Made by a program: the position numbers and the translations under genes. The notes under the pieces are model-generated. The model was not told the DNA's origin and made no database searches. It saw nothing but the letters and a program-made list of their open reading frames with translations. A stretch of 64,000 nucleotides of DNA from positions 36,850-100,849 of the forward strand of contig NZ_JH815226.1 of assembly GCF_000238095.2 (NCBI RefSeq), in the 5' to 3' direction. The stretch comes from Peptoanaerobacter stomatis. Its GTDB lineage: Bacteria > Bacillota > Clostridia > Peptostreptococcales > Filifactoraceae. Every line of letters starts with the position of its first letter. Position 1 is the first letter of the stretch. Shown here piece by piece: positions 1 through 64,000 of this stretch.

Positions 1-8
1 ACAACATA

Positions 9-38
9 ATTTACATTCCAATTTGGTGATTTTACTAT
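9..38 (-). CRISPR. Probable leader-end CRISPR repeat (one unit, array continues off the left edge)
   Basis: The 30 bases read on the minus strand end in GGAATGTAAAT, the 3' end typical of clostridial type I-B repeats. The stretch lies just beyond cas2 in the direction of cas transcription, where the array is expected. Only one unit and the first 8 bases of a would-be spacer are in the window, so periodicity cannot be shown. Identity rests on resemblance to known type I-B repeats and on position. Confidence 0.6.
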
Positions 39-214
39 AGGTTTAATTTTATATATTGAAATAACTATGTTATAGACATATGTTTTGTCTATCTACAACA
101 AAAAATTTATTTTATTATATAAAATTTAACTTTAATATTTATTTTTATTATTATATCAATATTTTTTTATCCTGTCTACCCCTTAATATTTTAATGTTTA
201 TCTGCAATCGACAG
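39..214 (-). promoter_or_regulatory. Probable CRISPR leader
   Basis: A very AT-rich non-coding stretch of about 175 bases lies between the end of cas2 and the probable first repeat. This is the position and composition of a CRISPR leader, which would hold the array promoter and the spacer integration site. No single promoter could be assigned with confidence. The call is positional. Confidence 0.4.
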
Positions 215-493
215 TTATATAAATCTGTCCGTAGCCCTAATATCCACTCCTAAAATATCTTTTTCCAACCATCTTTCATTTCTGCTTTTAAATAATATTA
301 ATGAATCCATATCTTTTCTTATTGTTTTAGATAGTCGCTTTTTTAATTCAAATAGCTGTGATTCGCTTATCTCTCCTTCAAAAACTGAATTCTGCACATG
401 TGATAAATATTTTTTACATATTTTATAAGTATCTCTCCAAATCTTTGTGCCTCCATTTTCTAATGATATATCATAAACCAGTATAATATACAT
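215..493 (-). CDS. cas2: CRISPR-associated endoribonuclease/integration protein Cas2
   Basis: Cas2 is a small ferredoxin-fold protein that forms the scaffold of the Cas1-Cas2 spacer integrase. The 92-residue product begins MYIILVYDIS, with the conserved first-strand Asp (VYD), and has the family's usual length. An ATG five codons upstream exists, but the GAGAGG ribosome binding site lies just in front of the inner ATG at 493, which fits the family N-terminus. It is the last gene of the cas operon. It is separated from cas1 by an unusually long gap of about 350 bases that holds a perfect inverted repeat. Confidence 0.95.
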   Translation of the reverse strand: MYIILVYDISLENGGTKIWRDTYKICKKYLSHVQNSVFEGEISESQLFELKKRLSKTIRKDMDSLILFKSRNERWLEKDILGVDIRATDRFI

Positions 494-588
494 CTGACAT
501 CCTCTCATTTTTTATAATAAATTTATCTTGTATTAAAAACTATTTTATAAATTAAGATATGCTCAGATTTTTTATGAACACAATTGCT

Positions 589-633
589 AACACTTTTATA
601 AACACTTGTCTTATAGGTATTTATAAAAGTGTT
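589..633. repeat. Perfect 14-bp inverted repeat between cas1 and cas2
   Basis: The arms at 589-602 and 620-633 are perfect complements (AACACTTTTATAAA and its reverse complement) around a 17-base loop. No T-run follows on either strand, so it is not a standard intrinsic terminator. It could be an RNA processing hairpin, a protein-binding palindrome or a transposon remnant. The rest of the 494-843 gap shows nothing else I can name. Confidence 0.7.
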
Positions 634-843
634 TCAAATAAATATATTTGAACATTATATAAAAAAATATATTTATTTAATTAAAATAATAGAATTATTT
701 ATAATCATAATAAAATTCTATCAAGTAATAGAAAACTAATTTTTTAAAGCAATTGTAAAAATCAAGCATAAATTTTTCAAAAAGACCCTTTCAATATATT
801 AACTTATAGAAATAATTCAAACTGTTAATATAAGTTTTAATAT

Positions 844-1836
844 TTACCACCACAATCTAAAGCTTTGATACTCTTTTTCTCCTATGAGATGTTTTATGAG
901 CTTATATGCTTCTAATCTTATCAGGTATTTATAACTTACGTCTTTTCCCAAATTTTTATGTTTTACAGTTCTTGAAAGTCTATCATCAAATTCCTTTGAT
1001 ATAATCATTGAGCCTTGTTTAGTCAATTGCAAACCGTTTAATTCTTTTATAAAATGTTTTTCACTTATTTGTAATTTATTGAACAATGAAAATATCATTC
1101 TGTCTCCAATCAGAGGTTTAAATATTTCGGCTATATCTAACGCCAATGAGAATCTTTTTGTACTTGGAACGTGGAGATAGCTTATGGTTGGATTGAGTTG
1201 TGTTATATAGATTTGAGATAATACTGTTGTATATATCATACTATTCACATAAGATATAAGCGTATTTATCATATTATCAGGTGGTCTTTTTACTCTTTTT
1301 TCAAAATCTATTTCTTGATTTATTATATCGTTCCAAGTTTTATAATAAATTTTATGTATGTTCCCCTCTATACCCATAAGTTCCTGAACATTTTTCTGCT
1401 TTTCTATGAGTCTCTTCAACTCATTAATCTGTGATGTCTGTTCTTTCAGGTCTCTTCCTCTTTCATTATAATATCTCATATTTCTTAATATTCCGTCTGT
1501 TGCTCCAAGCACAAATTCTTTTGCTAAAATAAGTCGTTTATTTTCATTTGTATAGTGTTCTACTTGATTTACAAGTAATCTTCCGGAAACATTTTTTTCT
1601 CTCGGATAATAACTTCCATTATAAAAATTATAATAGTTAAAAAAATGTATTATTATTCCATATTGAGACAATAAATTTATAAGGCTTGTATTAAATGTCA
1701 TTTCTGTCATAACATATATATCAGATATCGTTTCAATAGGAATATCTTTTTTTACTCCATCTACAGTCTTTATTTGGAGTGTATTGTCTTTTCTTTTTAG
1801 TTCTGACTCAGAATATATAAAATAACTTTTTTTCAT
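844..1836 (-). CDS. cas1: CRISPR-associated endonuclease Cas1 (type I-B)
   Basis: Cas1 is the metal-dependent integrase that inserts spacers at the leader end of the array with Cas2. The 330-residue protein begins MKKSYFIYSESELKRKDNT, typical of type I-B Cas1. It keeps the metal ligands: Glu157 in GIEGN, His222 in YLHVPS and Glu237 in DIAEIFKP. An ORF extension of 13 codons upstream exists, but AAAGGA lies 8 bases before the ATG at 1836, so the shorter start is preferred. It sits between cas4 and cas2, and a MITE-like repeat occupies the gap before it. Confidence 0.96.
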   Translation of the reverse strand: MKKSYFIYSESELKRKDNTLQIKTVDGVKKDIPIETISDIYVMTEMTFNTSLINLLSQYGIIIHFFNYYNFYNGSYYPREKNVSGRLLVNQVEHYTNENKRLILAKEFVLGATDGILRNMRYYNERGRDLKEQTSQINELKRLIEKQKNVQELMGIEGNIHKIYYKTWNDIINQEIDFEKRVKRPPDNMINTLISYVNSMIYTTVLSQIYITQLNPTISYLHVPSTKRFSLALDIAEIFKPLIGDRMIFSLFNKLQISEKHFIKELNGLQLTKQGSMIISKEFDDRLSRTVKHKNLGKDVSYKYLIRLEAYKLIKHLIGEKEYQSFRLWW

Positions 1837-1896
1837 ATTTAAAGTCCTTTTAATAAATAATATAAATTTCATCAATTTATAACGGTTAGCTAATTA

Positions 1897-2008
1897 ATAC
1901 TAAAATTCAATAGAGCAACAGAAAGATATGCTTGTGTAAATTTAATAAAATATGATACTATTTATAAATTTCTTCTATAAACCACTATTATTCTATTGAA
2001 AATTGTAT
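1897..2008 (+). repeat. MITE-like element, copy A (between cas4 and cas1)
   Basis: About 112 bp starting ATACTAAAATTCAATAGAG and ending with an imperfect inverted copy (TTCTATTGAAAATTGTAT). It aligns over its length with the copy at 27090-27204 and with the reverse complement of 51433-51547. It is non-coding and lies inside the cas operon. See the finding on the dispersed family. Confidence 0.75.
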
Positions 2009-2094
2009 AAATATTTATTTTTATAATAATGGTTAATACAATAAAAAATAATACTGCAAAAGAATTATAAAATTTAAAAATTCAAATAATTTTC

Positions 2095-2589
2095 TTAAAT
2101 TGCACAAATATCATAATATGCACATTTTTTGCATATTCCAATTTTTTTGTATTCAGGTGGAATATCCATACTTAATATATTTTTTATATTTTCCAAAATA
2201 TACTCTATTTCCTGCCTGACTTCATCTGTCAAGTATATCTCTTTTCTTTTTTTGATTAGAGGATAATCCAATATGCCATAAACATTTAAAACTCCTTGTT
2301 TTTCCAAATAATATAAATAATATTCCACTTGTTTTATTGATGCTTCTTCTATTGAGCGACTCTTTTTGACCTCATGTATTACATTTCTTTCTTTTATATA
2401 ATCAATATTTATTATATCTCTTATATTTATATGCTTATCTTCATCATTATATGTGTTTTCATCTATTGATTTGCCTATCGCTACATTTTCATCATTATGC
2501 TCCATTGTCAAATCATTGGAAAAATACCATAGTTTTCTCTTGCACACAACATAATAATATACCATGATTCCGGTTATATCTTTTTGCAT
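2095..2589 (-). CDS. cas4: CRISPR-associated exonuclease Cas4
   Basis: Cas4 is a RecB-like Fe-S nuclease that trims prespacers and helps define PAM and orientation during adaptation. The 164-residue protein has the first cluster cysteine in VVCKRKLWYF, the nuclease signature HEVKKSR near residue 93 (E-x-K), and the C-terminal cysteines in GICKKCAYYDICAI. This is the expected four-Cys arrangement for a 4Fe-4S cluster. AAAGGTG precedes the start. The cas3-cas4 gap (2590-2774) has no gene; it shows only weak likeness to a decayed copy of the MITE-like repeat. Confidence 0.94.
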   Translation of the reverse strand: MQKDITGIMVYYYVVCKRKLWYFSNDLTMEHNDENVAIGKSIDENTYNDEDKHINIRDIINIDYIKERNVIHEVKKSRSIEEASIKQVEYYLYYLEKQGVLNVYGILDYPLIKKRKEIYLTDEVRQEIEYILENIKNILSMDIPPEYKKIGICKKCAYYDICAI

Positions 2590-2774
2590 ATATTAATCAC
2601 CTTTATAATCGTAAGTTTACACTATTAAAACATTAAAAAATCAGCATAATAAAGTTTTTGTAATATTAAAATTCAGTATTATATCATTTATTAAGATAAA
2701 GAGCTTTGCTATTATATAATTTTTTTATTAGAGATTGCACTCATATAGTTAACCTAAAAATATTTTATAAATGT

Positions 2775-5153
2775 CTATATAAAATTTTCATCATCTTTAT
2801 TATCAAAATTTTCATTTTTACTTTCTTCTTCTGTAAGCCTTCTAAAACCCAATTCATCATAATGACACAAGAGTATAGGTATTGATGTATTTTTTGAAAT
2901 TTCTATATTTTCAAGGTATTTAACTTTTTCCCCTCCTAAATCATATAGGCCTACTGATACAGTATATTTCATAATATCACTTTTCAGTTCACTAAGTTCA
3001 AATAAATATTTCTTTTTTTCTTCTCTGCTCTTGTTTTTGTCATTTAAATGTTCTTTAGCAGTTTTTATTCTTTCAAATATTGAACTTATTTCTTCTTCAT
3101 TTAATAATCCATTATTAATATCTTTTGGAAAGACGTCAAAAGAAATTATATTTCTCAAATATTTTTCAGCATCTTTTGCAGAAAGTTCGTGCATATACAA
3201 TTTTGAATAATAGTCATAAGAAATCCAATATCTTTTTAAAAATACACTTTCTTTCATATTTTCTGTTGTGAGATATTCGTCTATTAGATTCAATTTATCT
3301 TCCTCAGTCAATATGCCGTCTCCATGACTTAATATGGCTTTTTTGCTAAGTTTATATATAGCTTCGTCTATAAATCCTCTTGTAGATTCTTCTTTTTCTA
3401 TCAATAATTTTCGATTTATTTCTGTAAATATGAAGCAGTTATGATCATTTATGTTTTTAGCTCCTTTTCTGTTTATTCTGCCTAATCTTTGGAACAGACC
3501 GTTCAAATCTGAAAGTTCTGTAAATATATAATCGAAATCTATATCCAAACTTGCCTCTACAATTTGTGTGCAAACCCATACTTCATCAATTTCATTTATT
3601 GTTTCATTGTCTTCTTTATAGGTTTTTCCAACAGACATTATATGATTTTCTTTTTCTTTACGCTCTAATTTTACAAATTTACTATGTAGTAAATTTATAT
3701 TATCTATTCCTTTATCTTTTAGCTCCTGATATATTTCTTGAGATTTTTTTACTGTGTTACACACTACGAGATATTTTTTACTATAGCTGTTTTTATAGTG
3801 TTCATATATTAAATCTGCATTCATCTCTTCTTCTAATATCTTTATATTGTGCCTTTTCTTATAACCTTTTATATCAGCTATATTTTTTACAAATTTATAT
3901 CTTTCAATTTTAGAAGAGCCCGCTTTCTTTAAAGACAGTAAGTCTTCTACAAATGGAGGCAGTGTGGCTGTGAATATAGATACTTTTCCGCCTATATCTA
4001 TTATATTTTGTATCCCTATAATTATACATGCCAACAAATTTGAATCATATGCTTGTATCTCATCTATAACAACTTTTGAATAACTCAGCATCGCATATTT
4101 AGGTTCAAATCCTATTGCTTTGAATATAAAGTCGAAAATTTGGTCGGGTGTTGATATATTTAAAGGTATTGAAAGTAGCTTGCTTTTTTCATAATATGCC
4201 CATATATCTTCTTCATTTTTATTATTATCATTTATTTTTTCATCATTGTATATATTGAATGTATCTCCATGCAACAAAGCTACTCTTTTTGATATATTAT
4301 CCGTTACTATATCTTTTTTCACTCTGTCATATATAGAATTTATAGCTGTTTTTAACGGGAGTATAAAAAAACCTTTATTATCTCCTATCCAACTCAATGC
4401 CGCCTCTGTTTTTCCCATACCTGTAGGTGCTACCACTATTAAATTCTTATCCTTATTGCTCATACAAAATTTTTGAATATCATTCCAAGATGCTGACGAA
4501 TTTTTATTTTTCCATTCGTCCATCATATTTTCCAAAGCATTTTGCAAGAAATCTGCACTATATTCTACATCCATATGTGCACTTGCTGCATAATCACATT
4601 TATTAAGTAATCCTAAAATTAATAATGCTTTTTTCAAAATTTTAGGATTTTCCTCCAATTCTGTTTGCAAAATAGAAATAAATTTATATAAATCTAAAAT
4701 ATTATTCTTATCAAATTCTAAATTATAACTTTTATATATTTCTTCTATGTTTTTATTCAGTGTATCTTCTTTCTCTTTAATTTCGTTGAAATTATTTTTT
4801 ACATAATAGTGATGATTTACTATTGCATATGCAGTTATATAATCTCTTTCATCATCTCCAAACCTGCACAAAAACGGAGATAATATGTTATGACCTACTT
4901 CATTTTCTTTATCAAAATATTTCTTCTTTCCTTCTTTTGCTGATAATATTCTGTTTTGAAAATATTTATTCGCTTTACCTACATCATGGCATTTTATGGC
5001 ATCTCCAAGTATTTCCGCCTTTTCATCATCTATATAGCCCAATTTTTTTAATATGCCCATCTGTTCTAAAACATTGTTTACATGAACTTCTATGCTTTCA
5101 TCTTCTTTGGCATAACAATGTTTTAATTTGTCATACAGTTTGTCATCTATCAT
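2775..5153 (-). CDS. cas3: CRISPR-associated helicase/nuclease Cas3 (HD domain plus DExD/H helicase)
   Basis: Cas3 is recruited by Cascade to nick, unwind and degrade target DNA. The 792-residue protein has an N-terminal HD nuclease domain with HD at residues 56-57 (KCHDVGK), further histidines in VGHNILSP and VNHHYY, then an SF2 helicase core. The core has Walker A APTGMGKT at about 242-249, a DEIQ box at about 364-367, FTATLPP (motif III) and QRLGRINRKG (motif VI). Nuclease and helicase are fused, and all key residues appear intact. It lies downstream of cas5 across a 150-base gap that contains a perfect 17-bp inverted repeat. Confidence 0.97.
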   Translation of the reverse strand: MIDDKLYDKLKHCYAKEDESIEVHVNNVLEQMGILKKLGYIDDEKAEILGDAIKCHDVGKANKYFQNRILSAKEGKKKYFDKENEVGHNILSPFLCRFGDDERDYITAYAIVNHHYYVKNNFNEIKEKEDTLNKNIEEIYKSYNLEFDKNNILDLYKFISILQTELEENPKILKKALLILGLLNKCDYAASAHMDVEYSADFLQNALENMMDEWKNKNSSASWNDIQKFCMSNKDKNLIVVAPTGMGKTEAALSWIGDNKGFFILPLKTAINSIYDRVKKDIVTDNISKRVALLHGDTFNIYNDEKINDNNKNEEDIWAYYEKSKLLSIPLNISTPDQIFDFIFKAIGFEPKYAMLSYSKVVIDEIQAYDSNLLACIIIGIQNIIDIGGKVSIFTATLPPFVEDLLSLKKAGSSKIERYKFVKNIADIKGYKKRHNIKILEEEMNADLIYEHYKNSYSKKYLVVCNTVKKSQEIYQELKDKGIDNINLLHSKFVKLERKEKENHIMSVGKTYKEDNETINEIDEVWVCTQIVEASLDIDFDYIFTELSDLNGLFQRLGRINRKGAKNINDHNCFIFTEINRKLLIEKEESTRGFIDEAIYKLSKKAILSHGDGILTEEDKLNLIDEYLTTENMKESVFLKRYWISYDYYSKLYMHELSAKDAEKYLRNIISFDVFPKDINNGLLNEEEISSIFERIKTAKEHLNDKNKSREEKKKYLFELSELKSDIMKYTVSVGLYDLGGEKVKYLENIEISKNTSIPILLCHYDELGFRRLTEEESKNENFDNKDDENFI

Positions 5154-5172
5154 TGTTTCACCTTGATTTTTC

Positions 5173-5239
5173 TAATTTGTAGAGTATATCTATTATATAA
5201 AAATTTAAAAATATAATTGGCAATATACTCTACAAATTA
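5173..5239. repeat. Perfect 17-bp inverted repeat between cas5 and cas3
   Basis: The arms at 5173-5189 and 5223-5239 are exact complements (TAATTTGTAGAGTATAT and its reverse) around a 33-base AT-rich loop. On the minus strand the hairpin lies after cas5 and just before the cas3 ribosome binding site. No T-run follows, so complete termination is unlikely. It could attenuate cas3, or mark an RNA processing site between the Cascade genes and cas3. Confidence 0.75.
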
Positions 5240-5304
5240 CAATTATTTATTAGATTTAAAAATATTAAGTCATATAAAAACACTATAATAAAAATTTGCT
5301 TCCA

Positions 5305-6429
5305 CTATAAAAAGCTCACTATATCTTTGTTGTCAATATCAATATATATTCCTTTAGCTTTATTTTGGTAATTATATTGACTTATATTTAGTCCAAATTC
5401 ATATCCTGATAGATATACAACTCTTTTTTTCTCAAAAACTCTCTTGTTATTTTCTATTACATAGTTCTTGTTTATATAGTATGTTGTTCCTCGTGTAGGT
5501 ACAAAGTTTACTTTGTGGGCTGATAAGTTTGATTTGATAATAGCTTTATTTTCAACAGCTTCTTTATCTACATAAGCTTTATACTTGCTTTTAATATGTT
5601 TAAAACTATCTTCTTCATCACTTATGTTCACAAATGATATTTCTATATTGTCAACAAAATCTTCACTTCTACCTACAGATGTTATGTTGTGATAATTTTT
5701 CTTTATATTATTGAGAGTTTCTTCATCACTTCTTATATGGATTACTAAGTCTACACCGTACAAAACTTCATAGCTCTTTATTGATTTTGTAAGAGAAGCA
5801 TAATATGATATAGGTTTTAAATATTCTACTTTTCTTCTTTCATCAAACTCATCTTTTATTTTTTTTATTTCATCGTTTATTTCATTTATCTTATCTGACA
5901 TATTTTTATATTCGTCTGATTTTTTATCTTTTGTTTTTTGTTCTTGTTTTATTTTTTTTATTTCATTTTTTTTTGTTGATATTTTTTGATTTATAGAAGA
6001 ATTTTCTTCTTGAAATTTTATTCTTAAATCCGATATTCTTATATATTCATCAAGCTCTTTTTCATCACAAATTTCTATAGTTATTCTTTTTTTAAAGCTG
6101 TTTCCTTGTGATTTTAATGCCTTTGCAATAACTTTATATCCATTTTCTAAGAGATCCGGATTATTCAATTTCACAAGTATCCCTCTGTCATCCATAACAC
6201 TGTTCAAAAAGCAATAGTCTGTATAAATCTCTCTTTTTATAGACTCATAACTACCTTGTATACTTATATCCATAGGTCTATACTCTTTATAATTACATGC
6301 ATTATGTATAGCACCTATTATCATTGAATAAGTTGGTAAAGGATATGTCATCTTATTGTTTACTGTTTCTTCTTTCCTGTAATGTGCCTTATTTTGATGT
6401 AATTTTAAACGCAAAACGCTATTCTTCAT
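5305..6429 (-). CDS. cas5: Cascade subunit Cas5 (Cas5t/Cst-type, type I-B) with a coiled-coil insertion
   Basis: Cas5 caps the 5' handle of the crRNA in Cascade. The N-terminus (VLRLKLHQNKAHYRK, then TYPLPTYSMIIGAIHNACNY and MDISIQG) matches the Cas5t pattern of the Tneap subtype. The protein is 374 residues, longer than the roughly 230-250 of many Cas5 proteins. The excess includes a Lys/Glu-rich predicted coiled coil at about residues 130-205, before YLKPISYYASLT. The C-terminal half carries the remaining RAMP fold. It overlaps cas7 by 11 bases, which suggests translational coupling. Confidence 0.92.
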   Translation of the reverse strand: MKNSVLRLKLHQNKAHYRKEETVNNKMTYPLPTYSMIIGAIHNACNYKEYRPMDISIQGSYESIKREIYTDYCFLNSVMDDRGILVKLNNPDLLENGYKVIAKALKSQGNSFKKRITIEICDEKELDEYIRISDLRIKFQEENSSINQKISTKKNEIKKIKQEQKTKDKKSDEYKNMSDKINEINDEIKKIKDEFDERRKVEYLKPISYYASLTKSIKSYEVLYGVDLVIHIRSDEETLNNIKKNYHNITSVGRSEDFVDNIEISFVNISDEEDSFKHIKSKYKAYVDKEAVENKAIIKSNLSAHKVNFVPTRGTTYYINKNYVIENNKRVFEKKRVVYLSGYEFGLNISQYNYQNKAKGIYIDIDNKDIVSFL

Positions 6430-7327
6430 AGTAGCTTTTCACATCCTCTTCTAAATCCTTAAAAAATTCAGATATGCTAAGTGGTGAAAATTCATTTACA
6501 ATATCTTCTTCATTTATAAAATTACCTCCTCTAAGCAATCCTACTCTATATCCGTTTTTCACCCTGTCTTTTAATCCGTTTTCTATATTGAGAGTATCTC
6601 TTTTTACATTTACTACATTGTCAAAATAATGTGTCTTATATTCTCCTATACCGCCAAATATCAAAAGCGGTTCTGCATTATCCATATTGCCTTTAACAAT
6701 TAGCGATAAGTTTTGAATGGTTTTTAATATTGAAAGAACTCTTTGAATTTTTTCACCTGTATCTGCTTGAGAAGGAGAGTTTTCATCCACTCCAACCTTG
6801 TCAAGATCTATTGTTATACTATATTTTTTCAATGATTTATCAAATTCGTATTGATACGGCATCAAACCTGAAGAATTTTCTTTTTTATCTTCATTTTCTC
6901 TATCTTTTTTAGCTTGAAAATTTATTTTATTTTCTTTTGCATATGCTGATGCAAGATATAAATTATTATGAAATCTTGTTTCATTTACGAATTCATCACA
7001 AGATACGGCATCAGTCAAATAAAACGAACTTTTTCTTATATTAGTTGTTCCTGATGTGTTCATATAACCACCTTCTAAAGCTTTACAATTGCTTATATTC
7101 ACATCATCATTTACTAATTTTTGTGCTGCTCCGTCAACAGTTACTTTTAAGTCGTCATATAGACCACTTTGTACCATTATTGCATTTTTCAAACTCTCCC
7201 TGCTTCTTGTCGCATACACCTTTCCATTTCTAAACACTTTTTGAACAGTTGATACATTGCCCAATCCTTCTCCATAATTAGATGTAATATTTGAAATTAT
7301 TGTCAACGTTAAAGCTTTATTTTTCAT
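6419..7327 (-). CDS. cas7: Cascade backbone subunit Cas7 (Cst2/DevR family, type I-B)
   Basis: Cas7 forms the helical backbone that binds the crRNA spacer. The 302-residue protein starts MKNKALTLTIISNITSNYGEGLGN, characteristic of the Cst2/DevR branch. It includes RSRESLKNAI and an internal segment (FGGIGEYKTHYFDNVVNV) typical of RAMP backbone proteins. AAGGAGG precedes the ATG. It overlaps cas8b by 11 bases upstream and cas5 by 11 bases downstream, so the Cascade genes are tightly coupled. The Cst2 identity sets the subtype as I-B Tneap-like rather than Hmari-like. Confidence 0.95.
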   Translation of the reverse strand: MKNKALTLTIISNITSNYGEGLGNVSTVQKVFRNGKVYATRSRESLKNAIMVQSGLYDDLKVTVDGAAQKLVNDDVNISNCKALEGGYMNTSGTTNIRKSSFYLTDAVSCDEFVNETRFHNNLYLASAYAKENKINFQAKKDRENEDKKENSSGLMPYQYEFDKSLKKYSITIDLDKVGVDENSPSQADTGEKIQRVLSILKTIQNLSLIVKGNMDNAEPLLIFGGIGEYKTHYFDNVVNVKRDTLNIENGLKDRVKNGYRVGLLRGGNFINEEDIVNEFSPLSISEFFKDLEEDVKSYYEE

Positions 7328-8759
7328 TTTTATTTTCCTCCTTGTTTTGACCTAATTCTTTAAAATTTAATGCGTTTACAAATGCATATGCCAAGTTTTT
7401 ATTTTTTTCAAAATCTTCAAATAAATCATAAGCAAATCCGAAGCTTACTGAACTGTAAGTAGCTAATTGCAATAATATTGAACAAAATCTGTCATAGTCT
7501 TTAAATACAAGGCAAGATATCAATTTATTTTTATAGCTTATTATTTTGTTTGACTTATCTATTCTCAGTTTTTTGTTAACTTCATTAGCTGTAGCTATTA
7601 CTCTTGCAATTTTATTAGATTTATCGCCTTTATTTTCCATAGTTTCATAATTCTCCTTATACAGTAAAATGTTAATCCTTATAAGTTGGGAAATCAAATA
7701 CCCATGCTCATTTTCAACATCTTTCAATAATTTATCAATTACAGGATCTAAATGCAAAAGATTTATTATGGAATCTACAATCATATTTAATATAGGCAAA
7801 TAATCTAATTTGCCATATTTGCAAGGATTGCTTAAAGCATTCACTATATTTTCATCCTTCATATCATCAATCGCATTAAAAATCCTTATTGCATCATCTC
7901 TTATAAACATCGTTTCAAAATAGTCATAGTCTCTCTGTTTACTTATAATTTCCACTTCATAATCTATATATTTTGCATTTTTGCTTGAAGAAAAAAACAA
8001 TTCTTTTCTTATATTCTTCTTTTCATTATCATTAAAATAATCCAAATCTATATTTTCGTTAGATTTAAGCAATTCTTTTGCATTGAAATTATTGTTTATG
8101 AAAAAAACATCTCTTGTTCTTGTAAAAGCAAAAGGTATGTAATCAAATTCAAAAACATCGTTATAAACATAAGTGTCATAATTCCAATTAAAACCGAGAG
8201 ATTTTTTCTTTTTGCCAAGATCAACATTGTATCCGAGTAATCTGCATATCTCCTGTGAATTTGAAAAAATAGAATTTATATTACAAAAATTTGCATACAT
8301 AGATTTTGCATTTCTATACGTTTCTTTTATAATCTCATACCTATTGTCTTGTATAAGATTTATGATTTCATCTTTATTTTCTCCATTAAATTTTATATTG
8401 GCAAATATTTTTTTCATTATAACGTTTGCTTTTAGTGTATCATTTATTTTTTTTATCTTTTCAGTATCAAAATTATCAGAATCCAACAAAGCTATCACTC
8501 TTTTATGGTGAAATTTATCAGAAAAAAAATGTTCTGCAAAATCTAAATACTTATTTTCATCCAATATATCTTTCTTATTATAATATATGGCATCTTTTTT
8601 ATATTCATAATCGTTTTCCTCATCATCATAGTCATAAATATAAAAATCCATATCATTATATTGGAGATATTTCATAATACCAACAGCTGCTGCAGAAAAT
8701 CTCCAATCTGAAAATTCAAGAGATGTATCGTACTTTCCATAATTCCCTGTACTTATCAT
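7317..8759 (-). CDS. cas8b: Cascade large subunit Cas8 (Cas8b1/Cst1-like, type I-B)
   Basis: The large subunit recognises the PAM and recruits Cas3. The 480-residue protein is divergent. Its assignment rests on position between cas6 and cas7, on size, and on an N-terminal pattern (MISTGNY..DWRFSAAAVGIMKYLQY) typical of Cst1-like proteins. Many Cst1 proteins carry a paired CxxC zinc site; none is visible here, only scattered single cysteines. The start overlaps the cas6 stop as ATGA. Confidence in the exact Cas8 subfamily is moderate; confidence that it is the large subunit is high. Confidence 0.85.
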   Translation of the reverse strand: MISTGNYGKYDTSLEFSDWRFSAAAVGIMKYLQYNDMDFYIYDYDDEENDYEYKKDAIYYNKKDILDENKYLDFAEHFFSDKFHHKRVIALLDSDNFDTEKIKKINDTLKANVIMKKIFANIKFNGENKDEIINLIQDNRYEIIKETYRNAKSMYANFCNINSIFSNSQEICRLLGYNVDLGKKKKSLGFNWNYDTYVYNDVFEFDYIPFAFTRTRDVFFINNNFNAKELLKSNENIDLDYFNDNEKKNIRKELFFSSSKNAKYIDYEVEIISKQRDYDYFETMFIRDDAIRIFNAIDDMKDENIVNALSNPCKYGKLDYLPILNMIVDSIINLLHLDPVIDKLLKDVENEHGYLISQLIRINILLYKENYETMENKGDKSNKIARVIATANEVNKKLRIDKSNKIISYKNKLISCLVFKDYDRFCSILLQLATYSSVSFGFAYDLFEDFEKNKNLAYAFVNALNFKELGQNKEENKNEK

Positions 8760-9499
8760 ACATCAAACCTCCATGAATCAACCAATTTCAGTACTCCAAA
8801 TCCTGAAGCTTTTCTTAATCCAAGTGAACCCTTTAATATTGTATCAAGTAACTTAGGCTCTCCGAGCATAATAATATCTCCAATGGAAACCTCTATATTC
8901 ACACCATAAAGTGGAATTATTTCTTTATGCAGTTTAGATACATCTATCTTAAGTTCATCAACATAAGATGCATATTTAGGATAGCTTGTTCTTATATTTT
9001 CTTTAAGCCTTGATACAAAATCTTCATCTTCAACCGTAAAATATCTATCTCTATTAGTATCTCTATAATGCTCTCTCAATACTAAAGGTGAATAGAGTTT
9101 AAACTGTGCCATATTTTGAGTTATAGTCGGCTCTTTTAACATTGTTATATCAACAAGTGCAATTTCATTTTCTTTAGATATAGCAAAAACTTTTCCTTTT
9201 TGTAACAAAAATGCATTCAAAAATATGGCAGAATTCGTTTTACTTGGAGTAACAAAAGTAATTTCCAAATATTTCTCATTAACTTCAATCCTATTTTTAA
9301 AAAATGCAGGATTCGGTATTTTCATGCTCCACGAAAAATCTTTTTTGTAGTTATTTGAAATATTCTTAGAATAAAATTCACCAAAAAATTTTCCACCTTC
9401 ATAATCTGTCAATGCCTTTTTTATATAACTGACCACAAATTTGTGATAGTCTAAAGGTAAAAAATTTGTCTTCATATTAAACTTTAATAAAACTCTCAA
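8756..9499 (-). CDS. cas6: CRISPR RNA processing endoribonuclease Cas6
   Basis: Cas6 cleaves pre-crRNA within the repeat to yield the mature 5' handle. The protein has the paired RAMP fold and ends with the glycine-rich loop GSLGLRKASGFGVLKL, the Cas6 hallmark. A longer reading from ATG at 9535 would give 259 residues. However, AAAGGAG lies 8 bases before a TTG at 9499 that begins the typical Cas6 N-terminus (RVLLKFN), and the ATG overlaps the promoter -10 box, so it should not be transcribed. I therefore choose the TTG (247 residues). First gene of the operon. Confidence 0.93.
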   Translation of the reverse strand: MRVLLKFNMKTNFLPLDYHKFVVSYIKKALTDYEGGKFFGEFYSKNISNNYKKDFSWSMKIPNPAFFKNRIEVNEKYLEITFVTPSKTNSAIFLNAFLLQKGKVFAISKENEIALVDITMLKEPTITQNMAQFKLYSPLVLREHYRDTNRDRYFTVEDEDFVSRLKENIRTSYPKYASYVDELKIDVSKLHKEIIPLYGVNIEVSIGDIIMLGEPKLLDTILKGSLGLRKASGFGVLKLVDSWRFDV

Positions 9500-9533
9500 A
9501 ATCTTTTCTCCTTTCTTTATCAACTTTAAATTC

Positions 9534-9562
9534 ATTTTAGCATATCATTTTTATAGAGTCAA
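9534..9562 (-). promoter_or_regulatory. Sigma-A-type promoter of the cas operon
   Basis: On the minus strand TTGACT (9557-9562) is followed after exactly 17 bases by TAAAAT (9534-9539), close to consensus. Transcription would begin near 9527, only about 28 bases before the cas6 TTG start, leaving a short leader with AAAGGAG. Confidence 0.8.
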
Positions 9563-9633
9563 TATTTTTACATAAAATTAATAATGGATGTTTTTATTTT
9601 TTATTTAAAATCTATTATTATAATAATACAAAA

Positions 9634-9673
9634 TAAGCCTGAAAAGTAAAAGATACAATACTTTTCAGGCTTA
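9634..9673 (-). terminator. Terminator-like hairpin between murD and cas6 (duplicate of 27239-27278)
   Basis: TAAGCCTGAAAAGTA (9634-9648) and its exact complement (9659-9673) form a 15-bp stem with a 10-base loop. Nearly the same hairpin stands after the GGDEF gene at 27239-27278. Here it follows a relic of such a gene on the minus strand. It may also insulate the cas promoter from murD transcription. Confidence 0.65.
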
Positions 9674-9730
9674 CTTTAAAATTTTAAATTACATTTTACA
9701 TATATAAATTATTATTAATATGTTTTTATC

Positions 9731-9775
9731 TCATATTAATTTAAAATCTTTTTCAAAATTCATAAAAATGTTCTA
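9731..9775 (-). pseudogene. Relic of the 3' end of a GGDEF gene
   Basis: The minus strand reads FMNFEKDFKLI then stop. This matches the last residues of the GGDEF protein at 27341-29365 (FMNLEKDSE, stop). The similarity continues at nucleotide level through the following spacer into the shared hairpin at 9634-9673. The rest of the gene is absent because murD begins directly beyond. A deleted paralogue, or a duplicated 3' segment, is the simplest reading. Confidence 0.6.
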
Positions 9776-9818
9776 TAGATAAAAGTTTTAGTATAAGTTA
9801 TGGCGAGCAGATATTTTT

Positions 9819-11168
9819 TCATTTAAGATTGTTTACAAGCTCTATGAATTCATCTCCTCTTTCTTCAAAACTTTGATACATATCCCAACTTGCGCAGGCA
9901 GGCGATAATAATACAACATCTCCTTTTTGTGCTATTATCTTTGCTACTTGTACACATTGTTTTAAATTTTTCAAGCTTATTATATCCTTATAATCATATT
10001 TAAGTGCTGTATCTCTAATAAGTTTTTTTGTTGCTCCGAATAACAAAAGTGTTTTTACTTTACCATTAAATCCTTTTATTAAATCGTCAAACTCAAGCAT
10101 CTTATCATATCCTCCGGCTATCAGGATTATATCATTATCTATAGACTCTATTGCTTTTAATGTAGAGTCTATATTTGTACCTTTTGAGTCATTCACATAT
10201 ATTACGTCATCAACTTCTCTTACTTTTTGCAATCTATGTTTTACAGCCTTAAAATCTTTTATAGCTTCCGCTATTAAAGCTGTGGGTATATTGTCAAGTA
10301 TGGATACTGTAACACAGGCAAGTGTATTTTGTATATTGTGTTTTCCAAGCAAATGTATATCTTTAACTTTTATTATCTCTTCTTCTTTTCCATTTATTGT
10401 ACTTATTATGGAGCCTTTTTCTGTGTCATAATAAACTCCGTTTTTAAGTTTTTCTTTCATTGAAAAATATATAACTTTCGATTTTATATTTTCAAGATTT
10501 ATATCTATACTTTCATCGTCTTTGTTTAAAACTAAAAAATCACCTTCAATTTGATTTTTTGCAATATTATATTTTGCATTTTTATAGTTTTCCATTGTCT
10601 TATGTCTTGACAGATGATCCGGCGTTATATTTAGTATTACTGCTATATGCACTCTAAAATTTACGATTGTTTCTAATTGATAACTTGAAAGCTCTGTTAT
10701 AAAATTAGCTTTCGGTTTTGCAAGACTTATACTTGAAAGTACAGCATTTCCTATATTGCCAACAACATAAGTATTCTCATCATATTTTTTATAAATATCT
10801 CCAAGCATACTCGTTGTTGTGGTTTTGCCATTTGTCCCTGTAATTCCTATAAAATTGGCATTTTTTGCTATACTGTATGCCAATTCAATTTCATTTGTCA
10901 CACAAATATCTCTTTGAATAAATTTTTGTGCAAAGTCTTCATTTGGTGATATCCCCGGCGAAAGATATACTATATCCGCTTCTTCATCTCCGGTAGGATT
11001 TTCCCCTAAAAAAAATTTTATATTATTAGAATTTTCATATTTTTTAAATTTCGATATATCAATATTTTGGTTATTTTCATAAGCAAATACCATTTCGTAT
11101 CTATCTGAATAATAATCTAAAAGCGATATTCCGGATCTACCAAGTCCTACAACAATAATTTTGCTCAT
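9819..11168 (-). CDS. murD: UDP-N-acetylmuramoylalanine--D-glutamate ligase MurD
   Basis: MurD adds D-glutamate to UDP-MurNAc-L-Ala in the cytoplasm, the second amino acid step of peptidoglycan precursor synthesis. The 449-residue protein has the Mur ligase ATP site GITGTNGKTTTT near residue 110, a central segment with NITPDHLSRH, and the C-terminal ligase domain with VNDSKGTN and LLSPACASWD, diagnostic for MurD. AAGGAGG precedes the ATG. It follows mraY after 172 bases of featureless AT-rich DNA. murE, murF, murG and ftsW, often nearby, are not in this window. Confidence 0.97.
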   Translation of the reverse strand: MSKIIVVGLGRSGISLLDYYSDRYEMVFAYENNQNIDISKFKKYENSNNIKFFLGENPTGDEEADIVYLSPGISPNEDFAQKFIQRDICVTNEIELAYSIAKNANFIGITGTNGKTTTTSMLGDIYKKYDENTYVVGNIGNAVLSSISLAKPKANFITELSSYQLETIVNFRVHIAVILNITPDHLSRHKTMENYKNAKYNIAKNQIEGDFLVLNKDDESIDINLENIKSKVIYFSMKEKLKNGVYYDTEKGSIISTINGKEEEIIKVKDIHLLGKHNIQNTLACVTVSILDNIPTALIAEAIKDFKAVKHRLQKVREVDDVIYVNDSKGTNIDSTLKAIESIDNDIILIAGGYDKMLEFDDLIKGFNGKVKTLLLFGATKKLIRDTALKYDYKDIISLKNLKQCVQVAKIIAQKGDVVLLSPACASWDMYQSFEERGDEFIELVNNLK

Positions 11169-11340
11169 ATAATAAAATCCTCCTTAGATTTATAGTCAAT
11201 CATCAGCTTAAAATAAACCTTTAATATATTGTAAAAGAAACAAGAAAGTTATAAATATAGGCTTTATGATAAATTTTACTCAAGCATAAGTAAATACTTA
11301 TAAATTAAAAAACTGTTAAAAGATTTTTATATTAGGCAAA

Positions 11341-12321
11341 TTATATAAAAGCGGTTGATATTATACCTATTATAGATGCTATACAAGTTATTATACAAAA
11401 TATTTTTACTACTTGTACTTCTTTATATCCGCTTAATTCCATATGATGATGAAAAGGAGACATTTTAAATACTCTTTTTCCATAGTGTTTAAAAGAATAG
11501 ACTTGGATTATTACACTAAGGCTTTCTATAACATATATTATACCTATTATTATTATTATTAGATGCATATTCATAGCAATAGCAACAGCACTTACTGCAC
11601 CACCAAGGGCCATGGAGCCTGTATCTCCCATAAATGATTTTGCAGGATGTGCATTTATTCTCAAAAAACCTAAACAAGCTCCTGCTACACTTAATGAAAT
11701 CATTGCTGTTGTTATATAATTAAGATTTATTGCTATTATAGCAAAAGCCAACATAACTATTGATGTAACACTTGATGCCAAACCGTCCAAACCGTCAGTT
11801 AAATTTACAGAATTTGTAGTTGCTATTATTACAAGTGATGTAAGAGGTATATATAAAAATCCTGTATGAAATTTAAAACTTGTAAACGGTACTACCAAAT
11901 CTGTATTGTATGATGATTTTACAAGCGAAATATATGATAATATAATTGCAAATACTAATTGTACTAATAATTTTTGCTTTTCTGTCAATCCCAAATTTCT
12001 CTTATTTACTATTTTTACATAATCATCTGTAAATCCTATTATGGCAAATAATAGCAGATATGCTAAAAATACAAGCACATCAAATATATTGTTGCGATTA
12101 AGTACCAATGAGGATATTATTATCGCAATTATAAATACTATTCCACCCATGGTAGGTGTTCCAGCTTTTGATAAATGCGACTGTGGTCCCTCTTGTCTTA
12201 TTTCTTGCCCTAACTTTAATTTTTTCAGCATATCCAATATTTTGGGTGATATTACAAACGCTATTGCGAATGCAAACAAAAAAGACAGTATATATTCAAT
12301 TATTTGACTCGTCGGTAACAA
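11341..12321 (-). CDS. mraY: Phospho-N-acetylmuramoyl-pentapeptide-transferase MraY
   Basis: MraY transfers phospho-MurNAc-pentapeptide to undecaprenyl phosphate, making lipid I. The 326-residue polytopic membrane protein has the catalytic motifs GFTDDYVK (Asp pair), NLTDGLDGLA and the late histidine motif PFHHHMELSG. The start is TTG at 12321, supported by AAAGGAG 8 bases upstream and by the length of the family. It lies 20 bases after the PASTA PBP gene, in the conserved division/wall order. Confidence 0.97.
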   Translation of the reverse strand: MLPTSQIIEYILSFLFAFAIAFVISPKILDMLKKLKLGQEIRQEGPQSHLSKAGTPTMGGIVFIIAIIISSLVLNRNNIFDVLVFLAYLLLFAIIGFTDDYVKIVNKRNLGLTEKQKLLVQLVFAIILSYISLVKSSYNTDLVVPFTSFKFHTGFLYIPLTSLVIIATTNSVNLTDGLDGLASSVTSIVMLAFAIIAINLNYITTAMISLSVAGACLGFLRINAHPAKSFMGDTGSMALGGAVSAVAIAMNMHLIIIIIGIIYVIESLSVIIQVYSFKHYGKRVFKMSPFHHHMELSGYKEVQVVKIFCIITCIASIIGIISTAFI

Positions 12322-12341
12322 CTTAAAGTCTCCTTTAATCT

Positions 12342-14510
12342 TTATTTTAATTCTATATTCACTCTGAAATCTTTATCTACAGGTGTACCTACCTTTGGAG
12401 ATTGATTATACACTTTTCCACTTCCGCTAAAATTGTATTTTATCTCTAAATTATCAAGTATTACCTGTGCCTGCTCTTTTGTAAGTCCTATAAGATTAGG
12501 CATATTCGTTTTTAAAGTGGAGTCTGAACGCATATATAACATTATAGATGAATTGGGCTCTACCATTTCTCCTGCTTGCGGAAAGCTACTCATTACATGA
12601 GATTCCAATTCTACTACTATATTAGGATCAAAGACCGGATTTAAACCAATTGCTCTAAGCTCATTAGTAGCTTCTGTATAAGATTTGCCTTTCAACTCAG
12701 GCACAGCTACAGTTTTTTGGTTATTTTCTTCATTTATCCTTATGTTTTGATTTATTCCAAGATATTTAAGCGTTCCTTCCAATATCTGACCTGTTATAGG
12801 TGCAGCTGATTCGCTACCGCTTTGTGTTCCCTCCAATGGTTCGTCTATTACAACAAGAACCGTTATTTGAGGATCTTCTACAGGCACTATGGCTGCAAAT
12901 GTACAAATATATTTATTATCTGCATATCCTATTTGCCCTGGTATTACTTTATTGGCACTTCCTGTTTTACCTGCAATTCTATATCCTTCAACTTTTGCCT
13001 TTTTACCTGAGCCGTTATCTACTATTGATTCCATAGCATATAGTATAGATGATGCAGTTTGCGAAGATATAACTTGTTTTAATGTTTTTGTTTCAGCTTT
13101 TGATATGATATTTCCATCTTTATCCGTTATAGCTTTTACTATATTGGGTTCTACCAGATTACCACCATTTCCTATGGCATTTATAGCTGTAATAAGCTGT
13201 ATAGGTGTAACTGATATACCTTGACCGTAGCTAAGATTTGCAAGCTCAACAGGACCTATGTTTTCAACTTTCCTGATAACGCCTAATTCTTCTCCAGGCA
13301 AATCTATATTGGTTTTTTTACCAAAACCGAATGTATCTATATACTTCATAAATAACTCTGCACCTATTCTTTGTCCCAATTGAACAAATACTGTATTCAC
13401 AGAGTTTTCCAATCCTTTTTTTAAAGTTATGACTCCATATGGAGTGGGTGTCCAGTTTTTCAGTTTTACTCCTGCAACTTCTATTGATCCTGTATCATTA
13501 AAATATTCTTCCATATTGCTTTTATCTTCTTCCAGAGCTGTTGCCGCAGTTATGAGTTTAAATGGAGAGCCCGGTTCGAAAACTACATTTACAGACGGAT
13601 TTTTCCACATATCATATATTACTTTCATTTTTTCATCTTCATCTACAGCTTCTTGCATAAGTTTTGCATAGTAATCATATGCCGGCTCTCTTGGAAGATT
13701 GGGATTATAGTCCGGAATAGTGGACATTGCCAATATATTTCCGGTTTTTGTTTCCATTATTATACCTGTTACAGATTTTGGCGTATAAGTATAATAAGCA
13801 TTATGAAGAACTTTTTCCAAATTATGTTGTATGACCTCATCTATAGTCAACATAACATTTTTTCCGGGTATTTGCTCTTGATACTTTATATCTCTTAGAG
13901 ATATTTCACCGCCAAGCGCATCTCTAACATATAATCTTTTTCCCGGGATACCTTTTAATTGTAAGTCCATATATGCCTCAATCCCTGCAAGACCTACATT
14001 ATTAGCAGATGTATGACCTAAAACATATGATGCAAAATTTCCATACGGATAATATCTGCTCGTCTTTTCATCAAACCAAGTATTGGAAATTTTCTTTTCT
14101 TTTAATTTTTTTACATCATCCAATGAAAGGTTATTTAATAATATTATTCTGTCTTTTTTCAAATTCAGATCTTTTTTTAATTTCTCAGTGTCAACTTTTA
14201 AAACTGAACTTATTTTTTCTACTATTTTTTGCTTAGCTTCTTCAGTTTTTATATTTTTAAGCTCTATCCAAAAATCATATTTAGGTATGCTTACAGCAAG
14301 TTCTTTACCGTTTGTGTCATATATTACGCCTCTTGTAGGCATTATTAATGCGTCTCTATATTGATTTTCTTTTGCTTCAAGGCTATATTTATCGCCTTTC
14401 ACTATCATCCAAAATCCTAAGCGTGATACAACAATAAGCGTAAAAAATACAAACAGACCTAAACATATTTTTACTCTTTTGAGCATTATTTCATCAACAT
14501 TTTTTGCCAC
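12342..14510 (-). CDS. Class B penicillin-binding protein with two PASTA domains (PBP2b/SpoVD-like)
   Basis: A septal transpeptidase working with FtsW-type glycosyltransferases. After an N-terminal membrane anchor (ICLGLFVFFTLIVVSRLGF) come the PBP dimerisation domain, the transpeptidase motifs EPGSPFKL (SxxK), SVN (SxN) and AGKTGSA (KTG), then two C-terminal PASTA repeats (about the last 130 residues). In-frame TTG exists at 14531, but GGAGG lies 6 bases before a GTG at 14510 giving MAKNVDE, so that start is chosen (722 residues). PASTA repeats occur in both SpoVD and vegetative FtsI of Firmicutes, so the sporulation role is not decided by sequence. Confidence 0.93.
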   Translation of the reverse strand: MAKNVDEIMLKRVKICLGLFVFFTLIVVSRLGFWMIVKGDKYSLEAKENQYRDALIMPTRGVIYDTNGKELAVSIPKYDFWIELKNIKTEEAKQKIVEKISSVLKVDTEKLKKDLNLKKDRIILLNNLSLDDVKKLKEKKISNTWFDEKTSRYYPYGNFASYVLGHTSANNVGLAGIEAYMDLQLKGIPGKRLYVRDALGGEISLRDIKYQEQIPGKNVMLTIDEVIQHNLEKVLHNAYYTYTPKSVTGIIMETKTGNILAMSTIPDYNPNLPREPAYDYYAKLMQEAVDEDEKMKVIYDMWKNPSVNVVFEPGSPFKLITAATALEEDKSNMEEYFNDTGSIEVAGVKLKNWTPTPYGVITLKKGLENSVNTVFVQLGQRIGAELFMKYIDTFGFGKKTNIDLPGEELGVIRKVENIGPVELANLSYGQGISVTPIQLITAINAIGNGGNLVEPNIVKAITDKDGNIISKAETKTLKQVISSQTASSILYAMESIVDNGSGKKAKVEGYRIAGKTGSANKVIPGQIGYADNKYICTFAAIVPVEDPQITVLVVIDEPLEGTQSGSESAAPITGQILEGTLKYLGINQNIRINEENNQKTVAVPELKGKSYTEATNELRAIGLNPVFDPNIVVELESHVMSSFPQAGEMVEPNSSIMLYMRSDSTLKTNMPNLIGLTKEQAQVILDNLEIKYNFSGSGKVYNQSPKVGTPVDKDFRVNIELK

Positions 14511-14523
14511 TTGTATCCTCCAA

Positions 14524-15039
14524 CTAATCAACCGTTATATATTCTATCTGGTCTTGACGTCTATATATCATACCGAGTTCTTCCATAGCTTTTTGTTCTA
14601 TTATATCACTCCTGCTCGATTCATCTATCTTTAATTTCTCTACTTTTATCTCATTGTTTATATTGTGAATTTCAGTATTTTTTTTATTTATAGAATATTT
14701 TATATCAGCTATTTGGGATTGTTTGAAAGTTATTAAAGAAAGCAATAATATTATTGTAATTCCTCCTGCTACAACAATAAAACTGTCACTATTCAGATTT
14801 TTTATAATAGATTTCTTAAAATTTTCTCGTCTTGCTTTTTTTAAAGCTTTATTTTTTTGTTTTATGTCTTTTCTCAAATTATCTATTTTTTCTTTTTTTA
14901 TTTCTTTTTGTTTTTTTGTTTTCTTTAAAGTATTTTTTTCTTTTTTCAGATTGGATTTTTGCACCTGAGTTTTATATGAATGATATGACATTTTAGATTT
15001 TTGACTTGTCTTATTCTTATTATCTCTTATCTTTCTCAT
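14524..15039 (-). CDS. ftsL: FtsL-like septum formation protein
   Basis: A bitopic membrane protein of the divisome. The 171 residues hold a long, highly basic cytoplasmic N-terminus (about 90 residues rich in Lys), one transmembrane segment (IVVAGGITIILLLSLITF) and an extracellular coiled coil. FtsL sequences are poorly conserved. The call rests on this topology and on its place between rsmH and the PBP gene. It overlaps rsmH by 20 bases and ends 14 bases before the GTG of the PBP gene. The cytoplasmic tail is longer than in many FtsL proteins. Confidence 0.85.
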   Translation of the reverse strand: MRKIRDNKNKTSQKSKMSYHSYKTQVQKSNLKKEKNTLKKTKKQKEIKKEKIDNLRKDIKQKNKALKKARRENFKKSIIKNLNSDSFIVVAGGITIILLLSLITFKQSQIADIKYSINKKNTEIHNINNEIKVEKLKIDESSRSDIIEQKAMEELGMIYRRQDQIEYITVD

Positions 15040-15976
15040 CTCCCTCGTTTATCTTTTCCAATACTCTCAGCTTTGCACTTCTTGAACGTGGATTTGAATT
15101 TATTTCTTCATCTGTAGGTAAAATAGGTTTCTTAGTCAAAATTTTTGCTTTTTGTATTGTATTGCACATACATACAGGAAACTCCTTAGGACATACGCAA
15201 TCTATGGATAATTCTTTAAATGAATTTTTTACAGCTCTGTCCTCTAATGAATGAAAAGTTATAATTGCAATTCGTCCTCCAATATTCATCATATCAAATG
15301 AATCTTGGATAAATTTTTCAATTATATCTATCTCATTATTAACTTCTATTCTTATAGCTTGGAAAGTCCTTTTTGCCGGATGTTTATGCTTATCTCGAAG
15401 TTTTTTCGGTATACTTTTTTCTATTATATCTACTAATTCCAATGTAGTAGTTATAGGTTTTACAGCCCTTTTTTCCACTATTATCTCGGCAATTCTATCC
15501 GCCCAATTTTCTTGACCGTATTCTCTTATTATATGCTTCAATCTTTCTTTTGAATATGTATTTACTACATACTCTGCTGTAAGAGATGAATTTTTATCCA
15601 TTCTCATATCCAATTTTGCATCACTCATATAAGAAAAACCTCTGTCAGCATTGTCAAGCTGATATGATGATACTCCCAGGTCGGCAATTATTCCATCTAC
15701 TTTTTTTATTCCTAAAGCTTGAAGATTTTTTTTTATATTTACAAAATTATCATTTATAAAATTGATTCTTTTTTCTCCCGAAAAGTTTAACTTTCCATTT
15801 TCTATCGCCTCTATATCCTGATCAAATACAAATAATCTTATGTCATCAGCCTTGGACAATATAAGTCGGCTATGTCCTCCTCCTCCAAATGTTGCGTCTA
15901 CATACAATTTTCCATTTTTAACATCTATGCTGTCAACAGTTTCATTTAACAAAACCGTCTTATGTTCGTATTGCAT
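15020..15976 (-). CDS. rsmH: 16S rRNA (cytosine(1402)-N(4))-methyltransferase RsmH
   Basis: RsmH (MraW) uses S-adenosylmethionine to methylate N4 of C1402 in 16S rRNA. The protein begins MQYEHKTVLLNETVDSI, followed by the SAM-binding loop VDATFGGGGHS, DLGVSSYQLDNADRGFSY and late motifs ITFHSLEDRAVKNSF. An ATG five codons further upstream exists, but GAGG lies in front of the inner ATG at 15976, and the family usually starts close to H-x-P/T-V-L-L. No mraZ precedes it. It heads the division and wall operon. Confidence 0.97.
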   Translation of the reverse strand: MQYEHKTVLLNETVDSIDVKNGKLYVDATFGGGGHSRLILSKADDIRLFVFDQDIEAIENGKLNFSGEKRINFINDNFVNIKKNLQALGIKKVDGIIADLGVSSYQLDNADRGFSYMSDAKLDMRMDKNSSLTAEYVVNTYSKERLKHIIREYGQENWADRIAEIIVEKRAVKPITTTLELVDIIEKSIPKKLRDKHKHPAKRTFQAIRIEVNNEIDIIEKFIQDSFDMMNIGGRIAIITFHSLEDRAVKNSFKELSIDCVCPKEFPVCMCNTIQKAKILTKKPILPTDEEINSNPRSRSAKLRVLEKINEGDEKDKR

Positions 15977-16166
15977 AACTCCCTCATTCATATAATATAT
16001 AACACTGTTTTTATAAAAAATAATTACATAAAAAAGTTTTAAAAAATTTAATTCTCATATTTAATAATTTTAAAAAATAAATATTTTTATTATTTGTAAT
16101 AATATATTTGCTTAATTGTAAAAAGACATACAAAAACAACATTAAAAACTTAATTAAAAATCTGTA

Positions 16167-16907
16167 TTAATCGCTTATTCTGTTGTTTTTGCTCGCATAT
16201 ACATATACTGCTACTCCCAATATAATAAGTGAAATACTTACAAACTGTGCAGTTTTCAAGCCTAAAATCATTAAAGAGTCAGTGCGAAGACCTTCTATAA
16301 AAAATCTCCCTACAGAATATATTATCATATACAAAGATATTATTTGTCCGTTAAATTTTCTTTTTTTAAATAATCTGTACAAGAAAATAAATAATACAAA
16401 ATTCCAAATAGACTCATATAAAAATGTAGGATGTACCATTTGACCATTTATATTTATCGCCCATGGCAAATTTGTCACCGTACCGTATGCCTCTGAATTT
16501 GTGAAGTTGCCCCATCTGCCTATACTTTGACCAAGCGGAATGGAAACACATATTATATCAGCAAATTGCATAAAATTTATTTTTTTAGCCTTAGTGTAAA
16601 AATATGCTACCAAAAAACCGGCTATCAATCCGCCATGTATTGCAAGTCCACCTTCTCTTATATTAATTATTTTAAAAAAATCCCCTTTATAATAATCCCA
16701 TTCAAAAATCACATAATATAATCTTGCACCTATTATGCAAAACGGCATTGCCCACAAGACATAATCAGTTATATAATCATCTTTAAGTCCTATATATCTT
16801 GCATTTTTCATAGCTATATATCCGGCTATTAAAAGAGCTAAAGTTATTATTACACCATACCATCTGACTTGAATTCCCAATATGGTGAAAGCTATCGGAT
16901 TTATCAT
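16167..16907 (-). CDS. lgt: Prolipoprotein diacylglyceryl transferase Lgt
   Basis: Lgt attaches diacylglycerol from phosphatidylglycerol to the lipobox cysteine of prolipoproteins. The 246-residue polytopic protein carries IRWYG-type N-terminal residues (VRWYGVII), the essential HGGLIAG motif and the signature GRWGNFTNSEAYG. Several lipoproteins in this window (OppA, PotD, the nucleoside- and TrpX-type binding proteins) would be substrates. It lies 23 bases after the radical SAM gene and probably shares its operon. The 15977-16166 gap shows no gene. Confidence 0.97.
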   Translation of the reverse strand: MINPIAFTILGIQVRWYGVIITLALLIAGYIAMKNARYIGLKDDYITDYVLWAMPFCIIGARLYYVIFEWDYYKGDFFKIINIREGGLAIHGGLIAGFLVAYFYTKAKKINFMQFADIICVSIPLGQSIGRWGNFTNSEAYGTVTNLPWAININGQMVHPTFLYESIWNFVLFIFLYRLFKKRKFNGQIISLYMIIYSVGRFFIEGLRTDSLMILGLKTAQFVSISLIILGVAVYVYASKNNRISD

Positions 16908-16930
16908 TTTGTTCCCTTTACTGTTGTTTA

Positions 16931-18661
16931 TTAATATACATAAAAATTCACAATATTTCTGAAATTTTTTGTTCCAAAATAGTTAAACACTACATAACTT
17001 TCTTTTTTTTCAGATATATTTTCTTTATCAAATTTTTCTATGTCAATATCAAAAAGTTCTATGTTTATTGCAGAGTTTATATTTTTAATTTCTGAATTTA
17101 TATCAAATTTCTTTGAAAAATCAATATCTGCAATTATATCTTTCTTTGTTTGTGAATTTAATTTGCAAGTATCATTCTTTAAAAACTCAGGTATCACTCT
17201 ATTTCTTCCCATAAGAAGATAGTCAAATCGCAATAATTCCTTAAAAAAATATATATTTTTATCGCTTAAAAAACTTCTTGCATAATCAAAGAGCAGATAA
17301 AATCTGTCATCTCTTGAAAGATTTTTATTGTAATCATTACCCTTTTTAAAATTGCAAAATCTTTCAAAAAAAGAAAAATAATCATTGTCTATCTTACTTA
17401 AAATAAATTTCATAGAATAATTAAAAGTCATAGAATTATAATATTCTTCAAGCACAGATTCAACATCTTTTAGCAAAAATATATCTTTATATGATAAAAA
17501 TTGCGTACTTATCACCTCATACGGTGCATAGCTTCTGTATTTTATAGCAAATTGACCAACTACCGAGTTAATGGGTGAGCCTTTCAGCATTTTCAAAAAG
17601 CCGAGCTGTAAATTGTCAGGCTCCAATGCCATTACATCGTTAAAGGAATGCTTGAAACTATCCAAATTTTCATAAGGTAATCCTGCTATCAAATCAAGGT
17701 GTTGATGTATATTGCCAAAAGATTTTATCTTTCTTACTTTTTTTGACAATTCATCAAAATTGTCTATTCTGTTTACAGCTTTTATAGTTTGCTTATTAGT
17801 CGACTGAACTCCTATTTCAAATTGAAACAAGCCTTGCCTTACATTTTTAAGTGCATCCAGCAAATCATCCTGCATGATATGTGCAGTTATCTCAAAATGA
17901 AAGTTTATACTTCCGTTGTCAAGTGTACATAAATATTTTATTAAATCTATGGTTCTTTTCTTGTCGTAGTTGAATGTCCTATCCACAAATTTTATCTGTT
18001 TTGCACCAAGATTCACAAGTTTTTCCAAATCACTGATTACTTTTTCATATGGAAAAAATCTTACTGATTTTGTAACTGATGATAGACAATATGAGCAATT
18101 ATAACAGCATCCTCTTGAGGTTTCATAATAAACTATCTTATCTTTTATGCTGTTTTCATCAAATATATCGTATGCTCCCCTTATCATCCCAAGATTTTCT
18201 ATAGGTTTTGCATCTACATTTTCAATTATTTCTTCATTTTTTCTATATGTTAACGACTCTATATTTTCAAAAGATTTAACTTCATATGCACTTATGAATT
18301 TTCTAAAAACTATTTCTCCCTCATCTCTTATTATATAGTCAACCACATCGTTTCGTTTCATAAAATCTATGCTTTCAAAACTTACTTCCGGACCTCCAAA
18401 TAACAATTTTGTATCAGGGTTGGCTAATTTTATATCACAACATAATTTCAATATATGCTCCACATTCCATATATATGTAGAAAATGCTATCAAATCATAG
18501 TTTTCACTCATTATGTCGCAAAATATATCTTGCAAATTTTCATTTATAGTATACTCTTTTACACTTACATCAGCAATATCATATATATTGTTGTATAAAT
18601 ACTTTAATGCTAATGATGAATGTATAAATTTAGAGTTAAGTGTAGTAAGCAAAATCTTCAT
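16931..18661 (-). CDS. B12-binding-domain radical SAM protein (DUF4080-like)
   Basis: The N-terminal about 130 residues look like a cobalamin-binding Rossmann domain (MKILLTTLNSKFIHSSLALKYLY, later LLFGGPEVSFE). The radical SAM core follows, with SRGCCYNCSYCLSS (CxxxCxxC variant with an extra Cys) and EIGVQSTNKQTIKAVNR. The C-terminal part resembles DUF4080. The family is widespread in Clostridia and its substrate is unknown to me. The gene begins two bases after the Rrf2 regulator stops, suggesting co-transcription and perhaps Fe-S- or redox-linked control. Confidence 0.88.
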   Translation of the reverse strand: MKILLTTLNSKFIHSSLALKYLYNNIYDIADVSVKEYTINENLQDIFCDIMSENYDLIAFSTYIWNVEHILKLCCDIKLANPDTKLLFGGPEVSFESIDFMKRNDVVDYIIRDEGEIVFRKFISAYEVKSFENIESLTYRKNEEIIENVDAKPIENLGMIRGAYDIFDENSIKDKIVYYETSRGCCYNCSYCLSSVTKSVRFFPYEKVISDLEKLVNLGAKQIKFVDRTFNYDKKRTIDLIKYLCTLDNGSINFHFEITAHIMQDDLLDALKNVRQGLFQFEIGVQSTNKQTIKAVNRIDNFDELSKKVRKIKSFGNIHQHLDLIAGLPYENLDSFKHSFNDVMALEPDNLQLGFLKMLKGSPINSVVGQFAIKYRSYAPYEVISTQFLSYKDIFLLKDVESVLEEYYNSMTFNYSMKFILSKIDNDYFSFFERFCNFKKGNDYNKNLSRDDRFYLLFDYARSFLSDKNIYFFKELLRFDYLLMGRNRVIPEFLKNDTCKLNSQTKKDIIADIDFSKKFDINSEIKNINSAINIELFDIDIEKFDKENISEKKESYVVFNYFGTKNFRNIVNFYVY

Positions 18662-18663
18662 AA

Positions 18664-19062
18664 TTATTTTTTTCCAAATGTATATTTTTCTAATTCTTCG
18701 TTTACTTTATCTTGTATTTTTCTTAAATTATTATTTATAGGACATTCGCTTCCCACCATATTTCTACTGCAACAGGCAGGATCTTGCAAACACTTATTGA
18801 TATATATCTCGCCTTCTATAGCCTCTACCACCATTTTATAATTTATATCTTGTGGTTTCTTATTTAGATAATATCCACCGTTTACACCTCTTAACGCTTT
18901 TGTAATTCCATATATATTTAACTTTCTAAGTATTTTTAAAGCAAATCTTATAGGTATTTTTAATTCTTCAGAAAGTGTACTCGCCCCAACCACTTCTTCT
19001 TCACTGCAAGACAAATAGTCTATCATCCTCAAAGCATAATCCGTTTCTTGCGTTATTCTCAT
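18664..19062 (-). CDS. Rrf2-family transcriptional regulator (IscR-like cysteines)
   Basis: A 132-residue winged-helix regulator. The N-terminus MRITQETDYALRMIDYL and the recognition segment RFALKILRKLNIYGI..LRGVNGGYYL are typical of Rrf2. Cysteines at 91, 97, 98 and 107 lie where IscR and relatives bind a Fe-S cluster (C92, C98, C104 in E. coli IscR), so Fe-S sensing is plausible. A cysteine desulfurase gene lies about 1.2 kb away on the opposite strand, which fits an Fe-S theme. The gene lies between the unknown zinc-ribbon protein and the radical SAM gene. Confidence 0.92.
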   Translation of the reverse strand: MRITQETDYALRMIDYLSCSEEEVVGASTLSEELKIPIRFALKILRKLNIYGITKALRGVNGGYYLNKKPQDINYKMVVEAIEGEIYINKCLQDPACCSRNMVGSECPINNNLRKIQDKVNEELEKYTFGKK

Positions 19063-19095
19063 TAACTTCCTCCATTTTAAATTACAATTTATATA

Positions 19096-19983
19096 CTATC
19101 TCATTCTAAACAGCAAAATAAATATTGAAGCGCTCAACATTATTCCTGATATTAATAATGACGCTAAATTAAGTTTAGGAGCTTTTGCCAAATATTCACC
19201 TGTTTCCTTAAATGCACTCACTTTTACTGCTTCAATCTCTTTTTTTTCAGGTATAGTTTGCTCTTCTTCTATAACACTTTCCTGATTTTCTTCTTGAACA
19301 ACAGGCCCTGTATCTAAACCTAATTCAGCCTCCAAATCTGCCAGAGGATCACTTTCATCGTCTTCCACACTTCCTGCTATTTCACGTTCTATCATCTCTT
19401 TTATCTTTTCAATGGATCTATAATCAGAAAACACTTGATTTTGTTCTCTCATACAATTACTACAAAAATCTGACTCGTCTCCATTAAAATATCCGCAAAC
19501 ACATCTCCAATTAATACTCAGTTTTGCAGGCAAACATATTGCATCTTGCCCGGCTACTTTTTGAAGCAGTTGCAAATCATCATCACTAATAGGAGGTATT
19601 GCGAATTTCTCCATATGTTCATATACCAAATCTATAGATTTTCCATCTAAAAAAACAGCTTTAAGCAGTTTTACTTCTGCACGCCTTGCATTTGGAAAAC
19701 TCTTGCTTAAATTAAATTTAGAAACTACACCTATTTCATTAGGCTTAATTTCTACATCTTCTCCTGTTATTCTATAAGGTTCTTCTTGAAGTTTTGTTTC
19801 CACTGAGTCATAAAAATATACTTCATATTCTATTTTTGCAAGTATAGAGCCACTTTTGTTGAGAGCTTTTAACTCCAATGTCAAATCTGATGTACTGCCT
19901 TTAAGTTTCACATCCACTATTTGTACAAAAGCATCTCCACCGACCCATACAACACCAGGCCTAAAATCAAGCTTTCTATTCAT
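19096..19983 (-). CDS. Unknown membrane-anchored protein with a zinc ribbon
   Basis: I do not recognise a named family. The 295-residue protein starts MNRKLDFRPGVVWVGGDAFV and has a beta-rich N-terminal domain (about 1-130). A zinc ribbon follows with CVCGYFNGDESDFCSNC near residue 165. Then comes an acidic low-complexity linker (about 195-260), and a single C-terminal transmembrane helix (LASLLISGIMLSASIFILLF) ending RMR. This is a tail-anchored layout with the soluble part in the cytoplasm. An in-frame TTG start further upstream is less likely because GGAG lies 8 bases before the ATG at 19983. It precedes the Rrf2 gene and may head that operon. Confidence 0.75.
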   Translation of the reverse strand: MNRKLDFRPGVVWVGGDAFVQIVDVKLKGSTSDLTLELKALNKSGSILAKIEYEVYFYDSVETKLQEEPYRITGEDVEIKPNEIGVVSKFNLSKSFPNARRAEVKLLKAVFLDGKSIDLVYEHMEKFAIPPISDDDLQLLQKVAGQDAICLPAKLSINWRCVCGYFNGDESDFCSNCMREQNQVFSDYRSIEKIKEMIEREIAGSVEDDESDPLADLEAELGLDTGPVVQEENQESVIEEEQTIPEKKEIEAVKVSAFKETGEYLAKAPKLNLASLLISGIMLSASIFILLFRMR

Positions 19984-20281
19984 ACAGGACACTCCACAAT
20001 CAAGTTTAAATATCAAAAATCACGATTAAACAAGACGTCAAATAACAATTTTATATAAAAAATTATACTTAGCATGTATAAAAATAAATATTTTTCAAAT
20101 TATAATAATAAACAAAAACCATTTTATATTAAATTGATACACTATCATTTTATAATAAATCATTTATTTTTTCAATACTTGTGTTTGCTTTATTCATTAT
20201 AATATGTTAATATTATGGATATTTGTGGAAATTATTTATAAAATATAAATCTTTAATCTATTAAAAACAAAAAGGTGAACC

Positions 20282-21418
20282 ATGATTAACAAGAGAATTT
20301 ATCTTGATAATGCCGCAACTACAAAAGTTGATGATGATATATTAAATGAAATCACAAAATATTTCAACATTGAGTATGCCAATCCTTCAAGCATATATAA
20401 AGAATCAAGAACAGTTCAAAACGCAATAGATGAAGCTCGCTCATCTGTTGCAAAGCTCATAAATGCAAATTCTGATGAAATATATTTTACATCAGGTGGT
20501 ACAGAATCTGACAATTGGGCAATACAATGTGTAAAAAACAAAAATAAAAAACACATAATAACAAGCAAGATAGAACATCATGCCATATTAAACACTTGTA
20601 AATATATGCAAGAATCAGGACATAATGTAACATATCTTGATGTAGACAAAAACGGATTTATAAATCCTCAAACATTAGAAGAAAATATAACAAAAAATAC
20701 ATCTATTGTGTCAATAATGACTGCCAACAATGAAATAGGAACAATACAACCAATAAAACAGCTATGCGAAATAGCACATAAAAATGGTGCGTATTTCCAT
20801 ACAGACGCAGTACAAGCCATAGGCAAATTGGACATAGACGTAAAAGATTCAGACCTTGATATGATGAGCATATCAGGTCATAAAATACATGGCTTAAAAG
20901 GTATAGGAGCACTCTATATAAAAAAATCAACACAGCTTAAAAACTTAATTTACGGCGGCAGTCAAGAAAGCACCAAGAGAGCAGGCACAGAAAATGTAGC
21001 AGCTATAGTATCTCTCGGTTTAGCTTGCGAAAAGCTTACAGCAAATAAAGACGAACAGAATTATATAAGAAATTTAAGAGATTATTTTGTAAATCAAGTC
21101 TTATCTAAAATAGATGATTGCATATTAACCGGTGATAAGGATAAAAGACTTGTAAATAACGCAAGTTTCTGTTTTGCAAACATAGACTCAAAAATACTTA
21201 TAATATTATTAGATAAAGCCTGCATATGTGCATCCGTAGGCTCTGCATGTACATCAGGCTCAATAGAAAATTCTCATGTAATTAAGGCAATAGGCATAGA
21301 TGATAAATATATAAATGGCAACATACGTTTTACATTTTCAAAATATAACACAAAAGAGGAAATTGATTATACTGTATCAAAACTTGCTGAAATAGTAAAA
21401 AAATTGAGAAATAATTGA
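20282..21418 (+). CDS. Cysteine desulfurase (NifS/IscS family)
   Basis: A PLP enzyme that moves sulfur from cysteine to an active-site Cys persulfide for Fe-S cluster or thiocofactor synthesis. The 378-residue protein has the PLP lysine in SISGHKIHGLKG, the HHAILNTC region after SKIEHH, and the catalytic loop SVGSACTSGSIENSHVI. It is preceded by AAAAGGTGA. It stands alone, divergent from the Rrf2-radical SAM-lgt group. No iscU or thiI partner is next to it, so the sulfur acceptor cannot be named. The intergenic 20,017-20,281 is AT-rich; a TATAAT-like -10 lies near 20198 but no good -35 is seen. Confidence 0.95.
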   Translation: MINKRIYLDNAATTKVDDDILNEITKYFNIEYANPSSIYKESRTVQNAIDEARSSVAKLINANSDEIYFTSGGTESDNWAIQCVKNKNKKHIITSKIEHHAILNTCKYMQESGHNVTYLDVDKNGFINPQTLEENITKNTSIVSIMTANNEIGTIQPIKQLCEIAHKNGAYFHTDAVQAIGKLDIDVKDSDLDMMSISGHKIHGLKGIGALYIKKSTQLKNLIYGGSQESTKRAGTENVAAIVSLGLACEKLTANKDEQNYIRNLRDYFVNQVLSKIDDCILTGDKDKRLVNNASFCFANIDSKILIILLDKACICASVGSACTSGSIENSHVIKAIGIDDKYINGNIRFTFSKYNTKEEIDYTVSKLAEIVKKLRNN

Positions 21419-21609
21419 TAATATTTTAAAATTATACAAAATTAACTGACTATAAATTAATTTTTTGGGTAGAATTATCAAATATCACTTTCAATTTATA
21501 TATCAAACTAAATTTATTTTATATGGATGTCCATTTAACTAAATTATAAGAAAATATATTTAATTGAAACTTAATAATATTATAAAATTCAGAAAAGGCG
21601 GAAAATCAA

Positions 21610-22605
21610 ATGATTCAAAAATATTATGACAAAGATTGTGATTTAAGTTTATTAAAGGATAAAACAATAGCTATAATAGGTTTTGGAAGTCAAGGACACG
21701 CTCACGCACAAAACCTTAAAGACAGCGGAATAAAAGTCGTAGTCGGACTTAAACCGGACAGTAAATCTGCTGACGCTGTAAGAAATGCAGGAATAGAAGT
21801 TATGAGTGTAGAAGACGCTGCAAAAGCAGGAGATTTCGTAATGATGCTCGTACCTGATGAAATATCTGCAGACATATACAATTCACAAGTTGCTCCACAT
21901 ATGAAAAAAGGCGATGTGCTTATGTATGCACATGGATTTAACATACACTATAATTTGGTTACACCAAGTGAAGATATAGATGTAATAATGGTAGCACCGA
22001 AAGGTCCGGGTCATACTGTAAGAAGTCAATATCAAGCAGGAAAAGGTGTACCTTCTTTAATAGCAGTATATCAAGATAAATCAGGAAAAGCTAAAGATTA
22101 TGCTCTTGCATATGCATCAGGAATAGGTGCAGGTCGTGCAGGAATATTAGAAACTACCTTCAGACAAGAAACAGAAACAGATTTATTCGGAGAACAAGCT
22201 GTACTTTGCGGCGGAGTAACACAACTTATGAAAGTAGGTTTTGAAACTTTAGTTGAAGCAGGTTATGAACCTGAAATGGCATATTTTGAATGTATTCACG
22301 AGATGAAGTTAATAATAGACCTTATAAACGAAGGCGGATTTGCAAAAATGAGAAATTCAATCTCAAATACAGCTGAATATGGTGATTATACAGCAGGAAG
22401 AAAAATAATAGGCGAAGACACAAGAAAAGCAATGAAAAATATATTATCAGATATACAAGACGGAACATTTGCAAGCGAATTTATGACAGAATTTTCTTCA
22501 GGAAGAAAAACAAAATTTTTATCAACAAGAAGAAAAGAATCAGAACATCAATTGGAGAAAGTAGGACAAGAGCTTAGAGATATGATGTCTTGGTTAAAGA
22601 AATAA
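21610..22605 (+). CDS. ilvC: Ketol-acid reductoisomerase (class I)
   Basis: IlvC converts acetolactate or acetohydroxybutyrate to the dihydroxy acid with NAD(P)H and Mg2+, a branched-chain amino acid step. The 331 residues have the Rossmann motif [17 protein letters not shown] and VAPKGPGH, and the knotted C-terminal domain with [21 protein letters not shown] and ISNTAEYGD. The loop after the second strand (GLKPDSKS) has serines of the kind that often bind the NADPH phosphate. The gene is isolated: no ilvB, ilvN, ilvD or leu genes are in the window. No T-box is seen in the 190-base region upstream. Confidence 0.97.
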
Positions 22606-22631
22606 ATTTTATTTAATTATATTTTTTCTAC

Positions 22632-22683
22632 AAAAAAGGGGCTGTTGCATAATGATGAAAATCATAGCAACAGTCCCTTTTTT
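22632..22683. terminator. Bidirectional terminator between ilvC and the convergent ABC transporter operon
   Basis: AAAAAAGGGGCTGTTGC (22632-22648) pairs with GCAACAGTCCCTTTTTT (22667-22683), with one G-T type position. A- and T-runs flank both arms, so it can end transcription in both directions. Its right arm overlaps the stop codon of the ATPase gene. Confidence 0.88.
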
Positions 22684-23461
22684 AACCTACTCTTCTTCTT
22701 TCATTGAAATCTACCAATTTTTCTGTATATATATCTATTAACTCCTGCTCAGTAAGGTTTTTGCTCTCTTTATCCAATATTATATTTCCACTGTCAAGCA
22801 TAATCACTCTGTCAGAATATTTTATAGCGTCTTTCATATTGTGAGATATCATAACTGTAGTAATTTTTTTACGTTCTATAAGCTGTCTTGTCTTTTCCAT
22901 TATAACCGCTGAAGTTTTCGGATCAAGTGCCGCAGTATGCTCATCCAATAAGAGAATTTTCGGATGTTTCATAGTTGCCATACAAAGTGATAGAGATTGT
23001 CTTTGTCCTCCTGAGAGAAATTTTACTTTCGTGGAAAGTTTATCTTCTAAACCAAGGTCAAGTTCTTTCAAAATTTCTCTATATTTTGAGACATTTTTAA
23101 AATTTATCAGTTTTTTTATTCCGAATCTTTCGCCTTTTTTATCTGCTAATGACATATTTTCCAATATAGTCAATGAAGGTGATACTCCTAATGATGGATT
23201 TTGATGTACTTTTCCTATATATATTGCTCTTTTTTCCTCTTTAAGCTTGCTTATATTTTTTCCATCCAATATTATATCTCCATCATCTTGAAATATACTG
23301 CCTGATATTATGTTCATAAGCGTTGACTTTCCACAACCGTTTGAGCCTATAAGAGCTGTACATTTCCCCTTTTCTATAGTCAAATCGAATTTATCAAAAA
23401 TTTTTATTTCATTTTCTGTTCCTGTATTAAAAGTTTTACTCAAATTTTTTATATTAAGCAT
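22682..23461 (-). CDS. ABC transporter ATP-binding protein (TrpZ/PhnC-like, amino-acid-type importer)
   Basis: The ATPase of the T-box-controlled importer. It has Walker A GSNGCGKST, the signature LSGGQRQSLSL, Walker B ILLLDEHTAALD and the switch histidine ISHNM. An in-frame TTG seven codons upstream could start the protein, but GGGGTGA lies just before the ATG at 23461, which gives a typical MLNIKNLSKTF start (259 residues). Third gene after the binding protein and permease. The substrate class follows from the operon rather than from this gene. Confidence 0.92.
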   Translation of the reverse strand: MLNIKNLSKTFNTGTENEIKIFDKFDLTIEKGKCTALIGSNGCGKSTLMNIISGSIFQDDGDIILDGKNISKLKEEKRAIYIGKVHQNPSLGVSPSLTILENMSLADKKGERFGIKKLINFKNVSKYREILKELDLGLEDKLSTKVKFLSGGQRQSLSLCMATMKHPKILLLDEHTAALDPKTSAVIMEKTRQLIERKKITTVMISHNMKDAIKYSDRVIMLDSGNIILDKESKNLTEQELIDIYTEKLVDFNERRRVG

Positions 23462-23524
23462 TTTTTCACCCCGATTTTGCAATTAATAAATATACAATTT
23501 TTAGTTAATATATTATTATTACTA

Positions 23525-24394
23525 TTATTTTCTGTTTTTCTTGAACATTTTTCTTCCTATTTCCATATTATTATATGCTATAAATATTATAACTATCAGT
23601 GATGTGACAGCTTTTAAATAATTCGAAGGCAATCCTCTGTCCAAAGCTAATCCCCATATAAATTTATAAATCATAGCTCCACATATAGCTCTTAATGTTC
23701 CTTTTAATTTTTGATTGCTTTTCATTATTGTATCTCCTATTATTATGGATGCCAAGGCATATACTATTATTCCTGTACCCATATTGGAGTCTGCAAATTT
23801 TTGACTCTGTGCCATTAACGCTCCTGAAAGTGATACCAATCCGTTTGACAACATCAATCCGAGAATTTTATATTTGTCCGAGTTTTGTCCAAGTGCCCTT
23901 ACAAGAGTTTCATTATCTCCTGTAGCTATTACAAGATATCCTATCTCCGTTTTAAAAAACAAATCTAAAATAATTTTTATCAATACTACAAAAGCTAACA
24001 ATATCAATATATTAACTGTTTTTGATTCTTTAAATATTATAGGTACCTGAAAAAGTGGTATGTTTGAATTTCCAAGACCTATTGCAAGATTTAGTGAATA
24101 TAATATGTTAAGTGTAAGTATTCCTGATAATAACGGTGTTATTTTTAACTTTATAAATAATATTGCCGTAAGTAAACCTGCGAGCATTCCTGCTATAAAT
24201 GCTACCGTCATTGATATAGCAGGATTTATCATTTTTGTTGCCAAAATTGCAAATGTAAATGCTCCTAATGGAAAAGAACCTTCTACAGACAAATCTGCTA
24301 TATCAAGTACCTTATATGATATATATACTCCCATTGCAAGCACAGCAAATATAAGTCCCTGCTCAACCGATGTTATAAAAAGTGCATTTCCCAT
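23525..24394 (-). CDS. ABC transporter permease (TrpY-like)
   Basis: A 289-residue polytopic membrane protein with about eight hydrophobic segments. It contains LDIADLSVEGSFPLGAF, typical of the permeases of the TrpXYZ/YtrF-like group related to branched-chain amino acid permeases. It follows the binding-protein gene, with a MITE-like repeat between them, and precedes the ATPase by 63 bases. Together the three genes would form a complete importer. Substrate is not shown by this subunit. Confidence 0.9.
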   Translation of the reverse strand: MGNALFITSVEQGLIFAVLAMGVYISYKVLDIADLSVEGSFPLGAFTFAILATKMINPAISMTVAFIAGMLAGLLTAILFIKLKITPLLSGILTLNILYSLNLAIGLGNSNIPLFQVPIIFKESKTVNILILLAFVVLIKIILDLFFKTEIGYLVIATGDNETLVRALGQNSDKYKILGLMLSNGLVSLSGALMAQSQKFADSNMGTGIIVYALASIIIGDTIMKSNQKLKGTLRAICGAMIYKFIWGLALDRGLPSNYLKAVTSLIVIIFIAYNNMEIGRKMFKKNRK

Positions 24395-24466
24395 TTTAAA
24401 ATTTTCCTCGCTTTTGTTAATATTTTCTATTTGTAAATCAAATTGTATATAATATTTTTATGTTTT

Positions 24467-24593
24467 ATACTAATATTCGTTTGATTAATGAATAAAATTT
24501 ATTATAGGTTGTTTATTTAAAGTATGCTTAATATTACTTATCTAATAAATCCTTAAAAACAAAAATATCTATTGTTATATTAGAGATTAGTAT
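24467..24593 (-). repeat. MITE-like element, copy I (inside the T-box transporter operon)
   Basis: About 127 bp with ends ATACTAATATTCGTTTGATT and AGAGATTAGTAT. Its reverse complement aligns along its length with the copies at 26935-27088 and 40343-40467 (shared core near GTTTTTAAGGATTTATTAG). It fills most of the gap between the binding-protein and permease genes. Confidence 0.75.
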
Positions 24594-24614
24594 TATATAA
24601 AATTGTAAAATATG

Positions 24615-25580
24615 CTATTCTATTTTTTGAGCCTCTTTTATAATAGGATTGTTTTCATCTAATCCCAAGTCTTTTACTATTTTCATACTGACTGTATTGT
24701 ATGTTCTATCTGCATACTCTACAGGTATACTTGAAGGTTTTACACCTTCTAATAATATTTTTGCAGCCATATCTCCGGCTTGTTTTCCAAAATCCACATA
24801 TGACACACCATTTGCTAACAATACGTTTTTGGCTGAAGCTGAACTGTCCACATAAGACATAATCAACACTTTTTTTGAAGCATTTACTTTAGATGTTAAC
24901 AAATCAAGTGATTTTGCTACTAAATTATCTGTAATTACATATACTCCGTCACATTTTCCTATTAAAGCATCTATTGCCTGTGGCATATCATTGATATTGT
25001 TGATTCCAATATCCACTATTTCCAAACCGATTTCTTTAGACGTTTCTTTTGCATCTGCAACTTGTATTTGTGAATTTGTTTCACTTGTTGAATATATTAT
25101 TCCAATTTTTTTAATTCCATCTTGTAATTTATTGAATAATTCCAACTGTTCTTTAATAGGTGTTTTATCTGATACTCCTGTTATATTTTCGCCTTCAAGC
25201 TCTGATTTTACAGGATCTGTAACCGCAGAGAACACTATCGGTATATCATTTGTAACTTGTTTTGCCGCCTGTGTAGATGTTGTAGATATAGAGTATATCA
25301 AATCTACTTTTTCATCTGTAAAGCCTTGTGCTATTGTTGTAGCAGTTGCTACATCGCCTTGAGCATTTTTATATATTATTTCAGCATCTATACCTTTTGC
25401 TTTCAATTCTTCCTCAAAACCCTTTCGTGCATCATCAAGCGCTGGATGTTCTATAAGTTGTGTTATACCTATCTTATATTTCTTAACATCCCCTTCTTTT
25501 TTTTCTGAATTATCTGATGAAGAACACCCTACTGTCAATAATAAAGATGATATAAGTATCATAGACATTAATTTTTTCAT
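24615..25580 (-). CDS. ABC transporter substrate-binding lipoprotein (TrpX-like)
   Basis: A 321-residue secreted lipoprotein with signal MKKLMSMILISSLLLTVGCSS (lipobox LTVGC). The mature domain is the ABC sugar/amino-acid binding fold of the TrpX family (YKIGITQLIEHPALDDARKGFEEEL). Lgt, encoded in this window, would lipidate it. It is the first gene after a T-box leader, so expression should respond to an uncharged tRNA and the ligand is probably the matching amino acid or its precursor. The T-box features do not support tryptophan (see finding). Confidence 0.93.
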   Translation of the reverse strand: MKKLMSMILISSLLLTVGCSSSDNSEKKEGDVKKYKIGITQLIEHPALDDARKGFEEELKAKGIDAEIIYKNAQGDVATATTIAQGFTDEKVDLIYSISTTSTQAAKQVTNDIPIVFSAVTDPVKSELEGENITGVSDKTPIKEQLELFNKLQDGIKKIGIIYSTSETNSQIQVADAKETSKEIGLEIVDIGINNINDMPQAIDALIGKCDGVYVITDNLVAKSLDLLTSKVNASKKVLIMSYVDSSASAKNVLLANGVSYVDFGKQAGDMAAKILLEGVKPSSIPVEYADRTYNTVSMKIVKDLGLDENNPIIKEAQKIE

Positions 25581-25683
25581 ATATAAATCCTCCCTTTTCA
25601 GTGTTTATAAAACTACTATAAATAAATTTTCAATGATTTGTATAAGAATTGAATTTTTATAAATTAAAATTTGAGTAAAAAAA

Positions 25684-25723
25684 ATCTCCGTCCATATGTA
25701 ATCAAATACATAGGGACGAAGAT
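25684..25723 (-). terminator. T-box terminator hairpin
   Basis: On the minus strand a 17-bp stem with mismatches (arms 25707-25723 and 25684-25700) is followed by eight T. The 5' arm overlaps the antiterminator region next to the T-box motif, so it is the regulated terminator. Confidence 0.88.
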
Positions 25724-25960
25724 ACAATCTCCGCGGTACCACCCAAATTATGAATTATAAAATTCATCACTTAAAGAAATCCATCAATTTCCGCTTATAT
25801 AACGGTAAGCCTCCGCCCAATTCTACTCGCTAATGCTTTAAAACTGGGAACTCAAAAGTGAATATTACATATCTCGTTAAACTGCCGACTTTCACCTGAT
25901 ACGGCTCTCTGTAAGTATACTTGATATCTTTCTCTTTTTCAAAGTCTTTATTCTTTTGCT
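25724..25960 (-). promoter_or_regulatory. T-box riboswitch leader of the TrpX-like transporter
   Basis: The minus strand contains the T-box motif TGGGTGGTACCGCGG (25731-25745), with the UGGN bulge read as UGGU. Upstream lie a Stem I apical pattern (AGAGAGCCG...GGTGAAAGTCGGC, about 25884-25912) and a Stem I base closing with CACTTTTGAGTT. The element senses uncharged tRNA and then blocks the following terminator. UGGU predicts a tRNA with discriminator base A. The 3' strand of the specifier loop lies around 25858-25873 and holds no UGG triplet. The exact specifier (UUC and AUU are candidates) needs folding. Confidence 0.93.
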
Positions 25961-25967
25961 TTAAAGA

Positions 25968-25996
25968 ATAATACAATAATAAATTTATTTTGTCAA
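25968..25996 (-). promoter_or_regulatory. Promoter of the T-box operon
   Basis: On the minus strand TTGACA (25991-25996), 17 bases, then TATTAT (25968-25973). This is near consensus and lies directly upstream of the T-box Stem I. Start of transcription is expected near 25961. Confidence 0.82.
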
Positions 25997-26112
25997 TAAA
26001 TATTTAAGTTTTTTTTAAGATTTTACAATAATATCATAAAAATATTTGAAAATTAATTTATTATTTGTCTTAATATAATTTACTGTTTTTCTTTTTAAAA
26101 ATATCAATAAGA

Positions 26113-26886
26113 CTAAAACATCTTCCCAAAAACATCTAAAAACATCTTGGCAAACAGTAATACTATTACAACTATCATCATAGGTCTTATAAATTTTGCT
26201 CCTTTTTTTATTGCAAAACCTGCTCCCATATAATTACCTACTATCCCTGATATTGCAGCCGGAATTGCTATGGCATATAATATTTTACCAGAGTATATAA
26301 AAGCTATGAGAGAGGCACAATTAGATGCAAAGTTAAGCATTTTTGCATTACCGGACGCTGTTCTTAAATCATACTTCATAATCAAGCAATACGCTATTAT
26401 TGCAAATGTCCCTGTCCCCGGACCGATAAGTCCATCATAAAATCCTATTATAATCCCTATTACAAATGCTAATATGTAAGCTTTTATTTTGGGTATTGAA
26501 TCAGAGTTATTTTCATCTCCAAAATCTCTTTTTAATAATATAAATACGGCAACTAAAGGCAAAACACACACAAATATTTTATTCAACAATTTTTCGTCTA
26601 TCAATAAAGCCAAATTCGTACCCATAGATGATCCGGTAAACGAGCTTATAGCTGATACCAATGCCACTTTCCAGTCGAGTACCTTATTTTTAAAAAATCT
26701 GAATGTAGAAAAAGTAGTACCGACACCTGCAGAAAATTTATTGCACGCCATCGCATTATGTATTGGTAAGCCTATGAATAAATATGCCGGCAGAGATATA
26801 AGACCTCCACCTCCTGCAATAGAATCTATAAATCCTGCAAGAAACGTCAAAAAACACAATATAGCAAGTAAATGAGTTGCAACCAT
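26113..26886 (-). CDS. TSUP (TauE/SafE) family membrane permease
   Basis: A 257-residue polytopic protein of the sulfite exporter TauE/SafE family. The start FLAGFIDSIAGGGGLISLPAYL is the family's characteristic first segment. The half-repeat in the middle (GIIIGFYDGLIGPGTGTFAII) is the second signature. Members move sulfite, sulfoacetate or other small anions across the membrane; the substrate cannot be read from sequence. It appears monocistronic. The 180 bases between it and the T-box promoter hold no gene. Confidence 0.93.
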   Translation of the reverse strand: MVATHLLAILCFLTFLAGFIDSIAGGGGLISLPAYLFIGLPIHNAMACNKFSAGVGTTFSTFRFFKNKVLDWKVALVSAISSFTGSSMGTNLALLIDEKLLNKIFVCVLPLVAVFILLKRDFGDENNSDSIPKIKAYILAFVIGIIIGFYDGLIGPGTGTFAIIAYCLIMKYDLRTASGNAKMLNFASNCASLIAFIYSGKILYAIAIPAAISGIVGNYMGAGFAIKKGAKFIRPMMIVVIVLLFAKMFLDVFGKMF

Positions 26887-26934
26887 AATAATCCCCTTAA
26901 AAAATATTTATAGAACACCTATATACTCAATATT

Positions 26935-27088
26935 ATACTAAAATTCAATAGAACAAAAGAAAAAATGTGTAAATTTAATATAATAATTGATATTATTGTT
27001 TTTAAGAATTTATTAGCTAAGTAAAATTATATAGTCAAAATAAAAAACTTATATACATCTTATCTATTAATTAAACGAATATCAGTAT
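26935..27088 (+). repeat. MITE-like element, copy B
   Basis: About 154 bp, starting ATACTAAAATTCAATAGAAC and ending ATTAAACGAATATCAGTAT. It belongs to the longer subfamily with the copies at 24467-24593 (reverse) and 40343-40467. It abuts copy C almost directly, head to tail, with a single base between. Confidence 0.72.
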
Positions 27089-27089
27089 A

Positions 27090-27204
27090 ATACTGAAACT
27101 CAATAGAATCACAGAAGAATAATACTTTGTAAATCTAATAAAATACATCATTATTTATGGACTTCTTAATATAAACTATCTATTATTCTATTAGAAATCA
27201 GTAT
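27090..27204 (+). repeat. MITE-like element, copy C
   Basis: 115 bp with ends ATACTGAAACTCAATAGAAT and TTCTATTAGAAATCAGTAT. It aligns end to end with the reverse complement of 51433-51547 and with 1897-2008, which defines this subfamily. Non-coding. Confidence 0.8.
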
Positions 27205-27238
27205 AGACATTATCAATAAAATAAACGTATCAGGACAA

Positions 27239-27278
27239 TAAGCCCGAAGAGTAGAAGATACAATACTTTTCAGGCTTA
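27239..27278 (-). terminator. Terminator-like hairpin after the GGDEF gene
   Basis: TAAGCCCGAAGAGTA (27239-27253) pairs with TACTTTTCAGGCTTA (27264-27278) with two G-U type positions. It lies 60 bases past the stop of the minus-strand GGDEF gene. The duplicate at 9634-9673 has a perfect stem. Confidence 0.7.
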
Positions 27279-27340
27279 TTACAATTCTTTTAATTACATT
27301 TTAAACACATATATTATTCCTAATGCGTTTTTATATAATC

Positions 27341-29365
27341 TTATTCGGAATCTTTTTCTAAATTCATAAAAATGTCCAATAAATACGGATCATAAAACTC
27401 GGCTTTTTTTCGTTGCAATTTTTCAACGGCAACATCATTCTCATCAGTATCTGACAATATCTTATTATCTTTATGTGCAATATCCAGTTCATAATAATAG
27501 TCGTTAACTATGCGAAGTATTCTTGATATAAGAGGTATATCTTCCCCTTTTATACGATATTTTCCGCTACCGTTCCAATTTTCCATAAAATATAATATCG
27601 CAAGTGATATATCCATTGTCTTTGATATTTGTTTAGTAAGATTGTATGTGTTTTCAAAAGCACTTACTTCAAATGATTTACTTTCTAAATAAATATCTCC
27701 TACATCATAATATTTTGTCAACAACATCAGATTTTCCATAGTTGTTTCATCAAGATCAATTGCATATGCCAGTTTTCTGCAACATTCTTCTATGCAATTT
27801 TTATAAGTTTTCTTAAATCTGTTATTATCAAGAGATATGTTGTAAATTATTTCCAAAAATCTCTCTTTAAATTTTTGACTTTCAAGTATTTTTATCTCAT
27901 ACATCTCTTTATCTGCTAAATTCATTGTTTTTACAATATCTTCGTTTTCATTATAAGAGATAGCTGCTCCCATAGATACAGATAATTCACCATAAAAAAC
28001 TTTTTTATTTTTAAATTCATTTAGCGTATTTTCTACAAATGATTTAATCTCTTCTTTCGATGTATTATTAAAAATAACTGTAAATTCATCTCCACCCATT
28101 CTCACTACAAATCCGTTTTCAGGTGTCATTTTTGCCAATACAGATGCCGTATCAGCCAAAGCTGTATCTCCTCTGCTATGCCCAAAAAAATCATTTATCA
28201 GTTTAAGTCCGTTTAAATCTGCTACAATAATTCCTATCGGATATTGCTCAGGTTTAAGGTTTATAACATATTCATTAAGATATACTCTATTATAAACACC
28301 TGTAAGTATATCCACCTGAGATTTTTTGACAAGCTCTTCTTCTTTAGACTTTCTAAGTCTTATATCTCTAAAAGACATATAGGCAAAATCTTTATTAGAA
28401 AAATTTACCTTGCTTATAGTAACCTCGACATCAATATCGATATTGTTCTTATCCTTCATCAAAAGCTCACATTTTTTTATGTCTTTTTCGTTTAACACTT
28501 CTTCTAATATTTGTAAGAACTCTTCTTTTTGATTGTCATAAAAAAAATCAAGTACGGATTTGCCTATAAGTTCTTTTTTGTTATCATAATTCAAAAGATA
28601 TAAGCTCTCTCTATTTGCCTGAATTATTACAGCTTTATCCAAAACAAAAGAGGCGTCTGAAGAATTTAAAAATATATTTTTAAACATTTCCTCGCTCTTT
28701 TTCAAGAGATATTCCTTATTTCTGATTTCTAAAACGGTTCCTTGCAACTGTTTATTTTGTGATTGCAACTTTTCTTCACTATCTATAAGCTCTTTCATAA
28801 GGTGATTTTTTAGATTGATGGTTTTTATAAGCTCCGCAGATATTACCGTCGCAATAGGATATATTATCATTATAGCTATATAAAGCGGTATACTATCCAC
28901 ATTTCGATTATGTGAATTTATAAGTATAGCAATTATACTTACAAAATTGGTTAAAAATGATAATATAAATATATCTCTTGGAGAAATTTTTTTACCTTCA
29001 ATTTTCTTATAAGCAATCACAGTAAATATATATGTCAAAACAATATCTACAAGTGCAGGTATAGTTCCGTTAGTGTGTCTATACGCTCTAAAAACAAATG
29101 CAACAAGCGAAGTTATTCCTCCACCAAGTGGACCATAGAATATACCGGAAATATTTATCAAGACTTCTCTCACATCAAAACTACTTTCGCTTCTCATCAC
29201 AACAAAAGGTACGGACATATCCACGATAACAACTATTCCAAACACTATTCCCTGGACTATTGAATTTAATGTTCTATTTTTTATACGATTGTTTATTGAT
29301 CCTGATAATAACATAATAGATACTATAAAACCTATTTTTATGATAAACTCCAATACTCCTTGCAT
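27341..29365 (-). CDS. Membrane diguanylate cyclase (5TMR-LYT, PAS, GGDEF) with degenerate HD-GYP tail
   Basis: The N-terminal about 185 residues form a 5TM Lyt-type sensor (NISGIFYGPLGGGITSLVAFVFRAYRHTNG). A short coiled coil, a PAS domain (about 225-340) and a GGDEF domain follow. The active motif GGDEF is at 424-428, and no RxxD inhibitory site precedes it. The last 165 residues resemble an HD-GYP domain in which the HD pair reads YD (YYDVGD, 552-557) and the HHE segment reads MENWNGSGKY (594-603). The protein probably makes c-di-GMP, while the tail has lost metal ligands and may only regulate or bind. A promoter lies upstream at 29493-29520. Confidence 0.9.
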   Translation of the reverse strand: MQGVLEFIIKIGFIVSIMLLSGSINNRIKNRTLNSIVQGIVFGIVVIVDMSVPFVVMRSESSFDVREVLINISGIFYGPLGGGITSLVAFVFRAYRHTNGTIPALVDIVLTYIFTVIAYKKIEGKKISPRDIFILSFLTNFVSIIAILINSHNRNVDSIPLYIAIMIIYPIATVISAELIKTINLKNHLMKELIDSEEKLQSQNKQLQGTVLEIRNKEYLLKKSEEMFKNIFLNSSDASFVLDKAVIIQANRESLYLLNYDNKKELIGKSVLDFFYDNQKEEFLQILEEVLNEKDIKKCELLMKDKNNIDIDVEVTISKVNFSNKDFAYMSFRDIRLRKSKEEELVKKSQVDILTGVYNRVYLNEYVINLKPEQYPIGIIVADLNGLKLINDFFGHSRGDTALADTASVLAKMTPENGFVVRMGGDEFTVIFNNTSKEEIKSFVENTLNEFKNKKVFYGELSVSMGAAISYNENEDIVKTMNLADKEMYEIKILESQKFKERFLEIIYNISLDNNRFKKTYKNCIEECCRKLAYAIDLDETTMENLMLLTKYYDVGDIYLESKSFEVSAFENTYNLTKQISKTMDISLAILYFMENWNGSGKYRIKGEDIPLISRILRIVNDYYYELDIAHKDNKILSDTDENDVAVEKLQRKKAEFYDPYLLDIFMNLEKDSE

Positions 29366-29492
29366 AAAGCCTTAGTTCTCCTTTGATATGCTGCAATAGT
29401 TTTTAATCCTATATGCGATTAAAAACCTAAATCTTTAGCTTGATTTATCAATTAATCTATTATATAAAAAATTTAAATAAAGTATATCATAA

Positions 29493-29520
29493 ATTATAAA
29501 AAAAGAATATATTTTTTCAA
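29493..29520 (-). promoter_or_regulatory. Probable promoter of the GGDEF gene
   Basis: On the minus strand TTGAAA (29515-29520), 16 bases, TATAAT (29493-29498). It lies about 130 bases before the start codon. The -10 is a perfect consensus. Confidence 0.6.
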
Positions 29521-29611
29521 TTACTTTATAAAATAAATAAATCTATGACATTTATTAGAGTATTAAAAAAATATTGCAGTGAAATATAACTCTTATACTA
29601 CCCACTATTTA

Positions 29612-29695
29612 ATACTAAAAATCAATAAAAATATTGAAGGATGTAGTAGATATATATGGTATTTCAAATGGAGAATAGTATTCAAAAAATAGTAT
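29612..29695 (+). repeat. Short MITE-like element, copy G
   Basis: About 84 bp starting ATACTAAAAATCAATAAAAA and ending near AATAGTAT. Its first 45 bases match the reverse complement of the element at 58259-58395 (shared core ATTGAAGGATGTAGTAGATA). The right end is less clear, with two possible ends (29682 or 29695). This stretch and the next terminator fill the gap between the GGDEF promoter and oppA. Confidence 0.55.
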
Positions 29696-29704
29696 TATAT
29701 GTAT

Positions 29705-29753
29705 AAACATAAAAAAGAGATAGTACACGGAGTACTATCTCTTTTTTATGTTT
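29705..29753. terminator. Bidirectional-type terminator of the opp operon
   Basis: A perfect 22-bp stem (29705-29726 with 29732-29753) with a 5-base loop. The stem includes AAAAAAGAGATAGTAC and its complement, ending in a T-run. It lies 43 bases past the oppA stop on the minus strand. Confidence 0.92.
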
Positions 29754-29795
29754 ATTTCATCTTCAAAAACTTATTTTTAAATTTTTTGAATTTTA

Positions 29796-31616
29796 TTATT
29801 TTGCTGCTATAGGCTCAGCCGCTGTAAGCTCTACCTTAGACCAATCAAAACCACTTGTGTCATCATGACTAAATGTATACATCTTAACTCTCTTATTTAC
29901 AGGTAAGAATTCAACTCTGTTAGCCTGTGGTATAGATGGCGCTTCGTCAAAGAACACTTTTTCAAAATTATGATAAAGTGCAGGCATTTTTTCAGGATCC
30001 ATAGCCTCTTCTGTTCCTAATGCTTTTAATGCATCATCTAAAGTTTGTGATGTATATCTTGATAGATTAAATGGAGCTTCTGAACTGTAAAGTCCTGAAG
30101 GATTAGGATCTGATGCCAAGCCGAATGCTGCAATAAACGCATCAATTCCAGGATCATCTGCTGTCAATCTGTCATAGAATATATTAAAATCTAATAATCT
30201 TCCATCTACCAATTCTACATCTAATCCTATTTCTTTCCATTGTTGCATATAGTATTGTGATAACGGCTCTTGTATTTCTGAACCGCTCATCATTGCAAAG
30301 TTTATTTTAAATTCTTTTCCGTCTTTTCCTTCTCTTACACCGTCACCATTTACATCTTTATATCCTGCTTCTTCAAGTAATGATTTAGCTTTTTCCAAAT
30401 CATATTCATATCCTGTCATCTGAGGATCGTGTAGAGTTGAAAATACAGGAGGTATAGGGCTTACTGCATTGAATCTCAAGCCATTATAGAATTTTTCTCC
30501 CAAAGCATTGTTATCTATTGCATAAGCCATTGCTTTTTTAAGATTTACATCATTCATCTTAGCATTAGGATCTACTATAACTTTATTGTTTGCTGAATCC
30601 CATTTTCCTTGTTTAAATCCAAGATATGACATATACAAATCCATTCTTGTAGCTATTTTGATATTGTCAAGTTCTTCTAATTGAGGGAACACATCTGCCT
30701 GTGCGTTAAATAAAATATCATATTTACCCGCTTGCATTGCAGCTACTTGTTGAGATGGAGGTACTATTTCTATCTCAACTTTTTTAACTTTCGGCTCGCC
30801 TTTATAATAATAAGGGTTTGCTTCAAATATAACTTTTTCACCTTGAATTATATCTTTTATAACATATGGTCCATAAGATAAAGGATTTTTTCTAAGTGCA
30901 TCTGATTCTGTGACTTTATCCATTGCTATGCCTTCATATTGTTTTGCATTTACAAACTCTGATACAAATCCTCCACCCCATAACATATTAGGTGTAAGCT
31001 GTTTAATGTGTATCTTCATATTTGCATCGTCTATAACTTCAAGTCCTGATATCTTATCAGCTTTTCCTTCGTTATAATCTTCTATTCCTTCAATAACCTT
31101 CATGTCTGAATCATATCTTGCAGATTTAGCAGTCAATATATATTGTTGGTTTGCTACTATTTCATAAGATTTTACTATATCCGCTGTTGTAACAGGATCT
31201 CCGTTTGACCACTTGAACTTAGGATTTATAGTGTAGTTTACTGTTTTAGCTTCTTTATCTATGCTTAATTTTATAGGAGTTTCATCACTATCAGCTATAA
31301 GCTTGAAATCAGCATCTATAGGAAAAGCCCCATTCATAGTATACTTCATAATAACATTATCACTATTATCAGTATATAAGTATCCATTAAATATGCCTTT
31401 AAAAGGTGAGTCCGATACAAGACCTACTTTTAATGTACCTCCGTCTACTGCCTCTCCTTCATTTTCAATAAGTCCCGGATATTTTTCTTCTATCGAAGAA
31501 GTTGATTTCGCAGTTTCTTCTTTTTTGTCAGGTGTAGCGCTCGGGCTACCGCAAGCTGTCAATGTCATAGTTAAAGCAATAGCTGTTGCTACGCCTTTGA
31601 ACCATTTTTTCTTCAT
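29796..31616 (-). CDS. oppA: Oligopeptide ABC transporter substrate-binding lipoprotein
   Basis: A 606-residue SBP family 5 lipoprotein. The signal MKKKWFKGVATAIALTMTLTACG has lipobox LTAC. The mature protein has the family 5 pattern (FKWSNGDPVTTADIVKSYE, NPYYYKGEPKVKKVEIE, NDVNLKKAMAYAID). It would bind peptides outside the membrane for OppBCDF. It is the last gene of the operon, 191 bases after oppC. That gap has a ribosome binding site but no other recognised feature, and may allow separate processing or a promoter for higher oppA expression. Confidence 0.94.
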   Translation of the reverse strand: MKKKWFKGVATAIALTMTLTACGSPSATPDKKEETAKSTSSIEEKYPGLIENEGEAVDGGTLKVGLVSDSPFKGIFNGYLYTDNSDNVIMKYTMNGAFPIDADFKLIADSDETPIKLSIDKEAKTVNYTINPKFKWSNGDPVTTADIVKSYEIVANQQYILTAKSARYDSDMKVIEGIEDYNEGKADKISGLEVIDDANMKIHIKQLTPNMLWGGGFVSEFVNAKQYEGIAMDKVTESDALRKNPLSYGPYVIKDIIQGEKVIFEANPYYYKGEPKVKKVEIEIVPPSQQVAAMQAGKYDILFNAQADVFPQLEELDNIKIATRMDLYMSYLGFKQGKWDSANNKVIVDPNAKMNDVNLKKAMAYAIDNNALGEKFYNGLRFNAVSPIPPVFSTLHDPQMTGYEYDLEKAKSLLEEAGYKDVNGDGVREGKDGKEFKINFAMMSGSEIQEPLSQYYMQQWKEIGLDVELVDGRLLDFNIFYDRLTADDPGIDAFIAAFGLASDPNPSGLYSSEAPFNLSRYTSQTLDDALKALGTEEAMDPEKMPALYHNFEKVFFDEAPSIPQANRVEFLPVNKRVKMYTFSHDDTSGFDWSKVELTAAEPIAAK

Positions 31617-31807
31617 TATTAAATTCCTCCTTTTTTAATTTATATTTTAAATAGTTTTGTATATATTTATTTGATATAATCATAAACTCATCTGTAAAAA
31701 TCTGATATATTAAATAAAAACACCGTTTTTGAAATATATGTATTGATGAATTTAAAAAACTATTTGAAACTCAATATATACACTACTATATAAAAACTTG
31801 TTTATTA

Positions 31808-32749
31808 TTAACCCAATCTCTGTTTTGCATCTGATGCACGTCTTAATGCCTGTCCTATATAATTTATGCAAAGCATTATCACAAGCAATAATATAGCCGC
31901 AGGTAGCCAAACATACAATTTATATTGTATGATTTCAGGCTTTGAAGCATATGCTATGAGAGTACCTAACGAAGGTGTAGAAGCCGGCAAACCGAATCCT
32001 AAAAAACTAAGTGATGTTTCTATTCCTACATTTCCTGCTAATGCCAATGTTGCATCTACTATTATTATTGATGATATGTTAGGTAATATTTCTTTAAACA
32101 TTATTTCCAAATCGCTTGTTCCCATAGTCTTAGAAGCACTTACATAATCTCTTCTTGCTTCAGAAAGTGCTTTTGAACGCACCAATCTTGCTGTTCCTGT
32201 CCAATAAAATGCTGTCATAATAAATATAAATGAAAACAAGTTATAAGTCGGTATTATTGATACAAATGCTATTATTATAAGCATTGTAGGTAATATACCT
32301 ATAAAATCTACTATTCTCATCAAAACAGAGTCAACTCTTCCACCGTAATATCCCATACAAAGCCCTGTAAAGAGCCCTATTGTTGATGTAAGTATAGTTA
32401 TAGAAAAACCTACAATCAAAGAATTTCTCGCTCCGACTATCAGCAATCCTATTATACTTCTACCGCCGGCATCCCTACCTAATATGTCCCAAAAATTGTT
32501 AAACGATGGAACATCATATTTTCTTAATATATCTACTCTTCCAAGCTCTTTCATATTTATAAACATTGAAGCTATAAATACAAAAGCTATGAGCAACACG
32601 ACTATACAAAAAGATACTGTTGCAAGTCTATCTTTTTTAAACTCCCTGAGTATTACAGCAAATCCCATAGGGGTTTCTTTTTTTTGATTTGCCTCTAATA
32701 TCTCTAATTGTTTTTCTATATTCATTTTTTTATTTTGTATATTTTCCAC
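31808..32749 (-). CDS. oppC: Oligopeptide ABC transporter permease OppC
   Basis: A 313-residue inner-membrane permease with an N-terminal anchor, about six helices, and the BPD_transp_1 core. The coupling segment in that core contacts the ATPases (YVSASKTMGTSDLEIMFKEILPN, EAA motif). The start is GTG at 32749 with GAGGTG upstream. It pairs with OppB, whose gene ends 11 bases before it. Confidence 0.93.
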   Translation of the reverse strand: MENIQNKKMNIEKQLEILEANQKKETPMGFAVILREFKKDRLATVSFCIVVLLIAFVFIASMFINMKELGRVDILRKYDVPSFNNFWDILGRDAGGRSIIGLLIVGARNSLIVGFSITILTSTIGLFTGLCMGYYGGRVDSVLMRIVDFIGILPTMLIIIAFVSIIPTYNLFSFIFIMTAFYWTGTARLVRSKALSEARRDYVSASKTMGTSDLEIMFKEILPNISSIIIVDATLALAGNVGIETSLSFLGFGLPASTPSLGTLIAYASKPEIIQYKLYVWLPAAILLLVIMLCINYIGQALRRASDAKQRLG

Positions 32750-32759
32750 TGCTACACCT

Positions 32760-33722
32760 CTATTCTATTCGTATTCTCGGATCTACTATACTCATTGTTA
32801 TATCTGACAGCAATGAGCCTAATAAAAACAAAAATCCATAAATTAATATTAAAGATGTAACAACACTGAAATCACGAGTTTGTATTGATTCCAAGAAAAA
32901 TTTACCCATACCTTGATAGTTAAAGATTGATTCGGCTATTACAGAGCCTCCGAGCAATCCTGATATTTGAAAACCGAAAAATGCAGCTATAGGTAATAGA
33001 GAGTTTCTGAATATATGATGAGTATATACTTTTTGCATAGGTACTCCCTTGCTTCTCGCTGTCTTTACATAGTCCTGTGTCTTTGCGTCTATTACTTCAT
33101 TTCTAAGGTATTGTATTGTACTTACAGAGCTTATTATAGCTATACATATGGCCGGCATTATCATATGATGTAATTTACTCATATAATAAGCAAATGTGCC
33201 TTTTACAACATCTGATGATACCGAACCTATTGTAGGAAACCATTTTAGTTTGTACCCGAATATCAAAATGAAAAATAAATACATTACAAATGAAGGTATT
33301 GCAAATATAAAAAAGTTAAAAAATACAACTGTTTTATCGAATCTACTACCTTGATTTTTACCGGCAAAAATACCGATTGGTATAGATGCCGCATACATTA
33401 TTATAATTGCGAATAATGAAAGTGCAAAGCTGTTCATGGCACGTACGCCTATTACTGACATAACAGGAAGTTTATAGTTATAACTCATTCCAAAATCGCC
33501 TTGCATAGCTTTTGTAATCCACCTTCCGTATTGTACGTACCATGGATCATAATAACCGGCTTCTATTCTAAGTTGCTCAACTACATTTTGATCTATATTG
33601 GGATTTAATAAACCTGTGAGTGCATCTCCTGGCATAAGTTTTGCCAATATGAATACTAATATACTAAGTACAAACAGTTGCGGTATCATTATAAGTATTC
33701 TACGAAATATAGTCTTCCACAT
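32760..33722 (-). CDS. oppB: Oligopeptide ABC transporter permease OppB
   Basis: A 320-residue permease starting MWKTIFRRILIMIPQLFVLSILVFILAKLMPGD, the typical OppB/DppB N-terminus. The EAA motif lies in VKTARSKGVPMQKVYTHHIFRN. The start ATG shares one base with the oppF stop (TGATG), so translation is probably coupled. Confidence 0.94.
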   Translation of the reverse strand: MWKTIFRRILIMIPQLFVLSILVFILAKLMPGDALTGLLNPNIDQNVVEQLRIEAGYYDPWYVQYGRWITKAMQGDFGMSYNYKLPVMSVIGVRAMNSFALSLFAIIIMYAASIPIGIFAGKNQGSRFDKTVVFFNFFIFAIPSFVMYLFFILIFGYKLKWFPTIGSVSSDVVKGTFAYYMSKLHHMIMPAICIAIISSVSTIQYLRNEVIDAKTQDYVKTARSKGVPMQKVYTHHIFRNSLLPIAAFFGFQISGLLGGSVIAESIFNYQGMGKFFLESIQTRDFSVVTSLILIYGFLFLLGSLLSDITMSIVDPRIRIE

Positions 33723-34663
33723 CAGTTATTTCCTCCCTTCTTCATCGCTACATAATGAGTTTCTCCAACTTTTTCTAAAGGATATACTCTTCCGGACTCA
33801 TCATAATACTCACTATAATATTTTTCAAATTCTGCATCGACTTTTTGTCTGTTATCTTTCAATTCATGTTTTAAACTCGGATTTATCTGAGGTATTGATG
33901 CAATAAGCCTCTTAGTATATATATGTCTTGGATCTTTATATATATCTGCTTTATTCCCTGTTTCTGTAAAACGTCCTCTGTGCATTATATAGATATAATC
34001 ACACATATGCTTTACTACACCGAGGTCATGGGATATAAATATATATGAAAGGTTGAACTCTTTTTGAATTTGTTTAAGATAATTCAATACCTGTGCCTGA
34101 ACCGATAAGTCAAGCGCCGATACCGGCTCATCTGCAATTATAAGTTTCGGTTTGCAGGCAATAGCCCTTGCTACTCCTAATCTTTGTCTTTGTCCACCTG
34201 AAAATTCATGCGGATATTTAAATATGGAGTCCATTGGCATACCTACTATTTCCAACAATTCACATACCTTTAATTTTTCCTCTCTCTTATCGAGTTTATC
34301 AAAATTTCTAATTGGTTCGGCTAATATATCAAGCACTCTTTTTTTAGGATCTAAGCTGGACATGGAATCTTGAAATATCATCTGAACATCTCTGTTATAT
34401 TTTATTTTTTTTCTTACTTCGGCATTTAATATATTCTCATCGTTGTATAAAATTTGTCCGGATGTTGCCTTTTCTAAACCTACAATAGTTTTGCCCACAG
34501 TAGATTTTCCACTACCGCTTTCTCCTATAAGTCCATAGGTTTTTCCTTCTTCTATTACCATATTTATACCGTCTACCGCATAAACATGATCTACTATTTT
34601 ATTAAAAAATCCTCCACGGATAGGATAATGCACTTTTAAATCTTTTATTTCAAGTAAGCTCAT
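33722..34663 (-). CDS. oppF: Oligopeptide ABC transporter ATP-binding protein OppF
   Basis: ATPase with Walker A GESGSGKST, signature FSGGQRQRLGVARA, Walker B LIIADEPVSALD and the switch histidine ISHDLG. The C-terminal oligopeptide-type extension follows. A TTG directly before the ATG could also be read as start, but GGAGG has the right spacing to the ATG at 34663, which overlaps the oppD stop by one base. The C-terminus lacks the usual OppF cysteine-containing tail seen in OppD. Confidence 0.94.
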   Translation of the reverse strand: MSLLEIKDLKVHYPIRGGFFNKIVDHVYAVDGINMVIEEGKTYGLIGESGSGKSTVGKTIVGLEKATSGQILYNDENILNAEVRKKIKYNRDVQMIFQDSMSSLDPKKRVLDILAEPIRNFDKLDKREEKLKVCELLEIVGMPMDSIFKYPHEFSGGQRQRLGVARAIACKPKLIIADEPVSALDLSVQAQVLNYLKQIQKEFNLSYIFISHDLGVVKHMCDYIYIMHRGRFTETGNKADIYKDPRHIYTKRLIASIPQINPSLKHELKDNRQKVDAEFEKYYSEYYDESGRVYPLEKVGETHYVAMKKGGNN

Positions 34664-35667
34664 CAATTATCCTCCTCTTTAAAATAAAAGTCTTTCCAAC
34701 AAGTACACCTAACAAAGTGCCCCGGTTGTACTTCATGTAATACAGGATTTTCTTCATGAGATGATTCAGATATATGTGGTATTCTTGAGGCAAATCTACA
34801 ACCTTCTCTCGGCAAGTTTTTAAGTGAAGGCACCATTCCTTCTATTACATGCAGTTCTTTTCCATCTTCAGCATCCATTTGAGGTATTGAATTTAATAAA
34901 CTTCTTGTATATGGATGAAGCGGATTTGAAAACAATTCTTCACTTGAGGCAAGTTCAACAATCTGACCTGCATACATTACTGCAACTCTGTCCGCCATTT
35001 GAGCAACTACTCCAAGGTCATGTGTTATAAGAACTATTCCGGCTTTTATTTCTTCTTGCAAATTAGTAAGCAAATCCAATATTTGCGCTTGTATAGTCAC
35101 ATCTAAAGCTGTTGTCGGCTCATCTGCTATTACAAGTTTGGGTTTACAGCTAAGTGCTATAGCTATTATAACTCTTTGACGCATACCACCTGATAATTGA
35201 TGCGGAAACTGTCTGTATATTCTTTGAGGGTTTTCTATACCTACCATCTTTAGAAGCTCTAATGCTCTTTGCTTTCTTTTGTCTACATCTAAATCCGTAT
35301 GATATATAAGTGCCTCTTCTATTTGATTTCCTATTCTTTGAAGAGGATTTAATGCGGATAAAGGATCTTGGAATATCATTCCTATTTTTCCGCCTCTTAT
35401 TTTATTATATTCATTTTCACTTATATTCAATATGTTTTGACCTTCAAATTCCACTTCACCGGATACTTTTGTATAATTTGGATTATGTAAGCCCATTATT
35501 GTTGTAGCAAGTGTGCTTTTACCACAACCTGACTCTCCCACTATAGCGAGTACTTCATTTGAATATATAGTGAGGTCCACATCATCAACCGCATCGTAAT
35601 AGTTGTCTTTTATTCGAAATGCAGTGTGAAGATGTCTAAGTTCGCATAAAGCTGTTTTTTCTTCCAT
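34663..35667 (-). CDS. oppD: Oligopeptide ABC transporter ATP-binding protein OppD
   Basis: First gene of the opp operon. It has Walker A GESGCGKST, signature LSGGMRQRVIIA, Walker B LVIADEPTTALD and ITHDLG. The C-terminal region IPQMDAEDG...GCRFASRIPH...VRCTC has cysteines like those that bind an Fe-S cluster in OppD/DppD-type ATPases. The upstream gap (35668-36000, about 330 bases) is AT-rich with no gene. I could not assign a clear promoter there. Confidence 0.94.
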   Translation of the reverse strand: MEEKTALCELRHLHTAFRIKDNYYDAVDDVDLTIYSNEVLAIVGESGCGKSTLATTIMGLHNPNYTKVSGEVEFEGQNILNISENEYNKIRGGKIGMIFQDPLSALNPLQRIGNQIEEALIYHTDLDVDKRKQRALELLKMVGIENPQRIYRQFPHQLSGGMRQRVIIAIALSCKPKLVIADEPTTALDVTIQAQILDLLTNLQEEIKAGIVLITHDLGVVAQMADRVAVMYAGQIVELASSEELFSNPLHPYTRSLLNSIPQMDAEDGKELHVIEGMVPSLKNLPREGCRFASRIPHISESSHEENPVLHEVQPGHFVRCTCWKDFYFKEEDN

Positions 35668-36000
35668 TTTTCACCTACTGTATAATTTTTGTTAGCGAGT
35701 ATTTTTATAATACTATTAGACTGATTAAAATCGTATTATAATTATGACTTAAAAATTTATATTTTTAAAATCATAAATTATATAAAATTTACAATTAATG
35801 TATGCTTAAATATATTTTGTACCATACACTTTTTTATAAATACCTTCAAAGAATATGCTTATAAATGGGTTATCAATTTAGATTACAAAATAATTTGAAC
35901 ATTACATTAAAAAAGATATATTTAATTAGATAATAGTATCAGTATAAAACAAAAATTTTATAAATATTTTTTATGTTCGCATTACATTTTACTTTACTTT

Positions 36001-36066
36001 AAAAAAAAATGCAATATAATATGAATGAACTTATTATTGCATACCATTAATTATATTGCATTTTTT
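36001..36066 (-). terminator. Terminator of the potABCD operon
   Basis: On the minus strand a stem formed by 36050-36066 and 36004-36020 (ATGCAATATAAT core) ends in a run of T. It lies about 40 bases past the potD stop. The flanking A-run on the other strand means it could also act in the opposite direction. Confidence 0.85.
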
Positions 36067-36106
36067 ATAGTTATTTTTTATTTATCGTTTCATTTATATT
36101 ATAAAT

Positions 36107-37162
36107 CTAATTTGCTGTTTTTATTTGTGTCCATATCTTGTCATATACCTGATTATAATCTCCCAAATCTATGAATATCTCTCCCAAAGATTCTATTGAA
36201 CCTTCCGGATACATTTGAGGATTATTTTTTTCTTCATCAGGTAGAAGTTTTATAGCTTCCAAGTTTGGTGATGAATATTTTATATATTCAGCATTTTTAG
36301 CCGCCACTTCGGGTTTATTCATAAAGTTTATGAACATTTCAGCTTCTTTTTTGTGTAGTGATTGTGTAGGTATAACCATGCAGTCTATTGATACGTTAGT
36401 ACCTTCTTTCGGTATAGAGTATTCAAAATCAGGATTTTCTGATTTTATATACATTGCATCTCCGGACCATGCCAATGACATATCAGCTTCTCCACCTATT
36501 AAAGCTGTTTTATAGTAATCTACTTGATATGAACTTACCAATTCTTTTTGTTTTATAAGTTCTTCCTTTGCTTCTTCAAGTTCCTTATCATTTTTTGTAT
36601 TTAAAGAATATCCTAATTTTTTCAAAGTTATACCTATTGTATCTCTTGATGAGTCAAGCATTATTATATTTCTCTTATATTTTTCATTCCACAATATATT
36701 CCAAGAGTCTACAGGGTCAGTTACAACCTTGGAATTATATGATATACCTACTGTTTGCCACATATACGGTACATTATATTCCTGCTTAGGATCATAATTA
36801 AGCCCTACAAATCTTTCATCTATATATTTGGCATTTGGAATATTGCTATAATCAAGTGTTTGCAACAATCCTTTTTCTCTCATTATTCCAACCATATAAT
36901 CTGAAGGGAACAGAACATCATAATTTGTACTGCCTGCCTCTATTTTTGCCAATAATTCTTCATTATTATTAAAATTTTCATAATTTACTTTTATACCTGT
37001 TTCTTCTTCAAACATATTAATAACATCAGGATCTATAAAATCTCCCCAGTTGTAAACATTTAATGTTATATCTGATTTTTTTGTTCCTTCATCACTGTTG
37101 TTAGATGAACATCCTGTTAAAAATAATGTTAATAGCAAAATTGATATAAAAATTTTTTTCAA
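36107..37162 (-). CDS. potD: Spermidine/putrescine-binding lipoprotein PotD
   Basis: A 351-residue lipoprotein with signal MKKIFISILLLTLFLTGCSS (lipobox LTGC) and the PotD/PotF fold: LNVYNWGDFIDPDVINMFEEETGIKVNYE, later SLAWSGDAMY and INFMNKPEVAAKNAEYI. It delivers polyamines to PotBC. Last gene of potABCD, 31 bases after potC. Confidence 0.95.
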   Translation of the reverse strand: MKKIFISILLLTLFLTGCSSNNSDEGTKKSDITLNVYNWGDFIDPDVINMFEEETGIKVNYENFNNNEELLAKIEAGSTNYDVLFPSDYMVGIMREKGLLQTLDYSNIPNAKYIDERFVGLNYDPKQEYNVPYMWQTVGISYNSKVVTDPVDSWNILWNEKYKRNIIMLDSSRDTIGITLKKLGYSLNTKNDKELEEAKEELIKQKELVSSYQVDYYKTALIGGEADMSLAWSGDAMYIKSENPDFEYSIPKEGTNVSIDCMVIPTQSLHKKEAEMFINFMNKPEVAAKNAEYIKYSSPNLEAIKLLPDEEKNNPQMYPEGSIESLGEIFIDLGDYNQVYDKIWTQIKTAN

Positions 37163-37193
37163 ATCTCTACCTCCTATATTTTTTAATAATACT

Positions 37194-37991
37194 TTATAAT
37201 TTATTTTTTTCCTGTTCCATTTTATTTGTTCTTAATTGCAATACCACCATAAGTGCCACTATAACTACAAGCATAAGTGTTGTAAGTGCATTTATCTTAG
37301 GCGAAACACCTCTTTTTGTCATAGAGTACACTTTTATTGACAAAGTAGCTATTCCTGAACCTGTTGTAAAAAAGCTGACTATAAAATCGTCAAGTGATAA
37401 TGTGAATGCCATAAGCGCCCCGCTTAAAATTCCAGGTTTTATCTCAGGCAATACAACTTTAAAAAATGTCTGTATAGGCGTAGCACCTAAATCTTGAGCA
37501 GCTTCCGAAAGATTTGGATTAAGCTGTTGTAATTTGGGCAATACCGCAAAAACCACATACGGTAAACAAAAAGTTATATGCGCAAGTATAAGTGTGGCAT
37601 AGCCTAATTTTAAAAACTTGAACAATGAAAAAAATGATATTAATGATACACCTATTACTATATCCGGATTTATCATAGATATATAACTAAGGTTCATCAT
37701 AGCTTTTTTATAATTGGATCTCATCGACTGTATCCCAAGAGATGCTAAGGTTCCTATTATTGTAGATATTATTGATGATACAGCAGCCACAAAAAATGTA
37801 TTGTAAAGTGATGATATTATTGACTTATCTTTAAACAACTGTTTATACCAGTCTAATGTAAATCCTGTCCAGATTCCACCATATTTAGACTTGTTGAATG
37901 AAAATACAATAAGCACAACTATGGGTAAATACAAAAACAACAGTACAAAAAACAAATACATATTTGAAAATAAATTAGTTTTCTTTACCAT
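37194..37991 (-). CDS. potC: Spermidine/putrescine ABC permease PotC
   Basis: A 265-residue permease with six helices. It includes YLPIVVLIVFSFNKSKYGGIWTGFTLDWYKQLF near the N-terminus, typical of PotC. The EAA loop is EAAQDLGATPIQTFFKVVLPEIKPGI and the late motif SLDDFIVSFF. It overlaps potB by 7 bases. Confidence 0.95.
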   Translation of the reverse strand: MVKKTNLFSNMYLFFVLLFLYLPIVVLIVFSFNKSKYGGIWTGFTLDWYKQLFKDKSIISSLYNTFFVAAVSSIISTIIGTLASLGIQSMRSNYKKAMMNLSYISMINPDIVIGVSLISFFSLFKFLKLGYATLILAHITFCLPYVVFAVLPKLQQLNPNLSEAAQDLGATPIQTFFKVVLPEIKPGILSGALMAFTLSLDDFIVSFFTTGSGIATLSIKVYSMTKRGVSPKINALTTLMLVVIVALMVVLQLRTNKMEQEKNKL

Positions 37992-38827
37992 AATGCCCCT
38001 CCTGTATCATCACCTGAATATTTATTGAGAAGAAGCATTGATATTAATATTATAAGTATCAATATCATAGAAATTGCAGAACCGAACTGCCAATTTCTTG
38101 CCGCCAAGAATTGATTTTGTATGAGGTTACCCATAAGCATACTGTGTCCTCCACCTAATAAGTCCGATATTACAAATGTAGATATGGCAGGCATAAATAC
38201 CATTATAATTCCGGAAACCACACCAGGCATACTTAGTGGAAATATTATTTTTCTAAACGTTGTAACTGTATTAGCACCCAAATCTCTTGCAGCCTCTATA
38301 TAATTTTTGTCAATTTTTAAAATAACAGTATATATCGGTAATATCATATATGGCAAAAAATTGTATACCATACCCATAAGCACAGCACCATCAGTATATA
38401 ACAGTGTAAGCGGCTCATTTATAATACCTGTTCTTAGTAAAAAAGAATTTATAGGTCCGTTATCTTTAAGTATAGACATCCACGCATATGTTCTAAGCAA
38501 AAAATTGGTCCACTGTGGCAACAATATAAAAATTATCAAAAAATTCCTAATTTTCAATCCCTTATTTGCTATTATATAAGCTACAGGATAACCTACTATA
38601 AGACAGACAATCGTGGAATATAAAGATAGTTTTACAGAGCGAAAAAACACATCAATATATATCGGTTCAAAAAACTGCTTATATTTGTCTATTGTAAAAT
38701 CAAGAGAGATTTCTCCGATTTGATTGGATGAGCTTACAGAAAATATAAATATTATTATTAGCGGAATAATGGTAAATAATAATGTCCAAAGTATATAAGG
38801 GGTACTCAAAAGACTTTTTTTATTCAT
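37985..38827 (-). CDS. potB: Spermidine/putrescine ABC permease PotB
   Basis: A 280-residue permease. The EAA loop reads [26 protein letters not shown] and the protein ends [13 protein letters not shown]. It has the PotB pattern [19 protein letters not shown]. It overlaps potA by 8 bases and potC by 7, so the operon is tightly coupled. Confidence 0.95.
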
Positions 38828-39875
38828 CCTTATCCCCTTTCTTCATTACATGTATGGCATCAGGAATAAATTCAAGTCCTACTGTTGTATCTACTTTAGC
38901 TATATGGATTGTATGTATCATCCATTCAAAATTAGTATTTTCATCTACAACTATAACTTCATAGTGTACACCTTTGAAAACAACATCTGTAACCTTACCT
39001 GTTATTTTCGCATTTTCAGGCTTTATTATACTTATATCCTCAGGTCTTATCACAACATCCACTTTTTCATTATCTCTAAAACCTTTATCAAGGCATGGAA
39101 ATTGAGCACCATTAAAAGATATAAGATAATCTTTAAGCATTACTCCGTCTATTATATTGCTCTCTCCGATAAAATCAGCTACAAACCTGTTTTTAGGTTC
39201 ATTATATATATCTTCCGGTGTACCTATCTGTTGTATAACCCCATGATTCATAACAACTATGGTATCCGACATTGTAAGTGCTTCTTCCTGGTCGTGAGTA
39301 ACATATATAAATGTTATTCCAAGCTCCATTTGCATAGTTTTAAGTTCATATTGCATATCTTTTCTAAGTTTTAAATCCAATGCAGCAAGTGGCTCATCAA
39401 GTAATAAGACTTTAGGTTTGTTTATAAGTGCTCTTGCTATTGCTACCCTTTGTTGCTGTCCTCCAGATAAAGAATGTATAGATCTTTTTTCAAAACCTTT
39501 TAAATCTACTAATTTCAGCATTTTTTGTACTTGCTCATCTATAACAGCTTTATCAACTTTTTTCAATTTAAGCCCAAAAGCAATATTTTCATATATATTC
39601 ATATTAGGAAAGAGTGCATACTTTTGAAATACTGTATTTATTGCCCTTTTATGAGGCGGAAGATCATTTATTTTTTTCCCCGCAAAAAATAAATCGCCAC
39701 TATCAGGATATTCAAAACCGCCTATAATCCTAAGCGTTGTAGTTTTACCACATCCGCTTGGACCCAAAAGAGTTATAAACTCATTTTCCCTGATGTAGAG
39801 ATTGATATCTTTTAAAGCATCTTTGCCGTCATACGACTTAGATATACCTTTTAAGTCTATTATTATATTGGCCAA
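38820..39875 (-). CDS. potA: Spermidine/putrescine ABC ATP-binding protein PotA
   Basis: A 351-residue ATPase with Walker [10 protein letters not shown], signature [14 protein letters not shown], Walker [13 protein letters not shown], the switch histidine VTHDQEEA, and a C-terminal TOBE-type regulatory domain (about 240-345). The start is TTG at 39875, supported by a GGGGG-containing ribosome binding site 9 bases upstream. It follows an unusually long structured leader of about 315 bases. Confidence 0.95.
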
Positions 39876-40197
39876 CTAACTACCCCCTTGATATAATTTT
39901 GAAAATTAATAAATCATACACTTCAAAATAATAAAAACATTTTAAAAAACTAAATACTTAAAATCTTGCCATATATTTAGTTTTACAACCCATTCCATTA
40001 AAAACTATAGTTTTCTAAAATGCCTTGTATGATTAATTAACTAACCATTAAGCAAACTATATTATGTTTTGCTTAACTCTGTTTTAAAACCATAAAAATT
40101 TTAAAACTATTTCAAACGAAAAACCAGTTTTCACTGAATTTTAAACATTTGTGCACTTTATAAAAGAGGAGAAAAAGTGCATTCCATATTTATTACA
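39876..40197 (-). other. Long structured 5' leader of potABCD
   Basis: The transcript from the promoter at 40198-40226 would run about 315 bases before the potA start. It contains three clear hairpins: TGCACTTT arms at 40152-40159 and 40174-40181, a 9-bp stem 40048-40056 with 40068-40076, and an 11-bp stem 39946-39956 with 39974-39984. No coding ORF is evident. I recognise no known riboswitch class, but this much structure before a polyamine transporter is suggestive. Confidence 0.5.
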
Positions 40198-40226
40198 ATT
40201 TTAATTGTTGACACAGGTTTTGTCAA
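40198..40226 (-). promoter_or_regulatory. Promoter of potABCD with a palindrome over the -35 box
   Basis: On the minus strand TTGACA (40221-40226), 17 bases, TAAAAT (40198-40203). TTGACA is one arm of an inverted repeat (40208-40213 with 40221-40226, 7-base gap) that could be an operator. Confidence 0.75.
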
Positions 40227-40342
40227 TCATTTTTTTATTGTTAAATTTTTTAAACTTCAATAATAATTTTCTCAAAAAATATATAAAATTTTCTTAATAT
40301 ATGATATATTTTTATATAATGATTGTATTATACTGTTAATTT

Positions 40343-40467
40343 ATACTAAAAATTAATACTATAATGAATATTCTTATTTTTAAAAATTTATTGCTAAATA
40401 AAGCATATTTATTAAGAGTAAAAAATATACACTATATTCTATACATTAACTAAATGAATACCGGTAT
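40343..40467 (+). repeat. MITE-like element, copy H
   Basis: About 125 bp starting ATACTAAAAATTAATACTAT and ending AAATGAATACCGGTAT. It aligns with copy B (26935-27088) through the core TTTTTAAAAATTTATTGCTA. It lies in the divergent gap between the potABCD promoter and the hydrolase gene. The rest of 40227-40578 is AT-rich with nothing else recognised. Confidence 0.68.
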
Positions 40468-40578
40468 CAAATCGTAAAAGTGTCAGTAATATACATTAAA
40501 AAAATGAGTATAAAAAATTATAAAAATCAATAACACGCTTATTTTATGACATTACATTAATTTGGAAAGTGAGATAAT

Positions 40579-41319
40579 ATGTTTATGGATTTCATAGGAA
40601 ATGTAAATCTTCCTAAAATTTTGATAATTTGCCCTATAGGCTTTGAAAAAAGTATTTTTGATAATTTGGTAGATAATTTAAAACAAACTTATTCATTTTG
40701 CATTATAAATTTAGAATATGAAGATGGTAAAATTTCTTATAAAGGTGCTTTTAACAATGCTATAAAGATAGAAAATCTGTTATCTGAAAAAAACATTACA
40801 GGGTTTAAAATCTTATTTTCGCTATCGCTTAGCGGAATGACAGCAATCAAATTATATGCAAATAATAAAATAAAATTTGATTATTGCATATTGGACAGTA
40901 CCCCTATGCTTGATCTTGGTCTTATAAAAGAAAAATTTATAACATCCGTATTTTTAAAAGAAAGAGCAAATTCGAACTCTTATGCAAATGAATATAAAGA
41001 TATATTAAAAACGGCATTAGGAGATAATGTGGATATATTCTTAAATATGGTAGACAAATTCGATGAAATATCTTTAAAATATATAATACAGGATACTATA
41101 AGATTTAATTTTCCAAAAATACAGGAAATCAAGCAGAACAAACTGTATATAAGATATGGTGAAAATGACTTCTCCAAAAAATCCATAAATTATATAAAAT
41201 TACATTACAATAAATCAAACATTTATATAAAAAAAGGAATGACACATCTTCAGGAGTTTTTAGAACATAATGACAAATATATTGATTTTATAAAGAAAGT
41301 AATAAATATAACTGACTGA
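40579..41319 (+). CDS. Alpha/beta-hydrolase-like protein of unknown substrate
   Basis: The 246-residue protein has the layout of a small alpha/beta hydrolase. An N-terminal strand (ILIICPIGF) is followed by a nucleophile elbow FSLSLSGMTA near residue 92, where the usual first Gly is Ser (S-L-S-G). Asp in YCILDSTPM follows, and a C-terminal histidine in MTHLQEFLEH. The triad is plausible but not certain, and the family is divergent. The start could be ATG at 40579 or the ATG two codons later. GTGAG lies just upstream. It is monocistronic. Confidence 0.72.
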   Translation: MFMDFIGNVNLPKILIICPIGFEKSIFDNLVDNLKQTYSFCIINLEYEDGKISYKGAFNNAIKIENLLSEKNITGFKILFSLSLSGMTAIKLYANNKIKFDYCILDSTPMLDLGLIKEKFITSVFLKERANSNSYANEYKDILKTALGDNVDIFLNMVDKFDEISLKYIIQDTIRFNFPKIQEIKQNKLYIRYGENDFSKKSINYIKLHYNKSNIYIKKGMTHLQEFLEHNDKYIDFIKKVINITD

Positions 41320-41331
41320 TACTACTCTCTT

Positions 41332-41447
41332 ACACTAAAAATTAATAGAATAATAGAAAAACATAATAATTAATTTTTCCGATAGACTATGTGTACTAAT
41401 GTTATATAATTATACAAATTGTCCATAATTTTATTAGAGAATAGTAT
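41332..41447 (+). repeat. MITE-like element, copy D
   Basis: 116 bp with ends ACACTAAAAATTAATAGAAT and TTATTAGAGAATAGTAT. It is closely similar along its whole length to 58392-58505 (shared core ATGTTATATAATTATA), a third subfamily. It sits between convergent genes, directly next to a terminator. Confidence 0.78.
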
Positions 41448-41494
41448 AAAAACTAAAAAACATACCAAAATAAGTGATATGTTTTTTAGTTTTT
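41448..41494. terminator. Terminator of asp23-nusB-xseAB (and of the convergent hydrolase gene)
   Basis: AAAAACTAAAAAACATA (41448-41464) pairs perfectly with 41478-41494. T-runs lie on both sides. The right arm overlaps the last codons of xseB. Confidence 0.85.
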
Positions 41495-41677
41495 ATTGAT
41501 TTGTTCTATTATCAATTCTTTTTCTTCCAAATATTTTTTACACATCTTGCTAAGTTTCATACCTTCTTCATAAAGCTTTGACGCTTCTTCAAGCGATATG
41601 TCTGACATAGATATTTTTTCTGATATTTCCTGTAATCTCAATACATTATTTTCAAAATCATTTGTTTTTTTAGGCAT
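41486..41677 (-). CDS. xseB: Exodeoxyribonuclease VII small subunit XseB
   Basis: A 63-residue protein with the XseB pattern FENNVLRLQEISEKISMSDISLEEASKLYEEGMKLSKMCKKYL. It has the usual length and binds XseA in the heteromer that degrades single-stranded DNA. It follows xseA by 37 bases, with AAGGAAG before the ATG. Confidence 0.95.
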   Translation of the reverse strand: MPKKTNDFENNVLRLQEISEKISMSDISLEEASKLYEEGMKLSKMCKKYLEEKELIIEQINKN

Positions 41678-41714
41678 ATTTTTCTTCCTTAAAAATCTTC
41701 ATTTAAAAATATTA

Positions 41715-42905
41715 TTATTTTATAATATTTTTTATGTCTTCTACAACTACACTTATATTTCCATCTTCCAATCTTACTGTAAGTTTATCTCCCAATACAA
41801 GATCTTTTACAGTTTTTATAAATACATCATCTTTTTCTACAAGCGCAAAGCCTTTTGACAATATATTATTGTAGTTATTTTCTTGCAAAATGGAACTTAT
41901 ATAAAAAAGTCTATCTTTATAGCTTTGAATTTTATCTTTATAAGCCTGCTCTATAAATGATGTCAACTCTAATAATGATAACTTTTTTTGATTTATCTTT
42001 TTATATGGTGTGTTGCTTTGTATCAAAAATCTGTATGAATCAATCTTTGAGTTATATAGGTTTATTATATTTTTATATGAAATCTTGATTGATTTTTCAA
42101 AATTGTCTATTGTATCATATACTTCCTGTAGATTAGGAACTGATAATTCGCCTGCTATAGAAGGCGTAGGTGCTCTCATATCTGCAACAAAATCACATAT
42201 CACATAATCAATTTCATGTCCTATAGCTGATATTATCGGGATGTCGCAGTCAAATACAGCTTTTGCAATAAGTTGTGAATTGAACACGCTTAAATCGTCT
42301 GTATCTCCGCCACCTCTTGATATTATTATTGTATCTACGCTTAAATCACTCAGAGTATTTATTCCTTGAATTACATTATTTTCAACATCTATTCCTTGCA
42401 TCTTCGAGTCATAAATAATAAGTGAAACTTTAGGATATCTTCTGGTTATCACAGATATTATATCTTTTACAGCAGCTCCTTTTGCAGAAGTTATGATACC
42501 TATTTTTTGAGGGAATTTTATTATAGGTTTTTTTAATTCATATTTAAAATAACCTAATTTTTCCAATTTTTCATATAATATTTTAAACTGTTCATAATTA
42601 TTACCTTGCCCTTTTTTTTCATAACTGTTTATTATTATAGAATATGTTCCGCTTTTCTTATAAAAGCTTATCTTTCCACTTACAGTTATAAAATCGCCTT
42701 CTTGAACATCAAATTTTTCCAAATACGTTATTGCATTTAGCTTTGATTCATCATCTTTAAGCGATAAAAAAGTATATCCATATCCGGTTTTTTTGAGATT
42801 GAAAACTTCTCCTCCAACCGACATATTTGAAAATATAGGATTTGTACCTATATAATTTGCCAAATAATCATTAACTTGTGATACTGTTAAAGTTTTTAAT
42901 TTCAT
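41715..42905 (-). CDS. xseA: Exodeoxyribonuclease VII large subunit XseA
   Basis: A 396-residue catalytic subunit. An N-terminal OB-fold (LTVSQVNDYLANYIGTNPIFSNMSVGGEV) is followed by the nuclease core with GIITSAKGAAVKDI, IISRGGGDTDDLSVFNS and SAIGHEIDYVICDFVADMRAPTPSIA, then a coiled-coil region. The start overlaps the nusB stop (ATGA). Confidence 0.96.
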   Translation of the reverse strand: MKLKTLTVSQVNDYLANYIGTNPIFSNMSVGGEVFNLKKTGYGYTFLSLKDDESKLNAITYLEKFDVQEGDFITVSGKISFYKKSGTYSIIINSYEKKGQGNNYEQFKILYEKLEKLGYFKYELKKPIIKFPQKIGIITSAKGAAVKDIISVITRRYPKVSLIIYDSKMQGIDVENNVIQGINTLSDLSVDTIIISRGGGDTDDLSVFNSQLIAKAVFDCDIPIISAIGHEIDYVICDFVADMRAPTPSIAGELSVPNLQEVYDTIDNFEKSIKISYKNIINLYNSKIDSYRFLIQSNTPYKKINQKKLSLLELTSFIEQAYKDKIQSYKDRLFYISSILQENNYNNILSKGFALVEKDDVFIKTVKDLVLGDKLTVRLEDGNISVVVEDIKNIIK

Positions 42906-43549
42906 TTTTCAATTTCTCTATCAGAATTTTGTGCATATTCTTTTAATACACCGTTTATAAAGCTTGAGGATTTTTCATCTGAATATTCTTTTGCCATATT
43001 AAGAGCTTCATTTATAGCAACTTTATAAGGTATATTCATATATTCTATATCTAATATTGCTGTTCTAAGTATGGCTAAATCTATCTTTGAAAGCCTTCCT
43101 ATCTTCCAAGTGTTAAAAAGCAGTTTTTCAATCTGTTCATCTATATGCTGTCTATTTTTTATGAACAAATCCATCATATTTTTAAGATAATCTATATCAT
43201 CATACTCTTCCAAGCTCTCTTTAAAATACTCATTTCTTCCGCTATTTTTATACAATATCTTACCGTCATTTGATGATATTTCTTCAATGTCAAAATCATC
43301 TTTTATATGAGAAGCCGAAAAATCTGAAATTAATTTTTTTATATGGTCTATATTATCAAAATCCTCTATATTGCTCGCATCTATCTCTTTGTTTTCATCT
43401 TTTTTTCTGTAATCTACATATATGTTGTCAACCTTTGAATAATCTCCGGTTATGCTCATCTGATATATTATCTTCATAACTATCTGTCTTTGTGTTTTTC
43501 TTGTCATTTTCTTCTTCATATCTTGTATATTTTTTTCTTCAAGCTGCAT
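42902..43549 (-). CDS. nusB: Transcription antitermination factor NusB with a central insertion
   Basis: NusB binds boxA with NusE in antitermination of rRNA transcription. The protein has the NusB N-terminal helix (MTRKTQRQIVMKIIYQMSITGDY) and the C-terminal core (KIGRLSKIDLAILRTAILDIEYMNIPYKVAINEALNMAKEYS, SFINGVL). At 215 residues it is longer than the usual 130-150. About 70 acidic, low-complexity residues (35-110) lie between. The start at 43549 could instead be the ATG at 43507 (MTRKTQ); neither has a strong ribosome binding site. It follows asp23 in the classical order. Confidence 0.92.
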   Translation of the reverse strand: MQLEEKNIQDMKKKMTRKTQRQIVMKIIYQMSITGDYSKVDNIYVDYRKKDENKEIDASNIEDFDNIDHIKKLISDFSASHIKDDFDIEEISSNDGKILYKNSGRNEYFKESLEEYDDIDYLKNMMDLFIKNRQHIDEQIEKLLFNTWKIGRLSKIDLAILRTAILDIEYMNIPYKVAINEALNMAKEYSDEKSSSFINGVLKEYAQNSDREIEK

Positions 43550-43550
43550 C

Positions 43551-43877
43551 TTAGTTTTCTTCCTTTGGCACTATATCGTATACATATACATTTACAGCAG
43601 ATACTTTAAGCTCTACCATTGTCTCTATTGAATTTTTTATATTTTCTTGTAATTTTTCCACTTCTTTTTTTATTTCGCTTCCATAATAAAAACTTACATA
43701 TACATTGACTTTTACTTCATTATTTTCTATTTCCACTTTTGGCAATTTAGTATGAATTTTTTTTGTAGCATCTTTTGGTATATTGCTGACACTGTCAATT
43801 TCGCTCATAGCTAATCTTACAATAGTGTTTATTACTTCTCGTGATATCTTTACTTCTCCTAAATCTGTATTTATCAT
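43551..43877 (-). CDS. Asp23/Gls24 family envelope stress protein
   Basis: A 108-residue protein of the Asp23 family, with the conserved start LGEVKISREVINTIVRLAMSEIDSVSNI and VNVYVSFYYGSEI. In several Firmicutes these proteins are membrane-anchored near the envelope and respond to alkaline or cell-wall stress. AAGGAGG precedes the ATG. In Clostridia it commonly precedes nusB, as here, two bases away. Confidence 0.93.
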   Translation of the reverse strand: MINTDLGEVKISREVINTIVRLAMSEIDSVSNIPKDATKKIHTKLPKVEIENNEVKVNVYVSFYYGSEIKKEVEKLQENIKNSIETMVELKVSAVNVYVYDIVPKEEN

Positions 43878-43943
43878 TATTTATGCCTCCTTTTTTATTG
43901 TTCACACTTAAAAGACATTAAAAATTTTATTATAAAACAACTC

Positions 43944-43970
43944 AAATCACACCAAAATATGATGTGATTT
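43944..43970 (-). terminator. Weak terminator-like hairpin after yebC
   Basis: AAATCACA (43944-43951) pairs with TGTGATTT (43963-43970). It follows the yebC stop on the minus strand, but the T-run after it is short, so termination may be incomplete. Confidence 0.4.
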
Positions 43971-44008
43971 TGAAGCTGAATATTATATTTTTAAAGTTGA
44001 ATATTTTA

Positions 44009-44719
44009 TTATTTTGCGTTGTGGAACACATTTTGGATATCATCATCATCTTCCAATGAGTCCAATAATTTTTCCATCATTTTTTCATTACTTTCATCTA
44101 TAGTTGTATAATTTGCAGGTATCAATTTTACATCTGCTGATACAAACTCATAGTTTTTACCTTCCAATGCTTTTTTCACTTCAAGAAAATCTGCTGCATC
44201 GGTATATATAACGTAACAGTCTTCTTCTGTAACAAAATCTTGAGCATTCGCTTCAAGAGATACTTCCATAAGCTCATCTTCATTTATGCTGTCATTTTTT
44301 TCTATTATTATTTCACCTTTTCTCTCAAACATAAATGATACACAGCCTGTTGTTCCTAAGTTGCCGCCATTTTTATCAAAGTAATGTCTTACGTTACCTG
44401 CTGTTCTGTTTTTGTTATCTGTAAGAGTTTCTACTATCATAGCCACTCCACCAGGACCATAACCTTCATATACTATGGATTCGTAATTATCTCCTTCTCC
44501 ACCGCCTGCACCTTTTTTAATTGCTCTATCTATATTATCGTTAGGCATATTTTCAGATTTTGCCTTATCTATTGCATTTTTAAGTGCCGCATTATATTCA
44601 GGGTCTGCTCCTCCATCTCTTGCAGCAACTGCTATAAGTCTTGCATATTTTGTGAATATTTTTGCTCTTTTGGCATCTTGTTTGCCTTTTCTGTTTTCGA
44701 TAGTGTGTAAACGACCCAC
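44009..44719 (-). CDS. YebC/PmpR family protein
   Basis: A 236-residue protein with the family start [54 protein letters not shown] and [14 protein letters not shown]. YebC-type proteins have been described as DNA-binding regulators and more recently as translation factors acting at polyproline stalls. Which applies here is open. It appears monocistronic. No regulatory site was seen in the 44720-44914 gap. Confidence 0.95.
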
Positions 44720-44914
44720 TATATTACCTCCCTAAAAATAAAATTATTGCAATAGCAATTTTACCATAAAATAAGTTTGTTGTAAAATATTTGTTAAAGG
44801 TGACAGTTTTATTTTTTATAATTATGAAATGTGAGTTTATTCAAGTATATACTCAAAAAATATTATAAATATTATAAATCTAATAAAACCATCGTATATA
44901 TAACTATACAAATA

Positions 44915-46051
44915 TTACTTAAAATCGTCAATATTAGTCAAATCGTTCAACTTGTTATTATCATAGTCGAACATTAAAACATAGGTTTTAAATTGATTTT
45001 TTATCGATATTTCACATTTTTGAGACGCTTTTTGCGCCAATATGTCATAAACTTTTTCAAAACCATATTCTTTTATATATTCATTTACTTGTCTCGTAGT
45101 ATTGGAATTTATAACCAAATTTAAAAGTTCATATGGTGCTTTCATCAAAGCAAGATTTGCTACAATTATTTCATTTTTTGCATCTGCTATATGTGAGTGC
45201 GTATTGAATATTCCACCTGCCAATTTTACTGCTTTACCGAAATTTCCGGCTATCAAAACTTTTTTTATATGATTATAGGTCACTATCTGTTCCAACGCAT
45301 ATCCTATATAATTACTGCATATACATATTTTTTCCGATGATATGCCCATCAAATTCAAGGCTTTTTCACCCATATTGCCAAACGCAAGTACAATATTATC
45401 AGAGTTTTGAATTTTTACATTTATTTCTTTTGATATGGATGATTTCATGGCTTCTACACTCATAGGTTCAACTATACCCGTTGTGCCTATTATTGATATT
45501 CCTCCTATTATTCCAAGTCTTTCATTAAAAGTTTTTTTCGCTATTTCTTCTCCGTTTTCCACACATATTTCTATGTCAAATCCTATATCTGTTATAGATT
45601 TTATCTCTCTTATAATATTTTCTTTAGGCTTTGAATTTATAGCGCTTTGACCTATATTTGCATCAAGCCCTTTTCGTGTTACAACACCTACACCTTTTCC
45701 GCCTGTTATATTTATATTTTTATCGTTTCTCTTATTCACTTTTGCATATATAAGTGCAAGATTTGTTGCGTCTATATCATCTCCTGCGTATTTTCGTGAA
45801 TATACTGTTACCTCATCTTTTTTTATTTCATATCTTTCCAATAATACTTGTATATTCTTGCCATCATACAATGTAAGTTCTATACTCTTTAGTTCTTTTT
45901 GTTCTAAAAAATATAAAGCTCCTGCCTTTGAAACTGCTGTAGCAACTGTACCAGTTGTGATTCCACGTCTAAGTTTTTTTCCATTTGAATCCACATATCC
46001 AAGTTGATTTTCGTAAAATTCTTCAAGGTTTTTCTTGATTGAATTGTCCAT
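44915..46051 (-). CDS. cbiD: Cobalt-precorrin-5B C(1)-methyltransferase CbiD
   Basis: CbiD methylates C1 of the corrin ring in the anaerobic cobalamin pathway. The 378-residue protein has the CbiD signature LRRGITTGTVATAVSKAGALYF near the N-terminus, ITGGKGVGVVTRKGL and LIAGNFGKAVKLAGGIFNTHS. The only other corrin ring gene in the window is cbiC, upstream of it beyond a repeat element. The remaining pathway genes must be elsewhere if the pathway is whole. Confidence 0.95.
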   Translation of the reverse strand: MDNSIKKNLEEFYENQLGYVDSNGKKLRRGITTGTVATAVSKAGALYFLEQKELKSIELTLYDGKNIQVLLERYEIKKDEVTVYSRKYAGDDIDATNLALIYAKVNKRNDKNINITGGKGVGVVTRKGLDANIGQSAINSKPKENIIREIKSITDIGFDIEICVENGEEIAKKTFNERLGIIGGISIIGTTGIVEPMSVEAMKSSISKEINVKIQNSDNIVLAFGNMGEKALNLMGISSEKICICSNYIGYALEQIVTYNHIKKVLIAGNFGKAVKLAGGIFNTHSHIADAKNEIIVANLALMKAPYELLNLVINSNTTRQVNEYIKEYGFEKVYDILAQKASQKCEISIKNQFKTYVLMFDYDNNKLNDLTNIDDFK

Positions 46052-46072
46052 TTTTTCCTCTTATTTAAATTA

Positions 46073-46186
46073 ATACTAATATCCAATTATATGCAGGACA
46101 AACAAAAACTTTTTAATACAATAAAAATCAACGAATTTAAAATTAATTGAAATATATTTCTGTATAATTATAAAAAATATTAGTAT
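46073..46186. repeat. Possible MITE-like element, copy J (between cbiC and cbiD)
   Basis: About 114 bp with ends ATACTAATATCCAATTATA and AAATATTAGTAT. The inverted ends match the family, but the interior aligns poorly with the other copies. The call is less certain. Confidence 0.45.
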
Positions 46187-46234
46187 AAGATATGTCAAAA
46201 TTACTTCACTCTAATAAAATAATTATTATAATCT

Positions 46235-46870
46235 TTATTCAAACGAATATAATATTGCATTTATTATTGCCGCCGCTATATTACTGCCGCCTTTTCTTCC
46301 AAGAGCTGCTATATAGTTTATATTTGTTTTATATAACATATCTTTTGATTCTTTAGCTTCAACAAAGCCAACAGGTGCTCCTATTACAGCTCTCACATCT
46401 GATTTATCAATATTGTATAACTCTATTGTTTTATATAAAAATGTCGGTGCATTTCCAACTACTATTATTTTAGGTGTTTTTTCTTCAAATATTCTTATAA
46501 CGCTTGCCATTGAACGTGTTATATTATGTTTTTGTGCAAGAGCTTTGGTTTCTTCATCAGCAACAAAACATTTTATATCTATACCATATTTTTTCAACGT
46601 AACTTTGCTTATTCCGGACATAGCCATTGTAGTATCGGTATATATAGTAGCCTTATCTCTTATGGCTTTTTTTATTTCCTGCTCAAAATCAGGTGATATT
46701 TTCAGATTATACAAATAGTCGAAATCTGCCGATGTGTGTATACATCTTTTTATAATTTTTTCTTCAAATTCACTACTAAATTTATAGCCTTTATGCTCAT
46801 TTTCTATTATATCACTTATAATTTCAAAACTTTTTTTCTCTATAGCTTTAGGGTCTTTTATATAATTCAT
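46235..46870 (-). CDS. cbiC: Precorrin-8X (cobalt-precorrin-8) methylmutase
   Basis: Moves the C11 methyl to C12 to form (cobalt) hydrogenobyrinate-type product. The 211 residues contain the catalytic histidine in HTSADFDYL, then ATIYTDTTMAMSGI, VVGNAPTFLYKTIEL, VIGAPVGFVEAKESK and ALGRKGGSNIAAAIINAIL, all typical for CbiC/CobH. It lies 22 bases after the RluA-type gene and may be read through from it. Confidence 0.95.
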   Translation of the reverse strand: MNYIKDPKAIEKKSFEIISDIIENEHKGYKFSSEFEEKIIKRCIHTSADFDYLYNLKISPDFEQEIKKAIRDKATIYTDTTMAMSGISKVTLKKYGIDIKCFVADEETKALAQKHNITRSMASVIRIFEEKTPKIIVVGNAPTFLYKTIELYNIDKSDVRAVIGAPVGFVEAKESKDMLYKTNINYIAALGRKGGSNIAAAIINAILYSFE

Positions 46871-46892
46871 AATCTATCCTTTTTATATTTTT

Positions 46893-47558
46893 TTAAATCA
46901 TATCATCAAACGGGTATCTTTTGGGTTCACATATGAATGTCATCTCTTCTTTTTTAGTAGGATGTATGAAACTAAGTTCATATGAATGAAGTGCAATAGC
47001 TTTTTTTTCTTTATTTTTTGCTCCATATTTTGCATCACCGTATATATGATAGCCTCTTGACGAAAATTGCACTCTTATTTGATGTGAACGTCCTGTAATA
47101 AGCTCTATTTTAGCAAGTGTTCTGCCTTTATTTATATTTAACACTTCATAGTTTAATACAGCTATTTTCCCTTTATTCTTATCTTTAGTAACGGTAACTA
47201 TATTTTTTTTTGAATCTTTTAAAAGATAATCTGTATAGTTGCCTCGTTTTTGTTTTATTTCTTCTTCAAAAACAGCTAAATATGTTTTTTTCATATTGTT
47301 TTGTCTTATTTGTTCAGATAGTCTTGAAGCTGACTTTGAAGTTCTTGCAAATACCATAACTCCTGAGGTAACTGTATCCAATCTGTGAACAAGTCCTAAA
47401 AATACTTCGCCAGGTTTGTTATATTTTTCTTTTATGTAGCGTTTTACAAGGGTAAGCATATCCATATCATTGCTATCATCAGATTGTGAAAGTACACCTG
47501 CTATTTTATCCACAACTATTATATGATTGTCTTCATATATAATATTCAAATTGTACAT
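46893..47558 (-). CDS. RluA-family RNA pseudouridine synthase
   Basis: A 221-residue pseudouridine synthase. The catalytic motif HRLDTVTSGVMVFARTSKSA contains the essential Asp. TGRSHQIRVQFSSRGYHIYGDAKYG follows. No S4 domain precedes the catalytic domain, so it resembles the short RluA-type proteins. The RNA target cannot be told from sequence. Confidence 0.93.
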   Translation of the reverse strand: MYNLNIIYEDNHIIVVDKIAGVLSQSDDSNDMDMLTLVKRYIKEKYNKPGEVFLGLVHRLDTVTSGVMVFARTSKSASRLSEQIRQNNMKKTYLAVFEEEIKQKRGNYTDYLLKDSKKNIVTVTKDKNKGKIAVLNYEVLNINKGRTLAKIELITGRSHQIRVQFSSRGYHIYGDAKYGAKNKEKKAIALHSYELSFIHPTKKEEMTFICEPKRYPFDDMI

Positions 47559-47800
47559 AAATATTCCTTTTCAATATATTTTAAAAATTAACCATATGTT
47601 TTTTACTACAAAAAAGTTTAATTTTTACTATCATACCCATTTTATAAAATTAAATGGATTTTTACAAGGATTAAATCTAAAATTAATACTGTACAAATCA
47701 TTAAAGTACTGTTTAGAAATTATATTTTTTTACATAATAATTCATCAAAAAAACTATAAATGTCATATAATTATAAATTGTAAGTAAATTCTTAAAAATT

Positions 47801-47831
47801 TTGATAAATATATTAATAATTATGGTATAAT
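47801..47831 (+). promoter_or_regulatory. Possible promoter of the GGDEF-EAL gene
   Basis: TTGATA (47801-47806) and TATAAT (47826-47831) with an extended -10 (TGGTATAAT). The spacing of 19 is longer than ideal. It lies about 50 bases before the start codon; the rest of 47559-47800 is AT-rich with no gene. Confidence 0.5.
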
Positions 47832-47878
47832 GTAAAAGTAAATGTAAATTGTTTTTATATTTTTAGGAGATTTTAAAT

Positions 47879-50350
47879 ATGCCTTATATATATTTTTTGC
47901 TTTTATTCTTAATATATATATTCCTATTTCTTGCGACAGATGTTTATATGCAAAAATCAGATATGCTGCTTAAACGTGGTTTTATATTCTTTTCAGTGTT
48001 TTATGCTTTTTTTTGCATCATAGCAATGATATCGCATATACAATATACCAACAACATATTACTTTTGAATTTATTTTATATATTTAAAAGTATATTTCCT
48101 TTTACTATACTTTGCTTACTTGATTTTATAATAAATCTTCAATATAAGAAGCATATAATATATGTTTCAATAATGAGAATATTTTTCATTTTTACTATAA
48201 TTGTATCTATATCTAACTCTATTTCTGCAAATAGCGCAACTCTATATATAGACTCAAATCTTATAGTTCACGGATTGGTTTTTAACGATTTTGTATTTTA
48301 TATGAATTCTGCATATTATATTTTAATATCTTTATTCATATTAGCCTTAACTATTAAATTGTATTTTAATTCTGCTAAAAAAAGAGATAAACAATCATCT
48401 ATTCTTTTAGTATTGTCCATATTTACTTATTTAGTATATGTGTTTGTTACAGATATATCTATTCCAAAGATTTCCGGTGTATATAGCCTTAACAGTAATT
48501 TTATTTTAAGTATTTTACCTATATCTTGCATATATTATGCTATAAAAAATTTGGATTTACTTGGTATAAATACATCAGATTTACTCTTGCAGGCATTTGA
48601 TAAATCTCCGGAAGCAATATGCCTTATGTATAACGGCAAAATAGAATATGTAAATGCTATGTTTTTTAATATTTTGGGTGAAAAAGGTAATAAAATATTA
48701 CCTTCAAAAACGGCTAAAAATATATTTCCAAAAGAAATTTTTGAAGAAGATAAATTCTTTAGCAAAATATTCAAGTTAAAAAAACTTGATTCTCCTGAAA
48801 CTGTAAATGTGCTGTGCAACAAATTTCAATTTGAAGAAAGCTCTGCATATGAACCTTTTGATATATTAACTATACTAGATATAGGAATAATTCAGGAATC
48901 ACAAAAGAAAATAGAAAACATAAATAAAAATTTGGAAAAGCTGATAAAAGAGAGCACTCAAAAGTTAGAAAATATAAACAACGAATTAAATACAGAAATA
49001 AAAAGAAGAATAGATTCTGAAAGTAAAATGCTCCAAATATCATCAACAGATTCTCTAACAGGCTTATACAACAGAACATTTTTCTCACAAATAGCTCACA
49101 ATATAATAATGGATTCCAACCCTATTATAAACCGACATGTAGTCATATATCTCGATTTGGATAACTTTAAAAATATAAATGATACACTCGGTCACACTAT
49201 GGGGGATGAAATTTTAAAAGAAATAGCTGTAAGATTAAAATTATCAGTTCCCGATACAAGTATAATATCAAGAGTTGGCGGAGATGAATTTTTAATATTT
49301 GTAAAAAATTATAGAAGCAGCCCTGAATATCTTATAAATAAATTAAGCACTAAAATATTAAAGAATTTAAGAGAGCCTATATTATTGGATAATAAGATTG
49401 TTAATACTTCGATATCTATAGGATTTTCAGTATATCCACATGCAGGAAAAGATATAGAAACCCTTATAAAACATGCCGATATAGCTATGTATAAAGCCAA
49501 AGAAAATGGAAAAAATTCATTTGCAATTTTCGAAAAAGAAAATCACAGCAATATAAAAAAGGAATTTGATCTTACAAATGATATGATATTGGCTATAAAT
49601 AACAATGAATTCAAGCTGTTTTACCAACCAAAAATGGAATATATAGACGGAAAAGTTGTTATTGTAGGGCTTGAAGCGCTTATAAGATGGTTTCATCCTC
49701 AAAAAGGACTTATATACCCTGATGTATTTATACCTATAGCAGAACGTTCAGGCTATATATCTAATATATTTTTATGGGTTCTAAACGAGGTGTGTAATCA
49801 GCTGAAAAAATGGAATAGTAAAGGGAAAGATTTCAATATCTCCATAAACTTTTCGGCCCAAAGATTCGGACAAGACAACATATATACAAATATGTCAAAA
49901 ATCTTAGAAAACACAAAAATAGATCCTAAAAAAATAAGCATAGAAATAGATGAAAAATATTTAGCAAAAAATATTGAAACATCTATAGAAATGCTCAACT
50001 ATATGAAAAGTTTCGGAATAAATATAACTATCGACCATTTCGGTATAAACTACTCTTCTTTAAATTATCTTCGTTCACTTCCTGTAAACGGAATGAAAGT
50101 TGATATGAGCTTTATAAACGGTATAGGAAGTAATACAAAAGATGAAGCTATAATAGTAGCGTTGATAGAATTATGTAAAGGTACTGATATAGATATAATA
50201 GCAGAAGGTGTTGAAACAAAAGAGCAATACGATTTTTTAATTGCTCATGACCTTAAAAAAATGCAAGGCTATTACTTTTACAAGCCTATGTCGGCTGAAG
50301 ATATTGAAAAAATACCTGAACTCGGATTTGATAATTCTGTAGAAGATTAG
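47879..50350 (+). CDS. Membrane GGDEF-EAL protein (c-di-GMP turnover) with altered EAL metal residue
   Basis: The 823-residue protein has about seven N-terminal membrane segments (1-225), a PAS-like domain (about 232-345), a coiled coil (345-385), GGDEF (motif 467-471, no RxxD inhibitory site) and EAL (motif EAL 599-601). Phosphodiesterase residues Asn (NFSA), Glu (EIDE), Lys (KVDMSF) and Glu (AEGVET) are kept. The usual DDFG motif reads DHFG (719-722), replacing one metal-binding Asp. Cyclase activity looks possible; hydrolysis may be reduced or lost. AGGAGA precedes the ATG. Confidence 0.93.
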   Translation: MPYIYFLLLFLIYIFLFLATDVYMQKSDMLLKRGFIFFSVFYAFFCIIAMISHIQYTNNILLLNLFYIFKSIFPFTILCLLDFIINLQYKKHIIYVSIMRIFFIFTIIVSISNSISANSATLYIDSNLIVHGLVFNDFVFYMNSAYYILISLFILALTIKLYFNSAKKRDKQSSILLVLSIFTYLVYVFVTDISIPKISGVYSLNSNFILSILPISCIYYAIKNLDLLGINTSDLLLQAFDKSPEAICLMYNGKIEYVNAMFFNILGEKGNKILPSKTAKNIFPKEIFEEDKFFSKIFKLKKLDSPETVNVLCNKFQFEESSAYEPFDILTILDIGIIQESQKKIENINKNLEKLIKESTQKLENINNELNTEIKRRIDSESKMLQISSTDSLTGLYNRTFFSQIAHNIIMDSNPIINRHVVIYLDLDNFKNINDTLGHTMGDEILKEIAVRLKLSVPDTSIISRVGGDEFLIFVKNYRSSPEYLINKLSTKILKNLREPILLDNKIVNTSISIGFSVYPHAGKDIETLIKHADIAMYKAKENGKNSFAIFEKENHSNIKKEFDLTNDMILAINNNEFKLFYQPKMEYIDGKVVIVGLEALIRWFHPQKGLIYPDVFIPIAERSGYISNIFLWVLNEVCNQLKKWNSKGKDFNISINFSAQRFGQDNIYTNMSKILENTKIDPKKISIEIDEKYLAKNIETSIEMLNYMKSFGINITIDHFGINYSSLNYLRSLPVNGMKVDMSFINGIGSNTKDEAIIVALIELCKGTDIDIIAEGVETKEQYDFLIAHDLKKMQGYYFYKPMSAEDIEKIPELGFDNSVED

Positions 50351-50435
50351 TTTTATAAATCTTAATAAATTTCAATGATTTAAAAAATAATATTGTTATA
50401 TAAATTTAATAAAAGTCTATCAATTAGGAGGCATT

Positions 50436-50681
50436 TTGAATATATATACAAAAATACTGACACTAAAAGGCAGTTATTTCACTAAGGATTATGAAAAAAC
50501 AAAAAAAAATAAATTACAGATAAGACCGATATTAGAGGCTACTGTAATAAAAAACTTTAAATCTGACGATGAAACAAAAATTATAGTAATAAACCAGGAA
50601 ACTCAAAGTAGTATCGAAATAACACCACATTCAGACAAAAAAGATATAAAAAAATACTTAGGCGAAAAATTTTTGAAATGA
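50436..50681 (+). CDS. Small protein of unknown function
   Basis: I do not recognise it. The 81-residue protein is basic, with no signal peptide or membrane segment. A perfect AGGAGG lies before its TTG start. It ends 12 bases before the GNAT-DUF951 gene, so they are probably co-transcribed. A beta-rich small domain is likely, judging by alternating hydrophobic residues (ILEATVIKNF, TKIIVINQ). Confidence 0.7.
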   Translation: MNIYTKILTLKGSYFTKDYEKTKKNKLQIRPILEATVIKNFKSDDETKIIVINQETQSSIEITPHSDKKDIKKYLGEKFLK

Positions 50682-50693
50682 GGTGCTTAAATC

Positions 50694-51371
50694 TTGATAA
50701 TAAGAAAAGCTACAAAAGAAGATATAAACAGCATAATTAAAATCTTTGACAATGCAAGCAAGTTTATAGCTTCCTATGGCTCCGACCAATGGCAAGGCTA
50801 TTCAAAACCGAGCGAAAAAAGTGTAATAAGAGATATGCAAAATGAAACTGCTTATGTATTGGTGGATGATGATGCTGTAATAGGTTATATTAGTCTGTCA
50901 TTTGACAAAGACACAAATTATGACAAAATTAAAAACGGAAGATGGGAAAGTAATTATGACTATGGTGTAATTCACAGATTATCATTAGATGAAAACGCAA
51001 GAGGCAAAGGTCTGTCAAAAGTATTATTCGATTTTGCAGAACAGGAATGTATAAACAAAAATATACGCTCCATAAGAATAGACACACATTCACTAAATGT
51101 GCCTATGAAGAGCATATTAAAAAATAGAAAATATAAAAAATGCGGTATAGTCACAATACCTCCTGACTTACAAAGAGAAGCGTATGAAAAAATATTGATA
51201 CCCTTCATAGTAGGAGATATAATTCAACTGAAAAAATCTCATCCTTGTGGAAATGATGTATTCAAAATACTTAGAATAGGTATGGATTTTCGCTTGGAAT
51301 GTGAAAAATGCAAAAGTCAAATATGGCTTTCAAGAACAGATGTAAACAGACGTCTTAAAAAAAGACTATAA
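50694..51371 (+). CDS. GNAT N-acetyltransferase fused to a DUF951 domain
   Basis: Residues 1-168 form a GNAT acetyltransferase (IIRKATKEDINSIIKIFD, acetyl-CoA loop DENARGKGLSKVLF at about 99-112). Residues 171-225 match DUF951 (VGDIIQLKKSHPCGND, then CEKC at 203-206), normally a separate protein of about 65 residues. The reading frame is continuous with no stop or frameshift between them. The start is TTG at 50694, with GAGGTG upstream. Both the acetylation target and the role of DUF951 are unknown; its cysteines suggest a metal site. Confidence 0.88.
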   Translation: MIIRKATKEDINSIIKIFDNASKFIASYGSDQWQGYSKPSEKSVIRDMQNETAYVLVDDDAVIGYISLSFDKDTNYDKIKNGRWESNYDYGVIHRLSLDENARGKGLSKVLFDFAEQECINKNIRSIRIDTHSLNVPMKSILKNRKYKKCGIVTIPPDLQREAYEKILIPFIVGDIIQLKKSHPCGNDVFKILRIGMDFRLECEKCKSQIWLSRTDVNRRLKKRL

Positions 51372-51397
51372 CAAAAAACTCAGACTTTTCAATAATT

Positions 51398-51431
51398 ATA
51401 CTGATATCAATTTTTTAACAGATGTCAGTAT
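51398..51431. repeat. 34-bp mini inverted repeat with MITE-type ends
   Basis: ATACTGATATC (51398-51408) is nearly complementary to GATGTCAGTAT (51421-51431). Its ATACTGA ends match those of the family. It stands one base before copy E. Confidence 0.55.
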
Positions 51432-51432
51432 A

Positions 51433-51547
51433 ATACTAATTTCTAATAGAATAATAGATAATTTATTACTAAGAAATATCTAAATAATGTTGTGTTTTAT
51501 TAAATTTACAAAACACTATTTTTCTATCCTTCATTAGATTTTAGTAT
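51433..51547 (-). repeat. MITE-like element, copy E
   Basis: 115 bp, ends ATACTAATTTCTAATAGAAT and TTCATTAGATTTTAGTAT. It aligns across its whole length with the reverse complement of copy C (27090-27204). It lies in the loop of a terminator. Confidence 0.8.
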
Positions 51548-51575
51548 AATATGTTGAAAAAGCTGAGTTTTTTTA

Positions 51576-52505
51576 TTATCTTTCTTCTCTGAAATATGCA
51601 ACTGATAAATCTTTAGGTCCCCTGTCTTCAGGTGCATTTTTTCTTGTGCTTATTATTATAACAGCTATTGTACACAAATAAGGAAGCATATCTATTATAT
51701 ACTGAGATATGTGTATGCCCATGCCTTGCAATCTGAAACCTAATATGTCAAGTCCTCCGAACAGCAAAGCTCCTATAAATGCTTTTACAGGTCTCCAAGA
51801 TGAAAATATAACAAGTGCAACAGCTATCCAACCACGCCCGCTTGTTATTCCCTCCTGCCAAACAGGAACTGTGACAAGAGATAAATATACTCCTCCTAAG
51901 CCTGCAAACGCACCTCCTATTAAAGTATGTACATATTTGTACAAGTTTACATTTATTCCTGATGCATCAGCTGAGGCTGCACTTTCTCCAACTGCCCTCA
52001 AATTTAAACCAAACCTTGTTTTATATATATATACCCAAGTAAATATCACCAATAGATAACTTAAATATACAAGTATATTTTGATTGAAAAATATATTTCC
52101 TATAAACGGAATTTTTGAGAATAAAGGAATTTCAAAAGAAGAAAAAGCTGTTTTTAATGTATCCGGTGTAGCTTTTCCTACAAAGTTTTTGCCGAAAAAA
52201 GTTGAAAATCCTGTTCCGAATATTGTAAGCGCAAGACCTGACACAACCTGATTTGCCCTTAAAGTTATAGTAAGTATGGCATATATCAGTGCTCCAAACA
52301 TTCCTGCACATACTGCACTCAAAAGTGCTATTGAAGAGCTTTGCGTATTATAGCCGAATATAAATCCTACTACTGAACCCATTATCATCATGCCTTCTAC
52401 ACCAAGATTCAGATTTCCTGATTTTTCGGTATATATTTCACCTATTGTCGCAAACAATAACGGTGTAGCTGCACTAACAGCTGCAGTAAGTATATCTGCA
52501 ATCAT
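51576..52505 (-). CDS. Nucleoside ABC transporter permease (NupQ/YufQ-like)
   Basis: A 309-residue polytopic permease of the BMP-type nucleoside importers. It has FATIGEIYTEKSGNLNLGVEGMMIMGSVVGF, the family signature (E-K-S-G-x-x-N-L-G-V-E-G). It shares one base with the end of the partner permease gene (TAATG), indicating coupling. Confidence 0.92.
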   Translation of the reverse strand: MIADILTAAVSAATPLLFATIGEIYTEKSGNLNLGVEGMMIMGSVVGFIFGYNTQSSSIALLSAVCAGMFGALIYAILTITLRANQVVSGLALTIFGTGFSTFFGKNFVGKATPDTLKTAFSSFEIPLFSKIPFIGNIFFNQNILVYLSYLLVIFTWVYIYKTRFGLNLRAVGESAASADASGINVNLYKYVHTLIGGAFAGLGGVYLSLVTVPVWQEGITSGRGWIAVALVIFSSWRPVKAFIGALLFGGLDILGFRLQGMGIHISQYIIDMLPYLCTIAVIIISTRKNAPEDRGPKDLSVAYFREER

Positions 52506-53557
52506 TATTTACTCTCCCTTACAAGTTTATATTTTATAAAAAATTCTGAGCCTAAAACAAAAAACAGTATTATTCCTTGTATCATTCCGGAAACTGCTGA
52601 CGGAATTTGCATAGATACTTGAACAAATGTTCCTCCTTGCAATAATATAGCAAATGCAATTGATGTAAGTAATATATAGTTAGGTTTCAAATTTGAAAGC
52701 CAGGTTGTAATTATAGCCGTATATCCATATCCTGCTGATAATGTATAACTTAAAGTTTTTTCCATTGCGGAAGCTTGCACCATACCTGCCAAACCACATA
52801 ATCCACCAGACAATGTAATGGCAAATAATATTATAAAATTTACATTCATACCTGCATATTTTGCAGTATTTATACTTTCTCCTACAACTTCTATTTCATA
52901 ACCTTTTTTTGTATATTTTATGAATACATATATAAATATCAATAATACCATAGCCATTATTATTCCGATGTGAACTCCGAATATCTGAGGTAAAACGGCA
53001 TTTTGATTAAATGTAGGTATTTTAGGAAAGCCGGTTGCAGCCGGATCTTTCCACGGTCCGAATTGCAAGTATTGTACAATTTTTATTGCTATATAATTTA
53101 ACATCAAAGTAAATATTGTTTCATTTGTTCCAAATTTTACCTTAAAAATAGCCGGAATCAAAGCCCATATTCCACCAAATATAACAGATGCTATAATCAT
53201 AGAAATAATTAATGGTAATTGGGGAATTTTATCTCCATAGTTAAGTGCTATAAATGATGCTCCTAAAGCACCCATAGTAATTTGTCCTTCTCCTCCTATA
53301 TTCCAAAACTTCATTTTAAATGCTATAAGCATGCCAAGTGATGTTATTATAAGCGGAGTTACTTTATTTATTGTCTCTTGAAGTCTCATCTGTGTCCCCA
53401 CAGCTCCAAAAAACATCTGTGCAAAAACTTTTACAGGATTATATCCGATAAATGCTATGAACATACCTGCAAAAATTAACGAAAATAATACTGCTGATAT
53501 TCTAATTATGGTAGTAAATTTTTTATCAACATCTTCTCTTTTTATAATCTTTATCAT
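52505..53557 (-). CDS. Nucleoside ABC transporter permease (NupP/YufP-like)
   Basis: A 350-residue permease. It contains FKMKFWNIGGEGQITMGALGASFIAL, the equivalent signature in the long permease, and about nine hydrophobic segments. It follows the ATPase gene after 164 AT-rich bases without a gene. It works with the next permease and the BMP-type binding protein. Confidence 0.92.
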   Translation of the reverse strand: MIKIIKREDVDKKFTTIIRISAVLFSLIFAGMFIAFIGYNPVKVFAQMFFGAVGTQMRLQETINKVTPLIITSLGMLIAFKMKFWNIGGEGQITMGALGASFIALNYGDKIPQLPLIISMIIASVIFGGIWALIPAIFKVKFGTNETIFTLMLNYIAIKIVQYLQFGPWKDPAATGFPKIPTFNQNAVLPQIFGVHIGIIMAMVLLIFIYVFIKYTKKGYEIEVVGESINTAKYAGMNVNFIILFAITLSGGLCGLAGMVQASAMEKTLSYTLSAGYGYTAIITTWLSNLKPNYILLTSIAFAILLQGGTFVQVSMQIPSAVSGMIQGIILFFVLGSEFFIKYKLVRESK

Positions 53558-53721
53558 AGTTTCTCCAAATTTATATATTTGAATTCATATTTTATAGTGA
53601 TACTTGTTTAAATAATGGACATCATGCTTTCTTAATTTTTTTATTAACAACTTTGTTGTGTATATAATTTTATTTGATATTTAGTATTCTTAATCGTATA
53701 AAAAATATACAGACTTATAAA

Positions 53722-55233
53722 TTAACTATATTTTTTCGTTCCACCTGACATCAAGGTCCCAATCTCTTCCTTTGTCGCAGTAGAAGCATCCAATATACCA
53801 TTTATATTACCGCTATATATAACTGCTATTCTATCGCATAACTCCAACAGCATATCTAAATCTTCACCTATAAAAAGTATAGCCGAACCCTTTTGTTTTT
53901 GCTCATTTAATAGTTCGTATATTTTATAAGATGCTCCTATATCTAAGCCTCTTACAGGATAAGCAGTTATAAGCAACTTAGGATTTGAATCTATTTCTCT
54001 ACCAAGCAAAACTTTTTGTATATTTCCTCCTGACATCTTTTTTACAGGCTCATTTAAACCTGATGTCAATATTTCCAATCGCTCTACAATTTCTTTTGCT
54101 TTCGCTACCATAGATTTTTTGTTTAAGAATATGCCTTTTTTATTATCATAATCCTTCAACATCATATTATCCACTATATCCATTGAACCTACTAATCCCA
54201 TTCCAAGTCTGTCTTCCGGTATAAAACCCATTCTGACACCAAGATTTATTATTTGTCTGGGAGATTTGTCTGTTATTTTTTCACCCTTAAAAAATATATC
54301 ACCTTCACTTGCTCTCATAAGACCTGCTATAACCTCACAAAGCTCTTTTTGACCGCTACCTGCAAGACCTGCTACTCCAAGTATTTCTCCACCATATACA
54401 TCTAAATTTATATCTTTAAGTGAGTATCTGTTATATTCTGACATTATGCTCACTTTTTCTAATTTCAATACCGGCTCTTCAGATTTTTTTGTTATAGGCT
54501 TTTCTATTGAAAGTGATACCTGCTTCCCAACCATCATATCTACAAGTTCTTTTGAAGTTACATCTTTAGTATTTACAGTCTTAATGCTCTTACCTTTTCT
54601 AAGAACTGTAACTCTGTCACTTATCTCCATAACCTCATTCATCTTATGAGTGATTATTATTACACTACATCCGCTATTTTTCATATTTCTTATTATTTGA
54701 AAAAGTTTTTGTATTTCTTGTGGTGTAAGCACCGCTGTAGGCTCATCCATTATAAGTATCTTCGCCCCGCGATAAAGCACTTTTATTATCTCTAATGTCT
54801 GTTTTTCTCCAACCGACATATCATATACTTTTTTATCAGGTTTAATATCCAAATCATATTTATTTGATATTTCCAAAACTTCTTTTGTCAGTTTTTTCTC
54901 ATCTATAAATTTACTGCCTTTTTGTCCCAATATTATATTTTCTTTTGCCGTCATAACATCTATCAATTTAAAGTGCTGATGAATCATACCTATTCCGATA
55001 TTTATAGAATCCACAGGCGAGTTAAATGTCCTTTTTTCTCCATAAACAAAAATAGAACCGCTGTCAGGCATATATATACCTGACAACATGTTCATAAGAG
55101 TGGATTTTCCTGCACCATTTTCTCCAAGTAAAGCATGGATTTCTCCATTTTCTACGGTTAAATTTACATCCTGATTAGCTTTTATACTTCCAAAGCTCTT
55201 TGAGATGTCTTTCATTTCTATGGCTATTTGCAT
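53722..55233 (-). CDS. Nucleoside ABC transporter ATP-binding protein (NupO-like, two ABC domains)
   Basis: A 503-residue ATPase with two ABC domains. The first has Walker A GENGAGKST, signature MSVGEKQTLEI and Walker B ILIMDEPTAVLTP. The second has a degenerate Walker A (GLAGSGQKE), signature MSGGNIQKV and a Walker B (KLLITAYPVRGLD) where the usual E is changed. Such asymmetry is normal for sugar/nucleoside importers. It follows the binding-protein gene by 10 bases. Confidence 0.94.
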   Translation of the reverse strand: MQIAIEMKDISKSFGSIKANQDVNLTVENGEIHALLGENGAGKSTLMNMLSGIYMPDSGSIFVYGEKRTFNSPVDSINIGIGMIHQHFKLIDVMTAKENIILGQKGSKFIDEKKLTKEVLEISNKYDLDIKPDKKVYDMSVGEKQTLEIIKVLYRGAKILIMDEPTAVLTPQEIQKLFQIIRNMKNSGCSVIIITHKMNEVMEISDRVTVLRKGKSIKTVNTKDVTSKELVDMMVGKQVSLSIEKPITKKSEEPVLKLEKVSIMSEYNRYSLKDINLDVYGGEILGVAGLAGSGQKELCEVIAGLMRASEGDIFFKGEKITDKSPRQIINLGVRMGFIPEDRLGMGLVGSMDIVDNMMLKDYDNKKGIFLNKKSMVAKAKEIVERLEILTSGLNEPVKKMSGGNIQKVLLGREIDSNPKLLITAYPVRGLDIGASYKIYELLNEQKQKGSAILFIGEDLDMLLELCDRIAVIYSGNINGILDASTATKEEIGTLMSGGTKKYS

Positions 55234-55243
55234 AAATCCTCCA

Positions 55244-56359
55244 TTATTTTGTAGTTCCTATCACTCCATCTACAAGATAGTCTATTTTCCATATCTCTTC
55301 TCTATTCAAGCTTTTTCCTTCTTCTACCACTACTTCACCTGCTTGATTTTTAATAGGACCTGTGAATACTTTGAAATCTCCTGAAACCATTTTTGCTTTT
55401 ATTTCATCTACCTTAGCTTTTGCTTCTTCAGGCGCATTTTCTGTAAGAGGTAACAAATCAACATATCCATCTGCTATATTTCCATAGTAGCTTTCCGGTT
55501 TCCAAGTTCCGTTTAATATTTCTTCAACAGTTTTTGTATAAAATACTCCATGATTCCATATAGGAGCTGTCATAAATGCTTTTGGAGCTGAGTCATAACT
55601 GTCAGAATTATATCCTATTGCAAACGCATTTTTTTCTTCTGCTGCTACTTGTGGACCTGTTGTATCACAATGTTGTGCCAAAACATCACAACCTGCTGCA
55701 AGCAAGGCATCAGCAGCTTCTTTTTCTTTTGCAGGATCATACCAAGAATTAGTCCATACAACTTGTACTGTCGCATCAGGGTTTACAGATTTAACGCCTA
55801 ATGTGAATGAATTTATACTAATGAATAATTCAGGCAACGGAAATGCACCTACAAATCCTATTTTATTTGATTTTGTTTTCAAACCTGCAACTATTCCTGA
55901 CAGATATCTCGGTTCTTCCATAGCTCCAAAATAATTTCCAAAATTTGTATCATTCATCTTATAGCCTGAAAAATGTATGAATTTTACATCCGGATATTCT
56001 TTTGATAATTCTTCTATTGCGTCCATAAAGCCGAAACTTGTAGCAAATATTACACTTGCTCCCTGATCTATCATTATTTTTGCCGAATTTTTAACATCTT
56101 GTGTATTTTCAGCAACTCCTTCTTGATATAATGTTTCAACTTTACCTTTTAAATTTTCTTCCAATGCCAATCTTCCCTTATCATGAGCTTGTGTAAATCC
56201 ACCGTCATTTATATGTCCTATATACAAAAATCCTACTTTTATAGGCTCAGAGCCATCAGATGTTTTAGTATCTGAAGTCTTATCATTTGAAGCACTGCAA
56301 CCAACCATTAAAAACAACGTACACATCATAACAGCAAAAATTGAAAAAATCTTTTTCAT
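55244..56359 (-). CDS. BMP-family nucleoside-binding lipoprotein (NupN-like)
   Basis: A lipoprotein of the BMP/PnrA family: signal MKKIFSIFAVMMCTLFLMVGCSA (lipobox MVGC), then KVGFLYIGHINDGGFTQAHDKGRLALEE, GASVIFATSFGFMD and AIGYNSDSYDSAPKAFMTAPIWN. It binds nucleosides (purine nucleosides in PnrA of Treponema) or bases outside the cell. An ORF start 11 codons upstream exists, but AAGGAG stands before the ATG at 56359 (371 residues). First gene of the operon. Confidence 0.95.
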   Translation of the reverse strand: MKKIFSIFAVMMCTLFLMVGCSASNDKTSDTKTSDGSEPIKVGFLYIGHINDGGFTQAHDKGRLALEENLKGKVETLYQEGVAENTQDVKNSAKIMIDQGASVIFATSFGFMDAIEELSKEYPDVKFIHFSGYKMNDTNFGNYFGAMEEPRYLSGIVAGLKTKSNKIGFVGAFPLPELFISINSFTLGVKSVNPDATVQVVWTNSWYDPAKEKEAADALLAAGCDVLAQHCDTTGPQVAAEEKNAFAIGYNSDSYDSAPKAFMTAPIWNHGVFYTKTVEEILNGTWKPESYYGNIADGYVDLLPLTENAPEEAKAKVDEIKAKMVSGDFKVFTGPIKNQAGEVVVEEGKSLNREEIWKIDYLVDGVIGTTK

Positions 56360-57167
56360 AAAAACACTCCTTGTCAAAAAAATATTAATCATAATACAAA
56401 ATAAGTAATGATAATAATTTACAAATTTACAATATTAAGGCTGTTTATAAAGATATTGTAATATGCTAAAAATAATACAATAAAAAATATCTCGCATGAT
56501 TATATCTTTTTATAACAGTTCTTATCATAATTTGTAAACTATTTGTTAAAATATGTATTGTAATGTTCTTAAATTTATGTATATTTTTTCATAAATATAA
56601 AAAATCATCACTTGTTTTATTCCAAAATTATATAGCACAATTTTAGTTTTGTAAATACTTTTTACTATTATTTTTTTAAATATTAAATATATAGTTTTAT
56701 ATTAATCGTATGAAAGTATTATAATTGTATTTAAAGTTTCATATTTTTTTTAATTACATTCTTTACTTATGTTGTTTGATATTATCCGAATAAATAGCTT
56801 GCATTATACTAAACACCAATTAAAAGTATATATAATAATATAATTAAAAAATTGTATTTTTTAAAAACTATAAATATATTCAATTTAAAATTCTCATAGT
56901 ATTTAGTGTTAAAATATAATGACATTATTTTTTTATCATTGATTTTTAAACTTATATATTGTATCATTAAATATATAAACGTTTTTCCTTATATTTATAC
57001 TTATATACTGTAAAAAATATATGTACCAATATTTAAAAAATGATTTTTTCTTTTAAATATTTTGTCGCCTATTATATTTACTTTCTGAATAGCAGTATAA
57101 AAATTATATGTTATTTCTGATATATTTTGGTATTATTTTCAAAAAACTATTAACAAGGAGGAAAAAA
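56360..57167. other. Long AT-rich intergenic region between the nup operon and an unknown secreted gene
   Basis: About 800 bases, no gene. An imperfect inverted repeat (56441-56456 with 56502-56518) would form a hairpin in the nup leader, but the sequence does not carry the conserved purine riboswitch core. A weak ATACTAA end near 56815 hints at a decayed repeat. Otherwise nothing that I can support. Confidence 0.5.
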
Positions 57168-58232
57168 ATGTTTAAAAAAAATAATTTATTTATATTGCTC
57201 ATTTTTGCTTGCATGCTAACTTATTTGGGTGGCAATGTCTTTGCCGTTTCCAAAAATACAACGCCTAAGACCAATGTTACTACAAATAAAAAAACTGTCC
57301 AAAAACAACAAAAAATTTCTATTGAGAAAACTATAGCGAAATATCTTGAGAACGTACCGAGAATTTTTTACATAATACCTGAACTTGATAAAGCAAAAAT
57401 TACAAAATTAAAAAATAACTACAATATCACTGATTTTACTTCTGAAGCTGATTATTTTTATTATGAATATGACAAAATAATGATAGATGAGCTTAATGAA
57501 AGAATTCCTGGCAACTATTCAGTTTATTCTGTCAACAATAAACTGTACTGTTATGTTGAAAACAATACAAACAAGATATATATAGAAAATGACGGTATAT
57601 TTTCTCTTCCCGATTATAAAATTGTCGTACCTATTTTTAATAAAGCAAAAACTTTTTCTTTTAACAGAGATGATGATGTATACTATAATTTAATCGCTTC
57701 ATTGGTTATAAGAGACAAAAAGCTATCAAAAGAATCTAAATTTTTATATGATACTCATAGAGACAGCAAAGATGATTACAAATTATATGTAAAAGTTACT
57801 ATGGAAGACGGTATAGGCGACCACTATATAGGGACTTATATGATTGACACTGTTATGAGAACTGTTACTGATCAAAAGACAAAAAAAGTTTTATATGACG
57901 ATTCGGCAGTTATGAAATATCCTGAAACTTTTATAACTGAGAAACAGGCAGGAGAAATGGCTGCGAAGATATTAAGAAAATTGAAGATATTGGGAGCTAA
58001 TCAAAGATATTATGTCACTGATGTTAAAGAGACTACAGATGATAATAATTATTTAGTGGAAGGTAGAGAAGGATATTTCTTGACAATAATGATTGACAAT
58101 CCTAAAAATCCAGAAATCAAAGAGCTTTTAGGACATTTCTTTATTAACAATACAAGTACAGTTATGATGAAATACTATGTTGTAGAAGATTTATATGAAT
58201 ATATTTATGGAAAATATACTCCATTTGGTTAA
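57168..58232 (+). CDS. Secreted protein of unknown function
   Basis: I recognise no family. The 354-residue product has a signal peptide (FKKNNLFILLIFACMLTYLGGNVFAVS, cleavage likely after VFA) and a Thr/Lys/Gln-rich linker. The acidic and basic soluble domain is rich in Tyr and Asp, and has no obvious catalytic motif. AGGAGG lies 6 bases before the ATG at 57168. An in-frame ATG 20 codons upstream is less likely. It is monocistronic, flanked by an 800-base AT-rich gap and by two repeat elements. Confidence 0.8.
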   Translation: MFKKNNLFILLIFACMLTYLGGNVFAVSKNTTPKTNVTTNKKTVQKQQKISIEKTIAKYLENVPRIFYIIPELDKAKITKLKNNYNITDFTSEADYFYYEYDKIMIDELNERIPGNYSVYSVNNKLYCYVENNTNKIYIENDGIFSLPDYKIVVPIFNKAKTFSFNRDDDVYYNLIASLVIRDKKLSKESKFLYDTHRDSKDDYKLYVKVTMEDGIGDHYIGTYMIDTVMRTVTDQKTKKVLYDDSAVMKYPETFITEKQAGEMAAKILRKLKILGANQRYYVTDVKETTDDNNYLVEGREGYFLTIMIDNPKNPEIKELLGHFFINNTSTVMMKYYVVEDLYEYIYGKYTPFG

Positions 58233-58258
58233 AATTAGTTTTTTAAAATCTTGTATTA

Positions 58259-58395
58259 ATGCTAATAACCAATTAAACAGTGTAGATAATCTATATCTTA
58301 TGAGTAACACTTTTTAAAATATATTTAGTTAATAAATTTATGGTGTCACATAATCTATCTACTACATTCTTCAATATTTATATTGGTTTTTAGTA
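58259..58395 (-). repeat. MITE-like element, copy K (next to copy F)
   Basis: About 137 bp, ends ATGCTAATAACCAATT and AATATTGGTTTTTAGTAT. The reverse complement shares its first 45 bases with 29612-29695. It overlaps or abuts the start of copy F. Confidence 0.6.
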
Positions 58396-58505
58396 TAAAA
58401 TCTTATAGAATAACGGAAAATCATAATAATTAATCTTTTCAATAAACTATGTATCAATGTTATATAATTATATAAGTTATCCATAATTTTATTAGAAAAC
58501 AGTAT
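58392..58505 (+). repeat. MITE-like element, copy F
   Basis: 114 bp, closely similar to copy D (41332-41447) over its length (shared segments CATAATAATTAAT and CATAATTTTATTAGA). It lies between convergent genes, next to a terminator, like copy D. Confidence 0.78.
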
Positions 58506-58517
58506 AACTATAAATAC

Positions 58518-58567
58518 AAAAGCACTGATAAATATATAGTATATTATGTATTTATCAATGCTTTTTT
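58518..58567. terminator. Terminator between the secreted protein gene and the FtsA-like gene
   Basis: AAAAGCACTGATAAATA pairs with TATTTATCAATGCTTTT with one mismatch (arms 58518-58534 and 58549-58566), followed by T-runs on the plus strand and a weaker one on the minus strand. Confidence 0.75.
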
Positions 58568-58574
58568 GCTTAAT

Positions 58575-60563
58575 TTATATTATTTTTTCTTCCCAAAAAA
58601 TTTCCACTCTGTCACCATTTCTAAGTTCGCTTGTAAGCTCTGCTGTATTACCGTTATGTTTCATAATTAGATTACCTTTCGGCTTAGAGCGATCAAAATC
58701 TATATTGTCAAATATATCTATAAACAATATCTTATCTCTTTTTGATTTAATTGTTATCATAGAACCGTTATATATGACCGTTATACTCTTTTTAACAGAC
58801 TGTACATCATCTGAAGTTTCTTTTTCTTTCGGCATATCGGATATTTTTATTTTATCATTAGGTTCTACACTTAAATCATATTTTGAAAATTCTCCGTTTA
58901 TAAAAATTTGCTTGTCATCCGCTATATTCATATTTTGTCTTATTTTATCTGTACTATCCAAAATGTCATAACTTATTTCATCTCCATTTTCAAGCATTGT
59001 AGAATAATCTTTACATTCTATTGAGTTTATCTTTATATTGCAAAAATAAGGAACTATATCATCATTTATATATATATACTTTTCACTTATCAAATCTTTT
59101 ATTGAAACTTGTGCATTTTGACCTGAAGTAGCAGGCTCTATTGATATTGTATCTCCATCATGTATATTTGTGTCAATATTTGCTTTTTGATCATTTAAAT
59201 TTATTTTAGCTTCTTCACCATAAGTTCCGTTAAATATTTTTTTATCTCCATTTATAGTTACAAGTATTGATTTTCCTTTTCTTGATATTAAATCTCTCGG
59301 ATTAAAACCCGCCAATATCAGCGCATCACTTATTTTAAGATCTGCTGATCTAAATAGCTTGATCTTCTTATCATTCACTTTTATCTCCATAAAATCTTTT
59401 CTCTCATTTTTTATTGCACATGTCAATATACCTACAGGTGTTATAGATTGCGGTCCTTCTAAAATAGGTGTATCATATTCTATATTTTGAATGTTTTCGA
59501 CAGATTTTACCACAACTCTTGATTCTTGTAATTGAAGATTGTCTGCTATAAGTTTGTTAAGAATTGGTAATTGAGAACCTCCTCCTATCAAAAAGACGGC
59601 ACTTGGAGATTTTCCATTAGTTTTTAATATAGCATCTGATATATTTTTTGCAACCAAATCTATAGAATCTTGAATTTGCTCCAATATTTCATTTGTAGTC
59701 ATATTTATTTGTGTACCGACTATATCTGTAAAAGATTGCTCTGAAGATTTACAAAGATTGCATTTTATAATCTCAGCCGTATCAAAATCTAACAGGAATT
59801 TTTGAGATAGAGCTTCTGTTATTTCATCGCCTGCTGTAGATGTCATTGAATATCCAATTATTGTTCCGTCTTTTGTAATCGCTATATCTGATGTGCCTGC
59901 ACCTATATCGACCATTGCAATATTTAAAAGTCTAACATTTTCAGGTATGGCAACTTCTAATGCTACTATAGGCTCCAATGTCATATACGATATGTTCAAG
60001 TCAATTTTGTGCATTACCGAATCCAATGCCTCAACTACTATTTTAGGTAAGAAAGTAGCTATTATTTCAAGTGAAATTTTTTTACCTTTATGTCCATTAG
60101 GATTTTTAATCTCATAATCATCCAATTTATATGTCATCACTGTATGTCCGACATTATAATACGATACATTGTCATTCAAATTTTCTTTAAGTATGTTTGC
60201 TGCTTGCTGTAATACTTCTATTTCTATATTTTTCATTATTTGAGAATCAATTAACGTTTCTTCTTCAAATTCTTCAATAACATTTGTATGTATTGTTTTT
60301 AATGAACGTCCTGCCGCAGCAATCGCAACATCTGTAAGTTTTACTCCGCTTTCTTTTTCCAATCTGTTTTTTACTATCTGGGCTACATCAGCCACTGCTT
60401 GAATATCATGTACCTGTCCGTCATACATAGCTCTCTTTTTATGCAGTTCCATAGCTACATTTTTTATTTTTATTATATCTCCATCTTTTTCGCCTAAAAT
60501 TCCCATAATACTTCTTGTACCTATGTCCAAGGCAAAGAAAGTTTCATTTTGATTAATGTCCAT
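58575..60563 (-). CDS. Long FtsA-like actin-fold protein
   Basis: The first about 375 residues have the FtsA/PilM-type actin fold: phosphate-1 ALDIGTRSIMGI, phosphate-2 VDIGAGTSDIAIT and adenosine motif FLIGGGSQLPIL. An SHS2-like region lies between (residues about 75-165). The C-terminal 285 residues are beta-rich and unlike classic FtsA: repeated small modules with patterns such as KSILVTINGDKKIF and DKQIFINGEFS. At 662 residues it is far longer than FtsA (about 420). It may be a division or membrane-machine ATPase; I would not call it ftsA itself. Confidence 0.8.
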   Translation of the reverse strand: MDINQNETFFALDIGTRSIMGILGEKDGDIIKIKNVAMELHKKRAMYDGQVHDIQAVADVAQIVKNRLEKESGVKLTDVAIAAAGRSLKTIHTNVIEEFEEETLIDSQIMKNIEIEVLQQAANILKENLNDNVSYYNVGHTVMTYKLDDYEIKNPNGHKGKKISLEIIATFLPKIVVEALDSVMHKIDLNISYMTLEPIVALEVAIPENVRLLNIAMVDIGAGTSDIAITKDGTIIGYSMTSTAGDEITEALSQKFLLDFDTAEIIKCNLCKSSEQSFTDIVGTQINMTTNEILEQIQDSIDLVAKNISDAILKTNGKSPSAVFLIGGGSQLPILNKLIADNLQLQESRVVVKSVENIQNIEYDTPILEGPQSITPVGILTCAIKNERKDFMEIKVNDKKIKLFRSADLKISDALILAGFNPRDLISRKGKSILVTINGDKKIFNGTYGEEAKINLNDQKANIDTNIHDGDTISIEPATSGQNAQVSIKDLISEKYIYINDDIVPYFCNIKINSIECKDYSTMLENGDEISYDILDSTDKIRQNMNIADDKQIFINGEFSKYDLSVEPNDKIKISDMPKEKETSDDVQSVKKSITVIYNGSMITIKSKRDKILFIDIFDNIDFDRSKPKGNLIMKHNGNTAELTSELRNGDRVEIFWEEKII

Positions 60564-60703
60564 TTTATAAAGACCCCTCTTAAAAAATATTTACATAAAA
60601 TTTAATTTTTTTATTTTAAATCATTAACTCTATATATGCTTAAACTCCAATATTTTCCGTCTTAATAACAAAAAATCTGTAAAAATCTTGACTTTATAAT
60701 AAA

Positions 60704-61327
60704 TCAAAAAAAACTTCTAATACATTTTTTCACTCTTCCAAGTATTCTTATGTTTTTAAAATATATTGCGTCATAATTTGAATTTTCCGGTTGGAGTCTT
60801 ATTCTGTCTTGCTTTTCCATATAAAATCTTTTTACTGTTAAATTTCTATCGTTAATTAAAGCTACCGCTATTTCGCCATTTCTAAGTGTTTGAATTTTTT
60901 GTACTATAAGCAAGTCTGAATTATATATACCTGCATCTATCATTGAATCATCATTGGCTTTTGTTATAAAAAAATCTCCCTGACTTATCCAATTATTGGG
61001 TATAGGTATGTAATCCTGTATATTTTCTTTATCAAATACATCAAAATCCATATTTCTATATTCTATAAGAGGAAGCAAGGTTATATTATTCTTATAATCA
61101 TATTCGTCAACTCCATCCACAAGCGTTATCGATCTGTTCTTATTAGACTGCCTATTAATATAATTTTTTTCTTCCAACGATTTCAATATCCTGTGTACAG
61201 TAGAAGTAGATTTCAAATCAAGAGATGTCTCTATGTCTGATATAGATGGGGAAAATCCATTTTCAGATAAATACCATTTTATATATTCATATGTTCGTGC
61301 TTCATTGGCATTAAGCTCTTTTTTCAT
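60704..61327 (-). CDS. LexA-like repressor without the canonical Ala-Gly cleavage site
   Basis: The 207-residue protein has the LexA winged helix (LNANEARTYEYIKWYL...PSISDIETSLDLKSTSTVHRIL) and an S24 peptidase domain with Ser128 (NDDSMIDAGI) and Lys166 (LTVKRFY). Where the cleavage loop of LexA holds Ala-Gly, this protein reads LIEYRNMDFDVF (residues 88-98), with Met-Asp at the expected position. Self-cleavage in an SOS response is therefore doubtful. It is AAGGAG-like preceded (GAGGTG before the ATG). No SOS box was found in its upstream gap. Confidence 0.85.
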   Translation of the reverse strand: MKKELNANEARTYEYIKWYLSENGFSPSISDIETSLDLKSTSTVHRILKSLEEKNYINRQSNKNRSITLVDGVDEYDYKNNITLLPLIEYRNMDFDVFDKENIQDYIPIPNNWISQGDFFITKANDDSMIDAGIYNSDLLIVQKIQTLRNGEIAVALINDRNLTVKRFYMEKQDRIRLQPENSNYDAIYFKNIRILGRVKKCIRSFF

Positions 61328-61847
61328 ATTCTAACACCTCCTCAAAATATTTTTTCTATTGTCCAACTGAAAACCCGATATTGTAAAACTTTATAAAATC
61401 AATAAATCTACAAAAATGCAATAACTTTAAAAATTTAATACTTGCTTTTTAAATTTTGTACAATATTAACAGTAAAACAATCCATATTTTTTATAAATTT
61501 TTCTTAATCGTTTTAGCTTCTTTAAATTTAAAAATTTTATTTATAACATAATAACATAAAAATATAATTTTATAAATTCTTTTTTGTAAATAACACTATA
61601 AATAGCTGATTCATTAATAATATTAACTTAAATTTTTCATATTTTAGTTTAAAGTTAATATAAAAAATAACTTATTTTTTATATTTTTCAAAAATTTTTT
61701 TATATAAAAAACTGTAATTTCAAACATTATATGGTATTAACAAAACTTTAAGTAAATTTAAACTATAATTTTAACTTGAGTTTAAGTAGAGAATTTATAA
61801 TTAATTTATCAAAAACAAACAACAGTCATAAAAAGGGGTGATAATAT
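61328..61847. other. AT-rich divergent region between lexA-like gene and the VTC operon
   Basis: About 520 bases without a gene. A few short palindromes occur by AT content, but I see no clear operator or promoter pair. The upstream region of the VTC gene ends in AAAGGGG ribosome binding site. Confidence 0.45.
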
Positions 61848-62573
61848 ATGAAAAACACAAATATATTCAAACGTGTAGAACAAAAATATTTAATAACAAA
61901 GCAGGAGCAAAAAATTTTATTAGATGCTATGAAAGAACATATGCAAGAAGATGAACACGGAAGAAGTACAGTAATCAGTATATATTTTGATACACAAAAC
62001 AATCTGCTTATAAGACGTTCAATGCAAAAGCCTGCATACAAAGAAAAACTCAGAATTCGCTCATACGGTATTGCTACACATGACAGCAAAATATTTATAG
62101 AACTCAAGAAAAAATATAAATCAGTCGTATATAAAAGAAGAATATCAATGCCTGAAAAAGAAGCTATGGATTATCTTATAAACGGTAATAGGCCTGACAA
62201 AAACAGTCAAATATTAAACGAAATTGACTATTTTATAAAAATAAACGAAGGTATCACATCTAAAATGTATATATCTTGTGATAGAGAAGCATATTTTGAT
62301 ATGGAAGATGACAATTTCAGAATAACATTTGATACAAACATAATGTGGAGACAAGATAAGTTGTCCTTATGTGAGCGCCCTTACGGAACACAGATTCTAA
62401 AAGATGGTATGGTGCTTATGGAAATGAAATCAGTAAACGGTCTTCCTTTATGGATGACAGACATACTTACAAAAAATCATATATATAAAACATCTTTTTC
62501 AAAATATGGAAATGCCTACAAAATGGCAAAAGAAATAAAAGATATGAAAATATTGATATTAAAAGCATCTTAA
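61848..62573 (+). CDS. VTC-domain polyphosphate polymerase-like protein
   Basis: A 241-residue protein with the VTC catalytic fold: FKRVEQKYLITKQEQKILLDAM, STVISIYFDT, KLRIRSYG, FIELKKKYKSVVYKRRISM, and the late VLMEMKSVNGLPLWM. Such domains in yeast Vtc4 form inorganic polyphosphate from ATP at the membrane. Bacterial homologues beside DUF4956 proteins are not well characterised. First gene of a probable three-gene operon. Confidence 0.92.
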   Translation: MKNTNIFKRVEQKYLITKQEQKILLDAMKEHMQEDEHGRSTVISIYFDTQNNLLIRRSMQKPAYKEKLRIRSYGIATHDSKIFIELKKKYKSVVYKRRISMPEKEAMDYLINGNRPDKNSQILNEIDYFIKINEGITSKMYISCDREAYFDMEDDNFRITFDTNIMWRQDKLSLCERPYGTQILKDGMVLMEMKSVNGLPLWMTDILTKNHIYKTSFSKYGNAYKMAKEIKDMKILILKAS

Positions 62574-62693
62574 TTTTTTTATAAAATCATTTAATATTAT
62601 ATTTTATAATCATATTAAGCCAATATAAAACTAAAAAAGGCAATTAAATAATATTAATACTACTTAAAAACAAAAAAGAAAGAAGGAAAAAAT

Positions 62694-63395
62694 ATGAATA
62701 TGGCTATTTTCACAGGAGTATTTGAAGATGCTTCGACAACTGCAACAACAGTTGGAATAACAGGTTTTATGACTTGTTTAATATCTGCACTCATAATAGG
62801 ACTTATAATAGCACTGACATACAAATATAAAAATAAATATTCTAAAAATTTCGTCACAACATTAGCTCTTATGCCAGCTATGGTTTGTGTAGTAATAATG
62901 ATGGTAAACGGAAATGTAGGTGCCGGTGTTGCAGTGGCAGGTGCATTTTCATTAGTAAGATTTAGAAGTGTTGCAGGAACTTCAACAGAAATAGGTGCAA
63001 TATTTTTAGCAATGGGTAGCGGACTTATGACAGGTATGGGATATATAGGTTATGCAGCAGTATTTACAATAGTTATATGTATGATGCAAATAATATATAA
63101 CCATATAGGAATAGGCTCAAAAAAATATGCAGCCTTGGACAAAACGTTAAGAATAGCAATACCTGAAGACCTTGAATACACAGGCTCATTGGATGACTTG
63201 TTCCAAGAATACACTACAAGTTGCCAAATGACAAATGTAAAAACTACAGATATGGGAAGCCTATTCAAATTAACTTACAATATAACTTTAAAAACAGAAA
63301 ATATAGAAAAAGAATTTATAGATAAACTTCGTTGCAGAAACGGAAACTTGGAAATATCAATATCACAACAAGAAAATAATATAAATGAATTATAA
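62694..63395 (+). CDS. DUF4956 membrane protein
   Basis: The 233-residue protein has about four or five transmembrane segments (MTCLISALIIGLIIALTY, LALMPAMVCVVIMMV, GAFSLVRFRSVAGTSTEIGAIFLAMGSGL, YAAVFTIVICMMQII) and a cytoplasmic C-terminal domain. The segment VRFRSVAGTSTEIGAIFLAMG is the DUF4956 signature. It lies between the VTC gene and a secreted lipoprotein gene, the usual company of this family, and may form the membrane channel or anchor for the VTC enzyme. Confidence 0.92.
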   Translation: MNMAIFTGVFEDASTTATTVGITGFMTCLISALIIGLIIALTYKYKNKYSKNFVTTLALMPAMVCVVIMMVNGNVGAGVAVAGAFSLVRFRSVAGTSTEIGAIFLAMGSGLMTGMGYIGYAAVFTIVICMMQIIYNHIGIGSKKYAALDKTLRIAIPEDLEYTGSLDDLFQEYTTSCQMTNVKTTDMGSLFKLTYNITLKTENIEKEFIDKLRCRNGNLEISISQQENNINEL

Positions 63396-63473
63396 TTCAT
63401 TTAAAATAAATATTAATTTATAAAATTTAATTTACATTTAAAAAATAAAATTTCAAATTCGGAGGAAACTAAA

Positions 63474-64000
63474 ATGAAAAGAAAATTAGCAACACTAATA
63501 TTAACAGCCGTATTGGCAATGAATACGATAGCTTGCTCAGCAACTGCAAAAGCATCTTCAACAACTGTTACAAATACAACAACTTCACAAACTACTTCTC
63601 AAACAACTTCCAACAATAGCACTGCAATAGACGCACTCGACTCTGCAAATCTATTTTCTAAAAAAGACAAGGAAATAGAATATGACGAAAAAACAAGCAA
63701 AAATATAAAATTAAATAATGAATCTGTAACCATCAGTGAAGAAGGCACATATATATTATCAGGAACAATAACAAACGGACAAGTTATAGTAGATGCACCA
63801 AAAGAAGCAAAGATAACATTAGTTCTTGACTCTGTATCTATAAACAATGACACATCAGCAGCTATTTATGTAAAACAAGCTGATAAAGTATTCATAACTC
63901 TGGCAAAAAACAGTATAAATACACTGTCAAATAAAAGCGAATTTGTAGCAATAGATGATAACAATATAGACGGTGTAATCTTCTCTAAAGACGACCTTAC
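63474..64000 (+). CDS. Surface lipoprotein with PF14262-like (carbohydrate-binding) domain, incomplete at window end
   Basis: The gene runs off the right edge; 175 residues are visible. GGAGG lies 8 bases before the ATG. A signal peptide with lipobox-like TIAC (KLATLILTAVLAMNTIAC) is followed by a Ser/Thr-rich linker and a beta-rich domain with repeated valine-asparagine patterns (SVTISEEGTYILSGTI, ITLVLDSVSINN, VFITLAKNSINTLSN). This resembles the PF14262 / Cthe_2159 beta-helix type proteins often encoded beside VTC and DUF4956. Confidence 0.75.
   Translation, partial: MKRKLATLILTAVLAMNTIACSATAKASSTTVTNTTTSQTTSQTTSNNSTAIDALDSANLFSKKDKEIEYDEKTSKNIKLNNESVTISEEGTYILSGTITNGQVIVDAPKEAKITLVLDSVSINNDTSAAIYVKQADKVFITLAKNSINTLSNKSEFVAIDDNNIDGVIFSKDDL

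Follow-up and report, generated by a model that had tools for sequence, protein, structure and literature searches.

A LexA-like protein of Peptoanaerobacter stomatis with a replaced cleavage loop seems to stand outside the SOS switch

To cleave itself, LexA must fold a loop onto its Ser-Lys dyad, and in that loop P1 has to be small (Ala or Cys) and P1' has to be Gly. What, then, is a LexA homologue that keeps the dyad and lacks the pair? This is the question raised by a gene of P. stomatis, which we analyzed within a 64,000-nucleotide stretch of its genome (hereafter, the window). The gene and the parts of its product lie as follows:

60704..61327, minus strand: LexA-like regulator gene, 207 aa, with its ATG at 61327 and its stop at 60704
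61130..61318, minus strand: N-terminal winged-helix DNA-binding domain, residues 4-66 (PF01726 match to residues 4-65)
61028..61066, minus strand: cleavage-site loop, residues 88-100, IEYRNMDFDVFDK, with Met93-Asp94, placed by alignment with relatives
60941..60952, minus strand: Asp126-Asp127-Ser128-Met129, with the nucleophile Ser128 and with Asp126 in place of Gly
60830..60832, minus strand: catalytic Lys166, within TVKRF (Thr164-Val165-Lys166)

The coding frame is on the minus strand, while the plus strand opposite the gene has many stops. A strong ribosome-binding site (Shine-Dalgarno, GAGGAGGTG) closely precedes the ORF, and the codon-position GC pattern resembles that of the neighboring genes. 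The protein scored 136.3 bits over residues 4-205 with the lexA equivalog model TIGR00498 (NCBIfam, cut-off 110.95) and 44.3 bits with PF01726, the LexA-type winged-helix domain (cut-off 23.7); it was also above the cut-off for PF00717, the S24 peptidase family. Its top sequence matches in the PDB are LexA repressors. The AlphaFold model, built on an alignment of two rows, is confident in the N-terminal domain only, with a mean pLDDT of 48 in the C-terminal domain.

To compare the cleavage region, we aligned the protein with 29 relatives and, in a second round, with 107 distinct ones of its order, drawn from the best-scoring matches. Ala-Gly is found in 107/107 of the latter, at the place where the P. 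stomatis protein has Met93-Asp94, after Asn92; a relative of 31% identity from a contig scan also has Ala-Gly. The canonical loop in the Filifactoraceae reads VTAGAPI, VTAGQPI or VTAGEPI. Positions 89 (Gly), 96 (Pro) and 99 (Ala) are equally invariant among the 107 relatives and each of them is altered here, as is the Gly aligned with Asp126, which lies two residues before the nucleophile and is present in all 107. Both dyad residues are retained, Ser128 and Lys166 aligning with the S24 Ser-Lys dyad of every relative (107/107 for Ser and for Lys). These results bear out the first-pass annotation of this DNA, which had described a LexA homologue without Ala-Gly, with its helix-turn-helix and dyad kept and with the usual GDSM reading DDSM. 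It had also considered cutting at another bond, and this we disfavor, given that the loop holds no other Ala-Gly or Cys-Gly. Regarding a subfamily that would cleave at Met-Asp or a neighboring bond, none of the relatives compared shares the Met-Asp pair, and no homologue above 44% identity was found among 394 genomes of the order. A frameshift as the source of Met-Asp was discarded, since no gap is needed to align the loop, and each of the remaining two frames is either interrupted by stops or encodes nothing LexA-like.

The changes are concentrated in the loop. Among the 46 near-invariant positions defined from the 29-relative alignment, 33 are kept and 13 altered; the alterations affect 6/6 such positions within residues 89-99 (G89E, A93M, G94D, P96D, I97V and A99D), in comparison with 7/40 elsewhere (Fisher p = 1.8e-4), and several loop positions are now acidic. 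For the loop, the median identity to relatives is 0%, compared with 69% for a canonical member of the family (L003). In the DNA-binding domain it is 37%, against 66% for L003 and 52% for a second canonical member, although the recognition helix retains its Ser-Thr-Ser-Thr. In the C-terminal domain the value of 46% stays near the canonical ones (53% and 52%, respectively), which indicates that the dimerization domain has been kept. Judged from these alignments, the C-terminal domain is near normal, the loop is replaced and the DNA-reading head has drifted.

Following the first-pass suggestion of looking for a second, canonical lexA, we searched the P. stomatis assembly (2.33 Mb, 3 contigs, 97.4% complete) and found none, either with the protein itself or with TIGR00498, nor any second S24-family protein with PF00717. 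At this completeness, there is a small chance that a second lexA is missing from the assembly. The genome does encode RecA. We then compared 11 genomes of the family, including that of P. stomatis. Canonical LexA is present in three of them, two Acetoanaerobium (genus g5) and one of genus g4; the LexA region of one genome (G006) is 98.5% identical in DNA to that of Acetoanaerobium noterae, which the NCBI taxonomy places in the Filifactoraceae, Peptostreptococcales. No full LexA above the cut-off was detected in the two congeners of P. stomatis or in five genomes of two other genera, three of these LexA-less assemblies being only 72-88% complete. In the whole order, a LexA match is found in 353/394 genomes. 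Separately, S24 proteins with a Cro/CI-type head, similar to prophage repressors, occur in both LexA-less and LexA-bearing relatives (L038 in G002, L036 in G010 and L043 in G009).

The closest matches of the P. stomatis protein are the three canonical LexAs of its own family, at 41-44% identity. In the tree, it stands on by far the longest branch (3.5-4.5 changes per column) and its placement is unsure; a clade with the canonical Filifactoraceae LexAs is not rejected (p-AU 0.35). The RecA of the same genome is 71-77% identical to the RecAs of relatives, and hence the fast change is particular to LexA.

Does the protein still govern an SOS regulon? We searched promoter by promoter for GAACN4GTTC, allowing up to one mismatch; this is the known operator of Bacillus subtilis, with a GTTT form in Clostridioides difficile (PMC4234289). 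Two stretches upstream of the gene are concerned:

61328..61847, no strand: intergenic region 5' of the LexA-like gene, 520 bp scanned, 0 boxes
61453-61466: near-perfect 14-bp palindrome ATTTTGTACAATAT (ATATTGTACAAAAT) upstream of the LexA-like gene

No box was found before the lexA-like gene, recA or uvrB of P. stomatis. In the canonical relatives, boxes are present at the promoters of lexA (3/3, with three boxes upstream of the gene, one-mismatch copies included), recA (3/3), uvrB (2/2 of the promoters at hand) and the Y-family polymerase gene dinB (2/2). Among the LexA-less relatives, perfect boxes were absent from recA (0/7, one having a mismatched copy), and none was seen at uvrB (0/5) or at the Y-family polymerase gene (0/6), so that P. 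stomatis groups with them. The promoter of ruvC gives no information, because it has no box in the canonical relatives either. Since a box with up to one mismatch falls in only 5/182 of the 350-bp tiles of the window, absence is the chance expectation, while regular presence in the canonical relatives is not. Genome-wide counts are too noisy to be used alone, both for GAACN4GTTC in P. stomatis (17 sites, compared to 25 for the reversed control) and for AGAACN4GTTCT with one mismatch; among the first 15 perfect GAACN4GTTC cores of the genome, 13 lie within ORFs. The Y-family polymerase gene is a usual SOS target. With PF00817, we found no Y-family (DinB/UmuC) polymerase in the P. stomatis genome, while both congeners have one.

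The 61453-61466 palindrome was also considered as a candidate for a new operator. It gave 35 sites, compared to 20 in the control, yet five of the ten inspected were inside genes and it was dropped. These five include its sole other exact copy in the genome, which sits inside an ORF.

The surroundings of the gene differ from those of lexA in the relatives. Its neighbors in the window are:

58575..60563, minus strand: FtsA/PilM-like actin-fold protein, 662 aa, with extra C-terminal parts and below the FtsA cut-off
61848-64000, plus strand: three consecutive ORFs, for a VTC-domain protein, a DUF4956 membrane protein and a lipoprotein-like product (the last being the beginning of a longer gene)

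The FtsA/PilM-like gene starts 140 bp downstream of the LexA-like gene with no terminator-like site between them, and the two are possibly co-transcribed. The FtsA/PilM-like protein is also encoded in the congeners (54-61% identity), where no lexA adjoins its gene, and in Acetoanaerobium (51%). The VTC-DUF4956 pair is divergent from the LexA-like gene. In the family, canonical lexA and a LysM, YneA-like gene diverge from each other, and in Acetoanaerobium lexA lies near mutL and miaA (names taken from the translations); the P. stomatis gene is not at this lexA-yneA-mutL locus. Farther along, positions 57108-58232 of the plus strand hold an ORF of 374 aa whose start resembles a signal peptide and for which Pfam gave no match.

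According to these results, we think that the protein is probably a LexA by descent that no longer cleaves itself or serves as the SOS switch, and that has been retained as a stable winged-helix regulator. Among the three options raised by the first-pass annotation, it is thus the SOS-independent regulator or stable repressor that we favor, with the boxes absent and the loop replaced; the regulatory role itself is suggested by the DNA-binding domain alone. Because the loop that normally enters the active site now has Met as P1 and Asp as P1', RecA would no longer stimulate autocleavage. The retained C-terminal domain would keep a stable dimer, locking the repressor in its DNA-binding form, and the diverged winged helix would bind a changed operator; weak GAAC-type sites may be among its targets. 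The outcome would be constitutive or differently controlled regulation, as in the LexA of Synechocystis. The loss of the operators at recA, uvrB and lexA indicates a departure from the SOS network, and not a mere block of the SOS response. Against this reading we count the intact dyad, since an inactive protease could do without it; the Ser-Lys pair may persist as a structural element or as a remnant.

One could also see in this gene a decaying relic that lost its purpose when the SOS system was dismantled and is drifting to the full loss seen in the congeners. The missing LexAs of both congeners and of all five genomes of the two other genera, the very long branch and the lost operators all agree with that. 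Neutral decay over such a distance should nevertheless have left stops or indels, and the frame and the Shine-Dalgarno sequence are intact even though more than half of the residues have changed. Since the ORF and its ribosome site have survived so long a branch, the gene appears to have been maintained while diverging. Besides, the 33 of 46 near-invariant positions kept, and the gathering of changes in one loop instead of their spread, argue for a kept function over decay, and we regard a relic as unlikely. An acquisition of a LexA-type protein from a phage, a plasmid or a distant bacterium after loss of the native lexA would explain the location outside the relatives' neighborhood and the lack of a firm place in the tree. 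However, the best matches are the three canonical LexAs of the family, with which a clade is not rejected; no relative was found on viral contigs, the adjoining genes are not phage genes, and among the best phage and plasmid matches listed, Acetoanaerobium aside, identity is only 34-37%. A phage origin is therefore unsupported, and acquisition in general is, in our view, rather improbable.

The retained dyad leads to another alternative: an active but altered switch, in which Ser128 and Lys166 would cut another bond of the loop, or another protein, and in which the operator would have changed along with the DNA-binding domain to give a rewired response. That Ser128 and Lys166 survive while neighbors conserved in 107/107 relatives have changed, and that the recognition helix keeps its Ser-Thr-Ser-Thr within a diverged domain, would fit such a switch. 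Nonetheless, the loop offers no Ala-Gly or Cys-Gly and is acidic at several positions, Asp126 stands in place of the invariant Gly that precedes the nucleophile by two residues, recA and uvrB have no GAAC box, and the one further palindrome examined (TTGTACAA) gave no support. We hold this to be very doubtful, and the same applies to its more specific form, a damage-independent LexA-derived switch with a dyad that is active but uncoupled from Ala-Gly self-cleavage and with a re-specified operator, to which we give little credence.

To contextualize the stable regulator that we prefer, we compared it with known systems. The closest precedent is the LexA of Synechocystis sp. PCC 6803, which has Gly-Gly for Ala-Gly and Asp for the catalytic Ser and is reported not to act as an SOS regulator (PMC3091678, PMC7567884), and which represses other genes (PMC7567884, PMC3091678, PMC4759255). 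As far as sequence can tell, both proteins share LexA descent, the missing Ala-Gly, a kept DNA-binding domain and core SOS genes outside their control. The P. stomatis protein differs in having Met-Asp with Ser128 and Lys166 kept, and in belonging to a Bacillota genome whose relatives have lost LexA. Cyanobacteria that have lost both lexA and its boxes have been described (PMC3091678). In E. coli, the non-cleavable lexA3(Ind-) product (G85D) fails to induce SOS (PMC6363387); Asp likewise replaces the Gly of the scissile bond in P. stomatis, although LexA3(Ind-) is a single-residue mutant with intact operators, and here a whole loop has been replaced naturally and the operators are lost. C. difficile, from the same order, has a LexA with GAACN4GTTC/T operators at lexA, recA and uvrB and RecA-induced cleavage (PMC4234289). 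With it and other canonical clostridial LexAs, the P. stomatis protein shares the domain order, the winged helix, the Ser-Lys dyad and the family score, but it has neither the Ala-Gly nor the operators at those three genes. Finally, gp6 of phage GIL01 is also a regulator of LexA origin that has given up SOS repression, and it reads a different operator (PMC6182141); it consists of the DNA-binding domain only and is phage-encoded, whereas the P. stomatis protein is full length and chromosomal.

The departure of a LexA from SOS is thus already known, as in Synechocystis. What is new is the Bacillota setting, the survival of the Ser-Lys dyad when the loop has been replaced throughout, and the series of steps seen in a single family; a literature search for LexA and Filifactor returned no paper on the subject. 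The SOS switch seems to have been dismantled in P. stomatis and the repressor kept as a fixed regulator, and the species looks like an intermediate in a series that runs from canonical LexA with its operators (Acetoanaerobium and one other genus), through an apparently locked LexA with its operators lost (P. stomatis), to no LexA (the congeners and two genera). Such a series lets one ask in which order the parts are lost and what use a former LexA still has. In addition, a 'lexA' annotation, even with a Ser-Lys dyad, is no proof that the SOS response works, a point to bear in mind if drugs against SOS are considered for anaerobes.
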